A stretch of DNA of 64,000 nt from contig NC_017278.1 of the NCBI RefSeq assembly GCF_000236585.1, positions 1,054,001 to 1,118,000 of the forward strand, in the 5' to 3' direction. The position numbers and the translations under genes were made by a program. Numbering within the stretch: the stretch's first letter is position 1; every line of letters begins with the position of its first letter. A model generated the notes under the pieces. The model was not told where the DNA came from, did not search any database, and saw only the letters and a program-made list of their open reading frames with translations. Positions 1 through 64,000 of the stretch are shown here, in pieces. The stretch is from Thermus sp. CCB_US3_UF1 (GTDB taxonomy: Bacteria; Deinococcota; Deinococci; Deinococcales; Thermaceae).

Positions 1-867
1 AAGACCCTCCTGGCCGAAACCCTGGCCCGCTACCTGGATGTGCCCTTCGCCATCGCCGACGCCACGACCCTCACCGAGGCCGGCTATGTGGGCGAGGACG
101 TGGAAAACGTCATCCTCCGCCTGCTGCAGAACGCCGACTTTGACGTGGAGCGGGCGGAGATGGGCATCGTCTACATTGACGAGATCGACAAGATCGCCCG
201 CAAGTCGGAAAACCCCTCCCTCACCCGGGACGTTTCCGGGGAAGGGGTACAGCAGGCCCTGCTCAAGATCATTGAGGGTACCATCGCCAACGTGCCCCCC
301 CAGGGTGGCCGGAAGCACCCCCATCAGGAGTTCATCCCCGTGAACACCAAGAACATCCTCTTCATCCTGGGCGGGGCCTTTGAGGGCCTGGAGAACATCG
401 TCAAGGCCCGCACCGAGCGCACCACCATCGGTTTTACCCGGCCCAAGGCCACCGGGGCCAAGGAGGAGGCCCTGGAGGTTCTCCCGGAGGACCTGGTGAA
501 GTTTGGCATGATCCCGGAGTTCGTGGGCCGGGCCCCCCTGATCGTCCAGCTCCACCCCCTTTCCGAGGACGACCTGGTGCGCATCCTCACCGAGCCCAAG
601 AACGCCCTGGTGCGGCAGTACCAGGAGCTTATGCGCATGGAGGGGATTGAGCTCCGCTTTACCCAGGCGGCCCTCAAGGAGGTGGCCCGCCGCGCCCTCA
701 AGCGGGGCACCGGGGCCCGGGGCCTTAGGGCCATCCTGGAGAAGACCATGGTGGACCTGATGTTTGAGGCCCCGGGGAGTGGGGTGAAGGAGCTGGTCAT
801 TGACCTGCCCCACCTGGACCACCCCCTGAAGGCCCTCGAGGAGGCCAGGCTCAGGCAGGCCTCCTAA
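1..867 (+). CDS. clpX: ATP-dependent protease unfoldase ClpX, C-terminal part
   Basis: The frame is open from the first base, so the gene is cut by the window edge; the first codon is the lysine of the Walker A motif, and the zinc-binding domain is outside. Visible are the GYVGEDVEN segment, Walker B with IYIDEID-like residues (VYIDEIDKI), the IGF tripeptide that docks ClpX on ClpP (TTIGF), and the sensor-2 region [10 protein letters not shown]. ClpX forms an AAA+ hexamer that unfolds proteins for ClpP in the cytoplasm. The stop codon overlaps that of the convergent pncB by a few bases. Identification is secure. Confidence 0.97.
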
Positions 868-2387
868 TCCCGGCTGAGCCGGGCCACCATCTCCTCCTTG
901 AGGGCAAAAAGCCTCTCCGTGAGGGAAACGTGGTAGATGTGGGGGTTCACCAGGCGGCGCACCCCGGGGTCCAGGCGCTCCACGTCCTTGCGCCGCCTCT
1001 CCTGCAGGACCTCGAGGGGCAGGGGAGGGAAGAGGCGCCGGCCCCGGTAGGCCTCCTGCAGCAGGGGTTCCAGGGTGAACTCCCCCGGCCTTAAGGTGCG
1101 GCGCTTGGTGGGGTCGGTGGGGTGGCGCAGGCAGAGGGCCTGGTCCTCCCGCACCTCCTCCTCGGAGGTGGCCAGGAGGTCGGCCGTGGCCAGGCCCCGC
1201 CGGTCGTAGACCCGGTAGACCTTCTTGTGCCCCGGGTTCAGGATCTTTTCCAAGGAGTCCGAGATCTTGATGGCTGGGGCCCAGGTGCCGTTTTCCCGGA
1301 TGGCCACCAGCTTGTACACCCCGCCCAAGGCCGGATACCCCCAGGAGACCACCATCTTGGTGCCTACCCCGTAGACCAGGCGCTTCAGGAGGGCCTCGGG
1401 CTCCACCCCGTAGCGGGGGGCTTCCTCCAGGATCTGGCTCTTGATCTGCCAGATCACCAGCTCGTCCAGGTCCCCGGAGAGGACGATGAGGGTGTCGGGG
1501 AAGCCGGCCTTGTCCAGCTCCTTGGCCACCTGGATGGCCAAATAGGCCAGGTCCCCCGAGTCAATGCGCACCCCCACGGGCTTATGCCCCTTGCGGCGCA
1601 AGCCCTCAAAGACCCGGATGGCGTGGGGGAGGCCGGAGCCCAGGGTGTCCACGGTGTCCAGGAGGAGGATGGTGTCGTCGGGGAAGACCTCGGCGAAGGC
1701 CTGGAAGGCCTCCTCCTCCGAATGGCCTAGGGCCAGGAAGGCCTGGACCAGGCTGTGGGCATGGGTGCCCGAGGAGGGGAGGCCCAGGAGGTGGGAGAGG
1801 CTTACGGCGCTGGAGCGGTTGGCCCCGCCGATGAGGCTGGCCCGGGTGGCGCTTTCCCCCCCCTTGGCGGGGGCGCGGCGGAGGCCGAACTCCAGGACCG
1901 CCGCCTCCCCCGCCGCCTCCCGCACCCGGCTGGCCTTGGTGGCGATGAGGGTTTCGTAGTTGATGCGGTTGAGGAGGGCGGTCTCCAGGAGCTGGGCCTG
2001 GAGGAGGGGGCCCTCCACGCTGAGGAGGGGCACCTGGGGGTGGGCCACCCGGCCCTCGGGGAGGGCCCGGAGGGTGAGGCCGGAAAAGCCGCCCATCCCC
2101 TTGAGGTAGCGCAGGTAGTCCTCGGCGAAAAGGGGTTTGCCCGAGCGGCCCTTGAGGGCGCGGAGGGCTTCCAGCTCCGCTTCCCCGAAGTGGGCCCCTT
2201 CCATCCAGGAAAGGAGGGGGTCCAGGCCGGCGAAGACGGTGTACCCCGCCTGGTGGGCCCCGTAATCGGGGTTCTTGCGGTAGAAGGCCTCAAAGAGGGC
2301 CTCCTTCTCGTGGAGCCCCAGGCGGAAGTAGACCTGGCCCATGGTGAGCTGGTAGAGGTCGGTGTAGAGGATGCCGAAGGGGTCCAT
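864..2387 (-). CDS. pncB: nicotinate phosphoribosyltransferase
   Basis: A 507-aa protein beginning [20 protein letters not shown], the typical NAPRTase opening (YTDLYQLTM), with the RIDSGDL phosphate-site region near residue 275. It makes nicotinate mononucleotide from nicotinate and PRPP in NAD salvage. The ATG is the likely start because a TATGCT -10 box (2394-2399, minus strand) lies 6 nt upstream, a leaderless arrangement. It is transcribed divergently from metH across a 42-bp gap, and no other NAD gene is adjacent. Confidence 0.94.
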
Positions 2388-2393
2388 GGGCCT

Positions 2394-2421
2394 AGCATAC
2401 CCCCCTCCTTTTCGCTACACT
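2394..2421. promoter_or_regulatory. divergent leaderless promoters of pncB and metH
   Basis: On the minus strand TATGCT (2394-2399) is 6 nt before the pncB ATG; on the plus strand TACACT (2416-2421) is 8 nt before the metH ATG. Neither gene has a Shine-Dalgarno in the remaining gap. This is the -10-to-start spacing expected of leaderless mRNAs. Confidence 0.6.
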
Positions 2422-2429
2422 AGCGGGAT

Positions 2430-5400
2430 ATGGTGGAGGTCCACACCTGCAGCCCCGGCTGCCGCCACCACCTGGGGGGGGCGGGGTTTGGCGAGGCGCC
2501 CTTGGTGCGGCTCGGGTACAACAAGGAGGCCCGGGCGCGGAAGTTCCCCTACCTCAAGGCCCTCCTGGAAAGACCCCTGGTCTTTGACGGGGCCATGGGC
2601 ACCGAGCTACAAAAACGGGACCTCTCCCCGGAGGACTACGGCGGGGAGGCCCACTTCGGCTGCCCGGAGGTCCTGAACCGCACCCGCCCCGAGGTGGTCC
2701 GGGAGGTCCACCGGGCCTACCTCGAGGCCGGGGCCGAGGTCATCGAGACCAACACCTTCGGCGCCCTGAGGCACGTCCTGGCGGAGTACGGCCTGGAAGG
2801 GGAGGCGGAGGAGCTGGCCTACCTGGGGGCCCGGATCGCCAAGGAGGCGGCGGAACCCTATGGGGCCTTCGTGGCCGGGGCCCTGGGCCCAGGCACCAAG
2901 CTCATCTCCCTGGGGCAGATCTCCTGGGAGGAACTCTTTGCCGCCTACAAGGAGGCGGTGCGGGGGCTTCTTAGGGGCGGGGTGGACCTCATCCTCCTGG
3001 AGACCGCCCAGGACATCCTCCAGGTGCGTTGCGCCGTCCTAGCGGCCCGGGAGGCCATGGCCGAGGTGGGGCGGGAGGTGCCCCTGCAGGTGCAGGTGAC
3101 CCTCGAGGCCACGGGCACCATGCTGGTGGGCACGGACGAGCAGGCGGCCCTGGCCGCCCTGGAAAGCCTCCCCGTGGACGTGGTGGGGATGAACTGCGCC
3201 ACCGGCCCCGACCTCATGGACAGCAAGATCCGCTACTTCGCAAAGAACAGCACCCGCTTCGTGGCCTGCCTGCCCAACGCCGGCCTGCCCCGGAACGAGG
3301 GGGGAAGGGTGGTCTACGACCTCACCCCCGAGGAGCTGGCCCAGTGGCACCGCAAGTTTGTCCTGGAGTACGGGGTGAACGCCGTGGGGGGGTGTTGCGG
3401 CACCACGCCCCAGCACATCCGCCGGGTGGCCGAGGCGGTGAAGGGCCTGCCCGTGCAGGCGCGCCCCCAGGCCTTCCCCCCCCAGGTGGCCTCCTTGTAC
3501 CAGGCGGTGGCCCTGAGGCAGGAGGCGAGCCTTTTCCTGGTAGGGGAGCGCCTGAACGCCACGGGGAGCAAGCGCTTCCGGGAGATGCTCTTCGCCCGGG
3601 ACCTGGAGGGCATCCTGGCCCTGGCCCGGGAGCAGGTGGAGGAAGGGGCCCACGCCCTGGACCTCTCCGTGGCCTGGACGGGGCGGGACGAGCTGGAGGA
3701 CCTGAAGTGGCTCCTGCCCCACCTGGCCACCGCGGTCACCGTGCCCTTCATGGTGGACTCCACCAGCGCCGAGGCCATGGAGCTGGCCCTGAAGCACCTG
3801 CCGGGCCGGGTCCTCCTCAACTCCGCCAACCTGGAGGAGGGCCTGGCCCGCTTTGACCGGGTGGCTTCCCTGGCCAAGGCCCACGGGGCGGCCCTGGTGG
3901 TCCTCACCATTGACGAGAAGGGCATGGCTAAAACCCGGGAGGAAAAGGTGCGGGTGGCCCTTTCCATGTACGAGCGCCTCACGGAGCACCACGGCTTCCG
4001 CCCGGAGGACCTCCTTTTGGACCTCCTCACCTTCCCCATCACCCAAGGGGACGAGGAGAGCCGCCCCTTGGCCAAGGAGACCCTCTTGGCCCTGGAGGAG
4101 CTTCGGGAGCGGCTTCCGGGGGTGGGGTTCATCCTGGGGGTGTCCAACGTTTCCTTTGGCCTCAAGCCAAGGCCCCGGCGGGTGCTCAACTCGGTCTTCC
4201 TGGACGAGGCGCGGAAGAAGGGGCTCACCGCCGCCATCGTGGACGCGGGGAAGATCCTGCCCATGGACGCCATCCCCGAGGAGGCCTACGCCCTGGCCTT
4301 GGACCTCATCTACGACCGCCGCCGCGAGGGATACGACCCCCTCTTCGCCTTCATGGCCTACTTTGAGGCCCACCAGGGGGATTTTGCCGCCAAGGAGGAC
4401 GCCTTTGCCGCCTTGCCCCTTTGGGAAAGGCTGAAGCGCCGGGTGGTGGAGGGGCGGAAGGGGGGCCTCGAGGCCGACCTGGACCAGGCCCTGAAGGAAG
4501 GGCACGGCCCCTTGGACCTCATCAACGGCCCCCTCCTTCAGGGGATGAAGGAGGTGGGGGAGCTTTTCGCCGCGGGAAGGATGCAGCTTCCCTTTGTCCT
4601 CCAGGCTGCCGAGGTGATGAAGCGGGCCGTGGCCCACCTGGAACCCCACATGGAGCGCAAGGGGGAGGGGAGGGGCAGGATGGTCCTGGCCACGGTCAAG
4701 GGCGATGTGCACGATATCGGCAAGAACCTGGTGGACATCATCCTCTCCAACAACGGCTACCAGGTGGTGAACCTGGGCATCAAGGTGCCCATTGAGGAGA
4801 TCCTCAAGGCGGTGGAGGAGCATAAGCCCCACGCGGTGGGCATGTCCGGCCTCCTGGTGAAGAGCACCCTGGTGATGAAGGAAAACCTGGAGTATATGCG
4901 GGAAAGAGGGTATACCCTCCCGGTCATCCTGGGCGGGGCAGCCCTCACCCGAAGCTTTGTGGAGGAGGAGCTCCGCCGCATCTACCCCAACGTCTACTAC
5001 GCCGAGGATGCCTTTGAGGGCTTGCGGCTCATGGAGGCCCTCACGGGCGGGGCCCCCTTGCCCGCCCCGGCCCAGGGAATCCCCAGGCCCAAGGAAGCCC
5101 CCCGGGTGGCGGTCCGCTCCAAGCCCGTGGGCGAGCCCCCCTTCGTGCCCCGCCCCCCCTTCTTCGGGGTGCGGGTGGAGGAGGGGCTGGACCTGGCCAC
5201 CCTCGCCCACTATGTGAACAAGCTGGCCCTTTTCCGGGGGCAGTGGGGCTACCGCCGCCAAGGGATGAGCCGGGAGGCCTGGCAGGCCCTGGTGGAGCGG
5301 GAGGCGGAGCCGGTCTTCCGCCGCCTCCTGGAGGAGGCCATAAGGGAGGGATGGCTCCGCCCCCGGGTGCTCTACGGCTTCTTCCCCGCGGCCCGGGAGG

Positions 5401-5981
5401 GGGAGGAGGTGCTGGTCTTCTCCCCGGATACGGGGGAGGTCCTGGAGCGCTTCCCCTTTCCCCGGCAGCGGGGCGGGGGCCTAAGCTTGGTGGACTATTT
5501 CCGCCCCCGTTTTGCCCCTCCCCTGGGGGAGGAGGCCGCCTGGCTTCCCGCCTACGGGGCCGGGGCCCGGGACGTGCTGGGGGTGCAGCTGGTCACCATG
5601 GGGGAGGAGGCCTCCCAGAAGGCCCGGGCCCTGTTTGCCGCCGGGGCCTACCAGGACTACCTCTTCGTCCACGGCTTCGCCGTGGAGATGACCGAGGCCT
5701 TGGCGGAGTACTGGCACAAGCGCATGCGGCAGATGTGGGGGATCGCCGGCAAGGATGCTCCGGACATCCGCAGGCTCTTCCAGCAGGGCTACCAAGGGGC
5801 CCGTTACTCCTTCGGCTACCCCGCCTGCCCGGACCTCTCCCACCAGGCCAAGCTAGACCGGCTCATGGGCTTCCACCGGGTGGGGGTGCGGCTCACGGAG
5901 AGCTACCAGCTGGACCCCGAGCACGCCACCAGCGCCCTGGTGGTCCACCACCCCGAGGCCCGCTACTTCAACGTGGACTAG
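2430..5981 (+). CDS. metH: cobalamin-dependent methionine synthase MetH
   Basis: A full-length 1183-aa MetH. Domain order: homocysteine-binding barrel (about 50-345) with zinc cysteines in GMNCATGPD and GGCCGTTP; pterin-binding barrel (about 355-630); helical cap and B12 domain (about 660-880) with the cobalt-ligating histidine in DVHDIGKN; AdoMet-dependent reactivation domain (about 920-1183) with YPACPDLS. It transfers methyl from methyltetrahydrofolate to homocysteine. About 50 extra residues precede the barrel and contain CSPGCRHH. ATG 2430 is kept because of the TACACT box 8 nt upstream. No riboswitch fits in the 42-bp upstream gap, unlike the metY operon later in the window. Confidence 0.96.
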   Translation: MVEVHTCSPGCRHHLGGAGFGEAPLVRLGYNKEARARKFPYLKALLERPLVFDGAMGTELQKRDLSPEDYGGEAHFGCPEVLNRTRPEVVREVHRAYLEAGAEVIETNTFGALRHVLAEYGLEGEAEELAYLGARIAKEAAEPYGAFVAGALGPGTKLISLGQISWEELFAAYKEAVRGLLRGGVDLILLETAQDILQVRCAVLAAREAMAEVGREVPLQVQVTLEATGTMLVGTDEQAALAALESLPVDVVGMNCATGPDLMDSKIRYFAKNSTRFVACLPNAGLPRNEGGRVVYDLTPEELAQWHRKFVLEYGVNAVGGCCGTTPQHIRRVAEAVKGLPVQARPQAFPPQVASLYQAVALRQEASLFLVGERLNATGSKRFREMLFARDLEGILALAREQVEEGAHALDLSVAWTGRDELEDLKWLLPHLATAVTVPFMVDSTSAEAMELALKHLPGRVLLNSANLEEGLARFDRVASLAKAHGAALVVLTIDEKGMAKTREEKVRVALSMYERLTEHHGFRPEDLLLDLLTFPITQGDEESRPLAKETLLALEELRERLPGVGFILGVSNVSFGLKPRPRRVLNSVFLDEARKKGLTAAIVDAGKILPMDAIPEEAYALALDLIYDRRREGYDPLFAFMAYFEAHQGDFAAKEDAFAALPLWERLKRRVVEGRKGGLEADLDQALKEGHGPLDLINGPLLQGMKEVGELFAAGRMQLPFVLQAAEVMKRAVAHLEPHMERKGEGRGRMVLATVKGDVHDIGKNLVDIILSNNGYQVVNLGIKVPIEEILKAVEEHKPHAVGMSGLLVKSTLVMKENLEYMRERGYTLPVILGGAALTRSFVEEELRRIYPNVYYAEDAFEGLRLMEALTGGAPLPAPAQGIPRPKEAPRVAVRSKPVGEPPFVPRPPFFGVRVEEGLDLATLAHYVNKLALFRGQWGYRRQGMSREAWQALVEREAEPVFRRLLEEAIREGWLRPRVLYGFFPAAREGEEVLVFSPDTGEVLERFPFPRQRGGGLSLVDYFRPRFAPPLGEEAAWLPAYGAGARDVLGVQLVTMGEEASQKARALFAAGAYQDYLFVHGFAVEMTEALAEYWHKRMRQMWGIAGKDAPDIRRLFQQGYQGARYSFGYPACPDLSHQAKLDRLMGFHRVGVRLTESYQLDPEHATSALVVHHPEARYFNVD

Positions 5982-7648
5982 GGCCAGGTGTGGACGGTGC
6001 CGCAGTTGCCCACGGCCACGAAGCGGCCATGGCCATAGGCTGCGGCCTCGGGTTCGCTGTCCAAAGGGTGGACCTCCTCCCAGCGGAGGCCATCCGGGGA
6101 GAAGGCTGCCACCCCGGGGCCCGGGGCGGGGTGTCCCACCAGGAGGAAGCGCCCCTGGCCGTAGGCGGCCCCGGTGAGGAAGGGGGGAAGGTGGCCTACG
6201 GCGGCCTCCTCCCAGTCCCAGACCCGCTTGGCCACCAGGGCACGGCCGTAGCCCGCAACCAGGAAGCGGCCCCCGCCGAAGGCCAGGGCCTTGAACCAGG
6301 GGGTTTCGCCCTCCAGGACAGCCTCCCAGGTGTGGCCGTCCCTCGAGGCCCACACCTTCCCCTTCTCCCCTGCGGCCAGGAAGGTTCCCTCCCCGTGGAC
6401 GATGCCCAAGAGGCTGTGGGCCTGGGGCAGGGGAAAGGCCTCCCACCTGAGCCCGTCGCGGGAAAGGAGGAGGGCTTCCCCCACGGCCACGAAGCGACCC
6501 TCCCCGAAGGCCACCCCATAAAGCCAGCCTGGGGTAGGGGCCTGCAGGGCCCGCCAGCGCCGGCCGTCCGGGGAAACCAGGACCAGGCCCTTCTCCCCCA
6601 CGGCCACGAACCGCCCCTGGCCCCAGGCCACCCCGGTGAGCCAGCCCTGGACCCGGGCCGCCAGGTGCCAGGCAACCCCGTCGGTGGAGACCAGGACCAC
6701 CCCCAGCCTGCCCTCATACCCCACGGCCACGAAGCGGCCCCCCCCGTGGGCTACCCCCAGGAGCCACTGGCCGGTGCCCGGATGGAGGGCCTGCCAGGAG
6801 AGGCCGTCTTCCGAGGTGTACAGGGCCCCGCCCCACCCCGAGGCCACGAAGCGCCGGCCATTCCAGGCTACCCCCGTGAGGAAGGGCATGCCCTCGAGGG
6901 CCACCTTGTGCCAGCGCTCCCCATCCGGGGAGACCAGGACCGTGCCCCGCTCCCCCACGGCCACCCAGCGCCCAGCCCCCCGGACCACGCCAAAAAGGCC
7001 GCTCCATACCCCCGAGGCCTGCCGCTTCCAGTGGTGGCCGTCCGGGGAGGTGAGGATAAGCCCGCCCCAGCCCACGGCCACCCAAAGCCCGTCCCCATGG
7101 GCCACCCCGTTGAGGATGCCGGGGGCGGAGAGGGTTTCAAACCCAAGCCCATCCGAGGAGACCAGAATCACCCCGTGGCCCACGGCCACGAAGCGGCCTT
7201 GGGCAAAGGCTAGGCCCCAGAGGTTGGCCTCGAGCCCTAGGTCCAAGGGCCTCCAGGTGAGGCCGTCCTCCGAGGCCAGGGCCATGCCCCCCATGCCCAC
7301 CGCCACAAGGCGGCCCCTTCCGTGGGCCACGGCCCAAAGCCCCCGCCCCTCCTCTCCCCCTTGCACCCGGGTGGGAGGGTGGCCGGCCTCGGCCAGGAGG
7401 ACCGTGCCCTTGCCCCCCACCGCCACCAGATGGCGCCCTGCCCGGGCGCAGGCGGTCAGGGCTTCCCGGGTGGGGGTGGGGAGGGGCTTCCAGCCTAGGC
7501 CGTCCCGGCTTTCCCAGAGCTGGCCGTGCCAGCCCACGGCCCAGAAGCGGTCCCCCAGCCAGCGCACCCCCAGCAAGGGGGTGGACCGCACGGCCCAGGC
7601 CCCTACCTCCTGGACCCCTAGGCCGTGGGGTAACCCCGAGGTTTCCAT
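5978..7648 (-). CDS. 14-repeat BNR/YCF48-like beta-propeller protein, function unknown
   Basis: A 556-aa protein built almost entirely from about 14 repeats of roughly 40 residues, each resembling GVAWGQGRFVAVGEKG followed by LVSPDGxxW. The SPDGxxW part resembles the Asp-box (BNR) turn of propeller proteins. Fourteen repeats would fit two seven-bladed propellers. No signal peptide or membrane helix is evident at METSGLPHG, so the location is unclear. The start has a good AAGGGGGG ribosome site, with TAATAT (7668-7673, minus) upstream. The stop codon overlaps the metH stop tail to tail. A much longer frame runs open upstream, but that part is the shadow of pabB. Ligand-binding or scaffold roles are possible; I do not assign one. 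Confidence 0.8.
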   Translation of the reverse strand: METSGLPHGLGVQEVGAWAVRSTPLLGVRWLGDRFWAVGWHGQLWESRDGLGWKPLPTPTREALTACARAGRHLVAVGGKGTVLLAEAGHPPTRVQGGEEGRGLWAVAHGRGRLVAVGMGGMALASEDGLTWRPLDLGLEANLWGLAFAQGRFVAVGHGVILVSSDGLGFETLSAPGILNGVAHGDGLWVAVGWGGLILTSPDGHHWKRQASGVWSGLFGVVRGAGRWVAVGERGTVLVSPDGERWHKVALEGMPFLTGVAWNGRRFVASGWGGALYTSEDGLSWQALHPGTGQWLLGVAHGGGRFVAVGYEGRLGVVLVSTDGVAWHLAARVQGWLTGVAWGQGRFVAVGEKGLVLVSPDGRRWRALQAPTPGWLYGVAFGEGRFVAVGEALLLSRDGLRWEAFPLPQAHSLLGIVHGEGTFLAAGEKGKVWASRDGHTWEAVLEGETPWFKALAFGGGRFLVAGYGRALVAKRVWDWEEAAVGHLPPFLTGAAYGQGRFLLVGHPAPGPGVAAFSPDGLRWEEVHPLDSEPEAAAYGHGRFVAVGNCGTVHTWP

Positions 7649-7719
7649 AAACCCCCCTTGGTTGGGGATATTACAGGTGAGACTGGCCCCAAGGCAAGGG
7701 GGGTGGGCTACGCCCCGGG

Positions 7720-7725
7720 TATACT
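7720..7725 (+). promoter_or_regulatory. -10 box of the pabB-pabA fusion gene (leaderless)
   Basis: TATACT lies 7 nt before a GTG codon (7733) that begins VLGLYHAART. This supports the GTG as start over an upstream in-frame TTG at 7658, which would put the promoter inside the coding region. Confidence 0.55.
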
Positions 7726-7732
7726 TGGGGCC

Positions 7733-9583
7733 GTGCTGGGGCTTTACCATGCGGCCCGCACCCGGGGGCTTCGCCCGGCCCTCCTGGAGTCCTTGGGGCC
7801 CAGGACCCCCTTTTCCCGGCTTTCCCTCCTCGGGGTGCGCCCCCGGCACCGCCTCGAGGTCTGGGAGGGCAGGCTCTACCTGGATGGCCGGCGGGTGGGG
7901 GAGGCCTTGGACCTCTTCAGCTACCTGGAAAGGGGCCTGGGGAGGGGGTTTTTCCCCGCCTGGATGGGGTTTTTCGCCTACGAGTTCGCCCGCCACCTGG
8001 GCCTGGCCACCCACCCTCCTCTTCCCGGCCTGCCCGAGGCGGCCTTCTTCTACTACCCCGAGGGGTTCGCCCTTCTGGAGGGCCACCTGGTCCAGGGGCC
8101 TAGCCTTCCCCTGGCCCCCCTGGCCTACCGCCCCGGCCCCCTCCCCCGGCACCCCTTGGTTTCCGACTTCCCCCAAGAGGCCTTCGTGCGCGGGGTGGAG
8201 GAGGTGCGGGAGAGGATCCGGGCCGGGGTGGTCTACCAGGTGAACCTCTCCCACCGCTTCCGCCTCCTGGGCCCCGTGGACCCCCTCCTCCTCTACGCCC
8301 GCCTGCGGTCCCTGAACCCCTCCCCCTTCATGGGCCTTCTGGAGGGGGAGGGCTGGGCGGTGGTCTCTGGGAGCCCGGAAAGGCTTTTCCAGAAGGTGGG
8401 CCCCCGGGTCCGGGCCCGGCCCATCGCCGGCACCCGGCCCCGGGGGGGGAGCGAGGCGGAGGACCTGGCCCTGGAGGAGGAGCTTCTGGCCTCTCCCAAG
8501 GAGCGGGCGGAGCACGCCATGCTGGTGGACCTCCTGCGCAACGATCTGGCCCGGGTGGCCCTTCCGGGCACGGTGCGGGTGCGGGAGCTTTTCACCGTGG
8601 AGCGCTACGCCCACGTGATGCACCTGGTCTCCGAGGTGGAGGGCTATACCCGGGCCTCCTTGGGGGAGGTCTTCCGCAGCCTCTTCCCCGGAGGCACCAT
8701 CACCGGGGCCCCCAAGGGGACGGTGATGGAGGCCATCCGCGACCTGGAGCCCGTCCCCCGGGGGGCCTACACGGGGAGCCTGGGGTACGTTTCCGGCCAG
8801 GGGGCGGACTTCAACATCCTCATCCGCTCCTTCCAGCGGGTGGGGGAGGAGGTGCTCTTCTCCGCCGGGGCGGGGGTGGTGATCGCCTCCGAGGCCCAGG
8901 CGGAGTACCGGGAAACCCTCCACAAGGCGGAAAGCCTCCTCCTGGCCCTGGAGCGGGGGAGGCCCGGGCAAAAACCCCTTCCCCCAAGGCCCACGGCCTC
9001 CTGGACCCCGCCCCCGCCCCCCAGGCGGCGGCGGGCCCGGGTCCTCTTCCTGGAAAACCGCGACTCCTTCAGCTACAACCTGGTGGACTACCTGAAGGCC
9101 CTGGGGGCCGAGGTGGAGGTGGCCGACCAGGAGGAGGCCCCCCGCTTCGCCGGCTTCACCCACCTCCTGGTGGGCCCAGGCCCTAAAGACCCCTACGGGG
9201 CGGGCCGGGTCCTGGAGTGGACGGAAGAGGCCCTGCGGGAGGGCATCCCCTTCCTGGGGGTCTGCCTGGGCCACCAGGCCCTGGGGGTGGCCCTGGGGGC
9301 GGAGCTTTACCGGGAGGCCCCGGTGCACGGGGAGGCCCACCCCGTCTTCCACGGGGGAGAAGCCCTTTTCCAGGGGTTTCCCAACCCCCTTCCCTTCGCC
9401 CGCTACCACTCCCTGGCCCTGAGGGGCCTCCCCCCCTCCCTTCGGCTTCTGGCCTGGACGGGGGAGGGGGTACCCATGGCCCTGTGGGACGGGAAGGTGG
9501 CCTTTGGGGTGCAGTTCCACCCGGAAAGCATCCTCTCCCCCTGGGGGATGGAGCTTCTGGCCCGCTTCCTGGAGGTGGGGTAG
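7733..9583 (+). CDS. aminodeoxychorismate synthase, PabB-PabA fusion
   Basis: A 616-aa fusion. Residues 1 to about 420 are a chorismate-utilising PabB/TrpE domain with PIAGTRPRG, LVDLLRNDLARV and the PabB-like FPGGTITGAPKG. Residues about 440-616 are a class I glutamine amidotransferase with GVCLGHQALG (nucleophile Cys) and GVQFHPES. The next gene is a PabC-like lyase, which favours p-aminobenzoate (folate) synthesis. However, the position of the PabB catalytic lysine (PIKGT in E. coli) is alanine here, as in anthranilate synthase. An anthranilate or ADIC synthase fusion is the alternative. The start is set by the TATACT box 7 nt before GTG. Confidence 0.85.
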   Translation: MLGLYHAARTRGLRPALLESLGPRTPFSRLSLLGVRPRHRLEVWEGRLYLDGRRVGEALDLFSYLERGLGRGFFPAWMGFFAYEFARHLGLATHPPLPGLPEAAFFYYPEGFALLEGHLVQGPSLPLAPLAYRPGPLPRHPLVSDFPQEAFVRGVEEVRERIRAGVVYQVNLSHRFRLLGPVDPLLLYARLRSLNPSPFMGLLEGEGWAVVSGSPERLFQKVGPRVRARPIAGTRPRGGSEAEDLALEEELLASPKERAEHAMLVDLLRNDLARVALPGTVRVRELFTVERYAHVMHLVSEVEGYTRASLGEVFRSLFPGGTITGAPKGTVMEAIRDLEPVPRGAYTGSLGYVSGQGADFNILIRSFQRVGEEVLFSAGAGVVIASEAQAEYRETLHKAESLLLALERGRPGQKPLPPRPTASWTPPPPPRRRRARVLFLENRDSFSYNLVDYLKALGAEVEVADQEEAPRFAGFTHLLVGPGPKDPYGAGRVLEWTEEALREGIPFLGVCLGHQALGVALGAELYREAPVHGEAHPVFHGGEALFQGFPNPLPFARYHSLALRGLPPSLRLLAWTGEGVPMALWDGKVAFGVQFHPESILSPWGMELLARFLEVG

Positions 9584-10336
9584 GTGGCTGGGCGTTGGGT
9601 GTTGCGCAAGGGAGAGCCCTTTTCCGAAGGGCTTCCTGAGGGCTTCCTCTACCATGGGCAAAGCGTCTTCACCACCCTGCGGGCCGAGGGAGGGAAGCCC
9701 CTTTGGCTTGAGGACCACCTGGGCCGGCTGCGCCGCCACGCCGAGGCCCTAGGCCTTCCCTACCCGGGGGATGGGGCCTTTTTGCGGGACCTGGAGTTCC
9801 TCCTCGCCGCCCTGCCCCAGGCCCCTTGCCTCCGCCTCCGCTTCACCGTGGGGGAAGGGGTCTGGCTTTCCGAGGCCAGGCCCTACACCCCTCCGCCCCC
9901 TTCCGCCTACCGCCAGGGGGTGCGGGTCCACCTCACCGCCTTCCGCGTCCACCCTGACCTGGCCCGCTACAAGACGGGCAACTACCTGCCCTACCGCCTG
10001 GCCCTGAAGGAGGCCGAGGCCCGGGGGGCCTTTGAGGGGCTTCTCCTGGACCCCTGGGGGTACGTGGTGGACGGGAGCCGCACCAGCCCCCTCCTCTACC
10101 GGGAAGGGGTGCTGTACCTCCTGGAGGGGGGCCTCGAGGGCCTCACCCGGGAGAAGGCGGCGGCGGCTGCCCGGGAGCTGGGCCTGAAGGTGGTGCGGGC
10201 CCGCCTGCGCCCCAAGGCCCTCCAGGGCCTCCTCCTCCTGGCGGGAAGCGGGGTGGGGCTATTGCCCGCAGGCCCCGCGCCCCCGGAGCTCCTTCCCCTC
10301 CTAGAGGCTTTTCGCCCCCCCTGCTATACTGAATAG
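9584..10336 (+). CDS. pabC: 4-amino-4-deoxychorismate lyase (PabC-like class IV aminotransferase)
   Basis: A 250-aa fold-type IV PLP protein. GFLYHGQSVFTTLR matches the N-terminal region of the family, and the PLP lysine is probably in RYKTGNYLPYR, followed by EGLLLDPWG. It starts with GTG directly after the stop of the PabB-PabA fusion, so the two are almost certainly co-translated. In that context it most likely splits aminodeoxychorismate into p-aminobenzoate and pyruvate. A D-amino-acid or branched-chain aminotransferase is the main alternative within this fold. The -10 box of greA overlaps its last codons. Confidence 0.85.
   Translation: MAGRWVLRKGEPFSEGLPEGFLYHGQSVFTTLRAEGGKPLWLEDHLGRLRRHAEALGLPYPGDGAFLRDLEFLLAALPQAPCLRLRFTVGEGVWLSEARPYTPPPPSAYRQGVRVHLTAFRVHPDLARYKTGNYLPYRLALKEAEARGAFEGLLLDPWGYVVDGSRTSPLLYREGVLYLLEGGLEGLTREKAAAAARELGLKVVRARLRPKALQGLLLLAGSGVGLLPAGPAPPELLPLLEAFRPPCYTE
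10322..10330 (+). promoter_or_regulatory. extended -10 promoter of greA
   Basis: TGCTATACT is an extended -10 (TG-n-TATACT) overlapping the last codons of pabC. The expected transcription start is near 10337, just ahead of a strong hairpin. No good -35 is visible, as is usual for extended -10 promoters. Confidence 0.6.
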
Positions 10337-10344
10337 CGGTACCT

Positions 10345-10376
10345 CCAGCCCAAGCCCTTGGGCTGGTCCCCTTTTT
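10345..10376 (+). terminator. hairpin plus T-tract in the greA leader
   Basis: CCAGCCCAAG and CTTGGGCTGG form a perfect inverted repeat (10345-10366), followed by TCCCC and five T (10372-10376). It can end the pab transcripts, but it also lies between the greA promoter and the greA ribosome site. Transcripts started at 10337 would therefore meet it first. Confidence 0.7.
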
Positions 10377-10390
10377 ACGCGGAGGCAAGG

Positions 10391-10861
10391 ATGAAAAAGC
10401 CGGTCTACCTCACCCCGGAAGGCTATCGGCGCCTTCAGGAGGAGCTGCATCACCTGAAAACCACCAAGCGGCAGGAGATCTCCGCCGACTTTGAGCAGGC
10501 CCTGGAGGAGGGGGATCTGCGGGAGAACGCCGGCTACGACGAGGCCCGGCGGGCCATGTGGCAGAACGAGGCCCGCATCGCCCAGCTGGAGGACCTCCTG
10601 AGCCGGGCGGTGGTGGTGGAGGGGAACGGCACCTACGAGCAGGTGGCCTTGGGCTGCCAGGTGGAGCTGGAAACCGAGGCGGGGGAGAGGCTTTCCCTGG
10701 CCATCGTGGGCAGCCACGAGGCGGACATCTTCAGCGGCAAGATCTCCGACGAGTCCCCCCTGGGCCAGGCCCTGTTGGGCAAGAAGGTGGGGGACGTGGT
10801 GGAGATCCGGGGCAAGAAGGGGGCCCAGGTTTACACCATCCTGGAGATCAAGCCCCTATAG
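10391..10861 (+). CDS. greA: transcript cleavage factor GreA
   Basis: A 156-aa protein with an N-terminal coiled coil whose tip carries the catalytic acidic pair (Asp42 and Glu45 in GDLRENAGYDEAR), and a C-terminal FKBP-like domain (SDESPLGQALLGKKVGD). It stimulates RNA cleavage in backtracked RNA polymerase. The GDLREN tip distinguishes it from the Thermus inhibitor Gfh1, whose tip has a cluster of aspartates. ATG 10391 is chosen because GGAGGCAAGG lies directly before it. Its own promoter and an intervening hairpin are upstream. The 3' end overlaps that of the convergent recO. Confidence 0.95.
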   Translation: MKKPVYLTPEGYRRLQEELHHLKTTKRQEISADFEQALEEGDLRENAGYDEARRAMWQNEARIAQLEDLLSRAVVVEGNGTYEQVALGCQVELETEAGERLSLAIVGSHEADIFSGKISDESPLGQALLGKKVGDVVEIRGKKGAQVYTILEIKPL

Positions 10862-11515
10862 GGCTAGGGCGCTGCGCAAGGGGCCAAGGGCTTCCTCCGC
10901 GTGGCCCTTCAGGGCCAGGAAGAGCCTTTCCAGGGGGGCTTCTTCCAGGTAGGCCAGGGCCTCCCCCCCGGGGAGGTGGAGGATGGCCCTTAGGGCCTCC
11001 ACCCCCTTCTCCCCCAGGTAAACCCCTTCCTCCCCCAGCCGCCCCCCCTGGAGGTGGAGGCCCGGCCCCAGGAGGCTTGGGGCCAGGCCCCCGGCCTTCA
11101 CCACCCGCCAGCCCGCCCAGACCAGGGGAAGGAGGGGCTCGGGGTGCTTGGCGATGCCCCGCAGGCCCGAGACCAGGACGGGGTAGAGCCTAGGGGCGGC
11201 CTCGGGGGAGGCCAGGCGGTAGGCCAGCTCGGCCAGGAAGGAGGCCAGGAGGAAGCGCCGGGGTTCTTCCAGGCCGTGGAGGCGGCCCACCAGCTCCGCC
11301 TGGGTCAGGGTGGGCAGGCCCTCGCCCTTGGCGTAAACCTGGAAGCGGACGTGGTGGAAGAGGGAAAGCCGCCCCGAGCGCCCCGTGGGCCTAAGGCCCT
11401 TTTTCGCCAGGGCCTCGAGGCTCCCCTTGGGCGTGACGAAGCGCAGGAGGAGGTCGCCTTGGGGAAGGGCCTTCCGCCCCACCACCAGCCCCTCCTCTAG
11501 CCGGTAGCGCTCCAC
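10856..11515 (-). CDS. recO: DNA repair protein RecO
   Basis: A 219-aa RecO-like protein: N-terminal OB-fold region (ERYRLEEGLVVGRKALPQGDLLLRFVTPKG) and a helical C-terminal half. The zinc-finger cysteines found in many RecO proteins are absent; no cysteine is visible at all. RecO loads RecA with RecR at single-stranded gaps. The gene ends 6 nt inside the convergent greA and starts divergently from a small membrane protein gene. Identification rests on the N-terminal motif and overall length. Confidence 0.85.
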   Translation of the reverse strand: MERYRLEEGLVVGRKALPQGDLLLRFVTPKGSLEALAKKGLRPTGRSGRLSLFHHVRFQVYAKGEGLPTLTQAELVGRLHGLEEPRRFLLASFLAELAYRLASPEAAPRLYPVLVSGLRGIAKHPEPLLPLVWAGWRVVKAGGLAPSLLGPGLHLQGGRLGEEGVYLGEKGVEALRAILHLPGGEALAYLEEAPLERLFLALKGHAEEALGPLRSALAL

Positions 11516-11525
11516 CTTTCCAGTG

Positions 11526-11531
11526 TATGCT
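11526..11531 (+). promoter_or_regulatory. -10 box of the 76-aa membrane protein gene (leaderless)
   Basis: TATGCT is followed by 6 nt and then ATG 11538. No Shine-Dalgarno fits in between. Confidence 0.55.
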
Positions 11532-11537
11532 TAGGGC

Positions 11538-11768
11538 ATGGAACGGACCCTGCGCGACATCCTGGAGTGGGTGGTCCTGGGCCTCTTGGTGGTGGTGGGG
11601 GTGCTCCTGGCCCTATGGGTGGGCGGCTGGGTCTTCACCTTCCTGGGCCGGGTCCTCCTGGCCCTTTCGGGGCTCATCTGGACCCTCCTCACCTACGCCA
11701 TCCCCCTCCTCATCCTGGCGGGCATCGGCTATGGGGTGGTCTACTACCTGCAGCGGCGGAACGCCTAG
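11538..11768 (+). CDS. small membrane protein, two predicted TM helices
   Basis: A 76-aa hydrophobic protein. One helix spans about residues 10-33 (WVVLGLLVVVGVLLALWVGG) and the second about 48-70, ending with the basic tail QRRNA. I do not recognise a family. The ATG is set by the TATGCT box 6 nt upstream. It is followed by a perfect 24-nt palindrome and then the promoter of the next gene, so it is probably a single-gene transcript. Third-position GC bias supports it as real coding sequence. Confidence 0.75.
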   Translation: MERTLRDILEWVVLGLLVVVGVLLALWVGGWVFTFLGRVLLALSGLIWTLLTYAIPLLILAGIGYGVVYYLQRRNA

Positions 11769-11783
11769 CCCCGCTGCCGTACC

Positions 11784-11807
11784 CCGGGGGGCCTGCAGGC
11801 CCCCCGG
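11784..11807. terminator. 24-nt palindrome after the small membrane protein gene
   Basis: CCGGGGGGCCTG and CAGGCCCCCCGG form a perfect palindrome (12 bp per arm). No T tract follows. It probably ends the upstream transcript, and it also overlaps the -35 region of the next promoter (TATAAT at 11813-11818). Confidence 0.5.
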
Positions 11808-11812
11808 CTCCG

Positions 11813-11818
11813 TATAAT
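11813..11818 (+). promoter_or_regulatory. -10 box of the YmdB-like gene (leaderless)
   Basis: A consensus TATAAT is followed by GCCCCC and then ATG 11825, leaving no room for a ribosome site. Confidence 0.65.
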
Positions 11819-11824
11819 GCCCCC

Positions 11825-12583
11825 ATGCGGGTTCTCTTCATTGGGGACGTGATGGCCGAGCCTGGCCTGCGGGCGGTGAGCCTGCACCTGCCCGACATCC
11901 GCGACCGCTACGACCTGGTCATCGCCAACGGGGAGAACGCCGCCAAGGGCAAGGGCCTGGACCGTCGCGCCTACCGCCTCTTGCGGGAGGCAGGGGTGGA
12001 CCTCGTCTCCCTGGGCAACCACGCCTGGGACCACAAGGAGGTGTACGAGCTTTTGGAGCGGGAGCCCGTGGTGCGGGCCCTCAACTATCCCCCTGGGACC
12101 CCGGGCCGGGGCTGGTGGCGGCTTCCCGTGGGGAAGGAGAGCCTCCTCTTCGTCCAGGTGATGGGACGGGTCTTCATGGACCCCCTGGACGACCCCTTCC
12201 GCGCCCTGGACGCCCTCCTGGCCCAGGAGGAGGCGGATTACGTTCTGGTGGAGGTCCACGCCGAGGCCACCAGCGAGAAGATGGCCCTGGCCCATTACCT
12301 GGACGGGCGGGTTTCCGCCGTCCTGGGCACCCACACCCACGTGCCCACCCTGGACGCCATGCGGCTGCCCAAGGGCACCCTCTACCAGACCGACGTGGGC
12401 ATGACGGGCACCTACCAGTCCATCATCGGCGGGGAGGTGGAGACCTTTTTGGCCCGCTTCCTCACGGGCCGTCCCCAGCCCTTCCGCGCCGCCCAGGGCC
12501 GGGCCCGGTTCCACGCCACGGAGCTCTTCTTTGAGGGGGGGAAGCCCCTTTCCCTCAGCCCCTACGTCTGGGAGGAGCCTTGA
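11825..12583 (+). CDS. YmdB-family metallophosphoesterase
   Basis: A 252-aa calcineurin-like phosphoesterase of the YmdB type. It has [10 protein letters not shown] at the N-terminus, [20 protein letters not shown], the [11 protein letters not shown] segment and LGTHTHVPT, all metal-ligand positions of the family. Known members are cytoplasmic phosphodiesterases acting on 2',3'-cyclic nucleotides or cAMP; the substrate here is not known. The mRNA appears leaderless (TATAAT 6 nt upstream). The stop TGA overlaps the TTG start of ppc, so ppc is translationally coupled to it. Confidence 0.88.
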
Positions 12584-15156
12584 CCCCGGAGCCCTTTGAC
12601 CGCCTCAGGGCCGAGGTGGACCTCCTGGGCCGCCTCCTGGGGGAGGCCATCCGGGCCGTTTCCGGGGAGCGGATCCTCGCCCTGGTGGAGGAGGTGCGCC
12701 ATCTGGCCAAGGCCCGCCGGCAGGGGGAGGAGGGGGCGGGGGAGGCCCTGGGCCGAAGGGTGGAGGGCCTTTCCCTGGCCGAGGCCGAGGCCCTGGTGCG
12801 GGCCTTCACCCACTACTTCCACCTGGTGAACCTGGCGGAGGAGCGGCACCGGGTGCGGGTGAACCGCCTGCGGGCGGAGGCGGAAACCCTGGAAAACCCC
12901 AGACCCGAGGGCTTTTTGGCCCTGGCCAAGGCCCTGAAGGAGCGGGGGCTTTCCCTGGAGGAGGCGGAGGCCCACCTGAACCGCCTGGAGCTTCACCTCA
13001 CCTTTACCGCCCACCCCACGGAGACCCGGCGGCGCACCCTGCGCCACCACCTGGAGCGCCTGGGGGAGGAGCTGGAAGCGGGGGAGAAGGAGCGCCTCCT
13101 GGCCCGGGTGGCCCTGCTCTATGCCACCGAGGAGGTGCGCAAGGCCCGCCCCTCGGTGGAGGACGAGATCAAGGGGGGGCTTTACTACCTGCCCACCACC
13201 CTTTGGCGGGCCATCCCCCGGGTGGTGGCGGGCCTCGAGGCGGCCCTGGAACGGGTCTATGGCCGGCGTCCCCGCCTCCGGAGCCCGGTCCGCTTCCGCA
13301 GCTGGATCGGGGGGGACCGGGACGGGAACCCCTTCGTCACCCCGGAGGTGACGGCCTTCGCCGCCCGCTACGCCCGCCAGGTGGCCCGCGAGCGGTTTTT
13401 GCAGGAGCTGGAGGCCCTGGTGCGGGACCTTTCCCTCGCCGAGGCCCGGGTCCCCGTCCCGCGGGAGGTGCGCTCCGGGGGGGAGGGGGTGGAGCGCTTC
13501 CCCGGGGAGGCCTACCGCCGCTTCTTCGCCGGCCTTTACGGGCGCCTGGAGCGGGAGGAGCTCACCACGGAAGGGCTTTTGCGGGCCGTGCGCCTGGCCG
13601 AGGGGGGGCTGGAGGGGGTGGGGCTTGGTCCCGTGGCCCGGGCCTTCCTCCGGCCCCTCGAGGCCCGCCTGACCGCCTTCGGCCTGGAGCTTGCCCCCTT
13701 GGACCTGAGGGAGGAGTCCGCCAAGCTCCTGGAGGCGGCGGCGGAGCTCCTGCGCGCGGGTGGGGTCCACCCCGACCTCCTCTCCCTTCCCCCTGAGGCC
13801 CAGGAGGCCCTCCTCACCGAGGAGCTGGGGAGCGCAAGGCCGCTCCTTCCCGTGGGGGAGGAGCCCCAAGGGGAGGCCCTGCGGGTGGCCCTGGGGTCCA
13901 TGCGGGCCTGGCGGGACAAGGGGGCCCACGTGGTTTCCATGACCCACCACCCCGCCGACCTCTTGGCGGTCTTCCTCCTGGCCCGGGAGGTGGGCCTGTA
14001 CCGTCCGGGAAGGCCCTTGCCCTTGGACGTGGTGCCCCTTTTTGAAACCCTTGAGGACCTGCACCGGGCCCCAGAGGTCCTCCGCCGCCTCCTTGGCAAC
14101 CCGGTGTTCCGCACCCACGCCCAGGGAAGGGGCGGGGTGGAGGTCATGATCGGCTACTCCGACTCCAACAAGGATGCGGGCTTCCTGGCGGCCAACCTGG
14201 CCCTATACGAGGCCCAGGAGGCCCTGGCCCAGGTGGGGCGGGAAGCGGGGCTTCCCGTCTTCTTCTTCCACGGCCGGGGGACCTCCACCGCCCGGGGCGG
14301 GGGGCCTGCGGGGCGGGCCATCGCCAGCCTTCCCCCCAGGAGCGTGGGCCACCGCCTGCGCCTCACGGAGCAGGGGGAGGCCCTGGCCGACCGCTATGCC
14401 CACCCCGACCTGGCGGTGCGCCACCTGGAGCAGCTCCTCTTCCACTTTGCCCAGGCCGCCTTGGGGGAAGGGCGGGAGCCTGAGCCCGCCTGGCGGGAGG
14501 CCCTAAGGGGGGCAGCGGAGGAGAGCATGGGCCGCTACAGGGCCCTCCTGGGCCAGGAGGGCTTTTTCCCCTTCTTTGAGGCCTTCACCCCCATCCGCGA
14601 GATCGGGGAGCTGCCCATCGCCAGCCGTCCCGTCTACCGCCATGGCCGGGTGCGGGAGATCCGGGACCTCCGGGCCATCCCCTGGGTCATGGCCTGGACC
14701 CAGGTGCGCCTCCTCTTGCCCGGTTGGTATGGCCTTTCCGCCCTGGAGGGCCTGCCGCTTTCCCTGCTAAGGGGGATGTACCGGGGCTGGCCCTTCTTCG
14801 CCACCACCCTGGAGAGCGCGGCCATGGCCCTGGCCAAGGCCGACCTGGGGGTGGCCCGGCTTTACCTGCGCCTGGTGCCCGAGGCCCTTCACCCCTTCTT
14901 CCACCATCTGGCCGAGGAGTACCGCAAGACGGTGGCCCTCTTGGAGGCCATCTTTGAGGCCCCCCTTCTCCACAACCAGCGCACCCTGGAGCGGCAGATC
15001 GCCCTGCGTAACCCCTACGTGGACCCCATCAACTTCGTCCAGGTGGAACTCCTCGCCCGCTACCGCGCCCCGGGGGGCCGGGAGGACGAGGGGGTGCGCA
15101 AGGCCCTCCTCCTCTCCCTCTTGGGGGTAGCCGCCGGCCTGAGGAACGCGGGCTAG
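12580..15156 (+). CDS. ppc: phosphoenolpyruvate carboxylase
   Basis: An 858-aa PEPC. The catalytic histidine segment is [14 protein letters not shown] (near residue 145), followed by IGGDRDGNP, the second signature [11 protein letters not shown] and the glycine loop [13 protein letters not shown]. In many PEPCs that loop reads HGRGGTVGRGGGP, so this is a variant form. The enzyme makes oxaloacetate from PEP and bicarbonate to refill the TCA cycle. It starts with TTG 12580, which overlaps the previous stop (TTGA) and follows the ribosome site GGAGGAG. Confidence 0.95.
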
Positions 15157-15163
15157 GCCCCGG

Positions 15164-15169
15164 TATGAT
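15164..15169 (+). promoter_or_regulatory. -10 box of the NYN-domain gene (leaderless)
   Basis: TATGAT is followed by GGGGCCG (7 nt) and ATG 15177. An in-frame ATG at 15165 overlaps the box itself and is therefore unlikely as a start. Confidence 0.55.
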
Positions 15170-15176
15170 GGGGCCG

Positions 15177-15716
15177 ATGGAGCCCCTTGGCCACCACCAA
15201 GACCAGCGGGTGGGGGTGTTCGTGGACACCCAGAACCTTTACCACTCCGCCCGGGACTACTACGAGCGCAACGTGAACTTTGAAAGCCTCCTGCGCTTCG
15301 CCGTGGGGGGAAGGCGCCTGGTGCGGGCCACGGCCTACGTGGTGGAGAAGGAGGGGGACACCTCCGCCTGGCCTTTCATCTACAAGCTCTCCACCATCGG
15401 TTACCGGGTGCGGCGCATGTATCTCACGGTGAAGGAGCTGGGGGAGGGGGGGAGGCCCATCTACGAGGGGAACTGGGATATGGGCATCGCCGCGGACATG
15501 GTGCGCCTCATGCCCTACCTGGACGTGGTGGTGCTGGGAAGCGGGGACGGGGATTTCGTGGAGATCCTCGAGGTCCTCATGGAGCGGGGGATCCGGGTGG
15601 AGGTGGTGGCCTTCCGGGAGACCACCTCCCAGAAGCTCATCGACGCCGTGGACCGCTTCGTTCACCTGCCGGAGATCCCCAACCCCTTCATGGAGCCCAA
15701 GGGCGGGGAGCGATGA
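15177..15716 (+). CDS. NYN/LabA-like (DUF88) PIN-fold protein, putative ribonuclease
   Basis: A 179-aa NYN-domain protein. VGVFVDTQNLYHS carries the first acidic metal residue, WDMGIAADMVRL the middle one, and VVVLGSGDGDFVEILEVL the last pair. This order matches the LabA/NYN PIN-like nucleases, which are predicted to cut RNA. ATG 15177 is preferred because TATGAT lies 7 nt upstream. The gene overlaps queA by ATGA, so the two are coupled. A link to tRNA metabolism is suggested only by that neighbour. Confidence 0.8.
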   Translation: MEPLGHHQDQRVGVFVDTQNLYHSARDYYERNVNFESLLRFAVGGRRLVRATAYVVEKEGDTSAWPFIYKLSTIGYRVRRMYLTVKELGEGGRPIYEGNWDMGIAADMVRLMPYLDVVVLGSGDGDFVEILEVLMERGIRVEVVAFRETTSQKLIDAVDRFVHLPEIPNPFMEPKGGER

Positions 15717-16747
15717 GCCTGGAAGCCTACGATTACCCCCTGCCCCCGGAGCTCATCGCCCAGGAGGGAGTGGAGCCCCGGGACCTGGCCCGGCTCATGG
15801 TGGTCCACCGGGAGGGCCCTTTTCGGGCCCAGCACGCCCGGGTGCGGGACCTGCCCCTTTTCCTGCGCCCGGGGGACGTGCTGGTCTTCAACGAGAGCAA
15901 GGTGATCCCGGCCCGGCTCCTGGGGCAAAGGCCCACGGGGGGCAAGGTGGAGGTCCTCTTGGTGCGGGAAAAGGCCCCGGGCCTCTGGGAAGCCCTTTTG
16001 GGCCCGGCCCGCAAGGCCCCTCCCGGGACCCGGCTCCGCTTCCTCTCTCCCAAGGACCTCCGCCCGGTGGCGGACCTCGAGGCCGAGGTGGTGGGGGTGG
16101 AGCCCGACGGGGTGCGGCTTTTGCGCTTCCAGGGCGACCTCATGGCCCACCTGGAGGCGGTGGGGGAGGTGCCCCTGCCCCCCTACATCAAGGCCCGGGT
16201 GCCCCTGGAGCGCTACCAGACCGTCTACGCCAGGCGCCCGGGCTCCGTGGCCGCCCCCACCGCCGGCCTCCACTTCACCCCCGAGCTCCTGGAGCGCCTC
16301 AAGGCCATGGGGGTGGAGCTTCGCTTCCTCACCCTGCACGTGGGCCCCGGCACCTTCCGCCCCGTGAAAGGCGACGTGGAGAAGCACGAGATGCACGCCG
16401 AACCCTTTGAGATCCCCGAGGAGACCGCCTTGGCCCTCAACCGGGCCCGGGCCGAGGGGCGGCGGGTGGTGGCCGTGGGCACCACCGTGGTCCGGGCCCT
16501 GGAGAGCGCCTTCCGGGAGGGGGAGGGGGTGGTGCCGGGGGCGGGGGAGACGCGCCTTTTCATCCGCCCCCCCTACGCTTTCCGGGCCGTGGACGCCCTT
16601 TTCACCAACTTCCACCTCCCCAGGTCCACCCTGCTCATGCTGGTGGCGGCCTTCCTGGGCTACGAGAAGACCATGGCCGCTTACCGCCTGGCCGTGGCCG
16701 AGCGCTACCGCTTTTACTCCTTGGGGGATGCCATGCTCATCCTGTAG
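15713..16747 (+). CDS. queA: S-adenosylmethionine:tRNA ribosyltransferase-isomerase QueA
   Basis: A 344-aa QueA: YDYPLPPELIAQEG at the start, the core PTAGLHFTPELL, the LHVGPGTFRPVK segment, and LFTNFHLPRSTLLMLVAAFLG near the end. It adds the epoxycyclopentanediol of queuosine precursor to tRNA using AdoMet as ribosyl donor. The ATG overlaps the previous stop (ATGA). No other queuosine genes are present in the window. Confidence 0.95.
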   Translation: MSLEAYDYPLPPELIAQEGVEPRDLARLMVVHREGPFRAQHARVRDLPLFLRPGDVLVFNESKVIPARLLGQRPTGGKVEVLLVREKAPGLWEALLGPARKAPPGTRLRFLSPKDLRPVADLEAEVVGVEPDGVRLLRFQGDLMAHLEAVGEVPLPPYIKARVPLERYQTVYARRPGSVAAPTAGLHFTPELLERLKAMGVELRFLTLHVGPGTFRPVKGDVEKHEMHAEPFEIPEETALALNRARAEGRRVVAVGTTVVRALESAFREGEGVVPGAGETRLFIRPPYAFRAVDALFTNFHLPRSTLLMLVAAFLGYEKTMAAYRLAVAERYRFYSLGDAMLIL

Positions 16748-16758
16748 AAGGCCCAGGG

Positions 16759-17160
16759 CTAGGGGTCCTGGGCCTCCTGCAGGGCCTCCAACCAGGCCTG
16801 GGCGCTTTCCGGACCCTCCACCCGGGGGGCCCGTTCCCGGGGGAACCAGGACAGGAGGGGGGTAAGGTCTTCCCCGGCCAGGGCCTCGAGGCTGGGGGCC
16901 AGGAGGAGCTTATGGTCCCCGTCCGCCAGCCAGAGGAGGCCCACCACCAGCCCCTCGGCCTCGGTGCCTGGGGGCAGGGGAGGCCCCAGGAAAACGGCGT
17001 CCACCTCCTCCCCGTCCGCCGGGTTCAGGAGGCCGGGCAGAAGGCCGTAGTTCACCGGGGCCGGCCGGTCCCGCCCCACCTCTAGAAGCCGCCCATCCTT
17101 CCAAGCGAAGCGCACCGGGCTTCCCCGGCTCCATTCCACCACCATGCGCAGCCGCTTCAT
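16759..17160 (-). CDS. degenerate family I inorganic pyrophosphatase-like protein
   Basis: A 133-aa protein that aligns along its length with family I soluble pyrophosphatases but is shorter (E. coli enzyme about 175 aa). Matches include [47 protein letters not shown] and VEGPESAQAWLEA. Of the E. coli acidic triad D65/D67/D70, here the residues read D, E, D; the K29/E31 pair is replaced by R and A, and the tyrosine-lysine near the C-terminus is lost. It may be weakly active or a binding protein. Its ATG overlaps the mgtE stop, so it is coupled to a Mg2+ transporter, the metal that pyrophosphatase uses. Confidence 0.7.
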   Translation of the reverse strand: MKRLRMVVEWSRGSPVRFAWKDGRLLEVGRDRPAPVNYGLLPGLLNPADGEEVDAVFLGPPLPPGTEAEGLVVGLLWLADGDHKLLLAPSLEALAGEDLTPLLSWFPRERAPRVEGPESAQAWLEALQEAQDP

Positions 17161-18506
17161 CCCAGGTTCAGCAGGAACCGGGCCAGGCTCAGGTAGATGA
17201 GGAGGCCCGTTACGTCGGTGAGGGTGGCGATCAGGGGGTTGGAGAGGAGGGCGGGGTCCACCCCCAGGCGGCGAAGGGCGAAGGGGAGGAGGGCCCCCAC
17301 CAGGTTGGCGAAGAGGACGATGAGGAAAAGGGCCAGGCCCACCACCGGTACCAGGTTGGCGTGCCCGTCCAGGGCCACCTTGCCCAGGAGGAGGAGGGCC
17401 AGGGTCAGGCCCAGAAGCAGGCCCACGGCGCTTTCCTTGGAGAGGACCCGCCGCCAGTCCCTAAGGTCCAGGTCCCGGGTGGCCAGGGCGCGGATGATGA
17501 GGGTGGCCGACTGGTTGCCGGTGTTGCCTCCCGTCCCGATAAGCACCGGCACGTAAAAGGCCAGGGCGGTCAGGGCATCCAACAGGCGCTCAAACCCCTG
17601 GAGGATGGAGCTGGTGACCATGCCCGTGAGGATCAGGATCACCAGCCAGCGCACCCGGGCCAGCCACAGGGTCACGGGGGAGGCCTGGCTGTAGACCAGG
17701 TCGGGCACGTCCACGGCGGCCAGGCGGTGGATGTCCTCGGTGGCCTCGGCCTCCAGCACGTCCAGCACGTCGTCCACCGTGACGATGCCCGCCAGCTTCC
17801 CCTCCTCGTCCACCACCGGCAAGACGGTGAAGTCGTAGTCGGCCATGAGGCGGGCCACCTCTTCCTGGTCGGTGTCGGTGCGGACGTAGACCACCTTGGG
17901 GTTCATGATCTCGGCCACCTTGGTCCTGGGGTCGGCCACGATCAGGTCCCGTAGGGAGAGGACCCCCTTGAGGTGGCCCGCCTCGTCCACCACGTAGATG
18001 TAGTAGATGGTTTCCGCGTCGGGGGCGGCCCGGCGCAGGAAGCGGAGGACCTCGTCCACGCTCATGCCTTCCCGCACCGCCACGTACTCCGGGGTCATGA
18101 GGCCGCCCGCCTCGTCCTCCTCGTACTGGGTAAGCTCCTCCACCTCGGCCCGGGTTTCCGGGTCCAGGGCCTCCTTCAGCCGGCGGTAGAGCTCGGGGTC
18201 CTCCTCCTCCACCGCCTGCAGGGCGTCCGCCAGGTCGTCCAGGGAGAGCTCTTCCAGAAGCTCCCGCACCCGCCAAGGAGGCAGGGTTTTCAGGTACTCG
18301 GCCTGCTCCTCCGAGGGCAGGTGGGAGAAGACCTCCGCCGCCCGGTCCTTGGGCAAGAGGGTGAGGACCACGTAGCGGTGCTCCCCCTTGAGCTCGTCCC
18401 AAAGGGCCAGGAGGTCCTGGGGGTGGGCTTCCCCCAGGAGGGTTTTCAGGGCCAGGGTGTCGCCCTCTTCCAGGGCTTGCAGCAGGGGGGAAAGGGCTTT
18501 TTCCAC
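17157..18506 (-). CDS. mgtE: magnesium transporter MgtE
   Basis: A 449-aa MgtE very like the structurally studied T. thermophilus protein. It has an N-terminal superhelical domain (about 1-130), a CBS pair (about 131-255) that senses Mg2+, a plug helix, and five membrane helices (about 275-449) with LIGTGGNTGNQSA and a C-terminal pore aspartate in LTDVTGLLIYL. It is a Mg2+-gated inner-membrane channel. The start is GTG 18506, preceded by AGGAGG. The leader holds a short ORF and two competing helices (separate entries). The downstream gene is coupled to it by an ATGA overlap. Confidence 0.96.
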   Translation of the reverse strand: MEKALSPLLQALEEGDTLALKTLLGEAHPQDLLALWDELKGEHRYVVLTLLPKDRAAEVFSHLPSEEQAEYLKTLPPWRVRELLEELSLDDLADALQAVEEEDPELYRRLKEALDPETRAEVEELTQYEEDEAGGLMTPEYVAVREGMSVDEVLRFLRRAAPDAETIYYIYVVDEAGHLKGVLSLRDLIVADPRTKVAEIMNPKVVYVRTDTDQEEVARLMADYDFTVLPVVDEEGKLAGIVTVDDVLDVLEAEATEDIHRLAAVDVPDLVYSQASPVTLWLARVRWLVILILTGMVTSSILQGFERLLDALTALAFYVPVLIGTGGNTGNQSATLIIRALATRDLDLRDWRRVLSKESAVGLLLGLTLALLLLGKVALDGHANLVPVVGLALFLIVLFANLVGALLPFALRRLGVDPALLSNPLIATLTDVTGLLIYLSLARFLLNLG

Positions 18507-18507
18507 A

Positions 18508-18552
18508 GGCGGCCTCCTTTCCTGCTGAAGGCCGCCTGGTGGCGGCCTTCAG
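18508..18552 (-). promoter_or_regulatory. mgtE leader: mutually exclusive hairpins over the ribosome site
   Basis: In the mRNA, CTGAAGGCCGCC (18552 to 18541) and GGCGGCCTTCAG (18536 to 18525) form a perfect 12-bp stem with a 4-nt loop. The second arm can instead pair over 10 bp with GGAGGCCGCC (18517 to 18508), which contains the mgtE Shine-Dalgarno, leaving a 9-nt loop. The two structures exclude each other. The base pairing is read directly from the sequence; the regulatory role is inferred. Confidence 0.65.
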
Positions 18553-18584
18553 GGCTTGGGACTCGAGGGCAGAGCCTCGCTCAT
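18549..18584 (-). CDS. putative mgtE leader peptide (11 aa)
   Basis: ATG 18584 opens an 11-codon frame MSEALPSSPKP with three prolines, the last being the codon before the stop. The TGA stop (18551-18549) lies inside the first arm of the leader hairpin. The ATG is 9 nt downstream of the TAGGCT -10 box, so it sits at or near the transcript 5' end, similar to the leaderless genes elsewhere in the window. It resembles in concept the proline-containing leader peptides of enterobacterial Mg2+ transporter genes, but shares no sequence that I can claim. Whether it is translated is not known. Confidence 0.5.
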   Translation of the reverse strand: MSEALPSSPKP

Positions 18585-18593
18585 ACCTTCTCC

Positions 18594-18622
18594 AGCCTAG
18601 AGGGCTTCTGCAAGGGCGTCAA
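18594..18622 (-). promoter_or_regulatory. mgtE promoter
   Basis: On the minus strand TTGACG (18622-18617), a 17-bp spacer and TAGGCT (18599-18594) give a well-spaced sigma-A promoter. The expected start near 18587 leaves a leader of about 80 nt before the mgtE GTG. Confidence 0.65.
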
Positions 18623-18655
18623 CCTTGCCCGCTAGAAATGTAGGAAAAATTGAGG

Positions 18656-18685
18656 TTGACATGCTCAAGGGGGGTGGTCTATCCT
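18656..18685 (+). promoter_or_regulatory. ffh operon promoter
   Basis: TTGACA (18656-18661), an 18-bp spacer and TATCCT (18680-18685) precede ffh by 28 nt. The consensus -35 makes this one of the clearest promoters in the window. Confidence 0.7.
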
Positions 18686-18713
18686 GGGGCCTGGCCTTAG
18701 GGGGCCCAAGGGC

Positions 18714-20018
18714 ATGTTCGGACAGCTGGCGGCGAGACTGCAAGAAGCCATCGATCGGCTCCGGGGCCGGGGCCGGATCACCGAGGAGGACCTCAAGGGG
18801 ACCCTGCGGGAGATCCGCCGCGCCCTCATGGACGCGGACGTCAACCTGGAGGTGGCCCGTGCCTTCGTGGAGGGCGTGCGGGAGCGGGCCTTGGACCAGA
18901 AGGTCCTGGAAAGCCTGACCCCCGCCGAGGTGGTCCTGGCCACGGTCTACGAGGCCCTGAAGGAGGCCCTGGGGGGCGAGCCCCGCCAGCCCACCCTGAA
19001 GGAACGCAACCTCTGGTTCCTGGTGGGGCTCCAGGGTTCTGGCAAGACCACCACCGCCGCCAAGCTGGCCCTCCACTACAAGGCCAAGGGGAGGCGGCCC
19101 CTCTTGGTGGCCGCGGACACCCAGCGCCCCGCCGCCCGGGAGCAGCTTCGCATCCTGGGGGAGAAGGTGGGGGTGCCGGTCCTGGAGGTGATGGACGGGG
19201 AAAGCCCGGAGTCCATCCGCCGCCGGGTGGAGGAGCGGGCGCGGCTGGAGGTGCGGGACCTGATCCTGGTGGACACCGCTGGCCGCTTGCAGATCGACGA
19301 GCCCCTCATGGCCGAGCTGGCCCGCCTCAAGGAGGCCATGAACCCCGACGAGGTCCTTCTGGTCCTGGACGCCATGACCGGGCAGGAAGCCTTGGCCGTG
19401 GCCCGGGCCTTTGACGAGCGCGTGGGGGTTACGGGCCTGATCCTCACCAAGCTGGACGGGGATGCCCGGGGCGGGGCGGCCCTTTCCGCCCGGCACGTGA
19501 CGGGGAAGCCCATCTACTTCGCCGGCGTTTCCGAGAAGCCCGAGGGGCTGGAGCCCTTCTACCCCGACCGCCTGGCGGGGCGGATCCTGGGCATGGGGGA
19601 CGTGGCCACCCTGGCGGAAAAGGTGCGGCAGGCGGGCCTCGAGGCCGAAGCCCCCAAGGCGGCCAAGGAGCTCACCCTGGAGGATTTTCTCCGGCAGATG
19701 CAAAGCCTAAAGCGCCTGGGTTCCTTCTCCGAGATCCTGGGCCTGCTCCCCGGGGTGGGTAAGGCCCTCCCCCAGGGGGTGCAGGTGGACGACAAGGCCC
19801 TGAAGCGCCTGGAGGCCATCGTCCTCTCTATGACCCCGGAGGAGCGCAAGGATCCCCGGATCCTCAATGGTTCCCGGCGCAAGCGCATCGCCAAGGGTAG
19901 CGGCACCACGGTCCAGGAGGTCAACCGCCTCATCAAAGCCTTTGAGGAAACCAAGGCCCTGATGAAGTCCCTGGAGAAGCGCAAGGGCCGGGGACTCATG
20001 GGAATGTTTAGGAGGTAG
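18714..20018 (+). CDS. ffh: signal recognition particle protein Ffh (SRP54)
   Basis: A 434-aa SRP GTPase. N domain (1 to about 90), G domain with P-loop GLQGSGKTT (105-113), [18 protein letters not shown] and [10 protein letters not shown], then the M domain (about 295-434) with GLLPG and the RNA-binding [15 protein letters not shown]. It binds 4.5S RNA and targets ribosomes making membrane proteins. It has its own TTGACA-containing promoter. The next gene rpsP follows by 7 nt with a strong AGGAGGT, as in the common ffh-rpsP-rimM-trmD-rplS order. Confidence 0.97.
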
Positions 20019-20025
20019 TGCGCGC

Positions 20026-20280
20026 ATGGTCAAGATCAGGCTTTCCCGGTTCGGCTCCAAGCACAACCCCCACTACCGCATCGTGGTCACCGACAGCCGC
20101 AAGAAGCGGGATGGGGCGTACATTGAGAAGATTGGCTACTACGATCCCCGCAAGACCACGCCCGACTGGCTCAAGGTGGACGTGGAGCGGGCCAAGTACT
20201 GGCTTTCCGTGGGGGCCCAGCCCACGGATACCGCCCGCAGGCTCCTGCGGCAGGCGGGGGTCTTCCGCCAGGAGGCCTAA
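20026..20280 (+). CDS. rpsP: 30S ribosomal protein S16
   Basis: An 84-aa S16 with the standard opening [20 protein letters not shown] and the LRQAGVFRQ tail. It is a small-subunit assembly protein. The ATG is preceded by AGGAGGT. It is co-transcribed with ffh. A 13-bp hairpin follows its stop and separates it from khpA. Confidence 0.97.
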
Positions 20281-20293
20281 GATCCCCCCTTGG

Positions 20294-20321
20294 GGGGCCA
20301 GGCGGCCCGCCGCCTGGCCCC
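20294..20321 (+). terminator. 13-bp hairpin between rpsP and khpA
   Basis: GGGGCCAGGCGGC (20294-20306) and GCCGCCTGGCCCC (20309-20321) are perfect complements, with only CC between them, and are followed by TTGCCTT. It looks like a partial terminator. A new -10 (TAGCAT, 20328-20333) follows at once and could restart transcription for khpA. Confidence 0.55.
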
Positions 20322-20339
20322 TTGCCTTAGCATGGAGCC

Positions 20340-20558
20340 ATGAAGGACCTGGTGGAATACTTGGCCAAGAGCGTGGTGGACCACCCCGAGGCGGTGCGGG
20401 TGCAGGAGCGGCGCACCCGGGAAGGGCCGGTCTACCTGGTGGAGGTGGTGCCCGAGGATAAGGGGCGCCTCATCGGCAAAGGGGGGCGGGTCATCGAGGC
20501 CATCCGTACCCTGGTGCGGGCTTACGCCAAGCGCAAGGTGGGGGTGGAGGTGCGCTAG
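20340..20558 (+). CDS. khpA: KH-domain RNA-binding protein KhpA
   Basis: A 72-aa single-KH protein (YlqC family). The GXXG loop reads GKGG in RLIGKGGRVIEAIR. Members bind RNA and in some bacteria pair with KhpB/Jag. The position between rpsP and rimM is the usual one. TAGCAT lies exactly 6 nt before the ATG, with no ribosome site between, so part of its mRNA may be leaderless. Confidence 0.93.
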   Translation: MKDLVEYLAKSVVDHPEAVRVQERRTREGPVYLVEVVPEDKGRLIGKGGRVIEAIRTLVRAYAKRKVGVEVR

Positions 20559-20568
20559 ACTAAAGGGT

Positions 20569-21057
20569 ATGCGCCTGGTGGAGATCGGCCGTTTCGGTGC
20601 CCCTTACGCCCTGCAAGGGGGCTTGAAGTTCCGCGGGGAGCCGGTGGTGCTCCACCTGGAGCGGGTTTACGTGGAAGGGCATGGCTGGCGGGCGGTGGAG
20701 GACCTCTACCCGGTGGGGGATGAGCTGGTGGTCCACCTGGCGGGGGTGTCCACCCGGGAGCTAGCCGAGGCCTTGGTGGGGCTTCGGGTCTACGCCCAGG
20801 TGGAAGACCTTCCCCCCCTGGAGGAGGGGCAGTATTACTACTTCGCCCTCATGGGCCTGCCCGTCTACGTGGAGGGGCGGCAGGTGGGGGAGGTGGTGGA
20901 CATCCTGGACGCCGGGGCCCAGGACGTGCTGGTGGTCCGGGGGGTGGGGGAGCGCCTGCGGGACCAGGCGGAGCGCCTTATCCCCCTCCAGGCCCCCTAC
21001 GTGCGGGTGGAGGAGGAGGGCATCCACGTGGAGCCCATCCCCGGCCTGTTTGACTGA
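20569..21057 (+). CDS. rimM: ribosome maturation factor RimM
   Basis: A 162-aa RimM. N-terminal half starts MRLVEIGRFGAPYALQGGLKF; the PRC-barrel half begins at YYYFALMGLPVY and ends in HVEPIPGLFD. It helps assemble the 30S head with S19. A TAGACT box overlapping the khpA stop is 7 nt before the ATG, suggesting an internal leaderless start in addition to read-through. TrmD starts immediately after its stop. Confidence 0.94.
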   Translation: MRLVEIGRFGAPYALQGGLKFRGEPVVLHLERVYVEGHGWRAVEDLYPVGDELVVHLAGVSTRELAEALVGLRVYAQVEDLPPLEEGQYYYFALMGLPVYVEGRQVGEVVDILDAGAQDVLVVRGVGERLRDQAERLIPLQAPYVRVEEEGIHVEPIPGLFD

Positions 21058-21777
21058 ATGCGCTACACCGTCTTGACCCTTTTCCCCGGGCTCATCCAGC
21101 CCTGGCTGGAGGAGTCCCTGCTCAAAAAGGCGCGGGAGCGGGGCCTGATCCAGGTGGAGGTGGTGGACCTGAGGGCCTTCGGCCTGGGCCGCTACCGCAC
21201 CGTGGACGATACCCCCTACGGTGGGGGGGCGGGGATGGTTATCCGGCCCGATGTGGCCGTGGCTGCCTTGGAAACCGTCCTCCCCGCGGATGAGGTGATC
21301 CTCCTTTCCCCCGCGGGGGAGCCCTTCACGCAAAGGCTGGCCGAGGAGCTGTCGCAAAAGGCCCACCTGGTCCTCCTTTCCGGGCGGTACGAGGGGGTGG
21401 ATGCCCGGGTGGAGGCTTTCGTGACCCGGACCCTTTCCATCGGGGACTACGTCCTCATGGGGGGGGAGGTGGCGGCCTTGGCGGTCCTCGAGGCCACCGC
21501 CCGCCTCATCCCCGGGGTGATCGGGGACCCAGAAAGCCATCGCCAGGACTCCTTCGTGCGGGGGCTTCTGGACTACCCCCAGTACACCCGTCCCCCCGTG
21601 TTCCGGGGCCTTGGCGTGCCCGAGGTCCTCCTCTCGGGCCACCACCAGGAGGTGGCCCTGTGGCGCCGGAAAGAGGCCCTGAGGCGCACCCTCCTGCTGC
21701 GCCCTGAGCTTTTGCGGGAGGCCAGGCTTGGGGCCCTGGAGGCCCGGTGGCTTGCGGAACTGGACCGCGAGGACTAG
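21058..21777 (+). CDS. trmD: tRNA (guanine-N1)-methyltransferase TrmD
   Basis: A 239-aa SPOUT methyltransferase. It opens MRYTVLTLFPGLI and has LLSGRYEGVDARVEAF and the trefoil-knot AdoMet site SIGDYVLMGGEVAALAVLEA, with the LLDYPQYTRP segment further on. It makes m1G37 in tRNAs, including tRNA-Pro of the CGG type also found in this window. The ATG directly follows the rimM stop. Confidence 0.96.
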   Translation: MRYTVLTLFPGLIQPWLEESLLKKARERGLIQVEVVDLRAFGLGRYRTVDDTPYGGGAGMVIRPDVAVAALETVLPADEVILLSPAGEPFTQRLAEELSQKAHLVLLSGRYEGVDARVEAFVTRTLSIGDYVLMGGEVAALAVLEATARLIPGVIGDPESHRQDSFVRGLLDYPQYTRPPVFRGLGVPEVLLSGHHQEVALWRRKEALRRTLLLRPELLREARLGALEARWLAELDRED

Positions 21778-21797
21778 ACTAAGGGCTGTTTGCCCAC

Positions 21798-21813
21798 GAA
21801 CCCTTAAGGGTTC
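21798..21813 (+). promoter_or_regulatory. palindrome in the rplS leader
   Basis: GAACCCTTAAGGGTTC is a perfect 16-nt palindrome lying between a TAGACT box that overlaps the trmD stop (21775-21780) and the rplS ribosome site GGAGGAAGG. It could be an mRNA hairpin or a protein site; no T tract follows, so it is not a terminator. Confidence 0.4.
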
Positions 21814-21833
21814 CTCTGGGACAGGAGGAAGGC

Positions 21834-22283
21834 ATGAACCGAGGAGCGCTTCTCAAGGTGGTGGAATCCCGCTACACCCGCACCGACCTGCCCGAGTTCC
21901 GCCCGGGGGATACCGTGCGCGTGGCCTACCGCGTGACGGAGGGCAACCGTACCCGGGTGCAGAACTTTGAGGGCATCGTCATCAAGGTCAAGCGCAACGG
22001 CTACAACAGCAGCTTCACCGTGCGCAAGGTGAGCTATGGGGTAGGGGTGGAGCGCATCTTCCCCATGAACTCCCCCCTCATTGAGAAAGTGGAGATCGTG
22101 CAGCGGGGCCGTGCCCGCCGGGCCAAGCTCTACTTCATCCGCCAGCTTTCCGAGCGGGAGATCCGGCGCAAGCTGCGGGCCGACCGCAAGCGGATCGGCC
22201 AGGACCAGGAGCGGGCCAAGGCCATCAAGGAGGCGGCCCAGGCCGCCGAGGCCCAGCCCGAGGGCGGCGAGGCCCAAGCCTAG
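21834..22283 (+). CDS. rplS: 50S ribosomal protein L19
   Basis: A 149-aa L19. The core [29 protein letters not shown] and the [10 protein letters not shown] segment are standard. The C-terminus carries about 30 extra residues rich in Ala, Gln and Glu, as in other Thermus L19. The ATG has a strong ribosome site (GGAGGAAGG). It ends the ffh operon and is followed by a clear terminator. Confidence 0.97.
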
Positions 22284-22302
22284 GGTTTTGGCGGAGGCCC
22301 TG

Positions 22303-22332
22303 GGGGCGGGTTTACCCGCCCCTAGGTTTTTT
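22303..22332. terminator. bidirectional terminator between rplS and the response regulator gene
   Basis: GGGGCGGG (22303-22310), loop TTTA and CCCGCCCC (22315-22322) form an 8-bp stem, followed by TAGG and six T on the plus strand. The stop codon of the opposing gene lies at the edge of the hairpin. Confidence 0.85.
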
Positions 22333-22909
22333 CCCGCAGGAACCCCAGGGCCCGGGCCCGTTCCAGGGCCTCCACCCGGTTGCGGGCCAGCAGTTTTCCG
22401 TAGATATTTTCCATGTAGTCTTTGACGGTGTCGGGGGAGAGGCCCAGGGCCCGAGCGATGCCCTTGGCGGAGAGGCCCTGGGCCAGAAGCCGCAACACCT
22501 CCTCCTCCCGGGGGGTGAGGTGGGGAAGGGAGGGGGGATGGAGGCGCTCCTCCCCCCGGGCCACCCGGAGGAGGCGGCTTCGGAGTTCCGCGGCGGAGAG
22601 CTCCTTGGAGAAGTAGGCGTCCGCCCCCACCAGCCAGGCTTCCCGCAACAGAGCGGGCTCCTGGTAGGTGGTGAGAAAGGCGATGATCCCCCGGTAGCCC
22701 GCCTGGCGCAGCCTTTTGGCGCACTCCAACCCGTCCATCCCCGGCATCCTGAGGTCCAAAAGGACGGCCTCGGGCTGGAGGGCCAGGGTCTTTTCCAGGG
22801 CCTCCAGGCCGTTCCCCGCCTCGGCCACCACCTCGAGGCCCTCCGCCTCCAGCCCCGCCCGCAGGCCTAGGCGGAAGAGGGGGTGGTCGTCGGCGATGAG
22901 GAGGCGCAT
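22322..22909 (-). CDS. NarL/FixJ-family response regulator (orphan)
   Basis: A 195-aa two-domain regulator. The receiver (1 to about 120) has IADDHPLF (acidic pocket), [11 protein letters not shown] (phospho-acceptor Asp) and the YFSKELS lysine. A LuxR-type HTH follows: [20 protein letters not shown] then [19 protein letters not shown] 22909 is chosen because GGAGGGG precedes it; a longer upstream frame lacks family similarity. No histidine kinase is adjacent, so partner and targets are unknown. It is divergent from sdaAA. Confidence 0.88.
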
Positions 22910-22928
22910 CCCCTCCAGGATACCCCCG

Positions 22929-22934
22929 TATACT
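22929..22934 (+). promoter_or_regulatory. -10 box of sdaAA (leaderless) inside a near-palindrome
   Basis: TATACT is 6 nt before ATG 22941. It sits in CCCCCGTATACTGGGGG, a near-perfect dyad that could bind a dimeric regulator and that lies between sdaAA and the divergent response regulator gene. Confidence 0.55.
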
Positions 22935-22940
22935 GGGGGC

Positions 22941-23804
22941 ATGTCCTTGACCCTCAACGCCCTGGCCCAGCTTCCGGGCCGGGCCTCCGAGCACGTGCTA
23001 CGGGAGGAGGTGGAGGAGACCGGGCTTGCCCCAGAGGAGATCCTGGGCAAGCTGCGGGAGCGGCTTGGGGTCATGCGGGACTCCATCCGCCGCGGCCTGG
23101 CCTCGGAGGCCCCCAGCGTGGCCGGAATGGTGGGCCGAAACGCCAAGACCCTCTGGGAGGCCCCTGACCCCCTAAAGGACCCCCTGCTCAGGCGGGTCCA
23201 GGCCTACGCCATGGCGGTCAACGAGGAAAACGCCCGCATGGGCCGCATTGTGGCCGCCCCCACGGCGGGAAGCGCCGGCACCCTGCCGGGGGCCCTCCTG
23301 GGGGTGGCGGACCACCTGGGCCTGCCCGAGGAGGACCTCCTCATGCCCCTGGTCCTGGCTGCGGGGGTGGCCAAGATCATCAGCCGGCAGATCTACATCG
23401 CCGGGGCCAGCGGGGGGTGCCAGGCGGAGATCGGCGCCTCCGCGGCCATGGCCGCTGCGGCGGTAACGGAGCTCCTGGGCGGAAACCCCGAGGCCGCGGC
23501 CCACGCCGCCGCTTTGGCCCTGCAGAACACCCTGGGCCTGGTCTGTGACCCCGTGGGGGGGTTTGTGGAGGTGCCCTGCGTGATGCGGAACGGCTTCTAC
23601 GCGGTGCACGCGGTGAGCGCCGCCTCCATGGCCCTGGCGGGAATCCGCAGCGTCATCCCCCCCGACGAGGTCATCCTGGCCATGGCGGGCATTGGCCGCC
23701 TCCTGCCCCTGGAGCTGAAGGAAACCGGGCTTGGCGGCCTGGCCGACACCCCTACGGGGCGGCGCCTGGCGGAAGAGGCCCTGAAACGGGGGAAGAAGGC
23801 CTAG
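22941..23804 (+). CDS. sdaAA: L-serine dehydratase, alpha-subunit type (iron-sulfur)
   Basis: A 287-aa protein of the serine dehydratase alpha family. It has [15 protein letters not shown] and three cysteines in [17 protein letters not shown] and VPCVMRNG that fit the oxygen-sensitive [4Fe-4S] site. It deaminates L-serine to pyruvate. The beta subunit that usually pairs with this form is not in the window. The mRNA seems leaderless (TATACT 6 nt upstream). Confidence 0.92.
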
Positions 23805-23808
23805 GCCC

Positions 23809-24666
23809 CTACTCCTCCCCCTTGGCGATGGGTACCCCCACCAGGTTCCCCCATTCCGTCCAGGAGCCGTCGTAGTTCTTCACGTGGGGGTAGCCCAAGA
23901 GGTACTTGAGCACGAACCAGGAGTGGCTGGAGCGCTCGGCGATGCGGCAGTAGACCACCACGTCCTTGTCCGGGGTGATGCCCAAGGGCTCATAGAGCGC
24001 CTTGAGCTCCTCGGCGCTTTTGAAGGTGCCGTCGGGGTTCACCGCCTTGGCCCAGGGGATGTTCCTGGCCCCGGGGATGTGCCCTGCCCGCAGGGCCCCT
24101 TCCTGGGGGTAGTTGGGCATGTGGGTGAGTTCCCCGCGGTACTCCTCGGGGCTGCGCACGTCCACCAGGGCCCCCTTGCCCTCCCGCACCTTGAGGATGT
24201 GTTGGAGGACCTCATCCCGGTAGGCGCGGATGGACTCGTCCCGGTAGGGTACCCGGTAGCTCCCCTTGGGGTAGCTGGGGACCTCGGTGGTGAGGGGGCG
24301 GCCCTCCTCCACCCACTTCTGCCGTCCCCCGTTCATGAGGCGCACGTCCTCGTGCCCGTTGTACTTGAAGAACCAGAAGGCGTAGGCGGCCCACCAGTTG
24401 TTCTTGTCCCCGTAGAGGACCACGGTGGTCTCGTTGGAGATGCCAAGCCGCTCCATAAGGGCCGCGAACCCCTCCTCGTCCACAAAGTCCCGCACCACCG
24501 GGTCCCAGAAGTCCCGCTGCCAGTCCACCTTCTGCGCCCCGGGGATGTGCCCGGTATCGTAGAGGAGGATATCCTCATTCACCTCGAGGATCCTCACCTG
24601 GGGGTCCTCCAGGTGCTCCTGTACCCACGCCGTGCTCACCAGTACCTCGGGGTGTGCGTAGCCCAT
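23809..24666 (-). CDS. thiosulfate/3-mercaptopyruvate sulfurtransferase, two rhodanese domains
   Basis: A 285-aa tandem rhodanese. The inactive N-terminal domain (about 8-130) carries [17 protein letters not shown]; the C-terminal domain (about 145-280) carries [22 protein letters not shown] and the active cysteine in [14 protein letters not shown]. The loop after Cys (RIAER) favours thiosulfate over mercaptopyruvate, but the substrate is not proven. It has TATATT (24684-24689, minus) and TTGCCT upstream, and is divergent from the riboswitch operon. Confidence 0.92.
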
Positions 24667-24683
24667 AGGTCCCTCCCGCCCTC

Positions 24684-24711
24684 AATATACCCTTGAGTGC
24701 GTCAAAGGCAA
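24684..24711 (-). promoter_or_regulatory. sulfurtransferase gene promoter
   Basis: On the minus strand TTGCCT (24711-24706), a 16-bp spacer and TATATT (24689-24684) lie just before the gene. Confidence 0.55.
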
Positions 24712-24741
24712 GAAACCCCGGACACAATCCGCCCAAGGTCC

Positions 24742-24770
24742 TTGCCAGGGGGCCTGGGGTCTGCTATAAA
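24742..24770 (+). promoter_or_regulatory. promoter of the Mn riboswitch operon
   Basis: TTGCCA (24742-24747), a 17-bp spacer and an extended -10, TGCTATAAA (24762-24770). The predicted start near 24777 is right at the 5' edge of the aptamer. Confidence 0.65.
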
Positions 24771-24885
24771 GGTACCTGCGGGGAGTAGCCGCCCCTCCAA
24801 GGGGCCAGCCGGCCGTCAGTACGGGAACCCTCCCCGGTCGGCTGGGGCGCTCAAAGGCGCATGGCGAGACCACCAACAGGTGGCC
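24771..24885 (+). ncRNA. yybP-ykoY (Mn2+-sensing) riboswitch
   Basis: The conserved blocks occur in order: GGGGAGTAGCC near the 5' end (24780-24790), GGCCGTCAGTACGGG in the middle (24811-24825), CCCCGGTCGGCTGG, and GGCGAGACC at the 3' end (24863-24871). Helices are evident: GCCCC/GGGGC, CCAGCCG/CGGCTGG (24805-24811 with 24839-24845), and a GCGC/GCGC stem before GGCGAGACC. The closing helix can be ACCTG (24774-24778) with CAGGT (24877-24881), competing with CCACC/GGTGG (24870-24883). This family senses Mn2+ in the cases studied. Identified from remembered consensus, not a covariance search. Confidence 0.82.
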
Positions 24886-24886
24886 T

Positions 24887-24919
24887 CGATCCTTTGCTGC
24901 TTCCCGTAAGGAGGAATCG
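24887..24919 (+). promoter_or_regulatory. possible Shine-Dalgarno sequestering helix after the Mn riboswitch
   Basis: CGATCCTT (24887-24894) can pair with the segment 24910-24919 (GGAGGAATCG read 5' to 3') with one bulged base, covering the AGGAGG ribosome site of the YugP gene. No T-rich terminator is seen, so control of translation is more likely than attenuation. Confidence 0.45.
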
Positions 24920-24921
24920 CC

Positions 24922-25602
24922 ATGGACCTGCTCGCGCTTGCGCTCATGGGCTTGGTGTTTTTGGCCAGCCTGGTCATCCAAGGAGGCCTTCAGGCTACCT
25001 TTGCCCGCTATAGCCGTGTGGCCAATGGCCGCGGCCTCACCGGGGCCGAGGTGGCCCGGGCCATCCTGGATGCCCATGGCCTAAGCCACGTGCGGGTGGA
25101 GCCTGTGCCGGGGGCCCTCACGGACCACTACGACCCCCACGCCAAGGCGGTGCGGCTCTCCGAGCCCAACTACGCCTCCCCCAGCCTGGCGGCCTTGGCC
25201 GTGGCCGCCCACGAGGTGGGGCATGCCGTCCAGGATGCCCAGGGCTACGCCTGGCTCCGGGTGCGGGCCAGCCTCTGGCCTGCCGCCAGCCTGGGGAGCA
25301 ACCTGGGCCCCATCCTGGTGCTGGCGGGGCTTTTCCTGGGGGCCCTGGGCCTGGCCAAGCTGGGCCTGTACCTGTACCTGGCCGTGGCCCTCTTCCAGCT
25401 CGTCACCCTGCCCGTGGAGTTTGACGCTTCCCGGCGCGCCCTGGAGTTCCTGCGGCGCATGGGCTTTTTGGGCCAGCAGGAGATAACCCCTGCCCGCCAG
25501 GTTCTCACCTGGGCGGCCCTCACCTACGTGGCGGCCCTGGCCAGCTCCCTGGCCACCATCCTCTACTACGCCACCTTGCTTATGGGCCGGAGGGAGGAGT
25601 AG
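24922..25602 (+). CDS. YugP-family membrane zinc metallopeptidase
   Basis: A 226-aa membrane protein with an N-terminal helix (LLALALMGLVFLASLVI), a zinc motif VAAHEVGHAVQD near residue 98, and two to three further hydrophobic segments (about 118-160 and 190-220). LSEPNYASPSLAALAVAAHE matches the YugP/Zn_peptidase_2 family, whose substrates are largely unknown. The ATG follows AAGGAGGAATCGCC. The gene is under a Mn-type riboswitch and is immediately followed by a zinc-ribbon gene, suggesting the pair responds to excess Mn2+ or acts in metal or membrane quality control. That role is inference. Confidence 0.85.
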   Translation: MDLLALALMGLVFLASLVIQGGLQATFARYSRVANGRGLTGAEVARAILDAHGLSHVRVEPVPGALTDHYDPHAKAVRLSEPNYASPSLAALAVAAHEVGHAVQDAQGYAWLRVRASLWPAASLGSNLGPILVLAGLFLGALGLAKLGLYLYLAVALFQLVTLPVEFDASRRALEFLRRMGFLGQQEITPARQVLTWAALTYVAALASSLATILYYATLLMGRREE

Positions 25603-25851
25603 ATGCCCCTGCTTCTCTGCCCAAGCTGCGGCGCCGGCATGCGGGAGGTGGAGCGCCGGGGGGTGCTCGTGGATGTCTGCCCCCAGTGCGGGGGGGTATG
25701 GCTGGACCGGGGGGAGTTGGAAAAACTCCTGGCCGAGGCCAGGGCTGTAGAGCGGGACTACGAGGAGGAACGGGAGCTTTACTACCGCAAGGAAGGTAAG
25801 CCCTACAAGAAGAAAAAGGGCTTCCTGGAGCTCTTTGACCTCTTTGACTAG
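25603..25851 (+). CDS. TFIIB-type zinc-ribbon protein, 82 aa
   Basis: Short protein with a four-cysteine ribbon (CPSCGAGM near the start, then DVCPQCGGVWLDRGELEKL), matching the zf-TFIIB domain family, followed by a charged helix and a lysine-rich segment YKKKKGFLELFDLFD. ATG directly follows the upstream stop codon, so it shares the Mn riboswitch transcript. Its function is unknown; the ribbon probably binds zinc, and the motif alone does not prove DNA or RNA binding. Confidence 0.85.
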   Translation: MPLLLCPSCGAGMREVERRGVLVDVCPQCGGVWLDRGELEKLLAEARAVERDYEEERELYYRKEGKPYKKKKGFLELFDLFD

Positions 25852-25863
25852 CTTGCCTAGGGC

Positions 25864-25893
25864 AAGGCCCCCGGGCATACCCCGGGGGCCTTT
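25864..25893. terminator. strong bidirectional terminator
   Basis: AAGGCCCCCGGG (25864-25875) and CCCGGGGGCCTT (25881-25892) form a 12-bp perfect stem with loop CATAC. It lies between two convergent genes and can serve both. Confidence 0.85.
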
Positions 25894-25905
25894 GCGGTTA
25901 GGGCC

Positions 25906-26556
25906 TTATTCTGCCCTCTTCAGGCGCAGGTACCAGCGGCGGTACTCGGTGTATTCCGCCTTCTTGGCCTCGTCGGCCTTGAGCTCGGCCAGGGTGGCGG
26001 GGGGCTTGACGATGGCGGGTTGGCCCGGCTGCCAGTCCGCGGGGGTGTTGAGCCCGGTGCGGTCGGTGAACTGCAGGGCGCGGATGAAGCGCAGGATCTC
26101 GTCGATGTTGCGCCCGGTGGTGAGGGGGTAGTAGAGCATGCCCCGGAGGATGCCGTTGGGGTCAATGATGAAGACCGCCCGCACCGCCGCGGTCTCGCTG
26201 GCGGCGGGGTGGATCATCCCGTAAAGCTTGGACACCTTCATGTCCAGGTCGGCGATCACCGGGAAGTTGATGGTGATCCCCGACATCTCCTCCAGGTCCC
26301 GGAGCCAGGCCAGGTGGGCGTGGATGGAGTCAATGGAAAGGCCCAAAAGCTGCACCCCGAGTTCCTCAAACTCCTTCTGCCTCTTGGCAAAGGCCAGGAA
26401 CTCGGTGGAGCACACGGGGGTGAAGTCCGCGGGGTGGCTGAAGAGGACCACCCACTTCCCCTTCAGGTCGGAAAGCCGCAGCTCCCCGGCGGTGGTCTTG
26501 GCCACGAAGTCCGGGGCGGGTTCGTTCAGGCGAGGTAGGGAGAAGGTTTCTTCCAT
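25906..26556 (-). CDS. 1-Cys peroxiredoxin (Prx6/AhpC type)
   Basis: A 216-aa peroxiredoxin with the peroxidatic Cys49 in HPADFTPVCSTEF. No other cysteine is present, so it is a 1-Cys type needing an external reductant. The C-terminal arm (WQPGQPAIVKPPAT) is typical of the Prx6-like subgroup. It reduces peroxides. ATG 26556 is preferred over an upstream in-frame TTG because AGGAGG is well placed. It has a good promoter with direct repeats next to the -35. Confidence 0.93.
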   Translation of the reverse strand: MEETFSLPRLNEPAPDFVAKTTAGELRLSDLKGKWVVLFSHPADFTPVCSTEFLAFAKRQKEFEELGVQLLGLSIDSIHAHLAWLRDLEEMSGITINFPVIADLDMKVSKLYGMIHPAASETAAVRAVFIIDPNGILRGMLYYPLTTGRNIDEILRFIRALQFTDRTGLNTPADWQPGQPAIVKPPATLAELKADEAKKAEYTEYRRWYLRLKRAE

Positions 26557-26594
26557 AGCTTGACCTCCTGGCCGGAAGCGACCGGCCAAAGGCC

Positions 26595-26643
26595 AATATA
26601 CCCCATACAGGTAATAAACGCAAGCGATTACTGCTAGCGATAA
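26595..26643 (-). promoter_or_regulatory. peroxiredoxin promoter with adjacent direct repeats
   Basis: On the minus strand TTGCGT (26623-26618), a 17-bp spacer and TATATT (26600-26595). Directly upstream of the -35 are two similar heptamers in plus-strand reading, GCGATTA (26624-26630) and GCGATAA (26637-26643), 13 bp apart. This is an activator-like position, and the second repeat reaches into the mazG-like gene. Confidence 0.5.
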
Positions 26644-26960
26644 TCCCCTGAGCCCCCCAAGGTACCCCGCTGGGCGCGGGCGCGGAGCTTGGCCAGGTTG
26701 CGCTCGGCCACCTCCTCCAGCCCCACCCCCAGGTCCGTGGCCACCTGGGCCAGGTACCAGAGCACATCCCCCAGCTCCAGGACCAAGGCCTCCCGGACCT
26801 CTGGGGTCAGGTTCCCCCCCTGGTCCCGCAGGACCTTCTTCACCTTGTTGGCCAGCTCCCCCGCCTCGCCCACCAGGCCCAGGGTGGGGTAGAGCAAGCG
26901 GTAGGCCTCGGGGTAGAGGGCGGTCTTACGGGCCTCCTCTTGGTATGCCTTCAGGGTCAT
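26634..26960 (-). CDS. MazG-like nucleotide pyrophosphohydrolase
   Basis: A 108-aa protein of the MazG/dCTPase-like all-alpha NTP pyrophosphatase group. The metal-binding acidic residues are in GLVGEAGELANKVKKVLRDQ and LELGDVLWYLAQVA, the family ExxE...ExxD pattern. It probably hydrolyses noncanonical or excess NTPs. Its ATG lies inside the last 35 nt of smc, so it is translated as the last gene of that operon. Substrate not predictable. Confidence 0.88.
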   Translation of the reverse strand: MTLKAYQEEARKTALYPEAYRLLYPTLGLVGEAGELANKVKKVLRDQGGNLTPEVREALVLELGDVLWYLAQVATDLGVGLEEVAERNLAKLRARAQRGTLGGSGDYR

Positions 26961-29900
26961 GGACCACCTCCTTGCGGATGGAGTAGACCCGGCTCACCCC
27001 CCCTTGGGCGGTTACCCCGTAGAGGGCGTGGCAGGCCTCCATGGTGCGCTTCTGGTGGGTTACCAGGATGAACTGCCGCCCCGTGGCCAGGAAGCGGGCG
27101 AAGCGGAGGAGGTTGGCTTCGTCCAAGGCGGCGTCCACCTCGTCCAAGACCGCCAGGGGAAGACCCCCTTGCAGCTCCCCCAGGGCGAAGAGGAAGGCCA
27201 GGGCGCCCAGGGTTTTTTCCCCCAAGGAGAGGAGGCGGAGGTCCTGGGTGCGCTTGCCCGCCGGCACCAGGAGGAGGCGGAGCCCCCCAGCCTCCCGCCG
27301 GGCCTCGGCCTTGGCCCCCAGGAGGGCCTGGGCGTGGCTTTGGAAGGAGGCTTGGAAACGGGCAAAGCTTTCCCGCAAGCGTTCGCCGTAGGCTTGTTCC
27401 ACCGCTTTGGTCTCGGCCTCGAGGCGCCGCAGGGCCTCGGTAGCCTCGGCCACCAGGGCTTCCTGGGCCTTGAGCCTCTCCTGGAGCTCGGCCAGCTCCC
27501 CCTCGGCCAGGGCGTTTACCGGGCCCAAGGAGGCCCGTTCCCGCTCCACCTGGGCGAGGCGGGCCTGGAGGCTCCTCGGGGTTCCGGGGAGGCGCTCCCC
27601 TTCCGGCAGCTGGGAGGCTTCCCGGGCCAGCTCCTCCAGGGTGGCCTCCCGCCTGGCCAGGAGGAGGCGGAGGTTTTCCCGCTCCGCCAGCAGGGCGTTG
27701 TGCCGGGTTAGGGCCCGGGCTTCCCCCTCCTCCACCTGCCGCCTTTCCCGCCGCACCGCCTCCAGGCGGGCGGTGAGGCTCTGGGCCTCTTGGGCCAGGG
27801 GGGTGAGGGCCTGGAGGCGGGCTTCCAGTTCCTCCAGCCGCTTGCGGATGCGCTTGGCTTCCTCTTGGCTATGGAGCCAGGCCTGGCGGGCCTCGGCCTG
27901 GAGCCGCCAGCGGGCGTGGGCTTCCGCTTGGGCCAGGGCCTCCTCCAGGGCCTGGCGCTCCCCTTCCAGGGCCTTTAGCCTCCCCTCGTCCCAGGCCTCG
28001 GGGGGAGGGGAGGGGGGTTGGGGGGGGCGTTGGGGCGGGGGGGGGAGGCCAGGCGGGCCTTTAGGGCTGCCACCTGGCCCCGGACCCCTTCCACCGCCTG
28101 GGGGGTGGGCAGGGCGGATAGGCTAGCCTCCAGGGCCTGGGCCTGGGCCTCGAGTCCCGCCTCCTCGCCCCTAAGGTCCTCCAGGCGCCGCCTCAGGAGG
28201 AGGACCTCCCCCCCTCCCCGGCTCCGCCCCCCCGTGAGGGCCCCGTTGCGCTCCAGCACCTCCCCCTCTAGGGTCACCAGGCGCTCCCGGCCCCCTCCCT
28301 TGCGGTAGGCCAGGGCGGCCTCGAGGTCTTGGAAGACCAGGGTATCCCCCAGAAGGACCAGGAGGATAGCCTCCTCGGGCAAGCCCAGGCGGCGCAGGCG
28401 GGCCAGGCGGAAGGCGGGCCCCCAAAGCCCCGGGGCCCTTGGCGGCCTGGGGGGGGGAGGGGGGTTGAGGAGGGGAAGGGGCAGGAAGGTGGCCCGCCCC
28501 CCTTCCCGCTTCAGGTGGGCGATGGCCCGCTTGGCCGCCTCCTCGTCCTCGGTGAGGACCCAGTGGAGCCGGGGCCCCAAGGCCACCTCCAGGGCCAGCT
28601 CCAGCCCGGGCTCGGGCCGGACCAGGTCCGCCACCACCCCGAGGACCCCAGGCAGGTGGCGGACCTTGCGGGGCCCCTCCTGGAGGTCAGCCCCCGAGGC
28701 CACCAGCCTCCCCAGGCGCTCCGCCTCCTGGCGGAGGGCCTGGAGCCCGGCCCTAAGTTCCCGCAGGCGGGCCTCCCCTTGGCGCCGCTCGGCCAGCCCG
28801 GCCTCCAGGGCTTCCAGCTTCGGCTTGAGGAGGGCAAGCTCCTCCTCCCAGGCCTTGCGCTCGGCCAGGGCCTTTTGGTACAGGGCAAGCCGCTCCTCGT
28901 AGCGGGCGGCCTCGGCCTCGTGGCGCCGCCAGGCCTCCTCCAGCCGCCGCCTTTGCTCCTCCAGGCGCTGCCTCTCCTCCTTGAGCCGGGCCAGGCGGGC
29001 CCGGAGGGTTTTGGAATCCTCCGGGGCCGGGGGGACGGGGGGGCCGGGGTCTGGGGGCTCGGGGCGTTCCAGGGCGCGGAGGACCTTGAGGAGCTGGGCC
29101 CTTTCCCCTTCCAGCCCCTCCCCCTCCTTGAGGGCCAGCCGCACCGCCTCCAGGCGTTGCCGTAGGGCCTCTTCCTCCTGGGCCAGGGCGTGGCGGCGGG
29201 CCTCGAGGGCCTGGCGTTCCCCTAAAAGGGCCTCTTCCGCCTCCGCCAGGGCCACCAGGCGGGCCTCGGCCCGGGCCCGCTCCTCCGCCACCTCCTCCTG
29301 GCGGGCCAGGAGAAGGCTTCGCCGTAGGGCCAGGGCCAGGAGGTCCAGTTCCCGGGCCCGCCTGGCCCTTTCCGCCTCGGCCAAGAGGCGCGCCGCCTGG
29401 GCCCTTAGGCCGCGGAGCTCCCCTTCCCGGGCCTCCAGCAGGGCCAGGGCCTCCGCCAGCCTGGCCTCGGCGGTGCGGGCGGCCTCGGCCACGGGCCTGA
29501 GCCCCGCCGCCTCCTCCAGGTGGGCCAGGAGCACCTCTTCCGGGGCCTCCAGAAGGGCCCCGATCTCCCCCTGGCCCACGATGGCGTACCCCCCGCGGCC
29601 CAGGCCGGTGCCCGCCAGGTGCAGGGCCAGGGCCTTGGCGCTGGTGGGGCGGCCATTTACCCGGAAAAGGGTGCGCTCCCCCTCGATCCGCCGCTCCACC
29701 AAGAGGCGCTCCCGGCCCCGGGAGAGCTCCAGCCGCACCTCGGCCAGTCCCTGGGGCGCGCGGCCATCCCCGCCGTGGAAGAGGAAGGTGCGGAGCTCCT
29801 GCCCCCTCAGCTCGTGGGCCCGGGCCCCGGTGACGAAGCGCAGGGCCTCCACCAGGTTGCTCTTGCCGGAGCCGTTGGGCCCGATGATCCCGGTGACGGG

Positions 29901-29984
29901 GTCGGGAAAGTCCAACACGGTCCGGTCGGCGAAGGACTTGAACCCTTGCAGGGTGAGGCGGTCAATCCGCCAGGCTTCCCTCAT
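26926..29984 (-). CDS. smc: chromosome segregation ATPase SMC, interrupted by a -1 frameshift at poly-G/C
   Basis: The N-terminal part (29984 to 27975) has MREAWRIDRLTLQGFKSFAD and Walker A IIGPNGSGKSNLVE, then coiled coil and hinge. The C-terminal part ends at 26926 and has the signature LLSLGEKTLGALAFLF and Walker B LAVLDEVDAALDE. The two lie in different frames: the first stops after a proline-rich segment, while the second resumes as EAWDEGRLKALEGE. Adding one base to the G9 (28037-28045) or G8 (28020-28027) run would join them into about 1019 aa, a usual Thermus SMC length. The cause could be an assembly error, transcript slippage as in Thermus dnaX, or real loss. Confidence 0.85.
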
Positions 29985-30484
29985 GGCAGACGGATGGGCT
30001 GGCTCAGGTCCAGGTGGGCCAGGCCGGGCTTGGCCTCCCCCTCCACCAGGAAGCGGACCTCCTCCGCGGGGGCGAAGGTGGCCAGGAGGGTGTAGGCCAG
30101 GCTGTAGAGGCGGAAGGTCTCCCCGGTGGCGTCCAGCCCCCTTGCGAAGTCCCCGGGAAGGTCCACCACCAGGCCTTGGCCCAGGCGGTAGAGGGCCTTG
30201 GGCGCCGGGGCTCCCACGGCCTCGGCCCAGGTCCCCAGGGCCTTCCCCTCGGGGGTTTCCCCGGGGGCCAGGTCCACGGAGAGGGTTTCCTTGAGGAAGC
30301 CCTTGGGGGGGTCTGGGCGGTAGAGGACCAGGGGGAGGCGGTTGGGGGAGGTGGCCTCCCCTTGGGGCAGGGGCAGGGCGTGGGGGGAGCCTCCCCCCTG
30401 GCCCTGCCAGTAGGCCAGGATCCCCACCAGGAAGAGGAAGAGTCCCAAGAGGTTCCAAGGGGTCAGGGCTTTGCGCATGGTCAC
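29981..30484 (-). CDS. GerMN-domain membrane-anchored protein
   Basis: A 167-aa protein with one N-terminal membrane helix (LLGLFLFLVGILAYW) and an extracytoplasmic GerMN-like domain (LVVDLPGDFARG, FRLYSLAYTLLATF, VRFLVEGEA). GerMN domains occur in spore-germination and cell-envelope proteins; the role here is unknown but fits the cell-wall amidase just upstream. The start is GTG 30484, overlapping the amidase stop (GTGA), or ATG 30478, which has GGAG in front. It overlaps smc by 4 nt. Confidence 0.8.
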   Translation of the reverse strand: MTMRKALTPWNLLGLFLFLVGILAYWQGQGGGSPHALPLPQGEATSPNRLPLVLYRPDPPKGFLKETLSVDLAPGETPEGKALGTWAEAVGAPAPKALYRLGQGLVVDLPGDFARGLDATGETFRLYSLAYTLLATFAPAEEVRFLVEGEAKPGLAHLDLSQPIRLP

Positions 30485-31629
30485 TCCAGATAGCTACGGA
30501 TGGCCTGGGCGATGGCCTCGGCCACCTGCTCCCGGGCCTGGGGGGTTTTGAGCCGCTCCGCCCCCACCTCCAGGAGGAGGAAGGCCCCCGCCACGTCCGT
30601 GAGGGCGTAGGGGCCTTCCGCCTGGGCCACCACCAGGCCCAGGGCGGAGAAGGCCTTTTCCAGGGCTTGGGCCAGGCGGCGGGGGTCTCCGGCGTAGACC
30701 CGGAGCAAGGCGGCCTGGGCCGGGGGGGCTGAGGCCAGGAGGGCTTCGGCGTTCTGGGCCAGGGGAAGGGAGCGCCCCTTGGGCAGGTACAGGTTTACCG
30801 CGCTTCCCGGGGCCACGTGGAGGGAAACCCCCACCGAGGCCGTCCGGGCCAGGGCCAGGCGGGCCTCCAGGGGTACGGTCTGGTCCCCCTGACGGGTGAG
30901 GCGGCTTCCCGGCAGGCGGGCCGCTACCCGGCGGGCCAGGTCCAGGGTGAGGTCCTTTTCCAGGAGGCCCCCGCCCAGAGGGACCCCGGGGTCCTGCCCC
31001 CCGTGCCCCGGGTCCAGCAGGATGGAGGGGCGGGGCCGGGGCAAGGGGCCCCATTCCAGGGCCACCTGGCCCCCTCCGGGGTAGTAGAGGCGGTCCGGGG
31101 GCGCCTCGAGGGGCAGGAAAAGCCCTAAGGCCTCCTGCCTAAGGCCCTCCCCCTCCCCCCGGGCCAGGAGGAAGAGCACCCCGTTCCCCTGGGGAAGGGC
31201 GTTCACCTCCCGGGAGAAGCGCAGGAGCCACCGTCCAGGCCCCCGTTCCACCCCCAGGAGCTGGGCCCAGGGCAGGGTGAGGGACACCCCCTCCTGGGCC
31301 TGGTAGCCCAACCCCAGGGCCTGGGCCAGGGGGCGCAGGGGAACCCAGACCTCCTCCCCCCGTCCCCAGGCGGCCCCCTGGAGGGCGGCCTGGGCCTCCT
31401 GGGCCAGGATGGGGAAGGGGCGGAAGCGGCTTCCCAGGCCCAAGGCCACCTGGCCCTCCCCGCGCCACAGGGCCAGGCCCAGCCCCCGGGCCACCAGGCG
31501 GGCCTCCCCGTAGGCCACTCCCCGGCCCCCGGGGTAGAGGGCCTGGCCCACCTCCCCCCCCACCTTGAGGGGCTTGGGGGCCTGGGCCAGGGCGGAAAGG
31601 AGGAGGAAGAGAAGGGGCCAAGGCCTCAT
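30481..31629 (-). CDS. N-acetylmuramoyl-L-alanine amidase (Amidase_3)
   Basis: A 382-aa secreted protein: signal peptide MRPWPLLFLLLSALAQA, a copper-amine-oxidase-like or AMIN-type N-terminal region (about 20-200), and a zinc amidase domain (about 208-382) with ILLDPGHGGQDPG, the GLLEKDLTLDLA glutamate and LLLEVG near the end. It cleaves peptide stems from peptidoglycan in the envelope. It is coupled to smpB upstream by a 4-nt overlap and to the GerMN gene downstream. Confidence 0.88.
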   Translation of the reverse strand: MRPWPLLFLLLSALAQAPKPLKVGGEVGQALYPGGRGVAYGEARLVARGLGLALWRGEGQVALGLGSRFRPFPILAQEAQAALQGAAWGRGEEVWVPLRPLAQALGLGYQAQEGVSLTLPWAQLLGVERGPGRWLLRFSREVNALPQGNGVLFLLARGEGEGLRQEALGLFLPLEAPPDRLYYPGGGQVALEWGPLPRPRPSILLDPGHGGQDPGVPLGGGLLEKDLTLDLARRVAARLPGSRLTRQGDQTVPLEARLALARTASVGVSLHVAPGSAVNLYLPKGRSLPLAQNAEALLASAPPAQAALLRVYAGDPRRLAQALEKAFSALGLVVAQAEGPYALTDVAGAFLLLEVGAERLKTPQAREQVAEAIAQAIRSYLE

Positions 31630-32060
31630 AGCTCCTCCAGGGCCCGGCGTACCGCCCGGCGCTTGTCGTCTTCCTTTTTCTGGTAGGCCTTCTTCCCCCG
31701 CCCCAGGCCCAGGAGGACCTTGGCGTACCCCCTTTCGTTGAAGTAGATCCTCAGGGGCACCAGGGTGAGGCCCTTCTGCTCCACCTTGCCCCGAAGACGG
31801 TTCAGCTCGTGGCGGTGGAGGAGGAGCTTGCGCTTGCGACGGGGGTCCACGTTGGTGTAGGAGCCCTTTTCGTAGGGAGCAATGTAGAGATTTTCCAGGT
31901 AGAGTTCCCCATCCTCAAACTTGGCGAAGCTTCCGGTGAAGTCCACCTTCCCCGCCCGCAGGGATTTGACCTCCGTGCCCTTGAGGACGATCCCCGCCTC
32001 GTAGGTTTCCAGGATCTCGTAGTCGTGCCGCGCGCGGCGGTTCTCCAGCACGGGGGTCAT
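31626..32060 (-). CDS. smpB: SsrA-binding protein SmpB
   Basis: A 144-aa SmpB with NRRARHDYEILETYEAGIVL, GTEVKSLRAGK, the YLENLYIAPYEKGSY segment and a basic C-terminal tail KKEDDKRRAVRRALEEL. It delivers tmRNA to stalled ribosomes. No tmRNA gene is in the window. It is the first gene of the run smpB-amidase-GerMN-smc-mazG, all overlapping. I see no clear promoter; it may be read through from bioY or use the TTGTAAG segment just before its ATG. Confidence 0.96.
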   Translation of the reverse strand: MTPVLENRRARHDYEILETYEAGIVLKGTEVKSLRAGKVDFTGSFAKFEDGELYLENLYIAPYEKGSYTNVDPRRKRKLLLHRHELNRLRGKVEQKGLTLVPLRIYFNERGYAKVLLGLGRGKKAYQKKEDDKRRAVRRALEEL

Positions 32061-32067
32061 CTTACAA

Positions 32068-32092
32068 GGCCTACCCCCAGAGGGGGTAGGCC
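32068..32092 (-). terminator. hairpin between bioY and smpB
   Basis: GGCCTACCCCC (32068-32078) and GGGGGTAGGCC (32082-32092) form an 11-bp perfect stem with a 3-nt loop. Only a short TTGTAA follows on the minus strand, so termination may be incomplete. Confidence 0.6.
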
Positions 32093-32106
32093 CGGGAGAA
32101 GGGGGC

Positions 32107-33895
<1,789 letters not shown>

Positions 33896-35065
33896 ATGCG
33901 CACCCTGAAGGACCTGGACGCCCGGGGTAAGCGGGTCCTGGTGCGGGTGGACTACAACGTGCCCCTCAAGGATGGGGTGGTAGGGGACGAGACCCGCATC
34001 CAAGAAAGCCTTCCCACCCTGCGCCACCTCCTTTCCCAGGAGGCTTCCTTGGTCCTCCTCTCCCACCTGGGCCGTCCCAAGGGACCCGACCCCAAGTACT
34101 CCCTGGCCCCCGTGGCCGAGGCCCTGGGGAAGTACCTCCCCCGGGTGCGCTTCCTACCCCATAGCCCCGGTTCCGAGGAGGCCCTCCGGGCCGTGGAGGG
34201 CCTGGCCCCGGGGGAGGTGGCCCTCCTGGAGAACGTGCGCTTTGAGCCGGGGGAGGAGAAGGACGATCCCGAGCTGGCGTCCCGCTACGCCCGGCTGGGA
34301 GAGGCCTTCGTCCTGGACGCTTTCGGCAGCGCCCACCGGGCCCATGCCAGCGTGGTGGGGGTGGCCCGGCTCCTGCCCGCCTACGCGGGCTTCCTCCTGG
34401 AGAAGGAGGTCAAGGCCCTCTCCCGCCTCCTCCACGCCCCGGAACGCCCCTACGCCGTGGTCCTGGGCGGGGCCAAGGTTTCCGACAAGATCGGGGTGAT
34501 GGAGAACCTCCTGCCCCGCATTGACCGCCTCCTCATCGGCGGGGCCATGGCCTTCACCTTCCTGAAGGCCTTGGGGAAAGAGGTGGGAAAGAGCCTGGTG
34601 GAGGAGGACCGGTTGGAGTTGGCCCGGGACCTTCTCAGGCGGGCCGAGGAGCTGGGGGTAGAGGTCCACCTGCCCCTGGACGTGGTGGCGGCGGAGCGCC
34701 CCGAGCCCGGGGTGGAGACCCGCATCTTCCCGGCGGAGGCCATCCCCATCCCCTACATGGGCCTGGACATCGGCCCTAAGACCCAGGAGGCCTTCGCTAA
34801 GGCCCTGGAGGGGGCCAAGACGGTCTTCTGGAACGGCCCCATGGGGGTCTTTGAGGTCCCCCCCTTTGACGAGGGAACCCTGGCCGTGGGCCGGGCCATC
34901 GCGGCCCTCGAGGGGGCCTTCACCGTGGTGGGCGGGGGGGACTCGGTGGCCGCGGTGAACCGCCTGGGCCTCAAGGACCGCCTGGGCCACGTTTCCACCG
35001 GGGGTGGGGCCAGCCTGGAGTACCTGGAGAAGGGCACCCTCCCGGGCCTCGAGGTCTTGCAGTAA
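33896..35065 (+). CDS. pgk: phosphoglycerate kinase
   Basis: A 389-aa Pgk with [12 protein letters not shown], the [19 protein letters not shown] segment, [15 protein letters not shown], and the C-terminal nucleotide site [10 protein letters not shown] and [11 protein letters not shown]. It makes ATP from 1,3-bisphosphoglycerate. The ATG directly follows the gap stop, so the two are co-translated. A GC-rich terminator follows. Confidence 0.98.
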
Positions 35066-35081
35066 GGCCCCAAAGGGCCAT

Positions 35082-35106
35082 CCCCGCCCCTAAAGGGGCG
35101 GGGTTT
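35082..35106 (+). terminator. terminator after pgk
   Basis: CCCCGCCCC (35082-35090), loop TAAA, GGGGCGGGG (35095-35103), then TTT. It separates gap-pgk from the separate tpiA promoter. Confidence 0.75.
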
Positions 35107-35110
35107 CCCT

Positions 35111-35116
35111 TATGAT
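35111..35116 (+). promoter_or_regulatory. -10 box of tpiA (leaderless)
   Basis: TATGAT is followed by GGCCCC and ATG 35123. It directly follows the pgk terminator. Confidence 0.6.
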
Positions 35117-35122
35117 GGCCCC

Positions 35123-35875
35123 ATGCGCCGGGTACTGGTGGCAGGAAACTGGAAGATGCACAAGGTTCCTTCGGAGGCCCGGGTCTGGTTTGCCGAGCTC
35201 AAACGCCTCCTCCCTCCCTTGCAGTCCGAGGTGGCCGTCCTGCCCGCCTTCCCCATGCTCCCCGCGGCCAAGGAGGTCTTCTTTGCTACCCAGGTGGCCT
35301 ACGGGGCCCAGGACGTCTCCCCCCACCGGGAGGGGGCCTACACCGGGGAGGTTTCCGCCCGAATGCTGGCCGACCTGGGCTGCCGCTACGCCATCGTGGG
35401 TCACTCGGAAAGGCGCCGCTACCACGGGGAAACGGATGCCCTGGTGGCGGAGAAGGCCAAGAGGCTTTTGGAGGAGGGCCTCACCCCCATCCTCTGCGTG
35501 GGGGAACCCCTGGAGGTGAGGGAGCGGGGGGAGGCGGTGCCCTACACCTTGGCCCAGCTCCGGGGAAGCCTGGAAGGGGTGGAGCCCAAAGCCCCTGAGG
35601 GGCTGGTGGTGGCCTACGAGCCCGTCTGGGCCATCGGTACGGGGAAAAACGCCACCCCCGAGGACGCCGAGGCCATGCACCAGGCCATCCGCCAGGCCCT
35701 GGGGGAGCGGTACGGAGAGGCCTTCGCCCAGCGGGTGCGCATCCTCTACGGGGGGAGCGTCAACCCCAAGAACTTCGCCGACCTCCTCTCCATGCCCAAC
35801 GTGGACGGGGGCCTGGTGGGCGGGGCCAGCCTGGAGCTGGAAAGCTTCCTGGCCTTGCTCAAGTTAGCAGGGTAA
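35123..35875 (+). CDS. tpiA: triosephosphate isomerase
   Basis: A 250-aa [11 protein letters not shown] (Lys), GHSERR (His), [12 protein letters not shown] (catalytic Glu), YGGSVNPKN and the GLVGGASLE phosphate loop. It joins gap and pgk in lower glycolysis. It is transcribed from its own leaderless promoter after the pgk terminator. A GC-rich hairpin follows. Confidence 0.98.
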
Positions 35876-35893
35876 AGAGTCCCTGCCTAGAGT

Positions 35894-35925
35894 CCGCACC
35901 CCCTGGCCCAGGCGAGGGGGTGCGG
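35894..35925 (+). terminator. hairpin after tpiA
   Basis: CCGCACCCCC (35894-35903) and GGGGGTGCGG (35916-35925) form a 10-bp stem with a 12-nt loop. No T tract follows, so this is only a probable terminator. Confidence 0.5.
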
Positions 35926-35976
35926 GTGGCAAGCCCTTCTACGCTAGCACACCGGGATCACAACAATCTGCTTTGG

Positions 35977-36004
35977 GGCTCGCACATAGTGGCTCGCACA
36001 TAGT
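35977..36004. repeat. tandem 14-bp duplication
   Basis: GGCTCGCACATAGT occurs twice in direct succession (35977-35990 and 35991-36004), downstream of the lipoprotein gene's stop codon. It looks like a recent slippage or recombination product at the edge of the accessory island. Confidence 0.8.
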
Positions 36005-36029
36005 GGAATCCGTCCTTTAGTACCCCGCT

Positions 36030-37397
36030 TCAGGGCCACCTGGCGTACAGGGGTGACCCCGCTGGGGCCGGGAAGAAGGCCAGGGAGTGGGGGTATCGGT
36101 CTATGTTCCCCTCCCTGGGTACCTGGAAAACCTGGGCTGGCGTTAGGGGGTTTTGGCTGCTCTGCCGAAGCTGGTCTGGGCTCAGACGGGCGAACTGCCC
36201 TGCGCCGTAGGCGATCCAAAGCCCTCCGCTTTCGTCAAAGGCCATGCCGCTGAGCCGGCCGTTGCCGAGGAAGATCCGGACCGAGGGCTCCAGGGTCTGG
36301 GTACCTACTCCCGAAAGCTCTCCTGGTGTGAGGCGGTAGAGGGTCCCCGATAGGTAGGACATGACCCAGAGGTTCCCCTCCCGGTCAAAGGCCAGGTCGC
36401 TGTTGCCGAGGCGGTTGTTCCGGTTCCAGTGTAGGGCGATAAGGGTCCGGTCAGGGGCCTCGGTGGCCGGGATGGAATGGCCTAGGCGCCCGCGGTCGTA
36501 ACGGAGGAGGGCGGGTTCCTGCAGGGTTCCGGCTTCCCCACGGCCCACCCAGAGGTTCCCCGCCCCGTCAAAAGCCAAGGTGCTGGGCTCGTTCACGCTG
36601 ACCTGCACCCTGGGTGCCAGGGTGGTGACGTTGCTTCCGGCTCCGTCAAGCTGGTCTTTGTCCAGGCGGAAGATGGTATTCGCTTGGTAGACTGCTATCC
36701 AGAGATGGCCCTGCTCGTCAAAGGCCAGGTCATTGGGGCGGGTGTTCTGCCCCAGGCCCCCAATGTTGATGCGACGGTCGGGGATGGGGTTTCCCCCTGC
36801 CAGGCCCGCGGCCGGGTAGCGGTAGAGGTGGGGTTCGGAGTTGTATCGCCGCACCACCCATAGGTTGCCCTCTTGGTCAAAGGCCAAGGCCATGTAGGCC
36901 TGGGTATTGGCGTTGGGGTCAGGATTGACGAGGCTTGGGGTGCCTAGGGCGCTCCGGGGGAAGCCGTAGACCCGGTGGCTCAAAGACTCCCCCATCCACA
37001 GCCGGCCGCTGGTGGGGATGAGCCGGTAGCCCAGGCTGAGGGTGGCCTCCTGCCCTCGGCGCACGCAGGTGGAGGCTTGGGGGGCGGTGGGTACAAAGGC
37101 CTGGCGCACGATGGGGTGGGTGTCGGCGGTTCTCTCGGCCCTCAAGGTGTAGGGGCCGGCGGGGACGGGGAGGGTCTGGCTTTCCCCAATTTCCCGGGAG
37201 AGATCCGGTCCTTCCAGTCGGGCCCGGGCCGGGACCCCGGGGGGAAGGCCGCTGAGGCTGACCCGGAGGGTACCCTCACCTCCGGTGGGGCAGTTCCCGC
37301 CTGGGGGGGGTTGGTCACCGGGGGGGGTCTGGTTGCAGGCGCTCAAGGCGCTGAAGAGGAGAACACCTAGCCAGAAGCTCGCTTTGGTCCAGGACAT
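36030..37397 (-). CDS. secreted lipoprotein with NHL-like beta-propeller
   Basis: A 455-aa protein with signal sequence and lipobox FSALSAC (acylated Cys near residue 21), a proline-rich linker, an Ig-like domain (about 40-130; GTLRVSLSGLPPGVPARARLEGP) and a propeller with about six repeats of the form LAFDxxGNLWV. It probably sits on the outer side of a membrane. Ligand unknown. AGGTGACC precedes the ATG. A 57-aa ORF upstream ends 4 nt before it, so both probably start at the 37.6 kb operator. Base composition is less GC-rich than in the flanking housekeeping genes. Confidence 0.82.
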   Translation of the reverse strand: MSWTKASFWLGVLLFSALSACNQTPPGDQPPPGGNCPTGGEGTLRVSLSGLPPGVPARARLEGPDLSREIGESQTLPVPAGPYTLRAERTADTHPIVRQAFVPTAPQASTCVRRGQEATLSLGYRLIPTSGRLWMGESLSHRVYGFPRSALGTPSLVNPDPNANTQAYMALAFDQEGNLWVVRRYNSEPHLYRYPAAGLAGGNPIPDRRINIGGLGQNTRPNDLAFDEQGHLWIAVYQANTIFRLDKDQLDGAGSNVTTLAPRVQVSVNEPSTLAFDGAGNLWVGRGEAGTLQEPALLRYDRGRLGHSIPATEAPDRTLIALHWNRNNRLGNSDLAFDREGNLWVMSYLSGTLYRLTPGELSGVGTQTLEPSVRIFLGNGRLSGMAFDESGGLWIAYGAGQFARLSPDQLRQSSQNPLTPAQVFQVPREGNIDRYPHSLAFFPAPAGSPLYARWP

Positions 37398-37401
37398 TTG
37401 G

Positions 37402-37575
37402 TCACCTCACTCCCTTTCCCCTGTTCACAGGGTTGGAAGGTAGGGGGTAGCGCTCCTCCAGGTAGCGGAGTAGGTTACCCCAGTCCTTGAAGCGGCGGAC
37501 CCGGTCCCCCTCCTTGAGAACAAGGGGCAGATGGGCTTTGGGGAAGACCCGGAGGAGAAGCAGCTTTCCTTCCAC
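37402..37575 (-). CDS. small ORF (57 aa) at the head of the lipoprotein operon
   Basis: GTG 37575 opens a 57-aa frame beginning VEGKLLLLRVFPKAHLP and ending in NRGKGVR. It is basic, with no membrane helix and no family I recognise. The start is supported by TAACCC (37588-37583, minus) 7 nt upstream, the leaderless spacing. It lies between the operator and the lipoprotein gene. Longer in-frame versions would run through the operator repeats and are less likely. Confidence 0.5.
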   Translation of the reverse strand: MEGKLLLLRVFPKAHLPLVLKEGDRVRRFKDWGNLLRYLEERYPLPSNPVNRGKGVR

Positions 37576-37595
37576 GGGTCTAGGGTTACACGGGG

Positions 37596-37664
37596 TAGCG
37601 TTGCAAAAGCGTTGCAACCGGGTGGTTTGGTCCAGGGCCGGTTTGCAACGGCTTTGCAACGCTC
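37596..37664. promoter_or_regulatory. divergent double operator of 11-bp direct repeats
   Basis: On the minus strand two 11-mers, TTGCAACGCTT and TTGCAACGCTA (37617 to 37596), are followed by 7 nt and the putative -10 TAACCC. On the plus strand TTGCAACGGCT and TTGCAACGCTC (37643-37664) are followed by 7 nt and AACATT. The two arms form one imperfect dyad around about 25 bp. Heptamer-type repeats spaced one helical turn are what SARP/BTAD regulators bind, and such a regulator is encoded within 1 kb. The repeats are directly visible; the binding partner is inferred. Confidence 0.65.
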
Positions 37665-37695
37665 TTGGGGGAACATTCCCCGTGGGGGTGAGGGA

Positions 37696-38386
37696 ATGAA
37701 GGAGAGGTTAACCCTCAGAGGAACCATCGCATACCTGATGGCCTTGCTTACTTTGGTCTGGCCCCTGGCCGGTTGTGGACAGCAGTCCCCACCGTATGGG
37801 GGTGGAACGCAAAGGGTGGCCGGGCAGATTGGGGACTGGCAGGCAGGGTATGTTTTGGAAGCTTTCCTGGTGGCGGGGGAGCGGAGGCGCGGTTATGGCA
37901 CGGTGAACGTGGATAACAGGGGAGGGTTCTCCTATCAGCTTCCTCTCCCTAACCCCGGGGATCTGGTGGGCGTTTCCGAGTTCATCCGTGGTTTTGTGGG
38001 CCTTTCCCCTTCTCCTGAGTGCCAGCTGCGGAACATGCCGAGGATATCCCCCTCCAATGGCCAGGCAGCCCAGCTATTGCTTGCCGTCACCCCTGGTCCC
38101 GGGCAGCCGCGGTTTGCCATCTTTGCCGCGGACCGTCAAGCGGATGGCCTTGGGGTTTACGTTTACTTTAGTCAGGCCACCCAAGTACAGGGCCTTTTTG
38201 AGGTGGCCTGCAGATTTGGGCCAACTTCCCGAGTCCAGTACAACATCGATGCCCCCAGCTAACTGGAGCTATGTGGTCATCAGGGGGCAAATATTGGGCG
38301 AAGGCGGCAATGGCGAGGTTGTTTCCAGGGCGGCTCCTGGGGGGGATTTACAGTGGTTGATTTTCCCTTTCCCCATCGAGGAGTAA
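37696..38386 (+). CDS. lipoprotein gene with a +1 frameshift near its 3' end
   Basis: ATG 37696 opens a 188-aa frame with a signal sequence and lipobox (VWPLAGC, acylated Cys near residue 29). It stops at 38262 after YNIDAPS. Skipping one C in the CCCCC run at about 38251-38256 continues the frame as NIDAPANWSYVVIRGQ and on to a stop at 38386, ending FPFPIEE. The joined product of about 229 aa looks natural, so this is a frameshift or assembly error. Function unknown. It is divergent from the lipoprotein operon across the operator, and its joined end overlaps the regulator gene by 39 nt. Confidence 0.65.
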
Positions 38387-41300
38387 GCTATCCAGGGCAT
38401 TCCAGAGGGCGCGGAGGGGTGCTTGGTGGTCCTCGGGCACGCTGGCGTGCATCCTTTCCCTCAGGTTGAGCAACTCCTGAACAAGGGGTTGGCTGTCAAG
38501 GTTCATGGCCCGGCGCAGGGCGATGCTGGCCAGAAGGAGAAGGTCAGGAAGGAAGCCCGTGTAGGTGGGTAGGGCCTCCCTGGCCTTCTCTGCCCAGGTA
38601 GAAGCCTCCTCGGTGCGGCCCTTGCGGAGGAGGAGGAGGGCCAGCCAAGCCGCATCCACGGGCCAGTCGGGGCGGGGGGAGGCCAGGGCTTGGCGGAGGA
38701 GGTCCTCGGCGGCCTCTAGGCGGTCCATTAGGAAGAGGGCCACCGCCAGATCCGCCTTGGCCTCGAGGGCGCTCTGCCGGAGCCCAGCCCCTTCGGCCAG
38801 GGCCAGGCTTTCCCGATAGCAGGCCTCGGCCTCAACCAGGTGGCCTAGCCAGAGCTCCGCTGTGCCCAGGGCCCTTAGGGCCTCCGCCGTTCCCCGGGGC
38901 TCATCCCTTTCCCGGAAGGTGCGGAGGGCTCTTTCTGCCCAAGCCCCTGCTTCGGCAAAGGCCCCAAAACGAAGGTAAAGCCCGGCCAGGTTTACCTCCA
39001 CCCCCGCTTGGAAGTGAACCCGGCCCAGCTCCTTGAATAGGGCGTGGGCCTCCCCATAGGCTTCCAAGGCCTCCCCATACCGGCCTAGGCGGGCTAGGGC
39101 CAACCCTTGGAAGTTGCGGAAAACCCCAAGGATTTCCCTGTAGCCAAGGGCTTCCGCCTGGGCGCGGGCTTGGGCGGCTTCCTTTGCTGCCTGCTCCCAA
39201 GCTCCTTGGGCCAGGGCGCGGGCGCAGACGAACTGCCGCAAGCGCACCTCGGCGAGCCCAGGGCGGCCCAGGCTGGCAAGGTGATCCAACCACGCTTCCA
39301 GGTCGTCCCTCTCGGTGATGACCGCTAGCTTGGCCAAGAGGTAAGCCGACGCGGCCATCAGGTTGCTGTCCGCTCTTACCCTCGCCCCTTGCCAGATGGC
39401 CAAAGCTTCCTCCCAAGCCCCCCGAAGCCCCAGGTTGGAAAGGGCATCGGCGCGGAAGAGGCGGAGGTGGGGATGATCTCCTTCGGCCAGGGCCCTTTCG
39501 GCCATGGCCAGGGCTTCCGCCCACCGGCCTGCCATGGCCAGGGCTCGCACCCGGCGGAAGGCCACCTCCTGGCGCAAGGAGGGGGGGAGGCTAGGGGTTA
39601 GCCTTTCCAAGGCTTGGAGGACTTCGGCCTGATCCTGAAGGCGAGCGGATAGGTTTAGGGCTTCCTCCAAGGCTAGAAAAAGCTGCGCTTTCTCCAGCGG
39701 GCTAGCGCCAACCTGCTCTTGTACGCGCTTTGCCCAAAGGAGAACCTCTGCGGCCACGGCCAGGGCCTGCCGTTCCAAGGCTCTCAGGCCCGCTTCCAGG
39801 GCTGCCTTCCAGGCTTCCTGCAAGCGGCCAGCTTCTGCCAGGTGCCTATAGGGGGTCTCCCCCTGGGCTAGAAGGTCTTCTGCCAAAAGGCCGTGGAGGA
39901 CCCTGAGGCGGGTTTCGGGAATATCCGCCAGCACGGCCTGCCGGATGAGCTCGTGAGCGAGGGTGAACCCTTGGGCCTCCCCACGCAGGTAGCCTGCGGC
40001 CTCCAGGGTTTCCAAGGTTTCCAGCCAGGCCAGGGTTTCCCCTCCGAGGAGGCGGCGTAGGGCGAAGGGATCCAGGGGCTTTTCCGCCACCGCCAGGAGC
40101 TGGGCTGCCTCCTTTCCCCCCAGGGCCTCGAGGCCCCGTACCACCTCTTCCCCAATGCTCCGGGGAAGGGGTAGCTCCCGGTAGTCCTCGGTGGCTTCGT
40201 CAAAAGGGGTGTGCCAGCCTTCCTTGTCGGCCCAAAGTAGGCCTTGGGCGAAGAGGTGCTCTAAGGTGCGCAGGAGGAAAAGGGGGTTGCCCCCTGTGGC
40301 CTGATGGAGCCTGCGGGAAAAGAGGACCCCTCCCGAGGTCATCCCTGAGAGCAAGCGCACCAAACGTAGGACATCCTCCTCCCCTATCGGCTCGAGCCGT
40401 ACCAGCTGGAGGAGGTCTTCCCGCCCCAACTCCCTTAGGGCCAGGGCGAGGGGATGGGGTGGTTTCAGGGCTTCGGGACGGGTTGCGCCCAAAACCCTGA
40501 CCCCAAAGGCGGCGGCCCGCCGCACCAGGTAGGGCAGAAAGGCCAGGGTGGCACCGTCCGCGTGCTGAAGGTCATCTAGGGCTATCACCCCACCTGGGGG
40601 TAGGCCTTGGACCAAAGCTCGCACCAAGGCCTCATGGAGGCGGGAAAGGGTGAGGGAGGCTTCCCCACCTGCCGGAGGGGGAGGGGGTGAGCCCAGTTCG
40701 GGCAGGAGCCGGGCCAGCTCCTCCCGCCAAGGGCTCTCCATGACGCCCAGGTTGCCTTTTTGCAAGGCATCCCGTAGACAATCGGTTAGGCCACCAAAGC
40801 CCACCTCCCTCAGCCCTTCCCGGTGGGCCACCATGCGGTAGTCCCGTTGCGTTTGGGCGTACTCCTGAAGGAGACGGGTCTTGCCAAGGCCTCCTTCCCC
40901 CACCAGGAGGAGAAAGCCTTTCCCCTGCTCCAGGGCTTTCCAGGCTTTTTCCCGTCCCACCAAGGGGGGACGGCGAAGGGAAGAAGGGGCGGAGAAGCTA
41001 AGGGGAGGAAGCTGCCCTTTGCGTAGGCTTTCGGCCAGGGCATTTAGTTCAGGGCCGGGCTCGGTACCAAGTTCCTTCCAAAGTAAGTTTTGGTACGCCT
41101 GGTAGGCCTCGAGGGCTTCCTGTGGCTCCCCTAAGGCGGCCAGAAGGTATACCCGAAGCCCTTGGGCCTCTTCCCGTAGGGGGTCCAGAGCCAGAAGCCT
41201 TTCCAGGGTTTCCAGGGCCTCCTTAAGGGCACCTGATTCGCGCAGTTCCTTGGTCCTGTGGAGGAGGGCTTGCACGTGGAGTTCCCTTAGGTGCTCCCGT

Positions 41301-41695
41301 GTAGATTCTAGCCATTCCTCAAACGAGGGGGCCCCTTTTACATGTATTCCTTCCAGAAACTCTCCCCTTATCAGGGAGGTAACCTGCCCCCACTCCCTGA
41401 GGGCTACGGCTTTTAGAAGTGCCTCGAGGTCCGTTTCTACCCCTTTGAGGGCTAGCCGACCCCCTTTTTCCTCCACGCAAGGGGTTATCTGCCGAAGGCG
41501 GAAAAGCTCCCGGCGCAGATTGGCTCGCGCCCGCTCCTCTGGCAGCTCCCAAAGGAGGCCAGCCAGGTGGCCCCGGTCCTGGGGGCCTTCCACCGCCAAG
41601 TACCCGATAAGCCCCCAGAGCTTGGCTGTGGGTAAAGCCACCTCTCGGTTTTCTTGGAGAAAACGCGGAGGACCCAGAAGGCTCAGGAACCCCAT
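38348..41695 (-). CDS. SARP-type regulator: wHTH + BTAD + AAA ATPase + TPR, 1115 aa
   Basis: Residues 1 to about 85 form an OmpR-like winged helix (AKLWGLIGYLAVEGP, ANLRRELFRLRQ). The BTAD helical repeat domain follows (about 85-230; RTKELRESGALKEALETLERL, LWKELGTEPGPEL). Then comes a STAND-like ATPase (about 250-560) with Walker A LVGEGGLGKTRLL and Walker B GVIALDDLQHADG, and then a long TPR-rich C-terminal half (about 600-1115). This layout matches large SARP regulators such as AfsR relatives. They sense signals through the TPR part and activate promoters with 11-bp direct repeats. TATGAT lies upstream on the minus strand. Likely targets are the divergent promoters at 37.6 kb. Confidence 0.88.
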   Translation of the reverse strand: MGFLSLLGPPRFLQENREVALPTAKLWGLIGYLAVEGPQDRGHLAGLLWELPEERARANLRRELFRLRQITPCVEEKGGRLALKGVETDLEALLKAVALREWGQVTSLIRGEFLEGIHVKGAPSFEEWLESTREHLRELHVQALLHRTKELRESGALKEALETLERLLALDPLREEAQGLRVYLLAALGEPQEALEAYQAYQNLLWKELGTEPGPELNALAESLRKGQLPPLSFSAPSSLRRPPLVGREKAWKALEQGKGFLLLVGEGGLGKTRLLQEYAQTQRDYRMVAHREGLREVGFGGLTDCLRDALQKGNLGVMESPWREELARLLPELGSPPPPPAGGEASLTLSRLHEALVRALVQGLPPGGVIALDDLQHADGATLAFLPYLVRRAAAFGVRVLGATRPEALKPPHPLALALRELGREDLLQLVRLEPIGEEDVLRLVRLLSGMTSGGVLFSRRLHQATGGNPLFLLRTLEHLFAQGLLWADKEGWHTPFDEATEDYRELPLPRSIGEEVVRGLEALGGKEAAQLLAVAEKPLDPFALRRLLGGETLAWLETLETLEAAGYLRGEAQGFTLAHELIRQAVLADIPETRLRVLHGLLAEDLLAQGETPYRHLAEAGRLQEAWKAALEAGLRALERQALAVAAEVLLWAKRVQEQVGASPLEKAQLFLALEEALNLSARLQDQAEVLQALERLTPSLPPSLRQEVAFRRVRALAMAGRWAEALAMAERALAEGDHPHLRLFRADALSNLGLRGAWEEALAIWQGARVRADSNLMAASAYLLAKLAVITERDDLEAWLDHLASLGRPGLAEVRLRQFVCARALAQGAWEQAAKEAAQARAQAEALGYREILGVFRNFQGLALARLGRYGEALEAYGEAHALFKELGRVHFQAGVEVNLAGLYLRFGAFAEAGAWAERALRTFRERDEPRGTAEALRALGTAELWLGHLVEAEACYRESLALAEGAGLRQSALEAKADLAVALFLMDRLEAAEDLLRQALASPRPDWPVDAAWLALLLLRKGRTEEASTWAEKAREALPTYTGFLPDLLLLASIALRRAMNLDSQPLVQELLNLRERMHASVPEDHQAPLRALWNALDSLLLDGERENQPL

Positions 41696-41745
41696 AGGGA
41701 CGGTTCACATCATAGCCTCCCTTCCTTCCCCTAGCCAAGGGGCCC

Positions 41746-41774
41746 TTGAGCCCCCCTTCCCCCTGGACTACCCT
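41746..41774 (+). promoter_or_regulatory. promoter of the aminotransferase-E1 operon
   Basis: TTGAGC (41746-41751), a 17-bp spacer and TACCCT (41769-41774), then 6 nt to ATG 41781: a leaderless start with a fair -35. Confidence 0.55.
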
Positions 41775-41780
41775 AAAGCC

Positions 41781-42899
41781 ATGCGCCTTCATCCCCGCAC
41801 CCAGGCGGCCAAGGAGAGCATCTTCCCCCGGATGAGCCAGATGGCCCAGCGGCTTGGGGCCGTCAACCTGGGCCAGGGCTTTCCCTCCAACCCCCCGCCT
41901 CCTTTCCTCCTGGAGGCGGTGCGGCGGGCCCTGGGCCGGTACGACCAGTACGCCCCTCCCGCCGGCTTCCCCCCCTTGCGGGAGGCCCTGGCCGAGGAGT
42001 TCGCCGTCTCCCCAGAGGCGGTGGTGGTGACCTCGGGGGCCACGGAGGCCCTTTATGTCCTCCTGCAGAGCCTTCTGGGCCCGGGGGAGGAGGTGGTGGT
42101 CCTGGAGCCCTTCTTTGACGTCTACCTTCCCGATGCCTTCCTGGCGGGGGCCGAGGCCCGGCTGGTGCGGGTGGAGTTGACGGAGGCCGGCTTCCGCCTG
42201 GACCTGGAGGCTCTGGCGGGGGCCATCGGCGAAAGGACCCGGGTCCTCCTCCTCAACGCCCCCATGAACCCCACGGGCCTGGTCTTCCGCGAGGAGGAGC
42301 TTAGGGCCCTGGCCCACCTGGCCCGGCGGCACGACCTGGTTCTGGTTTCCGACGAGGTCTACGACGAGCTCTACTTTGGGGAGAGGCCTAGGCGCCTGCG
42401 GGAGTTCGCCCCCGAGCGCACCTTCACCGTGGGGAGTGCGGGGAAGCGCCTCGAGGCCACCGGCTACCGGGTGGGCTGGATCGTGGGGCCGCCCGAGTTC
42501 ATGCCCACCCTGGCGGGGATGCGCCAGTGGACCAGCTTTGCCGCCCCCACCCCCTTGCAGGCCGGGGTGGCCGAGGCCCTGAGGCTGGCGCGGAAGGAGG
42601 GGTTCTATGAGGCCCTGCGGCAGGCCTACCGCAGGCGGCGGGACCTCCTCCTGGAGGGCCTCAGGGCCCTGGGCCTGCGCGCCTTTACCCCGGAGGGCAC
42701 CTACTTCCTCATGGCCGAGCTTCCCGGCTGGGAGGCCTTTGCCCTCCTGGAGGCGGCCCGGGTAGCCCTGATCCCGGCCTCGGCCTTCTACCGGGAAGAC
42801 CCCCCGCCCCACCTTTTCCGTTTCGCCTTCTGCAAGAGCGAGGAGGAGATCGCTTTGGCCCTGGAGCGCCTGGCGCCCGTGGTAAACTCCCCCTCGTGA
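41781..42899 (+). CDS. class I aminotransferase, glutamine:phenylpyruvate-like
   Basis: A 372-aa PLP aminotransferase of the kynurenine/glutamine aminotransferase group, very similar to my memory of the T. thermophilus glutamine:phenylpyruvate enzyme (MRLHPRTQAAKESIFPRMS). It has NLGQGFP, NAPMNPTG, SDEVYDELYF and the PLP lysine in SAGKRLEATGYRVGW. It probably acts on glutamine or methionine with aromatic or methylthio 2-oxo acids. ATG 41781 fits the promoter spacing. Its stop overlaps the GTG of the next gene (GTGA). Confidence 0.93.
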   Translation: MRLHPRTQAAKESIFPRMSQMAQRLGAVNLGQGFPSNPPPPFLLEAVRRALGRYDQYAPPAGFPPLREALAEEFAVSPEAVVVTSGATEALYVLLQSLLGPGEEVVVLEPFFDVYLPDAFLAGAEARLVRVELTEAGFRLDLEALAGAIGERTRVLLLNAPMNPTGLVFREEELRALAHLARRHDLVLVSDEVYDELYFGERPRRLREFAPERTFTVGSAGKRLEATGYRVGWIVGPPEFMPTLAGMRQWTSFAAPTPLQAGVAEALRLARKEGFYEALRQAYRRRRDLLLEGLRALGLRAFTPEGTYFLMAELPGWEAFALLEAARVALIPASAFYREDPPPHLFRFAFCKSEEEIALALERLAPVVNSPS

Positions 42900-43936
42900 A
42901 GCTCAAAGCGGTGGCGTACCTGAGTAACGGGGAGTTTCCCGTGGCCGAGGGGGAGGCCCTGGCCCTGTACCGGGCCATGCGCCGGGCCCGGTTTTTTGAC
43001 GAGAAGGCCATGACCCTGCAGCGGCAGGGGCGGCTTGGGGTCTATGCCCCCTTCATGGGCCAGGAGGCGGCCCAGGTGGGCCTGGCCCTGGCCCTGGGGG
43101 AGGGGGACTGGGTGGTGCCCAGCTACCGGGAAAGCGCCCTCCTGCTGGCCCGGGGCCTGCCCATCCACACCCTCCTCCTCTACTGGCGGGCCCACCCCGC
43201 GGGCTGGGGGTTTCCCGAGGGGGTGCGGGCGGTAAATCCCTACATCCCCATCGCCACCCAGATCCCCCAGGCCGTGGGCCTGGCCCTGGCCGGGCGGTAC
43301 CGGGGGGAGGACTGGGTGGTGGCCACCTCCATCGGGGACGGGGGGACCAGCGAGGGGGATTTCCATGAGGGGCTGAACTTCGCCGCCGTCTTCTCCGCCC
43401 CCGTGGTCTTCCTGGTGCAGAACAACGGCTACGCCATCAGCGTCCCCCGGTCCCGGCAGATGCGGGTGGACTACATCGCCCGCCGGGCCGAGGGCTACGG
43501 CATGCCCGGGGTGGTGGTGGACGGGAACGATGCCCTGGCCGTCTACCTGGAGGCTAAGAGGGCGGTGGAAAGGGCCCGGCGGGGGGAGGGGCCTACCCTC
43601 CTCGAGGCCCTCACCTACCGCCTAGCCCCCCACACCACCTCCGACGACCCCTCCCGGTACCGCACCCGGGAGGAGGAGGAGGCCTGGCGGGCCAAGGACC
43701 CCATCCTCCGCCTCCGCAAGGCCCTGGAGGAGCGGGGCCTATGGGACGAGGGGCAGGAGGCGGCCCTTCTGGAGGAGCTGGAGGCGGAGTTTGCCCGGGA
43801 GCTTTCCCTGGCCGACGCCGCCCCCGAGCCGAGGCCGGAGGAGATCGTGGAGCACGTCTACGCCGCCATGGGCCCCGACCAGCGGCGGGCCTGGGAAGCC
43901 CTGAGGCGGGGCCAACACGTGGAGGAGGTATGGTAG
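42896..43936 (+). CDS. 2-oxoacid dehydrogenase E1 component, alpha subunit
   Basis: A 346-aa TPP-dependent E1 alpha. [20 protein letters not shown] and VQNNGYAIS form the TPP/Mg site; [11 protein letters not shown] is the conserved phosphorylation-loop region. It resembles branched-chain or pyruvate dehydrogenase E1, but differs from the T. thermophilus branched-chain E1 alpha as I recall it, so it may be a paralogue. It is coupled to the aminotransferase and to E1 beta. No E2 or E3 gene is in the window. Confidence 0.9.
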
Positions 43937-44925
43937 CGGAAAAGGCCCGGGTCCTGAACATGGTCCAGGCCATTCAGGAGGCCCTGGACCTGGCCCTGGC
44001 CCGCGACGAGCGGGTCTTGGTCTTCGGCGAGGACGTGGGGCGCCTGGGAGGGGTGTTCCGGGTCACCGAGGGGCTCCAGGCCAAGTACGGGGAGGCCCGC
44101 GTCTTTGACACCCCCCTGGCGGAAAGCGGCATCCTGGGCCTGGCCATGGGCCTGGCCATGGGGGGGATGCGGCCCGTGGCCGAGATCCAGTTTGCGGGCT
44201 TCCTCTACCCGGCCCTGGACCAGATCCTCTCCCACCTGGGGCGCTGGCGGCACCGCTCCCGGGGGCGGGTGGGCCTGCCCGTGGTGGTGCGGGCCCCCTA
44301 CGGCGGCGGGGTGCACACCCCGGAGCAGCACGCGGATAGCCCCGAGGCCCTCCTCGCCCACACCCCTGGGGTCAAGGTGGTCATCCCCGCAAGCCCGGAA
44401 AGGGCCAAGGGCCTCCTCCTCGCGGCCATTGAGGACGAGGACCCCGTCTTCTTCCTCGAGGCCATCAAGCTTTACCGGGGCGCCCGGGCCGAGGTCCCCG
44501 AGGGCTACTACACCTTGCCCCTGGGCAAGGCCCGCATCCTCCGCCAGGGCAAGGCCGCCACCCTCATCGGCTACGGCGGCATGGTGGAGGTGATGCTGGA
44601 GGCGGCGGAGGTGGCCCGCAAGGAGGGGGTGGAGGTCACGGTCCTGGACCTGGAGACCCTGGTCCCCCTGGACGAGGACACCCTCCTGGAGGCGGTGCGG
44701 GAAACGGGTAGGGCCATCGTGGTCTACGAGGCCATGCGCACCGGGGGGTTTGGGGCCGAGATCGCGGCCCGCATCGCCGAAGGGGCCATCGATTACCTCC
44801 AGGCCCCCGTCCTCAGGGTGGCGGGGTACGACGCCCCCTACCCGCCCTTCAGCGCCATCGAACACCTCTACCGTCCCAACGCCCGCCGGGTCCTGGCCGC
44901 CTTGCGCCGGGCCCTGACCCACTAG
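43930..44925 (+). CDS. 2-oxoacid dehydrogenase E1 component, beta subunit
   Basis: A 331-aa E1 beta: [53 protein letters not shown], and the C-terminal [17 protein letters not shown]. Together with E1 alpha it decarboxylates a 2-oxo acid and passes the acyl group to lipoyl-E2. ATG 43930 lies within the last codons of E1 alpha, with GGAGGAGGT before it. A strong terminator follows. Substrate is not determined from sequence; the upstream aminotransferase suggests an amino-acid-derived 2-oxo acid. Confidence 0.92.
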
Positions 44926-44937
44926 GCCCGTTCCTAC

Positions 44938-44973
44938 CCCGGGGGAGGCGGGAGCTTCCCCCGGGCGTTTTTT
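44938..44973 (+). terminator. terminator after E1 beta
   Basis: CCCGGGGGA (44938-44946) pairs with TCCCCCGGG (44957-44965), followed by CG and six T (44968-44973). Confidence 0.85.
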
Positions 44974-45006
44974 CCGGACGCGGCGTGGGGCATTTGGCAA
45001 GGAGTT

Positions 45007-45028
45007 TTGCTATAAGAACCGATAGCAA
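45007..45028. promoter_or_regulatory. 7-bp inverted repeat upstream of the CBS gene
   Basis: TTGCTAT (45007-45013), 8 nt, ATAGCAA (45022-45028): a perfect dyad in an unusually AT-rich stretch (about 44990-45065). It resembles an operator for a dimeric regulator. The regulator is unknown. Confidence 0.5.
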
Positions 45029-45050
45029 TGGATTAATGTAAGTATACATC

Positions 45051-45079
45051 TTGACAAAAAGCCAAAGCTATCCCATCCT
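45051..45079 (+). promoter_or_regulatory. promoter of the CBS-domain gene
   Basis: Consensus TTGACA (45051-45056), a 17-bp spacer and CATCCT (45074-45079), then 6 nt to ATG 45086, giving a leaderless mRNA. Confidence 0.65.
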
Positions 45080-45085
45080 TAAGCC

Positions 45086-45721
45086 ATGAGCTGGGGACCG
45101 GTAGGCGCGCCGCTCCTTAAGGACTTGATGCGGACCGAGCTGGTGGTGGCCGAGCCCCGCATGTCCCTGGAGGAGGCCCACCGCCTCATGGTGCAGACGG
45201 GGGTGCGGTACCTGCCCGTGGTGGAGGGGAGGCGCTACCTGGGGCTTCTGGGGGAGCGGCACCTCCGCCTGCCCCTGGCCCCTTGGGCCCCCAAGCACCT
45301 CCAAGCCGACCTCAAGGCCCCGGTGGGCCGCTTCCTCAAGCCCTTTCCCGAAGCCCACCCCGACGAGCCCCCGGAGGAGGCGGCCTTTCGCATGGAGGCC
45401 GCCCGGGTGGGGGCCATGCCGGTGGTGGAGGAGGGGCGGCTTTTGGGCCTGGTCACCGCCTACGACCTCCTGCGGGGGCTTTTGGCCCTCTTCCGCCCCC
45501 AGGTCCCAGCCAGCCGCCTCGAGGTCCTGGTGCCTGACCTGGAGCGCCTCGAGGCCGTCCTCCAGGCCCTGAGGGCCACCCGCACCCCCCTTGTGGGCCT
45601 CCACGTGTACCCGGAGGCGGGGGGGCTTGGCTTCCGCCTCCTCCTCCAGGTGGGGGTCTTGGACCCAAGGCCCCTGCGGGAGCGCCTTTGGGCCCTGGGG
45701 CTTTACCCCTTTAGCCCCTAG
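45086..45721 (+). CDS. AcuB-like CBS-pair protein
   Basis: A 211-aa protein with two CBS motifs (about 10-60 and 80-132; TGVRYLPVVEGRRYLGLL and VGAMPVVEEGRLLGLVTAYDLL) and a C-terminal alpha/beta region (about 140-211) with ACT-like strands. The layout is like AcuB. CBS pairs bind adenine nucleotides. It stands alone behind a TTGACA promoter, downstream of a dyad and the E1 terminator. The target is unknown. Confidence 0.82.
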   Translation: MSWGPVGAPLLKDLMRTELVVAEPRMSLEEAHRLMVQTGVRYLPVVEGRRYLGLLGERHLRLPLAPWAPKHLQADLKAPVGRFLKPFPEAHPDEPPEEAAFRMEAARVGAMPVVEEGRLLGLVTAYDLLRGLLALFRPQVPASRLEVLVPDLERLEAVLQALRATRTPLVGLHVYPEAGGLGFRLLLQVGVLDPRPLRERLWALGLYPFSP

Positions 45722-45761
45722 GACCCCGGTTTTCCCCAGGGGAAGCGCTAGAGTAAGGGGG

Positions 45762-47036
45762 ATGGAACGGCCCATCTCCCAAAGGCTCTTCGCCGAGGCG
45801 CAAAAGCACATCCCGGGAGGCGTTTCCAGCCCCGTGCGGGCCTTCAAGGCCGTGGGGGGGACCCCGCCTTTTCTGGTCCGGGGGGAGGGCGCCTACGTCT
45901 GGGATGCCGACGGAAACCGCTACCTGGACTACGTGATGAGCTGGGGCCCCCTCATCCTGGGCCACGCCCACCCCGAGGTGGTCCGGCGGGTCCAGGAGGT
46001 GGCCCAGGAAGGGCTCACCTTCGGCGCCCCCCACCCCCTCGAGGCCCAGCTGGCCCAGGCGGTGAAGCGGGCCTACCCCCAGGTGGAGCTGGTGCGCTTC
46101 GTCAACTCCGGCACCGAGGCCACCATGTCCGCCATCCGCCTGGCCCGGGGGTACACGGGGCGGAAGTACCTGGTCAAGTTTCGCGGCAACTACCACGGCC
46201 ATGCCGACGGCCTTTTGGTGGAGGCGGGGAGCGGGGCCCTCACCCTGGGGGTGCCCAGCAGCGCCGGGGTGCCCGAGGAGTACGCCCGCCTGACCCTGGT
46301 CCTGGAGTACAACGACCCCGAGGCCCTGAGGGCCCTCCTGCGCGAAAGGGGGGAGGAGATCGCGGCCATCCTCTTTGAGCCCGTGGTGGGGAACGCCGGG
46401 GTCCTGGTGCCCACCCCGGACTTCCTCCAGGCCCTTCACGAGGCCAGGGCCTATGGGGTCCTCCTCATCGCCGACGAGGTGATGACCGGCTTCCGCCTGG
46501 CCTTTGGCGGGGCCACGGAGCGGCTGGGCCTGAAGCCCGACCTCATCACCCTGGGCAAGATCCTGGGCGGGGGGCTCCCCGCGGCGGCCTATGCGGGCCG
46601 AAGGGAGATCATGGAGAAGGTGGCCCCCCTGGGCCCCGTCTACCAGGCGGGGACCCTTTCCGGCAACCCCCTGGCCATGGCCGCGGGGCTCGCCACCCTG
46701 GAGATCCTGGAGCGCAACCCCGGATACTACGCCTACCTGGAGGGGCTGGGGGCGGCTCTCGAGGCCGGCCTCCGCCAGCTCCTCTCCCGGAAGGGCATCC
46801 CCCACGCGGTGAACCGGGTGGGCTCCATGCTCACCGTCTTCTTCGCCGAGGGGCCCGTGGTCACCTTCCAAGACGCCAAGCGCACCGACCTGGGGCTTTT
46901 CCGCCGCTTCTTCCACGGCCTTTTGGACCGGGGGGTGTACTGGCCTCCCTCCAACTTTGAGGCCGCCTTCCTCTCCGTGGCCCACCGGGAGGAGGACGTG
47001 GCCAAGACCCTGGAGGCCTTGGACCAGGCCCTCTGA
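45762..47036 (+). CDS. hemL: glutamate-1-semialdehyde 2,1-aminomutase
   Basis: A 424-aa GSA aminotransferase: FAEAQKHIPGGVSSPVRAF, VNSGTEATMSAIRLARG, FRGNYHGHAD, the PLP lysine in TLGKILGGGLPAAAY, and GTLSGNPLAMAAG. It makes 5-aminolevulinate in the C5 heme/cobalamin pathway, which fits a cobalamin-using organism (metH). TAGAGT (45749-45754) is 7 nt before the ATG. The stop overlaps the mnmE ATG (TGATG). Confidence 0.96.
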   Translation: MERPISQRLFAEAQKHIPGGVSSPVRAFKAVGGTPPFLVRGEGAYVWDADGNRYLDYVMSWGPLILGHAHPEVVRRVQEVAQEGLTFGAPHPLEAQLAQAVKRAYPQVELVRFVNSGTEATMSAIRLARGYTGRKYLVKFRGNYHGHADGLLVEAGSGALTLGVPSSAGVPEEYARLTLVLEYNDPEALRALLRERGEEIAAILFEPVVGNAGVLVPTPDFLQALHEARAYGVLLIADEVMTGFRLAFGGATERLGLKPDLITLGKILGGGLPAAAYAGRREIMEKVAPLGPVYQAGTLSGNPLAMAAGLATLEILERNPGYYAYLEGLGAALEAGLRQLLSRKGIPHAVNRVGSMLTVFFAEGPVVTFQDAKRTDLGLFRRFFHGLLDRGVYWPPSNFEAAFLSVAHREEDVAKTLEALDQAL

Positions 47037-48340
47037 TGCTCCAGCTCAAGGACCCCATCTGCGCCATCGCCACCCCCCCGGGCAAGGGGGCCATCGGGGT
47101 GGTGCGGCTTTCCGGGGAGGGGGCCCTGGAGGTGGCCGCCCGGGTCTGGCGGGGGAAGGATCCCAGGCGCCTTCCTGGGGGCCGTTTCACCCTGGGGGTG
47201 GTGGTGGACCCCCGGACGGGGGAGGCCCTGGACCAGGCCCTCCTCCTGGTCTTCCGCGCCCCCCGCTCCTACACCGGGGAGGACGCCTGTGAGTTCCACA
47301 CCCACGGCTCCCCCGCGGTGCTCCGCCGGGTCCTCGAGGCCCTGGTGGCCGCGGGGGCCCGGGTGGCGGGCCCCGGGGAGTTCACCCTTAGGGCCTACCT
47401 CCACGGCAAGCTGGACCTGGCCCAGGCCGAGGCGGTCTTGGCCCTGGTGGAGGCCGAGGGGGAGCTGGCCCGCCGGCAGGCCCTTAGGGCCTTGGAGGGA
47501 AGCCTTTCCCAAAAGATCGCCCAGCTGGAGGACCGCCTCCTCTCCCTCCTGGCCCACATCCAGGCCCTCCTGGACTACCCCGAGGAGGGGGTGGAGCCCC
47601 TGGAGGCGGAAAGGACCCTGCGCCAGGCCCTGGAGGAGGTGGAGGGGCTTCTGGCCCAGGCCAAGGCCTCCCGCCTGGCCCAACGGGGGGCCCGCCTGGC
47701 CCTGGTGGGGGCCCCCAACGCGGGGAAAAGCTCCCTGCTTAACGCCCTTTTGGGCTACGAGCGGGCCCTGGTTTCCCCCATCCCCGGCACCACCCGGGAC
47801 TACCTGGAAGCCCCCCTGGAGCTTTTTGGCATTCCCCTCCTGGCGGTGGACACCGCCGGGGTGCGGGACACGGAGGACCCCTTGGAGCGGGCCGGGGTGG
47901 AGCGGGCCCTGCGCATCGCCGAGGAGGCGGACCTGGTCCTCTACGTGGCCGACCGCTCTGCCCCCAGGCCCTCCCCGCCCCCCCTGCCCTGGGGGCGCAC
48001 CCTGAAGGTGGCCAGCAAGGCCGACCTGCCCCCCGCCTGGGAGGACCCGGACTTCCTCCCCGTCTCCAGCCGGACGGGGGAGGGGCTTGGAGCCCTTAAG
48101 GAGGCCATCCGGGAGGCCCTCCTGGGCGGGGGCGGAGGGGAGTACCTCCTCACCGAGCGCCAGGCCGAGGTCCTCACCCGGGTCAAGGAGCGCCTCGAGG
48201 AGGCCCTCACCCTTCCCGAGGACCTCATGGGCCTGGCCCTGGAAGAGGCCCTGAAGGCCCTGGCCGCCCTAAGGGGCCGGGGGGAGGTGGCCGAGGAGGT
48301 GGTGGCCCGGGTTTTCCAGAACTTCTGCGTGGGCAAGTAG
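47036..48340 (+). CDS. mnmE: tRNA modification GTPase MnmE
   Basis: A 434-aa MnmE: N-terminal THF-binding domain (ICAIATPPGKGAIGVVRLSG), YTGEDACEFHTHGS, a helical domain, and an inserted Ras-like G domain (about 210-355) with GAPNAGKSSLLNAL and PGTTRDY. It ends FCVGK, carrying the essential C-terminal cysteine. With MnmG it modifies U34 of tRNAs. It is translationally coupled to hemL. Its stop is next to that of the convergent metX. Confidence 0.96.
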   Translation: MLQLKDPICAIATPPGKGAIGVVRLSGEGALEVAARVWRGKDPRRLPGGRFTLGVVVDPRTGEALDQALLLVFRAPRSYTGEDACEFHTHGSPAVLRRVLEALVAAGARVAGPGEFTLRAYLHGKLDLAQAEAVLALVEAEGELARRQALRALEGSLSQKIAQLEDRLLSLLAHIQALLDYPEEGVEPLEAERTLRQALEEVEGLLAQAKASRLAQRGARLALVGAPNAGKSSLLNALLGYERALVSPIPGTTRDYLEAPLELFGIPLLAVDTAGVRDTEDPLERAGVERALRIAEEADLVLYVADRSAPRPSPPPLPWGRTLKVASKADLPPAWEDPDFLPVSSRTGEGLGALKEAIREALLGGGGGEYLLTERQAEVLTRVKERLEEALTLPEDLMGLALEEALKALAALRGRGEVAEEVVARVFQNFCVGK

Positions 48341-50844
<2,504 letters not shown>

Positions 50845-50867
50845 TTGGGCGTGGCGCTTACCCCCCT

Positions 50868-51004
50868 CTCTTATCGTCCCCGGGCGTTTCCCCCGCCCGG
50901 GCCGGCCTTGGCACCAGCCCCGCCCGCATCCGGCAATGGGACGGAAGGGGCGGGAGGTTGCCGCGGTTTCGCAGGGCCGTACCCTCCACCGCTCTGGATA
51001 AGAG
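50868..51004 (-). ncRNA. SAM-I (S-box) riboswitch
   Basis: On the minus strand the leader has the S-box landmarks in order: CTCTTATCCAGAGCGG (P1 5' strand and kink-turn), GGTGGAGGG, GGCCCTGCGAAACC, GCGGCAACC, GGTGCCAAGGCC, and GACGATAAGAGAG closing P1. P1 pairs CTCTTATC (51004 to 50997) with GATAAGAG (50875 to 50868). It senses S-adenosylmethionine and should repress metY-metX. Assigned from the known consensus; no covariance model was run. Confidence 0.93.
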
Positions 51005-51045
51005 AACGGGCTGGTTTTCGCCGCGCCCCGGCGCGGTTAGGGGTT

Positions 51046-51074
51046 AGTGTAGGCCAAGGGGGGAGGGGCGTCAA
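51046..51074 (-). promoter_or_regulatory. metY operon promoter
   Basis: On the minus strand TTGACG (51074-51069), a 17-bp spacer and TACACT (51051-51046). The predicted start near 51039 leaves room for the whole riboswitch. Confidence 0.7.
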
Positions 51075-51079
51075 CCCCT

Positions 51080-51108
51080 TTGACCTTTTCCCCTCCCTCC
51101 CCTATACT
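51080..51108 (+). promoter_or_regulatory. tRNA-Pro promoter
   Basis: TTGACC (51080-51085), a 17-bp spacer and TATACT (51103-51108). Its -35 is close to that of the divergent metY promoter, so the two polymerases may compete. Confidence 0.7.
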
Positions 51109-51119
51109 GGACTCCGCTA

Positions 51120-51196
51120 CGGGGAGTAGCGCAGCCCGGTAGCGCACCTCGTTCGGGACGAGGGGGTCGCTGGTTCAAATCCAGTCTCCCCGACCA
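51120..51196 (+). tRNA. tRNA-Pro, anticodon CGG
   Basis: A 77-nt cloverleaf. Acceptor CGGGGAG pairs with CTCCCCG; the D stem is GCGC/GCGC; the anticodon stem is CCTCG/CGAGG around loop TTCGGGA (anticodon CGG); the T arm has TTCAAAT. The discriminator base is A and CCA is encoded. The G after the anticodon is the TrmD target site. Confidence 0.96.
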
Positions 51197-51197
51197 G

Positions 51198-51223
51198 AAG
51201 GCCGGCCCTGGGGCCGGCCTTTC
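51198..51223 (+). terminator. terminator after tRNA-Pro
   Basis: AAGGCCGGCC and GGCCGGCCTT form a 10-bp stem around CTGG, followed by TTCG. The next promoter starts at once (TATACT 51225-51230). Confidence 0.75.
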
Positions 51224-51224
51224 G

Positions 51225-51230
51225 TATACT
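51225..51230 (+). promoter_or_regulatory. -10 box of the Na/Pi-type transporter gene (leaderless)
   Basis: TATACT is followed by CCGGGG (6 nt) and GTG 51237. Confidence 0.6.
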
Positions 51231-51236
51231 CCGGGG

Positions 51237-52727
51237 GTGGAATTCCTGGCGGGCCTGGGCCTTTTCCTCCTGGGGCTGGAGCAGATCCAGGGGGGCCTGG
51301 CCCGCCTGCCCGGGCGGCGGCACCTTTTGGGCCGGGCCCTGGGCCGCCCCTTGGGAGCCCTCTTCTTCGGTTTCCTTCTGGGCCTCCTTTCTGGAAGCGG
51401 CTCGGGCCTAAGCCTCCTGGCCCTGGGCCTTCTGGAAGGCCGGGTCCTTACCCTCCCCTTGGCTGCCCTCCTCTCCTTGGCGGCCACCGCCGGGGCCACC
51501 TTCTGGGTGGGGGTGCTGGTCCTGGGCGGGCCTGGGGGGGCGGAGCTCCTTCTGGGGCTTGGCCTCCTCCTGGGCCTCCTGCCCTGGGGCCGCCCTTTGG
51601 GCCAGGTGCTCCTGGGCCTGGGCCTCCTCCTTCTGGGCTTTGGCCTCATGGGGGGAGGCGCGGAAGGGGTGGCCCGCCTCCTGGGGGGGCTGGGCCTTCC
51701 CCTTTGGGGGTACTACCTCCTGGGGGTGGTCCTGGCCCTCCTCCTGGGCTCCGCCAACGGGGTGGTGGCCCTGGGCTTGGCCCTGGGCCCGGCCCTTTCG
51801 GGGGCGGCGGGGGTGGCCCTGGTCCTGGGGGCGGGCGTGGGCACCACGGGAAGCCTGCTCCTGGCCGCCCTGGGAGGGCGGCGGGAGGCCTGGCGGCTTT
51901 TCCTGGTGGTGGGCGCCCACCGCCTCCTCCTCTCCCTGCCCCTTCTGGCCCTGGCCCCGTGGCTGGGCGGGGTGGGGACGGTGGGGCTTCATGCCCTTTC
52001 CCACCTGCTCTATGCCCTTCTTTTTCCCCTCTGGGCCGGGGCTTATGGCCGCCTGGCCGAGCGGCTTTTCCCCAGCCCCCAAGTGGCCCCCCGCTACCTC
52101 TCCAAGGAGGCCCTGGACAGCCCCCGCCTGGCCCAGGCCCTGGTGCAGCGGGAGCTTGCCCGGGTGGCGGATGCGGTGCGGGACATGCTAGCCAAGGCCC
52201 TGCGCATCCTAAGCCAAGAGGAGGGGGGGGAGAGGGAGCTTTCCGAGCTGGAGGAAAAGGTGGACCGCCTGACCCGGGAGGTGGTGCTCTACACGGCGGA
52301 GCTTTCCACCAAAACCCCGGACGAGCGCACGGTGCGCCTTTTCGTGGCCGCTTCCGAGCTGGAGCATCTGGGGGACCTGGTGCGCCGGGTGGTCCGCCAG
52401 GCGGAGCGGCTTTGGGCCCAGGGGCTTACCTTCAGCCAGGAGGGAAAGGAGGACCTCCTGGAAGGCCTGCGAAGGGTGCTGGGCCGCCTGGAGGGGATGG
52501 CCGCGGCCTTGGCCACCGGGGAGAAGGCCCTGGCCCAGGAGGTCTTGGCCCAAAGCAAGGAGGAGGAAGGCTTCCTGGACCGGCTGCGCCGGGCCCACCT
52601 GGCCCGCCTCGAGGGTGGCGGCCAGGAAACCCGGGCCACCACCCTGGCCCACCTGGACCTCCTCATCACCCTGGAAGAGCTTTCCGCTGGCATAGATAGG
52701 CTTTGCCGCCTGGTGCTGGAGCTTTAA
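51237..52727 (+). CDS. Na/Pi-cotransporter family protein with C-terminal PhoU-like domain
   Basis: A 496-aa protein. Residues 1 to about 275 hold eight or nine hydrophobic helices with the paired family repeats ([20 protein letters not shown], and [22 protein letters not shown]). Residues about 300-496 form a PhoU-like helical bundle with [18 protein letters not shown]. It is similar to NptA/PF02690 phosphate transporters; direction and ion are not proven, and export is possible. The typical QSSSA motif appears altered to GSGSG. It starts at a GTG, with a leaderless promoter. Confidence 0.82.
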
Positions 52728-52737
52728 GCTAAGGGGC

Positions 52738-53253
52738 GTGGTGAGGATCCTGGGCGGCAAGGCCAAGGGTGTGCCCCTCAAGGTGCCGGCCTCGGCCCGG
52801 CCTTCTCCCGTGCGCCTGAGGAAGGCCCTTTTTGACTACCTGCGCCTGCGCTACCCCAAGCGGGGCTCCTTCCTAGACCTCTATGCGGGGAGCGGGGCGG
52901 TGGGCCTCGAGGCCGCCAGCGAGGGCTTTACCGCCACCCTGGTGGAGAAGGACCCGCAGGCCGTGGCCCTCCTAAAGGAAAACGCCCGACGCACGGGGCT
53001 TCCCGTGCGCATCGTGCCCCTTCCCGTGGAGGTTTTCCTGCCCGAGGCCCAGGCCCGGGGCGAACGCTACACCGTGGCCTTCATGGCCCCCCCTTACCCC
53101 ATGGACCTGGTCCAGGCCTTCCAGGCCCTGCTGCAAAGCGGCCTGGTGGAGCCTGGGGGGCTTTACATCCTCCAGCATCCCAAGGACCTGGTCCTTCCCA
53201 TGGGGGAGCGGCGGGTCTACGGGGAGAACGCCCTCACCTTGGTGGAGGTATGA
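52738..53253 (+). CDS. rsmD: 16S rRNA (guanine966-N2)-methyltransferase RsmD-like
   Basis: A 171-aa RsmD-type protein: VRILGGKAKGVPL, RPSPVRLRKALFDYL, the AdoMet site FLDLYAGSGAVGLEAASEG, VEKDPQAVALL and LYILQHPKDL. The catalytic motif IV, normally DPPY or NPPY, reads APPY here (FMAPPYPMD). The enzyme may still act or may be altered. It is followed immediately by coaD, the usual neighbour. The start is GTG 52738, 7 nt after TAAGCT. Confidence 0.88.
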   Translation: MVRILGGKAKGVPLKVPASARPSPVRLRKALFDYLRLRYPKRGSFLDLYAGSGAVGLEAASEGFTATLVEKDPQAVALLKENARRTGLPVRIVPLPVEVFLPEAQARGERYTVAFMAPPYPMDLVQAFQALLQSGLVEPGGLYILQHPKDLVLPMGERRVYGENALTLVEV

Positions 53254-53733
<480 letters not shown>

Positions 53734-54123
53734 GCCAAGCGGTGGGGCTTTACTTGAGAGGTTGAAACCAACTATACTTTTCCGCCTTGACCGACGGATT
53801 AGGCCTTTTTCTCGCTTTACCAAAGCGAAGCGATGTCCCAAAGGGAGCTGAAGGGGCAAACTTGTACCGGGTATACCGTTCCAGTAAGGTGGTAGAATAG
53901 GGGTGCCTGGAAGCCCAGGCGGGCATCTTGACAAGCAGTTTTTGCCTTACCCAAGGGCAATATGCGCTTTAGAGTTCTTATCGGCCCCTTCTCCTGCGGC
54001 TTGCCAACGGCCCAAACCCCGCAAAACCCCCGTTATACGGCGTGTGTATATTCCAAGCTTCATCTTTCTCACAAACCCCCCCTCTAAGAACCCCGTCCTG
54101 GACGGGATTATGAGAGGGGTACC
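53734..54123 (+). promoter_or_regulatory. gene-free CRISPR leader region
   Basis: A 390-bp stretch without a credible gene and with more A+T than its surroundings. It holds several -10-like hexamers (TATACT 53773-53778 with TTACTT 17 bp upstream; TATATT 54047-54052), a TTGACA (53928-53933), a hairpin TCGCTTT/AAAGCGA (53812-53828) and a nested dyad ending 4 nt before the first repeat. It lies on the side with intact repeats, as a leader should. The real promoter cannot be fixed by eye. Confidence 0.7.
54079..54119 (+). repeat. nested inverted repeat next to the first CRISPR repeat
   Basis: The outer arms CCCCTCT (54079-54085) and AGAGGGG (54113-54119) enclose inner arms CCCGTC (54092-54097) and GACGGG (54101-54106) with symmetric 6-nt interior segments. 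All 13 pairs are perfect. The structure ends 4 nt before repeat 1. Confidence 0.7.
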
Positions 54124-55506
54124 GTTGCAAAAGTGGCTTCCCCGCAAGGGGATTGCGACCCCAAAGCATGGCCCAGATGAGGCTCGCAAGGGCGCTGGGT
54201 TGCAAAAGTGGCTTCCCCGCAAGGGGATTGCGACGTAAATGTCGCCACCCTGAACATGAATCTCCAGCCTAGGTTGCAAAAGTGGCTTCCCCGCAAGGGG
54301 ATTGCGACGTAGCCGGGCGCACCTACGAGAGCCGCATCCTAGGTTGCAAAAGTGGCTTCCCCGCAAGGGGATTGCGACGCTAGGGGGCGCTAGCCCGCCA
54401 GTGTAGCCACATGGGCACTGGGTTGCAAAAGTGGCTTCCCCGCAAGGGGATTGCGACTGCCCCGGCATGTGGGTGCCCGGTACCTGGCGGCCCAGTTGCA
54501 AAAGTGGCTTCCCCGCAAGGGGATTGCGACCCGGTAGGCAGTCCGTTGAGCGCGTGGCCCCAACCCTCGGGATGTTGCAAAAGTGGCTTCCCCGCAAGGG
54601 GATTGCGACTGCAGATAGCCCCCTCACGAATAGTGACCCGCCCCCCACCGTTGCAAAAGTGGCTTCCCCGCAAGGGGATTGCGACTGCAGATAGCCCCCT
54701 CACGAATAGTCGACCGCCCCCCACCGTTGCAAAAGTGGCTTCCCCGCAAGGGGATTGCGACCTTGCAACATACCCGCCATCAGGGCTTGGGACGGCGTCA
54801 TGTTGCAAAAGTGGCTTCCCCGCAAGGGGATTGCGACCTGTGGAGGCGGCCATTAGGGCCGAACTGGATCACCAGTTGCAAAAGTGGCTTCCCCGCAAGG
54901 GGATTGCGACTTCCAACTCCTTCTCCCCAAACATGGCTCACCCCCTACGCCGTTGCAAAAGTGGCTTCCCCGCAAGGGGATTGCGACTGTGTGCGGCAGT
55001 CCTTGCACCTGTCGGGGTAGCGCGTTGCAAAAGTGGCTTCCCCGCAAGGGGATTGCGACTTCTCCCAGGCCAGGTTCCACCTGGCCTCCAAGACCTCCGT
55101 TGCAAAAGTGGCTTCCCCGCAAGGGGATTGCGACGAATCCTACAGGGACTATTCCAAGAACATCATCAACTAAAGTTGCAAAAGTGGCTTCCCCGCAAGG
55201 GGATTGCGACTCTTTCGTAAAATCTTTTGGTGTGGATTTGCGGGGTTGCAAAAGTGGCTTCCCCGCAAGGGGATTGCGACAGCCAAGAACCCTAGCGGCG
55301 GTAGCGGCGTTGTTCCCCGTTGCAAAAGTGGCTTCCCCGCAAGGGGATTGCGACGGGTCACCCGTCTGCCCACCCGCCCAGGCCGCAAGGGCCAGTTGCA
55401 AAAGTGGCTTCCCCGTAAGGGGATTGCGACTCCTCGGGCAGGGACCAGTACCGCCGCATCCGCCGGGAGGGTTGCAAAAGTGGCTTCCCCGTAAGGGGAT
55501 CTTCAC
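54124..55506 (+). CRISPR. CRISPR array, 19 repeats of 36 nt, 18 spacers
   Basis: The 36-nt repeat begins GTTGCAAAAGTGGCTTCCCC and ends GGGGATTGCGAC, with an internal CCCC-GCAA-GGGG hairpin and an ATTGCGAC 3' end that would form the crRNA 5' handle. Repeats start at 54124, 54199, 54273, 54343, 54422, 54495, 54574, 54650, 54726, 54802, 54875, 54952, 55024, 55099, 55175, 55245, 55319, 55395 and 55471. Spacers are 34-43 nt. The last two repeats carry GCAA to GTAA, and the final one also has a degenerate 3' end, so the array runs left to right. The repeat class resembles Thermus type III or subtype I arrays. No cas gene is in the window. Confidence 0.98.
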
Positions 55507-55552
55507 CCCACCGCAGGCCATGGCGGGTGGTGGACCGGGCCCCATCCGGGGG

Positions 55553-55558
55553 TAAAAT
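55553..55558 (+). promoter_or_regulatory. -10 box of the aldehyde dehydrogenase gene
   Basis: TAAAAT lies 17 nt before ATG 55576, with the ribosome site CCGGAGG in between, just after the last degenerate CRISPR repeat. Confidence 0.5.
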
Positions 55559-55575
55559 CCTCCCCGGAGGTCAGC

Positions 55576-57168
55576 ATGAAGGCTTTTGCCAGCAAGTACG
55601 GGAATACCCTGGAGTTCGGCCACCTCATCGGTGGGGAGGAGGTGTGGGAGGGGGAGGCCCTGGAAAGGCATAACCCCTCCGACCGGGAAGACCTGGTGGC
55701 CCGCTTTCCCGAGGGCACCAAGGACACCCTGCGCAGGGCGGCCCTAAAGGCCCGGGAGGCCTTCGCCGAGTGGAGCCGCACCCCGGCCCCGGTCCGGGGG
55801 CAGGTCCTCTTCAACCTGGCCAAGATCCTGGAGCGGGAAAAGCCCACCCTGGTCCGCCTCATGGTGCGGGAGGTGGGGAAGACCTTCAAGGAGGCGGGCG
55901 GGGACGTGCAGGAGGCCATTGATACCGCCCTTTTCTTCGCCTCTGAGGGCCGCAGGCTCTACGGCCAGACCGTGCCCAGCGAGATGCGGGACAAGGAGCT
56001 TTTCACCTTCCGCAGGCCCCTGGGCGTGGTGGGGATGATTACCGCCGGAAACTTCCCCATCGCCGTGCCCAGCTGGAAGCTCATCCCCGCCGTCCTCACC
56101 GGCAACGCCGTGGTCTGGAAGCCCTCCGATGACTCCCCTACCCTTTCCTACGTCTTTGTAAAGCTTTTTGAAGAGGCGGGCCTGCCTCCGGGGGTCATCA
56201 ACGTGGTCTTTGGCGGCGGTAAGGGCTCCACGGGCCAGTGGCTGGTGGAGCTCATGGACGAGGGGCTTCTCAACAAGTTCGCCTTCACCGGCAGCACCCA
56301 GGTGGGGCGCTGGATTGGGGAGGTGGCGGGGCGGAACCTCATCCGGCCCACCCTGGAGCTGGGGGGCAAAAACCCCCTGGTGGTCATGCGGGATGCTGAC
56401 CTGGACCTGGCGGTGGAAGGGGCCTGGTGGAGCGCTTTCGCCACCGGGGGGCAGCGGTGCACCTCGGCGGGGAACATCCTGGTGGACGCCCCCATCTACG
56501 AGGAGTTCAAGCGCCGCTTCCTGGAGCGCACCGAGGCCACGGTGGTGGGCAACCCCCTCCTCCACCCTGAGGTGACCTATGGCCCCTTTCTCAATGAACG
56601 GCTTTTCCGCCGCTGGCAGGAGCACTACGCCTGGGGCCAGGAAGACGGGGCCACCCTCCTTTTTGGCCGTGGACGGATTGGGCGGGATAACCCCTATCCC
56701 CGTTTCCTGGGGGACCCCGAGGCAGGGCTTTACGGCTGGCCCACGGTCTGGGAGGCAGCCCCGGGCATGCGCCAGTTCCAGGAGGAGATCTTCGGCCCCA
56801 CCATCAACCTGGTGAAGGTGGACGGGATTGAGGAGGCCATCGCCGTGGCCAACGCTACGCCCTATGGCCTTTCCAGCGCCATCTACACCCACCACCGCCA
56901 CTGGGCCTACCTCTTCAAGGTGGGCATCCGCGCCGGTATGACCAGCATCAACAACGCCACCGTGGGGGCCGAGGCTCACCTGCCCTTCGGCGGGGTGAAG
57001 GCCAGCGGCAACGGAGCCCGGGAGTCGGGCATCTGGGTCATAGAGGAGTACACCTACTGGCACGCGGTGAACGAGGAGTATTCGGGCCGGCTCCAGCTGG
57101 CCCAGATGGACACCGGCTATGTGAGCCCCAAGCCCCCTACTCCCTGGGGGGAGGTGCTGGGGTTGTGA
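55576..57168 (+). CDS. aldehyde dehydrogenase (530 aa, C-terminal extension)
   Basis: A 530-aa ALDH: TAGNFPIAVPSWKLIPAVLTGN (cofactor site), FTGSTQVGRWIG, general base Glu in TLELGGKNPLVV, nucleophile Cys in ATGGQRCTSAGN, and EEIFGPTINLVKV. It is not the Thermus pyrroline-5-carboxylate dehydrogenase, which differs in sequence. The chain extends about 30 residues past the usual family end (SGRLQLAQMDTGYVSPKPP). Thermus homologues of this length are known with a C-terminal tail that can cover the substrate tunnel. Substrate unknown. The 3' end overlaps the convergent aquaporin gene by 32 nt. Confidence 0.92.
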   Translation: MKAFASKYGNTLEFGHLIGGEEVWEGEALERHNPSDREDLVARFPEGTKDTLRRAALKAREAFAEWSRTPAPVRGQVLFNLAKILEREKPTLVRLMVREVGKTFKEAGGDVQEAIDTALFFASEGRRLYGQTVPSEMRDKELFTFRRPLGVVGMITAGNFPIAVPSWKLIPAVLTGNAVVWKPSDDSPTLSYVFVKLFEEAGLPPGVINVVFGGGKGSTGQWLVELMDEGLLNKFAFTGSTQVGRWIGEVAGRNLIRPTLELGGKNPLVVMRDADLDLAVEGAWWSAFATGGQRCTSAGNILVDAPIYEEFKRRFLERTEATVVGNPLLHPEVTYGPFLNERLFRRWQEHYAWGQEDGATLLFGRGRIGRDNPYPRFLGDPEAGLYGWPTVWEAAPGMRQFQEEIFGPTINLVKVDGIEEAIAVANATPYGLSSAIYTHHRHWAYLFKVGIRAGMTSINNATVGAEAHLPFGGVKASGNGARESGIWVIEEYTYWHAVNEEYSGRLQLAQMDTGYVSPKPPTPWGEVLGL

Positions 57169-57868
57169 GCCGGTAGAGGAAGGCCGCCCCCAAGGCCCCG
57201 GCCACGGGGAGAAGGGCAGGCACCAGGGCGTAGGCGTTTAGGGCCCCTTCCGCGCCCAAAAGGGCGGCCAGGAGCCTGGGGGAGAGGTCCCGGGCCGGGT
57301 TTAGGGCAAACCCCCCGGGGCCCCCCAGGCCGTAGCCCACCGCGGCCACGGTGAGGGCCAGCCAGAGGGGCAGAAGGCGCTCCTCCCGGGCGGCCAGGAT
57401 GACCCCCATGAGGGCCATGGTGCCCAGGAACTCGGCCACGGCGGGCCCCGCCCAGCCGTAGGTGGCTTCGGGCGGGGTGCGGAGGAAACCCGGTCCGGTG
57501 CTGAAGACGTTGGGCATCCCCTGGGCCCAAAGCCCCTCCCCATAGGCCAGGTAGGCCCCCAGGGCCCCCAGGAAGCCGCCCAGGAACTGGGCCAGCAGGT
57601 AGAGGGGCACCCGAGACCAGGGGAAAAGGCGGAGGGCCGCCAGGGCCAGGGTTACCGCCGGGTTCAGGTGGGCCCCGGAGAGGGGGCGGCTCACCAGGAC
57701 GCCCACCAGGACCGCCAGCCCCGAGCCCAGGGCCAGGGCGTCGTACCCGTAGGCGCCGGGGAAGAGCCGGGGTTGCAGCACGGCGTTGGCGGCGCTACCC
57801 ACCGTGAGGAGGACCAGGAGGAAGGTGCCCCAGACCTCCCCCCAGAAGGCCCTAGGGGCGCTGGGCAT
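57137..57868 (-). CDS. MIP-family channel, aquaglyceroporin-like
   Basis: A 243-aa protein with six membrane helices and both NPA half-helices, GAHLNPAVT (near residue 66) and GFALNPARDL (near residue 195). Asp after the second NPAR motif is typical of glycerol-conducting members, so glycerol or another small solute is more likely than water only. It starts inside the last 17 nt of ppk on the same strand, so it is expressed with ppk. No glycerol kinase is nearby. Confidence 0.9.
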   Translation of the reverse strand: MPSAPRAFWGEVWGTFLLVLLTVGSAANAVLQPRLFPGAYGYDALALGSGLAVLVGVLVSRPLSGAHLNPAVTLALAALRLFPWSRVPLYLLAQFLGGFLGALGAYLAYGEGLWAQGMPNVFSTGPGFLRTPPEATYGWAGPAVAEFLGTMALMGVILAAREERLLPLWLALTVAAVGYGLGGPGGFALNPARDLSPRLLAALLGAEGALNAYALVPALLPVAGALGAAFLYRLTTPAPPPRE

Positions 57869-59672
57869 CGTGCCGCCCTCCCCAAAGCACCTCCTCCCCT
57901 TGGGGGGTGAGGAGGAAGGCGTTCCGCTCGTCCCGCACCTGGCGCTTCAGCACCTTGAGCACCTTCAGCTTGGCCTTGCGGTCCTCCACGGGGAAGAGGA
58001 GCTCAAAGCGGTTTTGGAAGTTCCGGGGCATGGCATCGGCGCTGGTGAGGTAGACCCGCCACCGCCCCCCGGCGCGGAAGGCCGCCACCCGGGCGTGCTC
58101 CAGGAACCGGCCCACCAGGCTCCGTGCCCGGAGGCGGGGGTGGAGGAGGGTGAGGGTGCTGCGCACCAGGAGGTCCACGCGGGCCCCCCTTTCCGCCGCC
58201 TGGACCAGGGCCTCCAGCACCTGGGGGTCGGTGAGGTGGTTGAACTTCAGGATCACCCGCCCTTTGGGATGGGCCTCGGCCAGGATGGCCTCCACCAGGC
58301 AGTGGCGGATGGCCTCTCCCGTCTTGAGGAGGGAAAGCTGGGGCGGGCGTTCCTCGCGGATGGCCCGGAAGAAGGCCCGGACCTCGGCCACCACCTCGGG
58401 CTGGGCGGTGAAGAGGGAGAAGTCGGTGTAGGCCCGGCCATTTTGCGGGTTGTAGTTGCCCGTGCCCAGGTGGACATACCCCCCTTCCCGGGTGAGGAGG
58501 AGGAGGGCCTTGGCGTGCACCTTGCGCTCGGGGAGGGGGAGGACCTCCACTCCGGCCCTGAGGAAGCGCAGGTACCAGAAGAGGTTGAGGAGTTCGTCAA
58601 AGCGGGCGCGGGCCTCGAGGAGCACGTGCACCCTCTTCCCCTTCTGGGCCGCCTGGAGGAGGGCCTCGGCCAGGGGGTTGGTTTCGCCGATGCGGTAGAG
58701 GGTGGCCCAGACCTCCTCCACCTCCGGACGGAGGGCCTCCTGGGCGAAGCGCTCCACCGCCTTGTAGTCCTCAAAGGGATGGTAGAGGAGGAGGTCTTTT
58801 TCCTGCAGGCGGGCCAGTGGGTTTTTCAAGAAAGCCCTGGGGCGTTCGGGGCGCAAAGGGGGGAAGCGCCACTCTGGGGGGCCTTCCGCCACCAGGGTTT
58901 CCACCAGGGCAAGGTTCAGGGGTGGGGGGAGGCGGAAGACCTCTTCCGGGCGCAGCTCCAGGGCCTGCCGTAGCCCTTCCAGCCAGGCCTCGGGGAAGCC
59001 CTCCTCGGCCACCAGGAGGGTGGGGGCGCCTTCCTGGCGGCCCTCGAGGGCCTGGGCCAGCTCGTCCCAGTCCGCCCGGGCCCGCTCGCTTTCCAAAAGC
59101 CGCAGCACCCGGAACTCGTAAAGGGGGCCCTCCTGGGGAAGGAAGAGGTCGCTCCTTGCCCGCATCAAGGCCCCCAGGCGCACGTACGTCCCTTCCCGCC
59201 CCGGGACGGGCAGGAGCCGGGGGAGGTCCTGGGGAAGCCGCACCAGGTGGCTCTCGGAGGCGAAGTAAAGGGCCCCGTGGGACAGGTCCGCCGCCGCCTC
59301 CCAGGGGATGAGGTCGGTCTTGGGGGCCACCACCTCGGCCAGGAAGACCCGGAAATAAATCCAGTCCAGCTCGTCCAGCTCCCTCACCTCCAGCACCCGC
59401 AGGCGGGGCCGGGCCTCGGCCAGCAGGGCCTGGTAGCGGGCCTGGGCCAGGCGGGCCTGGGCCAGGGCCTCCTCCAGGAGGGCGAGGTGGGCGGGGCTAC
59501 CCCTGGCCTCCAGGAAGGGCTTGGCGATGCGGGCGGCGAAGAACTCATCCAGGTTGCGGTTCCAGATGGCCAGGAAGCGGAGGCGTTCCAGAAGGGGAAA
59601 GTCCGGGCGCTCGCTTTGCCTTAAGACCCTGCGGTTAAACTGGAGCCAGCTGGCTTCGGGAAGGAGGCGCAT
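57852..59672 (-). CDS. ppk: polyphosphate kinase 1
   Basis: A 606-aa Ppk1. N-terminal ASWLQFNRRVLRQSERPDFPLLERL and RNLDEFFAARI; catalytic domain with LLYHPFEDYKAVERF, KVHAKALLLL (histidine phosphate acceptor region), YVHLGTGNYNP and SLLKTGEAIRH; C-terminal ILKFNHLTD, RSLVGRFLEHAR and YLTSADAMPRNFQNRFELLFPV. It reversibly polymerises ATP gamma-phosphate into polyphosphate. ATG 59672 is chosen because TAATCT (59680-59685, minus) is 7 nt upstream. It is divergent from ppx, the opposite activity. Confidence 0.94.
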   Translation of the reverse strand: MRLLPEASWLQFNRRVLRQSERPDFPLLERLRFLAIWNRNLDEFFAARIAKPFLEARGSPAHLALLEEALAQARLAQARYQALLAEARPRLRVLEVRELDELDWIYFRVFLAEVVAPKTDLIPWEAAADLSHGALYFASESHLVRLPQDLPRLLPVPGREGTYVRLGALMRARSDLFLPQEGPLYEFRVLRLLESERARADWDELAQALEGRQEGAPTLLVAEEGFPEAWLEGLRQALELRPEEVFRLPPPLNLALVETLVAEGPPEWRFPPLRPERPRAFLKNPLARLQEKDLLLYHPFEDYKAVERFAQEALRPEVEEVWATLYRIGETNPLAEALLQAAQKGKRVHVLLEARARFDELLNLFWYLRFLRAGVEVLPLPERKVHAKALLLLTREGGYVHLGTGNYNPQNGRAYTDFSLFTAQPEVVAEVRAFFRAIREERPPQLSLLKTGEAIRHCLVEAILAEAHPKGRVILKFNHLTDPQVLEALVQAAERGARVDLLVRSTLTLLHPRLRARSLVGRFLEHARVAAFRAGGRWRVYLTSADAMPRNFQNRFELLFPVEDRKAKLKVLKVLKRQVRDERNAFLLTPQGEEVLWGGRHDAQRP

Positions 59673-59723
59673 TTGCTTCAGATTAGGACCCAGCAAGGTC
59701 AAGAGGGTGTCAAGGAACGCTCC

Positions 59724-61199
59724 TTGGCGGTCTTGGACCTGGGCTCGGGCACCTTTCGCCTGGTGGTCTACCGCTACCGCCCCGGCCTGAGCTACGTCCT
59801 GGCCGACGAGCTGCGGGAGGCCGTGGCCCTAGGGGAGGGCTTGGCCCAGGGGCGGATCGGCCTGGCCGCCCTGGAACGGGGGCGGAAGGCCCTCCGGGCC
59901 TTCGCCGACTTCCTGCAGGCCTCCCCGGTGGACGAGGTGGTGTCCCTGGCCACCAGCGCGGTGCGGGATGCAGAAAACGGCGCCCAGATCCTGGCGGAGG
60001 CCCGGGCTCTGGGCCTGGACCCCAGGGTCCTCCCCGGGGAGGAGGAGGCCCGGCTGGGGGTCCTGGCCGTGGCCAACGCCCTGCCCTTGGCGGAGGCCTG
60101 GGTGGTGGATCAGGGGGGCGGAAGCGCCCAGGTTTCCCGCATGGAAGGCCGGGCTTTCCGCTGGGGGCGAGCCTTGCCCCTGGGGGCCCTGCGCCTTACC
60201 GAGGCTTTTCTGGCCTCCGACCCCCCCACCCGGGAGGAGGTGAAGGCCTTGGAGCGGGAGGTGGCGCGCCACCTCAAGGCCTTGCCCCTCGAGGGGGGGC
60301 TACCCCTGGTGGGCCTGGGGGGGAACATCCGGGCCATGGCCCGGCTCCACCAGAAGCGGCGCGCCTACCCCCTGGACCTCCTCCACGGGGCCTACCTCTC
60401 CCGGGAGGCGGTGGAGGAGCTTTACCAAGACCTCCTCCGCCTCCCCTGGCGGGCGCGGGCGGGGCTTGGCCTCCAGCCGGACCGGGCCCGCACCCTTCCC
60501 GCCTCCTTGGCCTTCTTCCGCACCCTCATGAAGCGCCTCCGTGCCCCCGGCCTCTGGGTGAGCGGGGTGGGGATCCGGGAGGGGGTGCTTTTCGCCCACC
60601 TCCTCCCCCCGCCCCACCTCCTCCCGGACCCCCGGGCCTTCGCCGTGGAGAACCTCTTCCAGCGCTACCCCTTCGCCCTGGCCCACCGGGATCGGGTAAA
60701 GGCCCTGGCCCGGGAGCTTTTCCTGGGCCTTCAGCCCCTGCACCGCTACGGGGAGGAGGAGGCCCGCCTCCTGGAGGAGGCCGCCCACCTGCACGACATC
60801 GGCATGCACCTGGGCTACCACGACCACCACAAGCACGGGGCTTACCTGGTCCTGGCCGAGCCCCTTTTCGGCTTCTCCCACCGGGAGCAGGCCCTTTTGG
60901 CTTTGCTGGTGCGCTACCACCGCCGGGGGGAGCCCGCTTTGGGGGGCTTGCGCCCCCTCTTTGGCCGGGGGGACGGGAGGCGGCTTTTGCGCCTTTCGGC
61001 CATCCTGCGCCTGGCGGAAATGCTGGAACGCTCCCGAGCGGGCCGGGTGCGGGGGGTGAGGGTGGAGCTGGGGGAGCGGATCCGCCTCCGGCTCCTGGCC
61101 CCGGAGGACCCTTGGGTGGAGCGGGTGGAGGCGGAAAAGCAAGGGGGGCTCTTCCTCCAGGCCTTTGGCCTTCCCCTGGAGGTGGTCTGGGGGGCATAA
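59724..61199 (+). CDS. ppx: Ppx/GppA exopolyphosphatase with C-terminal HD domain
   Basis: A 491-aa protein. The actin-like N-terminal part (1 to about 300) has AVLDLGSGTFRLVVYR, LATSAVRDAENG, VVDQGGGSAQVS and GLGGNIRAMA. The HD-type helical part (about 310-491) has HLHDIGMHLGYHDHHKHGAYLV. It removes phosphate from polyphosphate ends or from pppGpp. The start is likely TTG 59724, with AAGGA upstream; there is no ATG or GTG in frame nearby. It is divergent from ppk and followed by sixA and a CHAD gene. Confidence 0.92.
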   Translation: MAVLDLGSGTFRLVVYRYRPGLSYVLADELREAVALGEGLAQGRIGLAALERGRKALRAFADFLQASPVDEVVSLATSAVRDAENGAQILAEARALGLDPRVLPGEEEARLGVLAVANALPLAEAWVVDQGGGSAQVSRMEGRAFRWGRALPLGALRLTEAFLASDPPTREEVKALEREVARHLKALPLEGGLPLVGLGGNIRAMARLHQKRRAYPLDLLHGAYLSREAVEELYQDLLRLPWRARAGLGLQPDRARTLPASLAFFRTLMKRLRAPGLWVSGVGIREGVLFAHLLPPPHLLPDPRAFAVENLFQRYPFALAHRDRVKALARELFLGLQPLHRYGEEEARLLEEAAHLHDIGMHLGYHDHHKHGAYLVLAEPLFGFSHREQALLALLVRYHRRGEPALGGLRPLFGRGDGRRLLRLSAILRLAEMLERSRAGRVRGVRVELGERIRLRLLAPEDPWVERVEAEKQGGLFLQAFGLPLEVVWGA

Positions 61200-61200
61200 T
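61195..61200 (+). promoter_or_regulatory. -10 box of sixA (leaderless)
   Basis: CATAAT overlaps the ppx stop and lies 6 nt before ATG 61207. Confidence 0.5.
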
Positions 61201-61206
61201 GGGCCC

Positions 61207-61704
61207 ATGGAACTCTTCCTGGTCCGGCACGCCATCGCCCTGCCCGCGGAGGGGGAAGGGGAGGAGGCGGACGACGCCCGGCCCCTTTCCCCCAAGGGGG
61301 TGAAGCGGTTCCGCAAGGTGGTCCGGGGCCTGAGGGCCTTGGGGGTGGAACTGGACTACCTCCTCACCAGCCCCAAAAGGCGGGCCTTGGAGACGGCGGA
61401 GATGCTATCGGACCTCCTCCAGGGGGAAAGCCGGGTAACCCCCCACCTGGCCCTGCCCCCCTCCCCGGCCCTCCTGGAGGAGATCCCCAAGGAGGGCCGG
61501 GTGGCCCTGGTGGGGCACGAGCCCTACCTTTCCGGGCTTTTGGCCTGGCTGCTCCTGGGGGATTTCCTGGGGGAGTCGGCCCGGGGAGACCTGGGGGAGC
61601 GCTTCCCCCTGAAAAAGGGCGGGGTGGCCTGGCTGGAGGGGGAGGTGCGGCCTGGGGGGATGTGCCTGAGGGCCCTCTTCCCCCCCAAGGTCTTCCGCCT
61701 ATGA
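61207..61704 (+). CDS. sixA: SixA-like phosphohistidine phosphatase
   Basis: A 165-aa histidine-phosphatase-family protein. LFLVRHAIALP carries the RH catalytic motif, LLTSPKRRALETAEML the second arginine, and VALVGHEPYLSGLLAWLL the second histidine. SixA members remove phosphate from phosphohistidine. The neighbours ppx and CHAD suggest a role in polyphosphate or phospho-protein control. The TGA overlaps the next ATG (ATGA). An internal promoter CATAAT suggests partly separate transcription. Confidence 0.88.
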   Translation: MELFLVRHAIALPAEGEGEEADDARPLSPKGVKRFRKVVRGLRALGVELDYLLTSPKRRALETAEMLSDLLQGESRVTPHLALPPSPALLEEIPKEGRVALVGHEPYLSGLLAWLLLGDFLGESARGDLGERFPLKKGGVAWLEGEVRPGGMCLRALFPPKVFRL

Positions 61705-62384
61705 GGACGCCCAGGGAATGGGTGGACCACCTGGAGGCCCACCTGCCCCTGGCCCTTTCCGGGGCGGACCCGGAGGGGGTGCACCAGGTGCGGGTGGCGG
61801 GGAGGCGGCTTCGCGCCTACCTGAACCTTCTGGGCTGGCGGGTGTTGCAGGACGATCTGCGCCGCCTGGTGCGGGGGGCGGGCCGGGTGCGGGACCTGGA
61901 GGTGGCCCTGGGCCACCCCCTCCCCCCAGGGTTCCGCGCCCACCTGGAGGAGGAGGTGCGCCAGGCCCGGGAGGCCTTGCCCCCCCTTCTCGCCTCCCCC
62001 TGGACCGCTGCCCTCCTCCGGGCCTTGAGGGTCCTCCCCCCCTTGGGGGAGGAGGCCTGGGGGCGGCTTCGCCGCCAGGAGCGCCGAGCGGAGGCCCGCC
62101 TAAAGGCCCTTCAGGCCGAGCCTAGCCTCGAGGCCCTCCACGCCTACCGCCGGGCCCTGCGGCGGGTGCGCTACGCCAAGGAGTTCCTGGGCCTTTCCGC
62201 CAAGCGGGAAAAGGCCCTGCAGGAGGCCTTGGGCGGGCTACAGGACCTGGAGGTCCTCCTGGGCCTTCTGGAGGGCTACCTGGCCCAGGCCCCAGACCCC
62301 GAAGGGGAGGCCTTGCGGGCGGAGCTTTTGGCCCGGCGGCAGGAGGCCTTGGCCGGGGTGCTCGAGGCCTTGCGGGAGGCCTAG
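61701..62384 (+). CDS. CHAD-domain protein (polyphosphate-binding type)
   Basis: A 227-aa helical protein with the conserved CHAD histidine/basic pattern: VHQVRVAGRRLRAYLNLL near the start, VRGAGRVRDLEVAL, and LHAYRRALRRVRYAKEFL with LGGLQDLEVLLGLLEGYL in the second half. CHAD domains bind polyphosphate through basic surface residues and localise to polyphosphate granules in studied cases. It is coupled to sixA by ATGA and lies in the ppk/ppx cluster, which supports this role. Confidence 0.9.
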   Translation: MRTPREWVDHLEAHLPLALSGADPEGVHQVRVAGRRLRAYLNLLGWRVLQDDLRRLVRGAGRVRDLEVALGHPLPPGFRAHLEEEVRQAREALPPLLASPWTAALLRALRVLPPLGEEAWGRLRRQERRAEARLKALQAEPSLEALHAYRRALRRVRYAKEFLGLSAKREKALQEALGGLQDLEVLLGLLEGYLAQAPDPEGEALRAELLARRQEALAGVLEALREA

Positions 62385-62390
62385 GGGGCC

Positions 62391-64000
62391 TCACCAGTCC
62401 CTCAGGCCCTGGCTTAGGGCGTAGAGGTAGACCACGGTCCCAGCGTCCCAGGCCTGGGGGCGGCAGGCCACGGGGTAGGGGACGGGGGGTTGGTCCTTCT
62501 CCCGGGGGAAACCGCCCACCAGTTCGGGAAGCCGCAGGTCGGGCTGGCTTTTCGCCAAGTCGAGAAGGGCCTGGACCACCCTTTCCCCCTCTTCCTTGAA
62601 GCCATAGCGGAATAGGCCCCCGGCGAACAGGGCGGTGTCGTGGGGCCATACGGAGCCGTTGTGGTAGGAGAGAGGGTTGTAGCGCACCTCGCGGCTTCCC
62701 AGGGTCCGTAGCCCCCAGCCGCTCCAGAGCTCCTCGGAAAACAGGGTGTTAACCAGGGTTTTGGCCCGTTCCTGGAGTACGGCGCCCGCCCACAGGAGGT
62801 GGCCGGCGTCCGAGGCCTTCACCCGCAGGGGTTTCTTGTGCCGATCCAGGGCCAGGGCGTAGGTGTTTAGATCGGGAAGCCAGAAGTGCTCCTGGATCAG
62901 CTGGAAAAGGGTCTGGGCCCGTCCCTCATGGGTTTGGGCCTGGGCTTCCTCCCCCAAGGCCCGGTAGAAACCGGCGGCGGCCCGGTGGGCGGCGTAAGCG
63001 TACCCTTGGACCTCGCTCACGGCCAAGGGGGGTTCGGCCAGGCGGCCGTCCTGGTGGCTCATGGAATCGTGGGAGTCTTTCCACGAGTGCACGGCCAGCC
63101 CCCCGCCGGAGGGTTGGAACTCCAGGAGCCCGTCCCCGTCCAGATCCGCCCGGGAAAGCCAGGCCAGGGCGCTCTCCCAGGCGGGCCTGAGCTCCCGCAC
63201 CAGGGCGAGGTCGCCGGTGAGCTCCAGGTAGCGGCCCAGGAGGACGAGGAAAAGGGGGGTGGCGTCCACCGTGCCGAAGTAGCGGGCGAAGGGTACCTTG
63301 CCCGTGCGGGAGAGCTCCCCCAAGCGCACCTCGTGCAGGATCTTGCCGGGCTCCTCCTCCCTGCGGGGGTCCACCACCTTGCCCTGGCGCTCGGCCAGAT
63401 AGCGCAGCACCCCTTGGGCCACGGCTTTGCCCCAGGGCAGGAGCATGAAGGCGGTGAGAAGGCTGTCCCGGCCAAAGGGGGCCACGTACCAGGGGATGCC
63501 GGCGGCGGGAATGGGGCCTTCCGGGGTGGAGAGGAGGAGGGCCCGCAGGTCCAAAAGGGCCTGGCGCAAGGGGGCTTCCCAGGGGCCGGTGGCCTGGGGG
63601 AAGGCCTCGAGGAAGGTCTCGTATTCCGGCAGGTCCCCCGGGTTTCCCAGGGGGCTTTCCAGGGTTATCTCCAGGGTGAGGGAGGCCTCTTCCCGGGGAG
63701 GGAGAGGGAGGGAAAACCCCTCGGGGGGTGGGGTGGGGGAGATGTCCACCCGTTGCTCCACCCCGTCCTCTGCCCGGTAATGGAGCCCCCTGGGGCTTGG
63801 CGCTGTTGGATGCCACCCTCTAGCCTGAAATAGATCTACAAAGCTTCCCACGGCTTCCAGGCCGACCCGGAGGCTCTGGGCCTGATGGGAAAGGTTGCGA
63901 AAGGTCAGCCGGTCCCACACCCTGCCCCGGCCCACCCGCACCTCCCGCCGCAGGTAGATCTCCCCATCGGGGCCCTGGAACCGGGCCCAGTCCTGCACCA
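62391..64000 (-). CDS. glycogen-debranching / amylo-alpha-1,6-glucosidase-type hydrolase, 5' end outside window
   Basis: The C-terminal 535 or so residues of a GH63/GDE-like (alpha/alpha)6 enzyme; the frame is still open at the right window edge. Visible are WYVAPFGRDSLLTAFMLLPW, FGTVDATPLFLVLLGRYLELTGD, WKDSHDSMSHQDG with catalytic-type acids, EVQGYAYAAHRAAAGFYRAL, and YHNGSVWPHDTALFAGGLFRYG. An N-terminal beta domain begins before it (YLRREVRVGRGRVWDRLTFRN). It probably hydrolyses alpha-1,6 or related glucosidic bonds; specificity cannot be fixed. Confidence 0.88.
   Translation of the reverse strand, partial: VQDWARFQGPDGEIYLRREVRVGRGRVWDRLTFRNLSHQAQSLRVGLEAVGSFVDLFQARGWHPTAPSPRGLHYRAEDGVEQRVDISPTPPPEGFSLPLPPREEASLTLEITLESPLGNPGDLPEYETFLEAFPQATGPWEAPLRQALLDLRALLLSTPEGPIPAAGIPWYVAPFGRDSLLTAFMLLPWGKAVAQGVLRYLAERQGKVVDPRREEEPGKILHEVRLGELSRTGKVPFARYFGTVDATPLFLVLLGRYLELTGDLALVRELRPAWESALAWLSRADLDGDGLLEFQPSGGGLAVHSWKDSHDSMSHQDGRLAEPPLAVSEVQGYAYAAHRAAAGFYRALGEEAQAQTHEGRAQTLFQLIQEHFWLPDLNTYALALDRHKKPLRVKASDAGHLLWAGAVLQERAKTLVNTLFSEELWSGWGLRTLGSREVRYNPLSYHNGSVWPHDTALFAGGLFRYGFKEEGERVVQALLDLAKSQPDLRLPELVGGFPREKDQPPVPYPVACRPQAWDAGTVVYLYALSQGLRDW

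Follow-up and report, generated by a model that had tools for sequence, protein, structure and literature searches.

Does the short leader in front of mgtE in Thermus control synthesis of the channel and, if so, is the switch operated by a translating ribosome? Structurally, a whole channel family is modelled on Thermus MgtE. Our searches of the literature found no report of the leader, or of Thermus mgtE gene regulation, and no Thermus transcription start site map, ribosome profiling or Mg2+-response data. We analysed 64,000 nucleotides of Thermus sp. CCB_US3_UF1 DNA (positions 1,054,001 to 1,118,000 of contig NC_017278.1), referred to below as the window. The mgtE product matches TIGR00400 mgtE with 400.7 bits, which is above the cut-off, and has the Pfam domains MgtE, CBS and MgtE_N. 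Another protein with an MgtE domain is encoded in the same genome, where the open frame spans 189 aa (G000:C2:239254-239607). We conclude that the leader probably acts in cis through its short ORF to attenuate mgtE translation, and that mgtE output would rise when early elongation is impaired.

The features of the leader are collected in Table 1. An earlier note on this DNA described a promoter (TTGACG-17-TAGGCT), a near-leaderless ATG that opens the ORF MSEALPSSPKP, a leader stop codon within the first arm of a 12 bp hairpin and a second arm able to pair instead, over 10 bp, with the mgtE Shine-Dalgarno region. All of these elements are present on the minus strand. The loop between arms 2 and 3 is ACCA, and the 10 bp alternative pairing between arms 3 and 4 includes one G-U pair.

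Table 1. Features of the mgtE leader, and short ORFs of related ABC operons. Positions refer to the window.
Feature	Position or locus	Strand	Remarks
−35 element, TTGACG	18617..18622	−	sequence; 22 distinct Thermus leaders share TTGAC[G/A] and the 17-nt spacer
−10 element, TAGGCT (TANNNT type)	18594..18599	−	variants TAGGCT, TACCCT, TAGCCT, TAGCTT, 9–10 nt 5′ of ATG
Leader ORF, MSEALPSSPKP then stop (ATG 18584–18582, TGA 18551–18549), near-leaderless	18549..18584	−	sequence and Thermus alignment
AGT (Ser), codon 8 of leader ORF	18561..18563	−	fixed in every Thermus leader; one of the rarest codons
Possible arm 1, GCCCTCG within leader ORF	18564..18570	−	RNAalifold; weak pairing with arm 2
Arm 2 (first arm, A), CTGAAGGCCGCC	18541..18552	−	holds leader stop codon
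Arm 3 (second arm, B), GGCGGCCTTCAG	18525..18536	−	pairs with arm 2 (12 bp) or arm 4 (10 bp)
Arm 4 (C), GGAGGCCGCC	18508..18517	−	includes mgtE Shine-Dalgarno core
mgtE Shine-Dalgarno, AAAGGAGG	18513..18520	−	sequence
mgtE, Mg2+ channel, 449 aa, GTG start at 18506	17157..18506	−	TIGR00400; Pfam MgtE, CBS, MgtE_N
ABC-operon short ORFs (MEDxGSY..., MESPGSC..., MDNSSSY...)	L231, L232, L238, L240, L241, L251, L254		upstream of permease

The leader ATG is 9 nt downstream of the predicted −10 element. This hexamer is poor, with 3 of 6 consensus positions matched, and the mgtE leader promoter was missed by a promoter scan for this reason. The TTGAC[G/A]-17-TANNNT arrangement is kept in the 22 distinct Thermus leaders parsed; a further three genomes have TTGACA with TACCTT or TACTTT. 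The spacing of 9–10 nt in the 22 leaders agrees with a leaderless-type layout, where TANNNT lies about 10–12 nt 5′ of the start codon. Leaderless mRNAs are a described class in Deinococcus-Thermus, and a near-leaderless ORF is normal for the phylum (PMC3160421). The leader ORF is in frame with mgtE in the window; frames 0, 1 and 2 all occur across the other species. Hence, we rejected the idea that the ORF is an interrupted N-terminal extension of MgtE, or is joined to MgtE by stop codon readthrough. On the plus strand, at 18638–18685, the block GAAAAATTGAGGTTGACA precedes the divergent ffh gene and has its own promoter-like site. Its conservation is strong across Thermus and partial in Oceanithermus-like genomes, and it reaches further upstream than a bare −35 element requires.

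High G+C favours long stems, and a hairpin of this kind might have arisen by chance. However, mgtE is alone among the 46 window genes in having a stem of at least 12 bp together with an alternative of at least 10 bp over the Shine-Dalgarno sequence. Such an arrangement was reached by none of 1000 dinucleotide shuffles and by 1 of 3000 random 80-mers from the window. The arrangement is also conserved genus-wide, and a chance origin is hardly credible.

The mgtE gene was found in all 27 Thermus genomes. In 26 of these, the leader ORF is kept, with an ATG and 11–13 codons, together with the 12 bp hairpin and an arm that covers the Shine-Dalgarno sequence of mgtE. The earlier note had staked its proposal on conservation of the ORF and of the alternative pairing in related species; both are conserved in all but one of the Thermus genomes. 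Most ORFs have 11 codons, those of the T. parvatiensis type have 12 (MREGPLPSSPER, then stop) and that of the divergent genome G014 has 13 (MREALPSSSGSRP, then stop). Both length changes, indels of +3 and +6, are multiples of three and preserve the frame. The ATG is conserved although neighbouring positions vary. The peptide is variable outside its core (MSEAL, MLGPL, MTGAL, MQGAL, MGERL and others) and the final codon specifies Pro, Arg or Ser. At the nucleotide level, the conserved core is CCC[T/C]CGAGT. The exception is genome G019, where ATG has become ATT and the hairpin is degenerate; CCCTCGAGTCCC is still there and mgtE is retained. In T. parvatiensis-type genomes, the leader element is retained despite unrelated upstream DNA. 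Searching for ATG, the core and GGCCGC in succession returned exactly one mgtE leader per genome, plus one coding-like extra in G016; the plasmid records scanned gave no match. The core CCCTCGAGTCC with one mismatch was discarded as a genome-wide marker, having hundreds of chance matches in coding DNA.

Arms 2 and 3 are 99.7% paired in the alignment, and two pairs have double changes, an outcome reached by 4 of 500 shuffles. Arms 3 and 4 are 99.6% paired, nearly invariant and without covariation. Conservation of the 3:4 pairing extends to CCGCC, between the Shine-Dalgarno sequence and the mgtE start codon. Since Shine-Dalgarno function alone would not fix CCGCC, its conservation counts in favour of the 3:4 pairing. 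RNAalifold placed a possible arm 1 within the ORF, which would give a 1:2, 2:3, 3:4 layout. For 1:2, 90% of cells are paired, there is no covariation and the probability is low in most species; the pairing is strong in G049. Pair counts did not support a separate CGAGG/CCTCG hairpin at the 5′ end of the ORF, which was dropped.

Folding of the window leader at 65 °C gave 2:3 in the free RNA (0.95) and 3:4 with a ribosome at the leader stop codon (0.965). When the ribosome was modelled at the stop in the 24 intact leaders, all formed 3:4, with mean pair probabilities of 0.89–0.98. In the model, then, the OFF step holds firmly, and the claim that a ribosome at the leader stop leads to a state hiding the Shine-Dalgarno sequence is supported as a prediction. 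With no ribosome, 2:3 is dominant in most species, 3:4 prevails in about six (L004, L007, L092, L093, L106 and L108), L096 is balanced and L022 forms neither. Equilibrium folding thus predicts no common resting state across species. With a ribosome modelled at AGU, again at equilibrium, most species still favour 3:4. Hence, the ON state would require co-transcriptional folding, in which arm 3 is captured by arm 2 while arm 4 has yet to be transcribed.

These observations are consistent with the following scheme. Pairing of arm 3 with arm 2 would leave the Shine-Dalgarno sequence free (ON), and pairing with arm 4, which includes that sequence, would switch mgtE OFF. A ribosome reaching the leader stop would mask arm 2, and arm 3 would close over the Shine-Dalgarno sequence. 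If the ribosome pauses or drops off before the stop, or none is present, arm 2 would capture arm 3. The pause would most plausibly occur around the conserved Pro-Ser-Ser(AGU) codons, and mgtE output would increase upon impaired early elongation of the short ORF. We infer that ribosomes translate the leader ORF and that their position on it governs translation of mgtE, with impaired elongation serving as the report of low Mg2+. The signal may be Mg2+, proline or decoding of the Ser codon AGU; the case for Mg2+ is made solely by the downstream gene being mgtE. In one genome (G049), the same leader also occurs before an ABC transporter.

The earlier note named the Pro codons as an example of where the ribosome might stall. 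Pro at codon 6 is invariant among Thermus leaders, but Arg, Leu or Ser can stand in place of Pro at codons 9 and 11. AGT is fixed within the leader ORF in every Thermus genome. It is the rarest sense codon of the window genes (2 of 17,812); across a broader set of Thermus sequences it ranks third rarest, at 0.49 per 1000 against 11.8 for AGC. It occurs 7 times among the 11,594 codons of 25 Thermus mgtE coding sequences, in which just 66 of 274 invariant amino acid columns have an invariant codon. As judged from the alignments, the strongest constraint on the leader ORF is the rare Ser codon AGU, not the prolines, and the emphasis on proline is weakened accordingly. That a single rare codon is conserved, and neither a peptide nor a stretch of prolines, suggests an unusual sensor. 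CCCTCG pairing with arm 2 could account for part of the conservation near AGT; in Meiothermus leaders, the G and U of AGT are inside a predicted helix. For these reasons, codon and structural constraints are not fully separated. Complementarity of the core to 16S rRNA is confined to an 8-base match, CTCGAGGG, with none over the AGT-containing part.

Relatives of Thermus have mgtE short ORFs that differ from the Thermus ORF. These include Meiothermus-type, Calidithermus-like and Marinithermus-like genomes, which are labelled by similarity. The Meiothermus-type leader ORF, MEDHSSSRR..., has its own Shine-Dalgarno sequence in front; further relatives have MEDSSSSRQ... or MEDYSDSRR..., and a Marinithermus-like genome has MEGSSRRR.... 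Meiothermus-type ORFs share a conserved MEDxSxSR with synonymous change, and an in-frame AGT is present in the mgtE short ORFs of all these relatives. In their leaders, the mgtE Shine-Dalgarno sequence is within a 9 bp stem, and six pairs of the whole structure have double changes. Meiothermus-type leaders (L140–L161, 130–180 nt 5′ of mgtE) comprise a conserved, covarying multi-helix RNA around the MEDHSSSRR... ORF, to which no Rfam family matched. A recognisable mgtE short ORF is absent from Oceanithermus-like leaders, from the mgtE of G049 and from two Meiothermus-type genomes (L152 and L157). Outside the Thermaceae, matches to the MED-type ORF pattern were long coding ORFs or lacked a recognisable leader.

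In G049, a Thermus-type leader precedes not mgtE but an ABC transporter operon (L211:988-1062; G049:C39:405987 onward). The ORF, ATG GAG GGC CTG CCC TCG AGT CCC GCA GCC TGA, is followed by the hairpin and AAAGGAGGCCGCCTGTG. The operon encodes a 564-aa double-domain ABC permease and then an ATPase with an AAA_assoc_C domain. This placement suggests that the leader is a portable regulatory module; finding the matching leader at an ABC transporter hints at a common signal and offers a clue to what the transporter does. Meiothermus-type ABC operons have leader ORFs MEDSGSHRL..., MEDAGSYNP..., MEDTGSYSS..., MESPGSCRL... and MDNSSSYRS..., each with an in-frame AGT. Several came from inspection by eye, and some of the list was then collected with an AGT-containing pattern, so AGT content here is subject to selection bias; AGT played no part in choosing the mgtE set. 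These ORFs are followed by a CCTCC...GGAGG hairpin over the Shine-Dalgarno sequence of a second small ORF. In several operons, the end of this second ORF overlaps the start of the permease gene (ATGA). A recognisable leader is missing from most of the ABC operons in Thermus. The only other Thermus ABC leader resembling the mgtE type is L225 (G014, 5′ of the ABC permease), a near-leaderless ORF, MVAVKAERPPSS then stop, with an in-frame AGT. A broader reading, possible but doubtful, is that in-frame AGU is a programmed pause common to the otherwise dissimilar-looking leader ORFs of mgtE and ABC operons across the Thermales, with slow decoding, for instance of a G-U wobble at low Mg2+, picking the hairpin. 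If true, the codon would act as a portable gauge that reads ion supply from translation speed and is independent of the leaders of enterobacteria.

Could the RNA arms act with the ORF irrelevant? In that case, a structured leader, such as a riboswitch, a thermosensor or a protein site, would switch the Shine-Dalgarno sequence directly with Mg2+ or another ligand. Nucleotide-level conservation of CCC[T/C]CGAGT, which is partly able to pair with arm 2, would fit such an element, as would G019, with its core but no ATG, and the extended covarying structure of Meiothermus leaders. However, the ATG is present in 26 of 27 genomes with the frame preserved through both indels, and the Meiothermus-type ORF has a Shine-Dalgarno sequence and synonymous change within MEDxSxSR. 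In addition, the Thermus leader is only ~100 nt, has no Rfam match and lacks conserved ligand-pocket loops. We consider an ORF-independent switch unlikely.

We give similarly little weight to sensing of charged tRNA for Ser (AGU) or Pro, instead of Mg2+. The in-frame AGU, among the rarest codons, recurs in every leader type inspected and Pro codon 6 is invariant; yet the Thermus ORF has a single AGU, not the one-amino-acid run of classical attenuators, and the targets are a Mg2+ channel and an ABC transporter, not Ser or Pro biosynthesis. Constitutive expression, in which the short ORF merely feeds ribosomes to mgtE by reinitiation or coupling, is less probable still. The mgtE start is 40–43 nt away in 11- and 13-codon leaders, and a study of this phylum has put forward reinitiation at leader genes, but with a distance peak near 10–11 bp (PMC4833913). 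Reinitiation also leaves conservation of both alternative pairings, and of a 12 bp hairpin between the ORFs, unexplained. Comparative evidence lends good support to a predicted translational attenuator of the short-ORF class.

The M-box (ykoK) is a Mg2+ aptamer riboswitch on Firmicute mgtE. The target gene family is the same, but the Thermus leader does not match this aptamer: no M-box (RF00380) was listed by a gathering-threshold Rfam scan of loci L003, L014, L015, L012 and L025, nor by a permissive scan of window positions 18300–18900, and no other Rfam family gave a meaningful match at either threshold. The earlier note was therefore right to set the M-box aside. The closest known system is Salmonella mgtQ-mgtB, where 1:2/2:3/3:4 logic has been proven experimentally for a Mg2+ transporter (PMC8092293). 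The 8-codon mgtQ ORF selects between 1:2 plus 3:4 and 2:3, with 3:4 occluding the mgtB ribosome site; a CCC Pro codon lies in arm 1, and acidic codons 2 and 5 are required (PMC8092293). In both leaders, a short ORF overlaps stems that exclude each other, and the Shine-Dalgarno sequence of a Mg2+ transporter gene is hidden in one of these stems; in both, the read-out is translation, not termination, as predicted for Thermus. Hence, the mechanism is not new in kind. The two are unrelated in sequence; mgtQ is intergenic within its operon and serves a P-type ATPase, whereas the Thermus leader is at the 5′ end and serves MgtE. Furthermore, Thermus has a weak arm 1, and what stays fixed there is the rare AGU codon. 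The acidic codons of mgtQ are not conserved in Thermus ORFs (MLGALPSSPRP and MTGALPSSPRP have none), while Meiothermus-type ORFs begin MED. Most likely, the Thermus switch evolved separately from the similar Salmonella ones. An mgtE short-ORF switch in a deep-branching phylum would show that ribosome-based Mg2+ reading arose more than once.

The translation efficiency of short leader ORFs also sets Mg2+ transporter expression at enterobacterial mgtL/mgtA, mgtM-mgtP/mgtCBR and corL/corA (PMC3641672, PMC11552253). The read-outs of the mgtA, mgtC and corA leaders are transcriptional (attenuation or Rho), whereas the Thermus element lacks a long leader or terminator-like U tract. As in trp-type attenuators, the position of the leader-ORF ribosome would select between overlapping hairpins. 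Unlike these, the Thermus ORF has no amino acid codon run, there is no intrinsic terminator (no terminator-like site in 18400–18800) and Shine-Dalgarno sequestration is used instead. Finally, the mgtE motif SRC-65-1, a riboswitch candidate reported only from Thioalkalivibrio (PMC11109978), also has the mgtE Shine-Dalgarno sequence in a stem.
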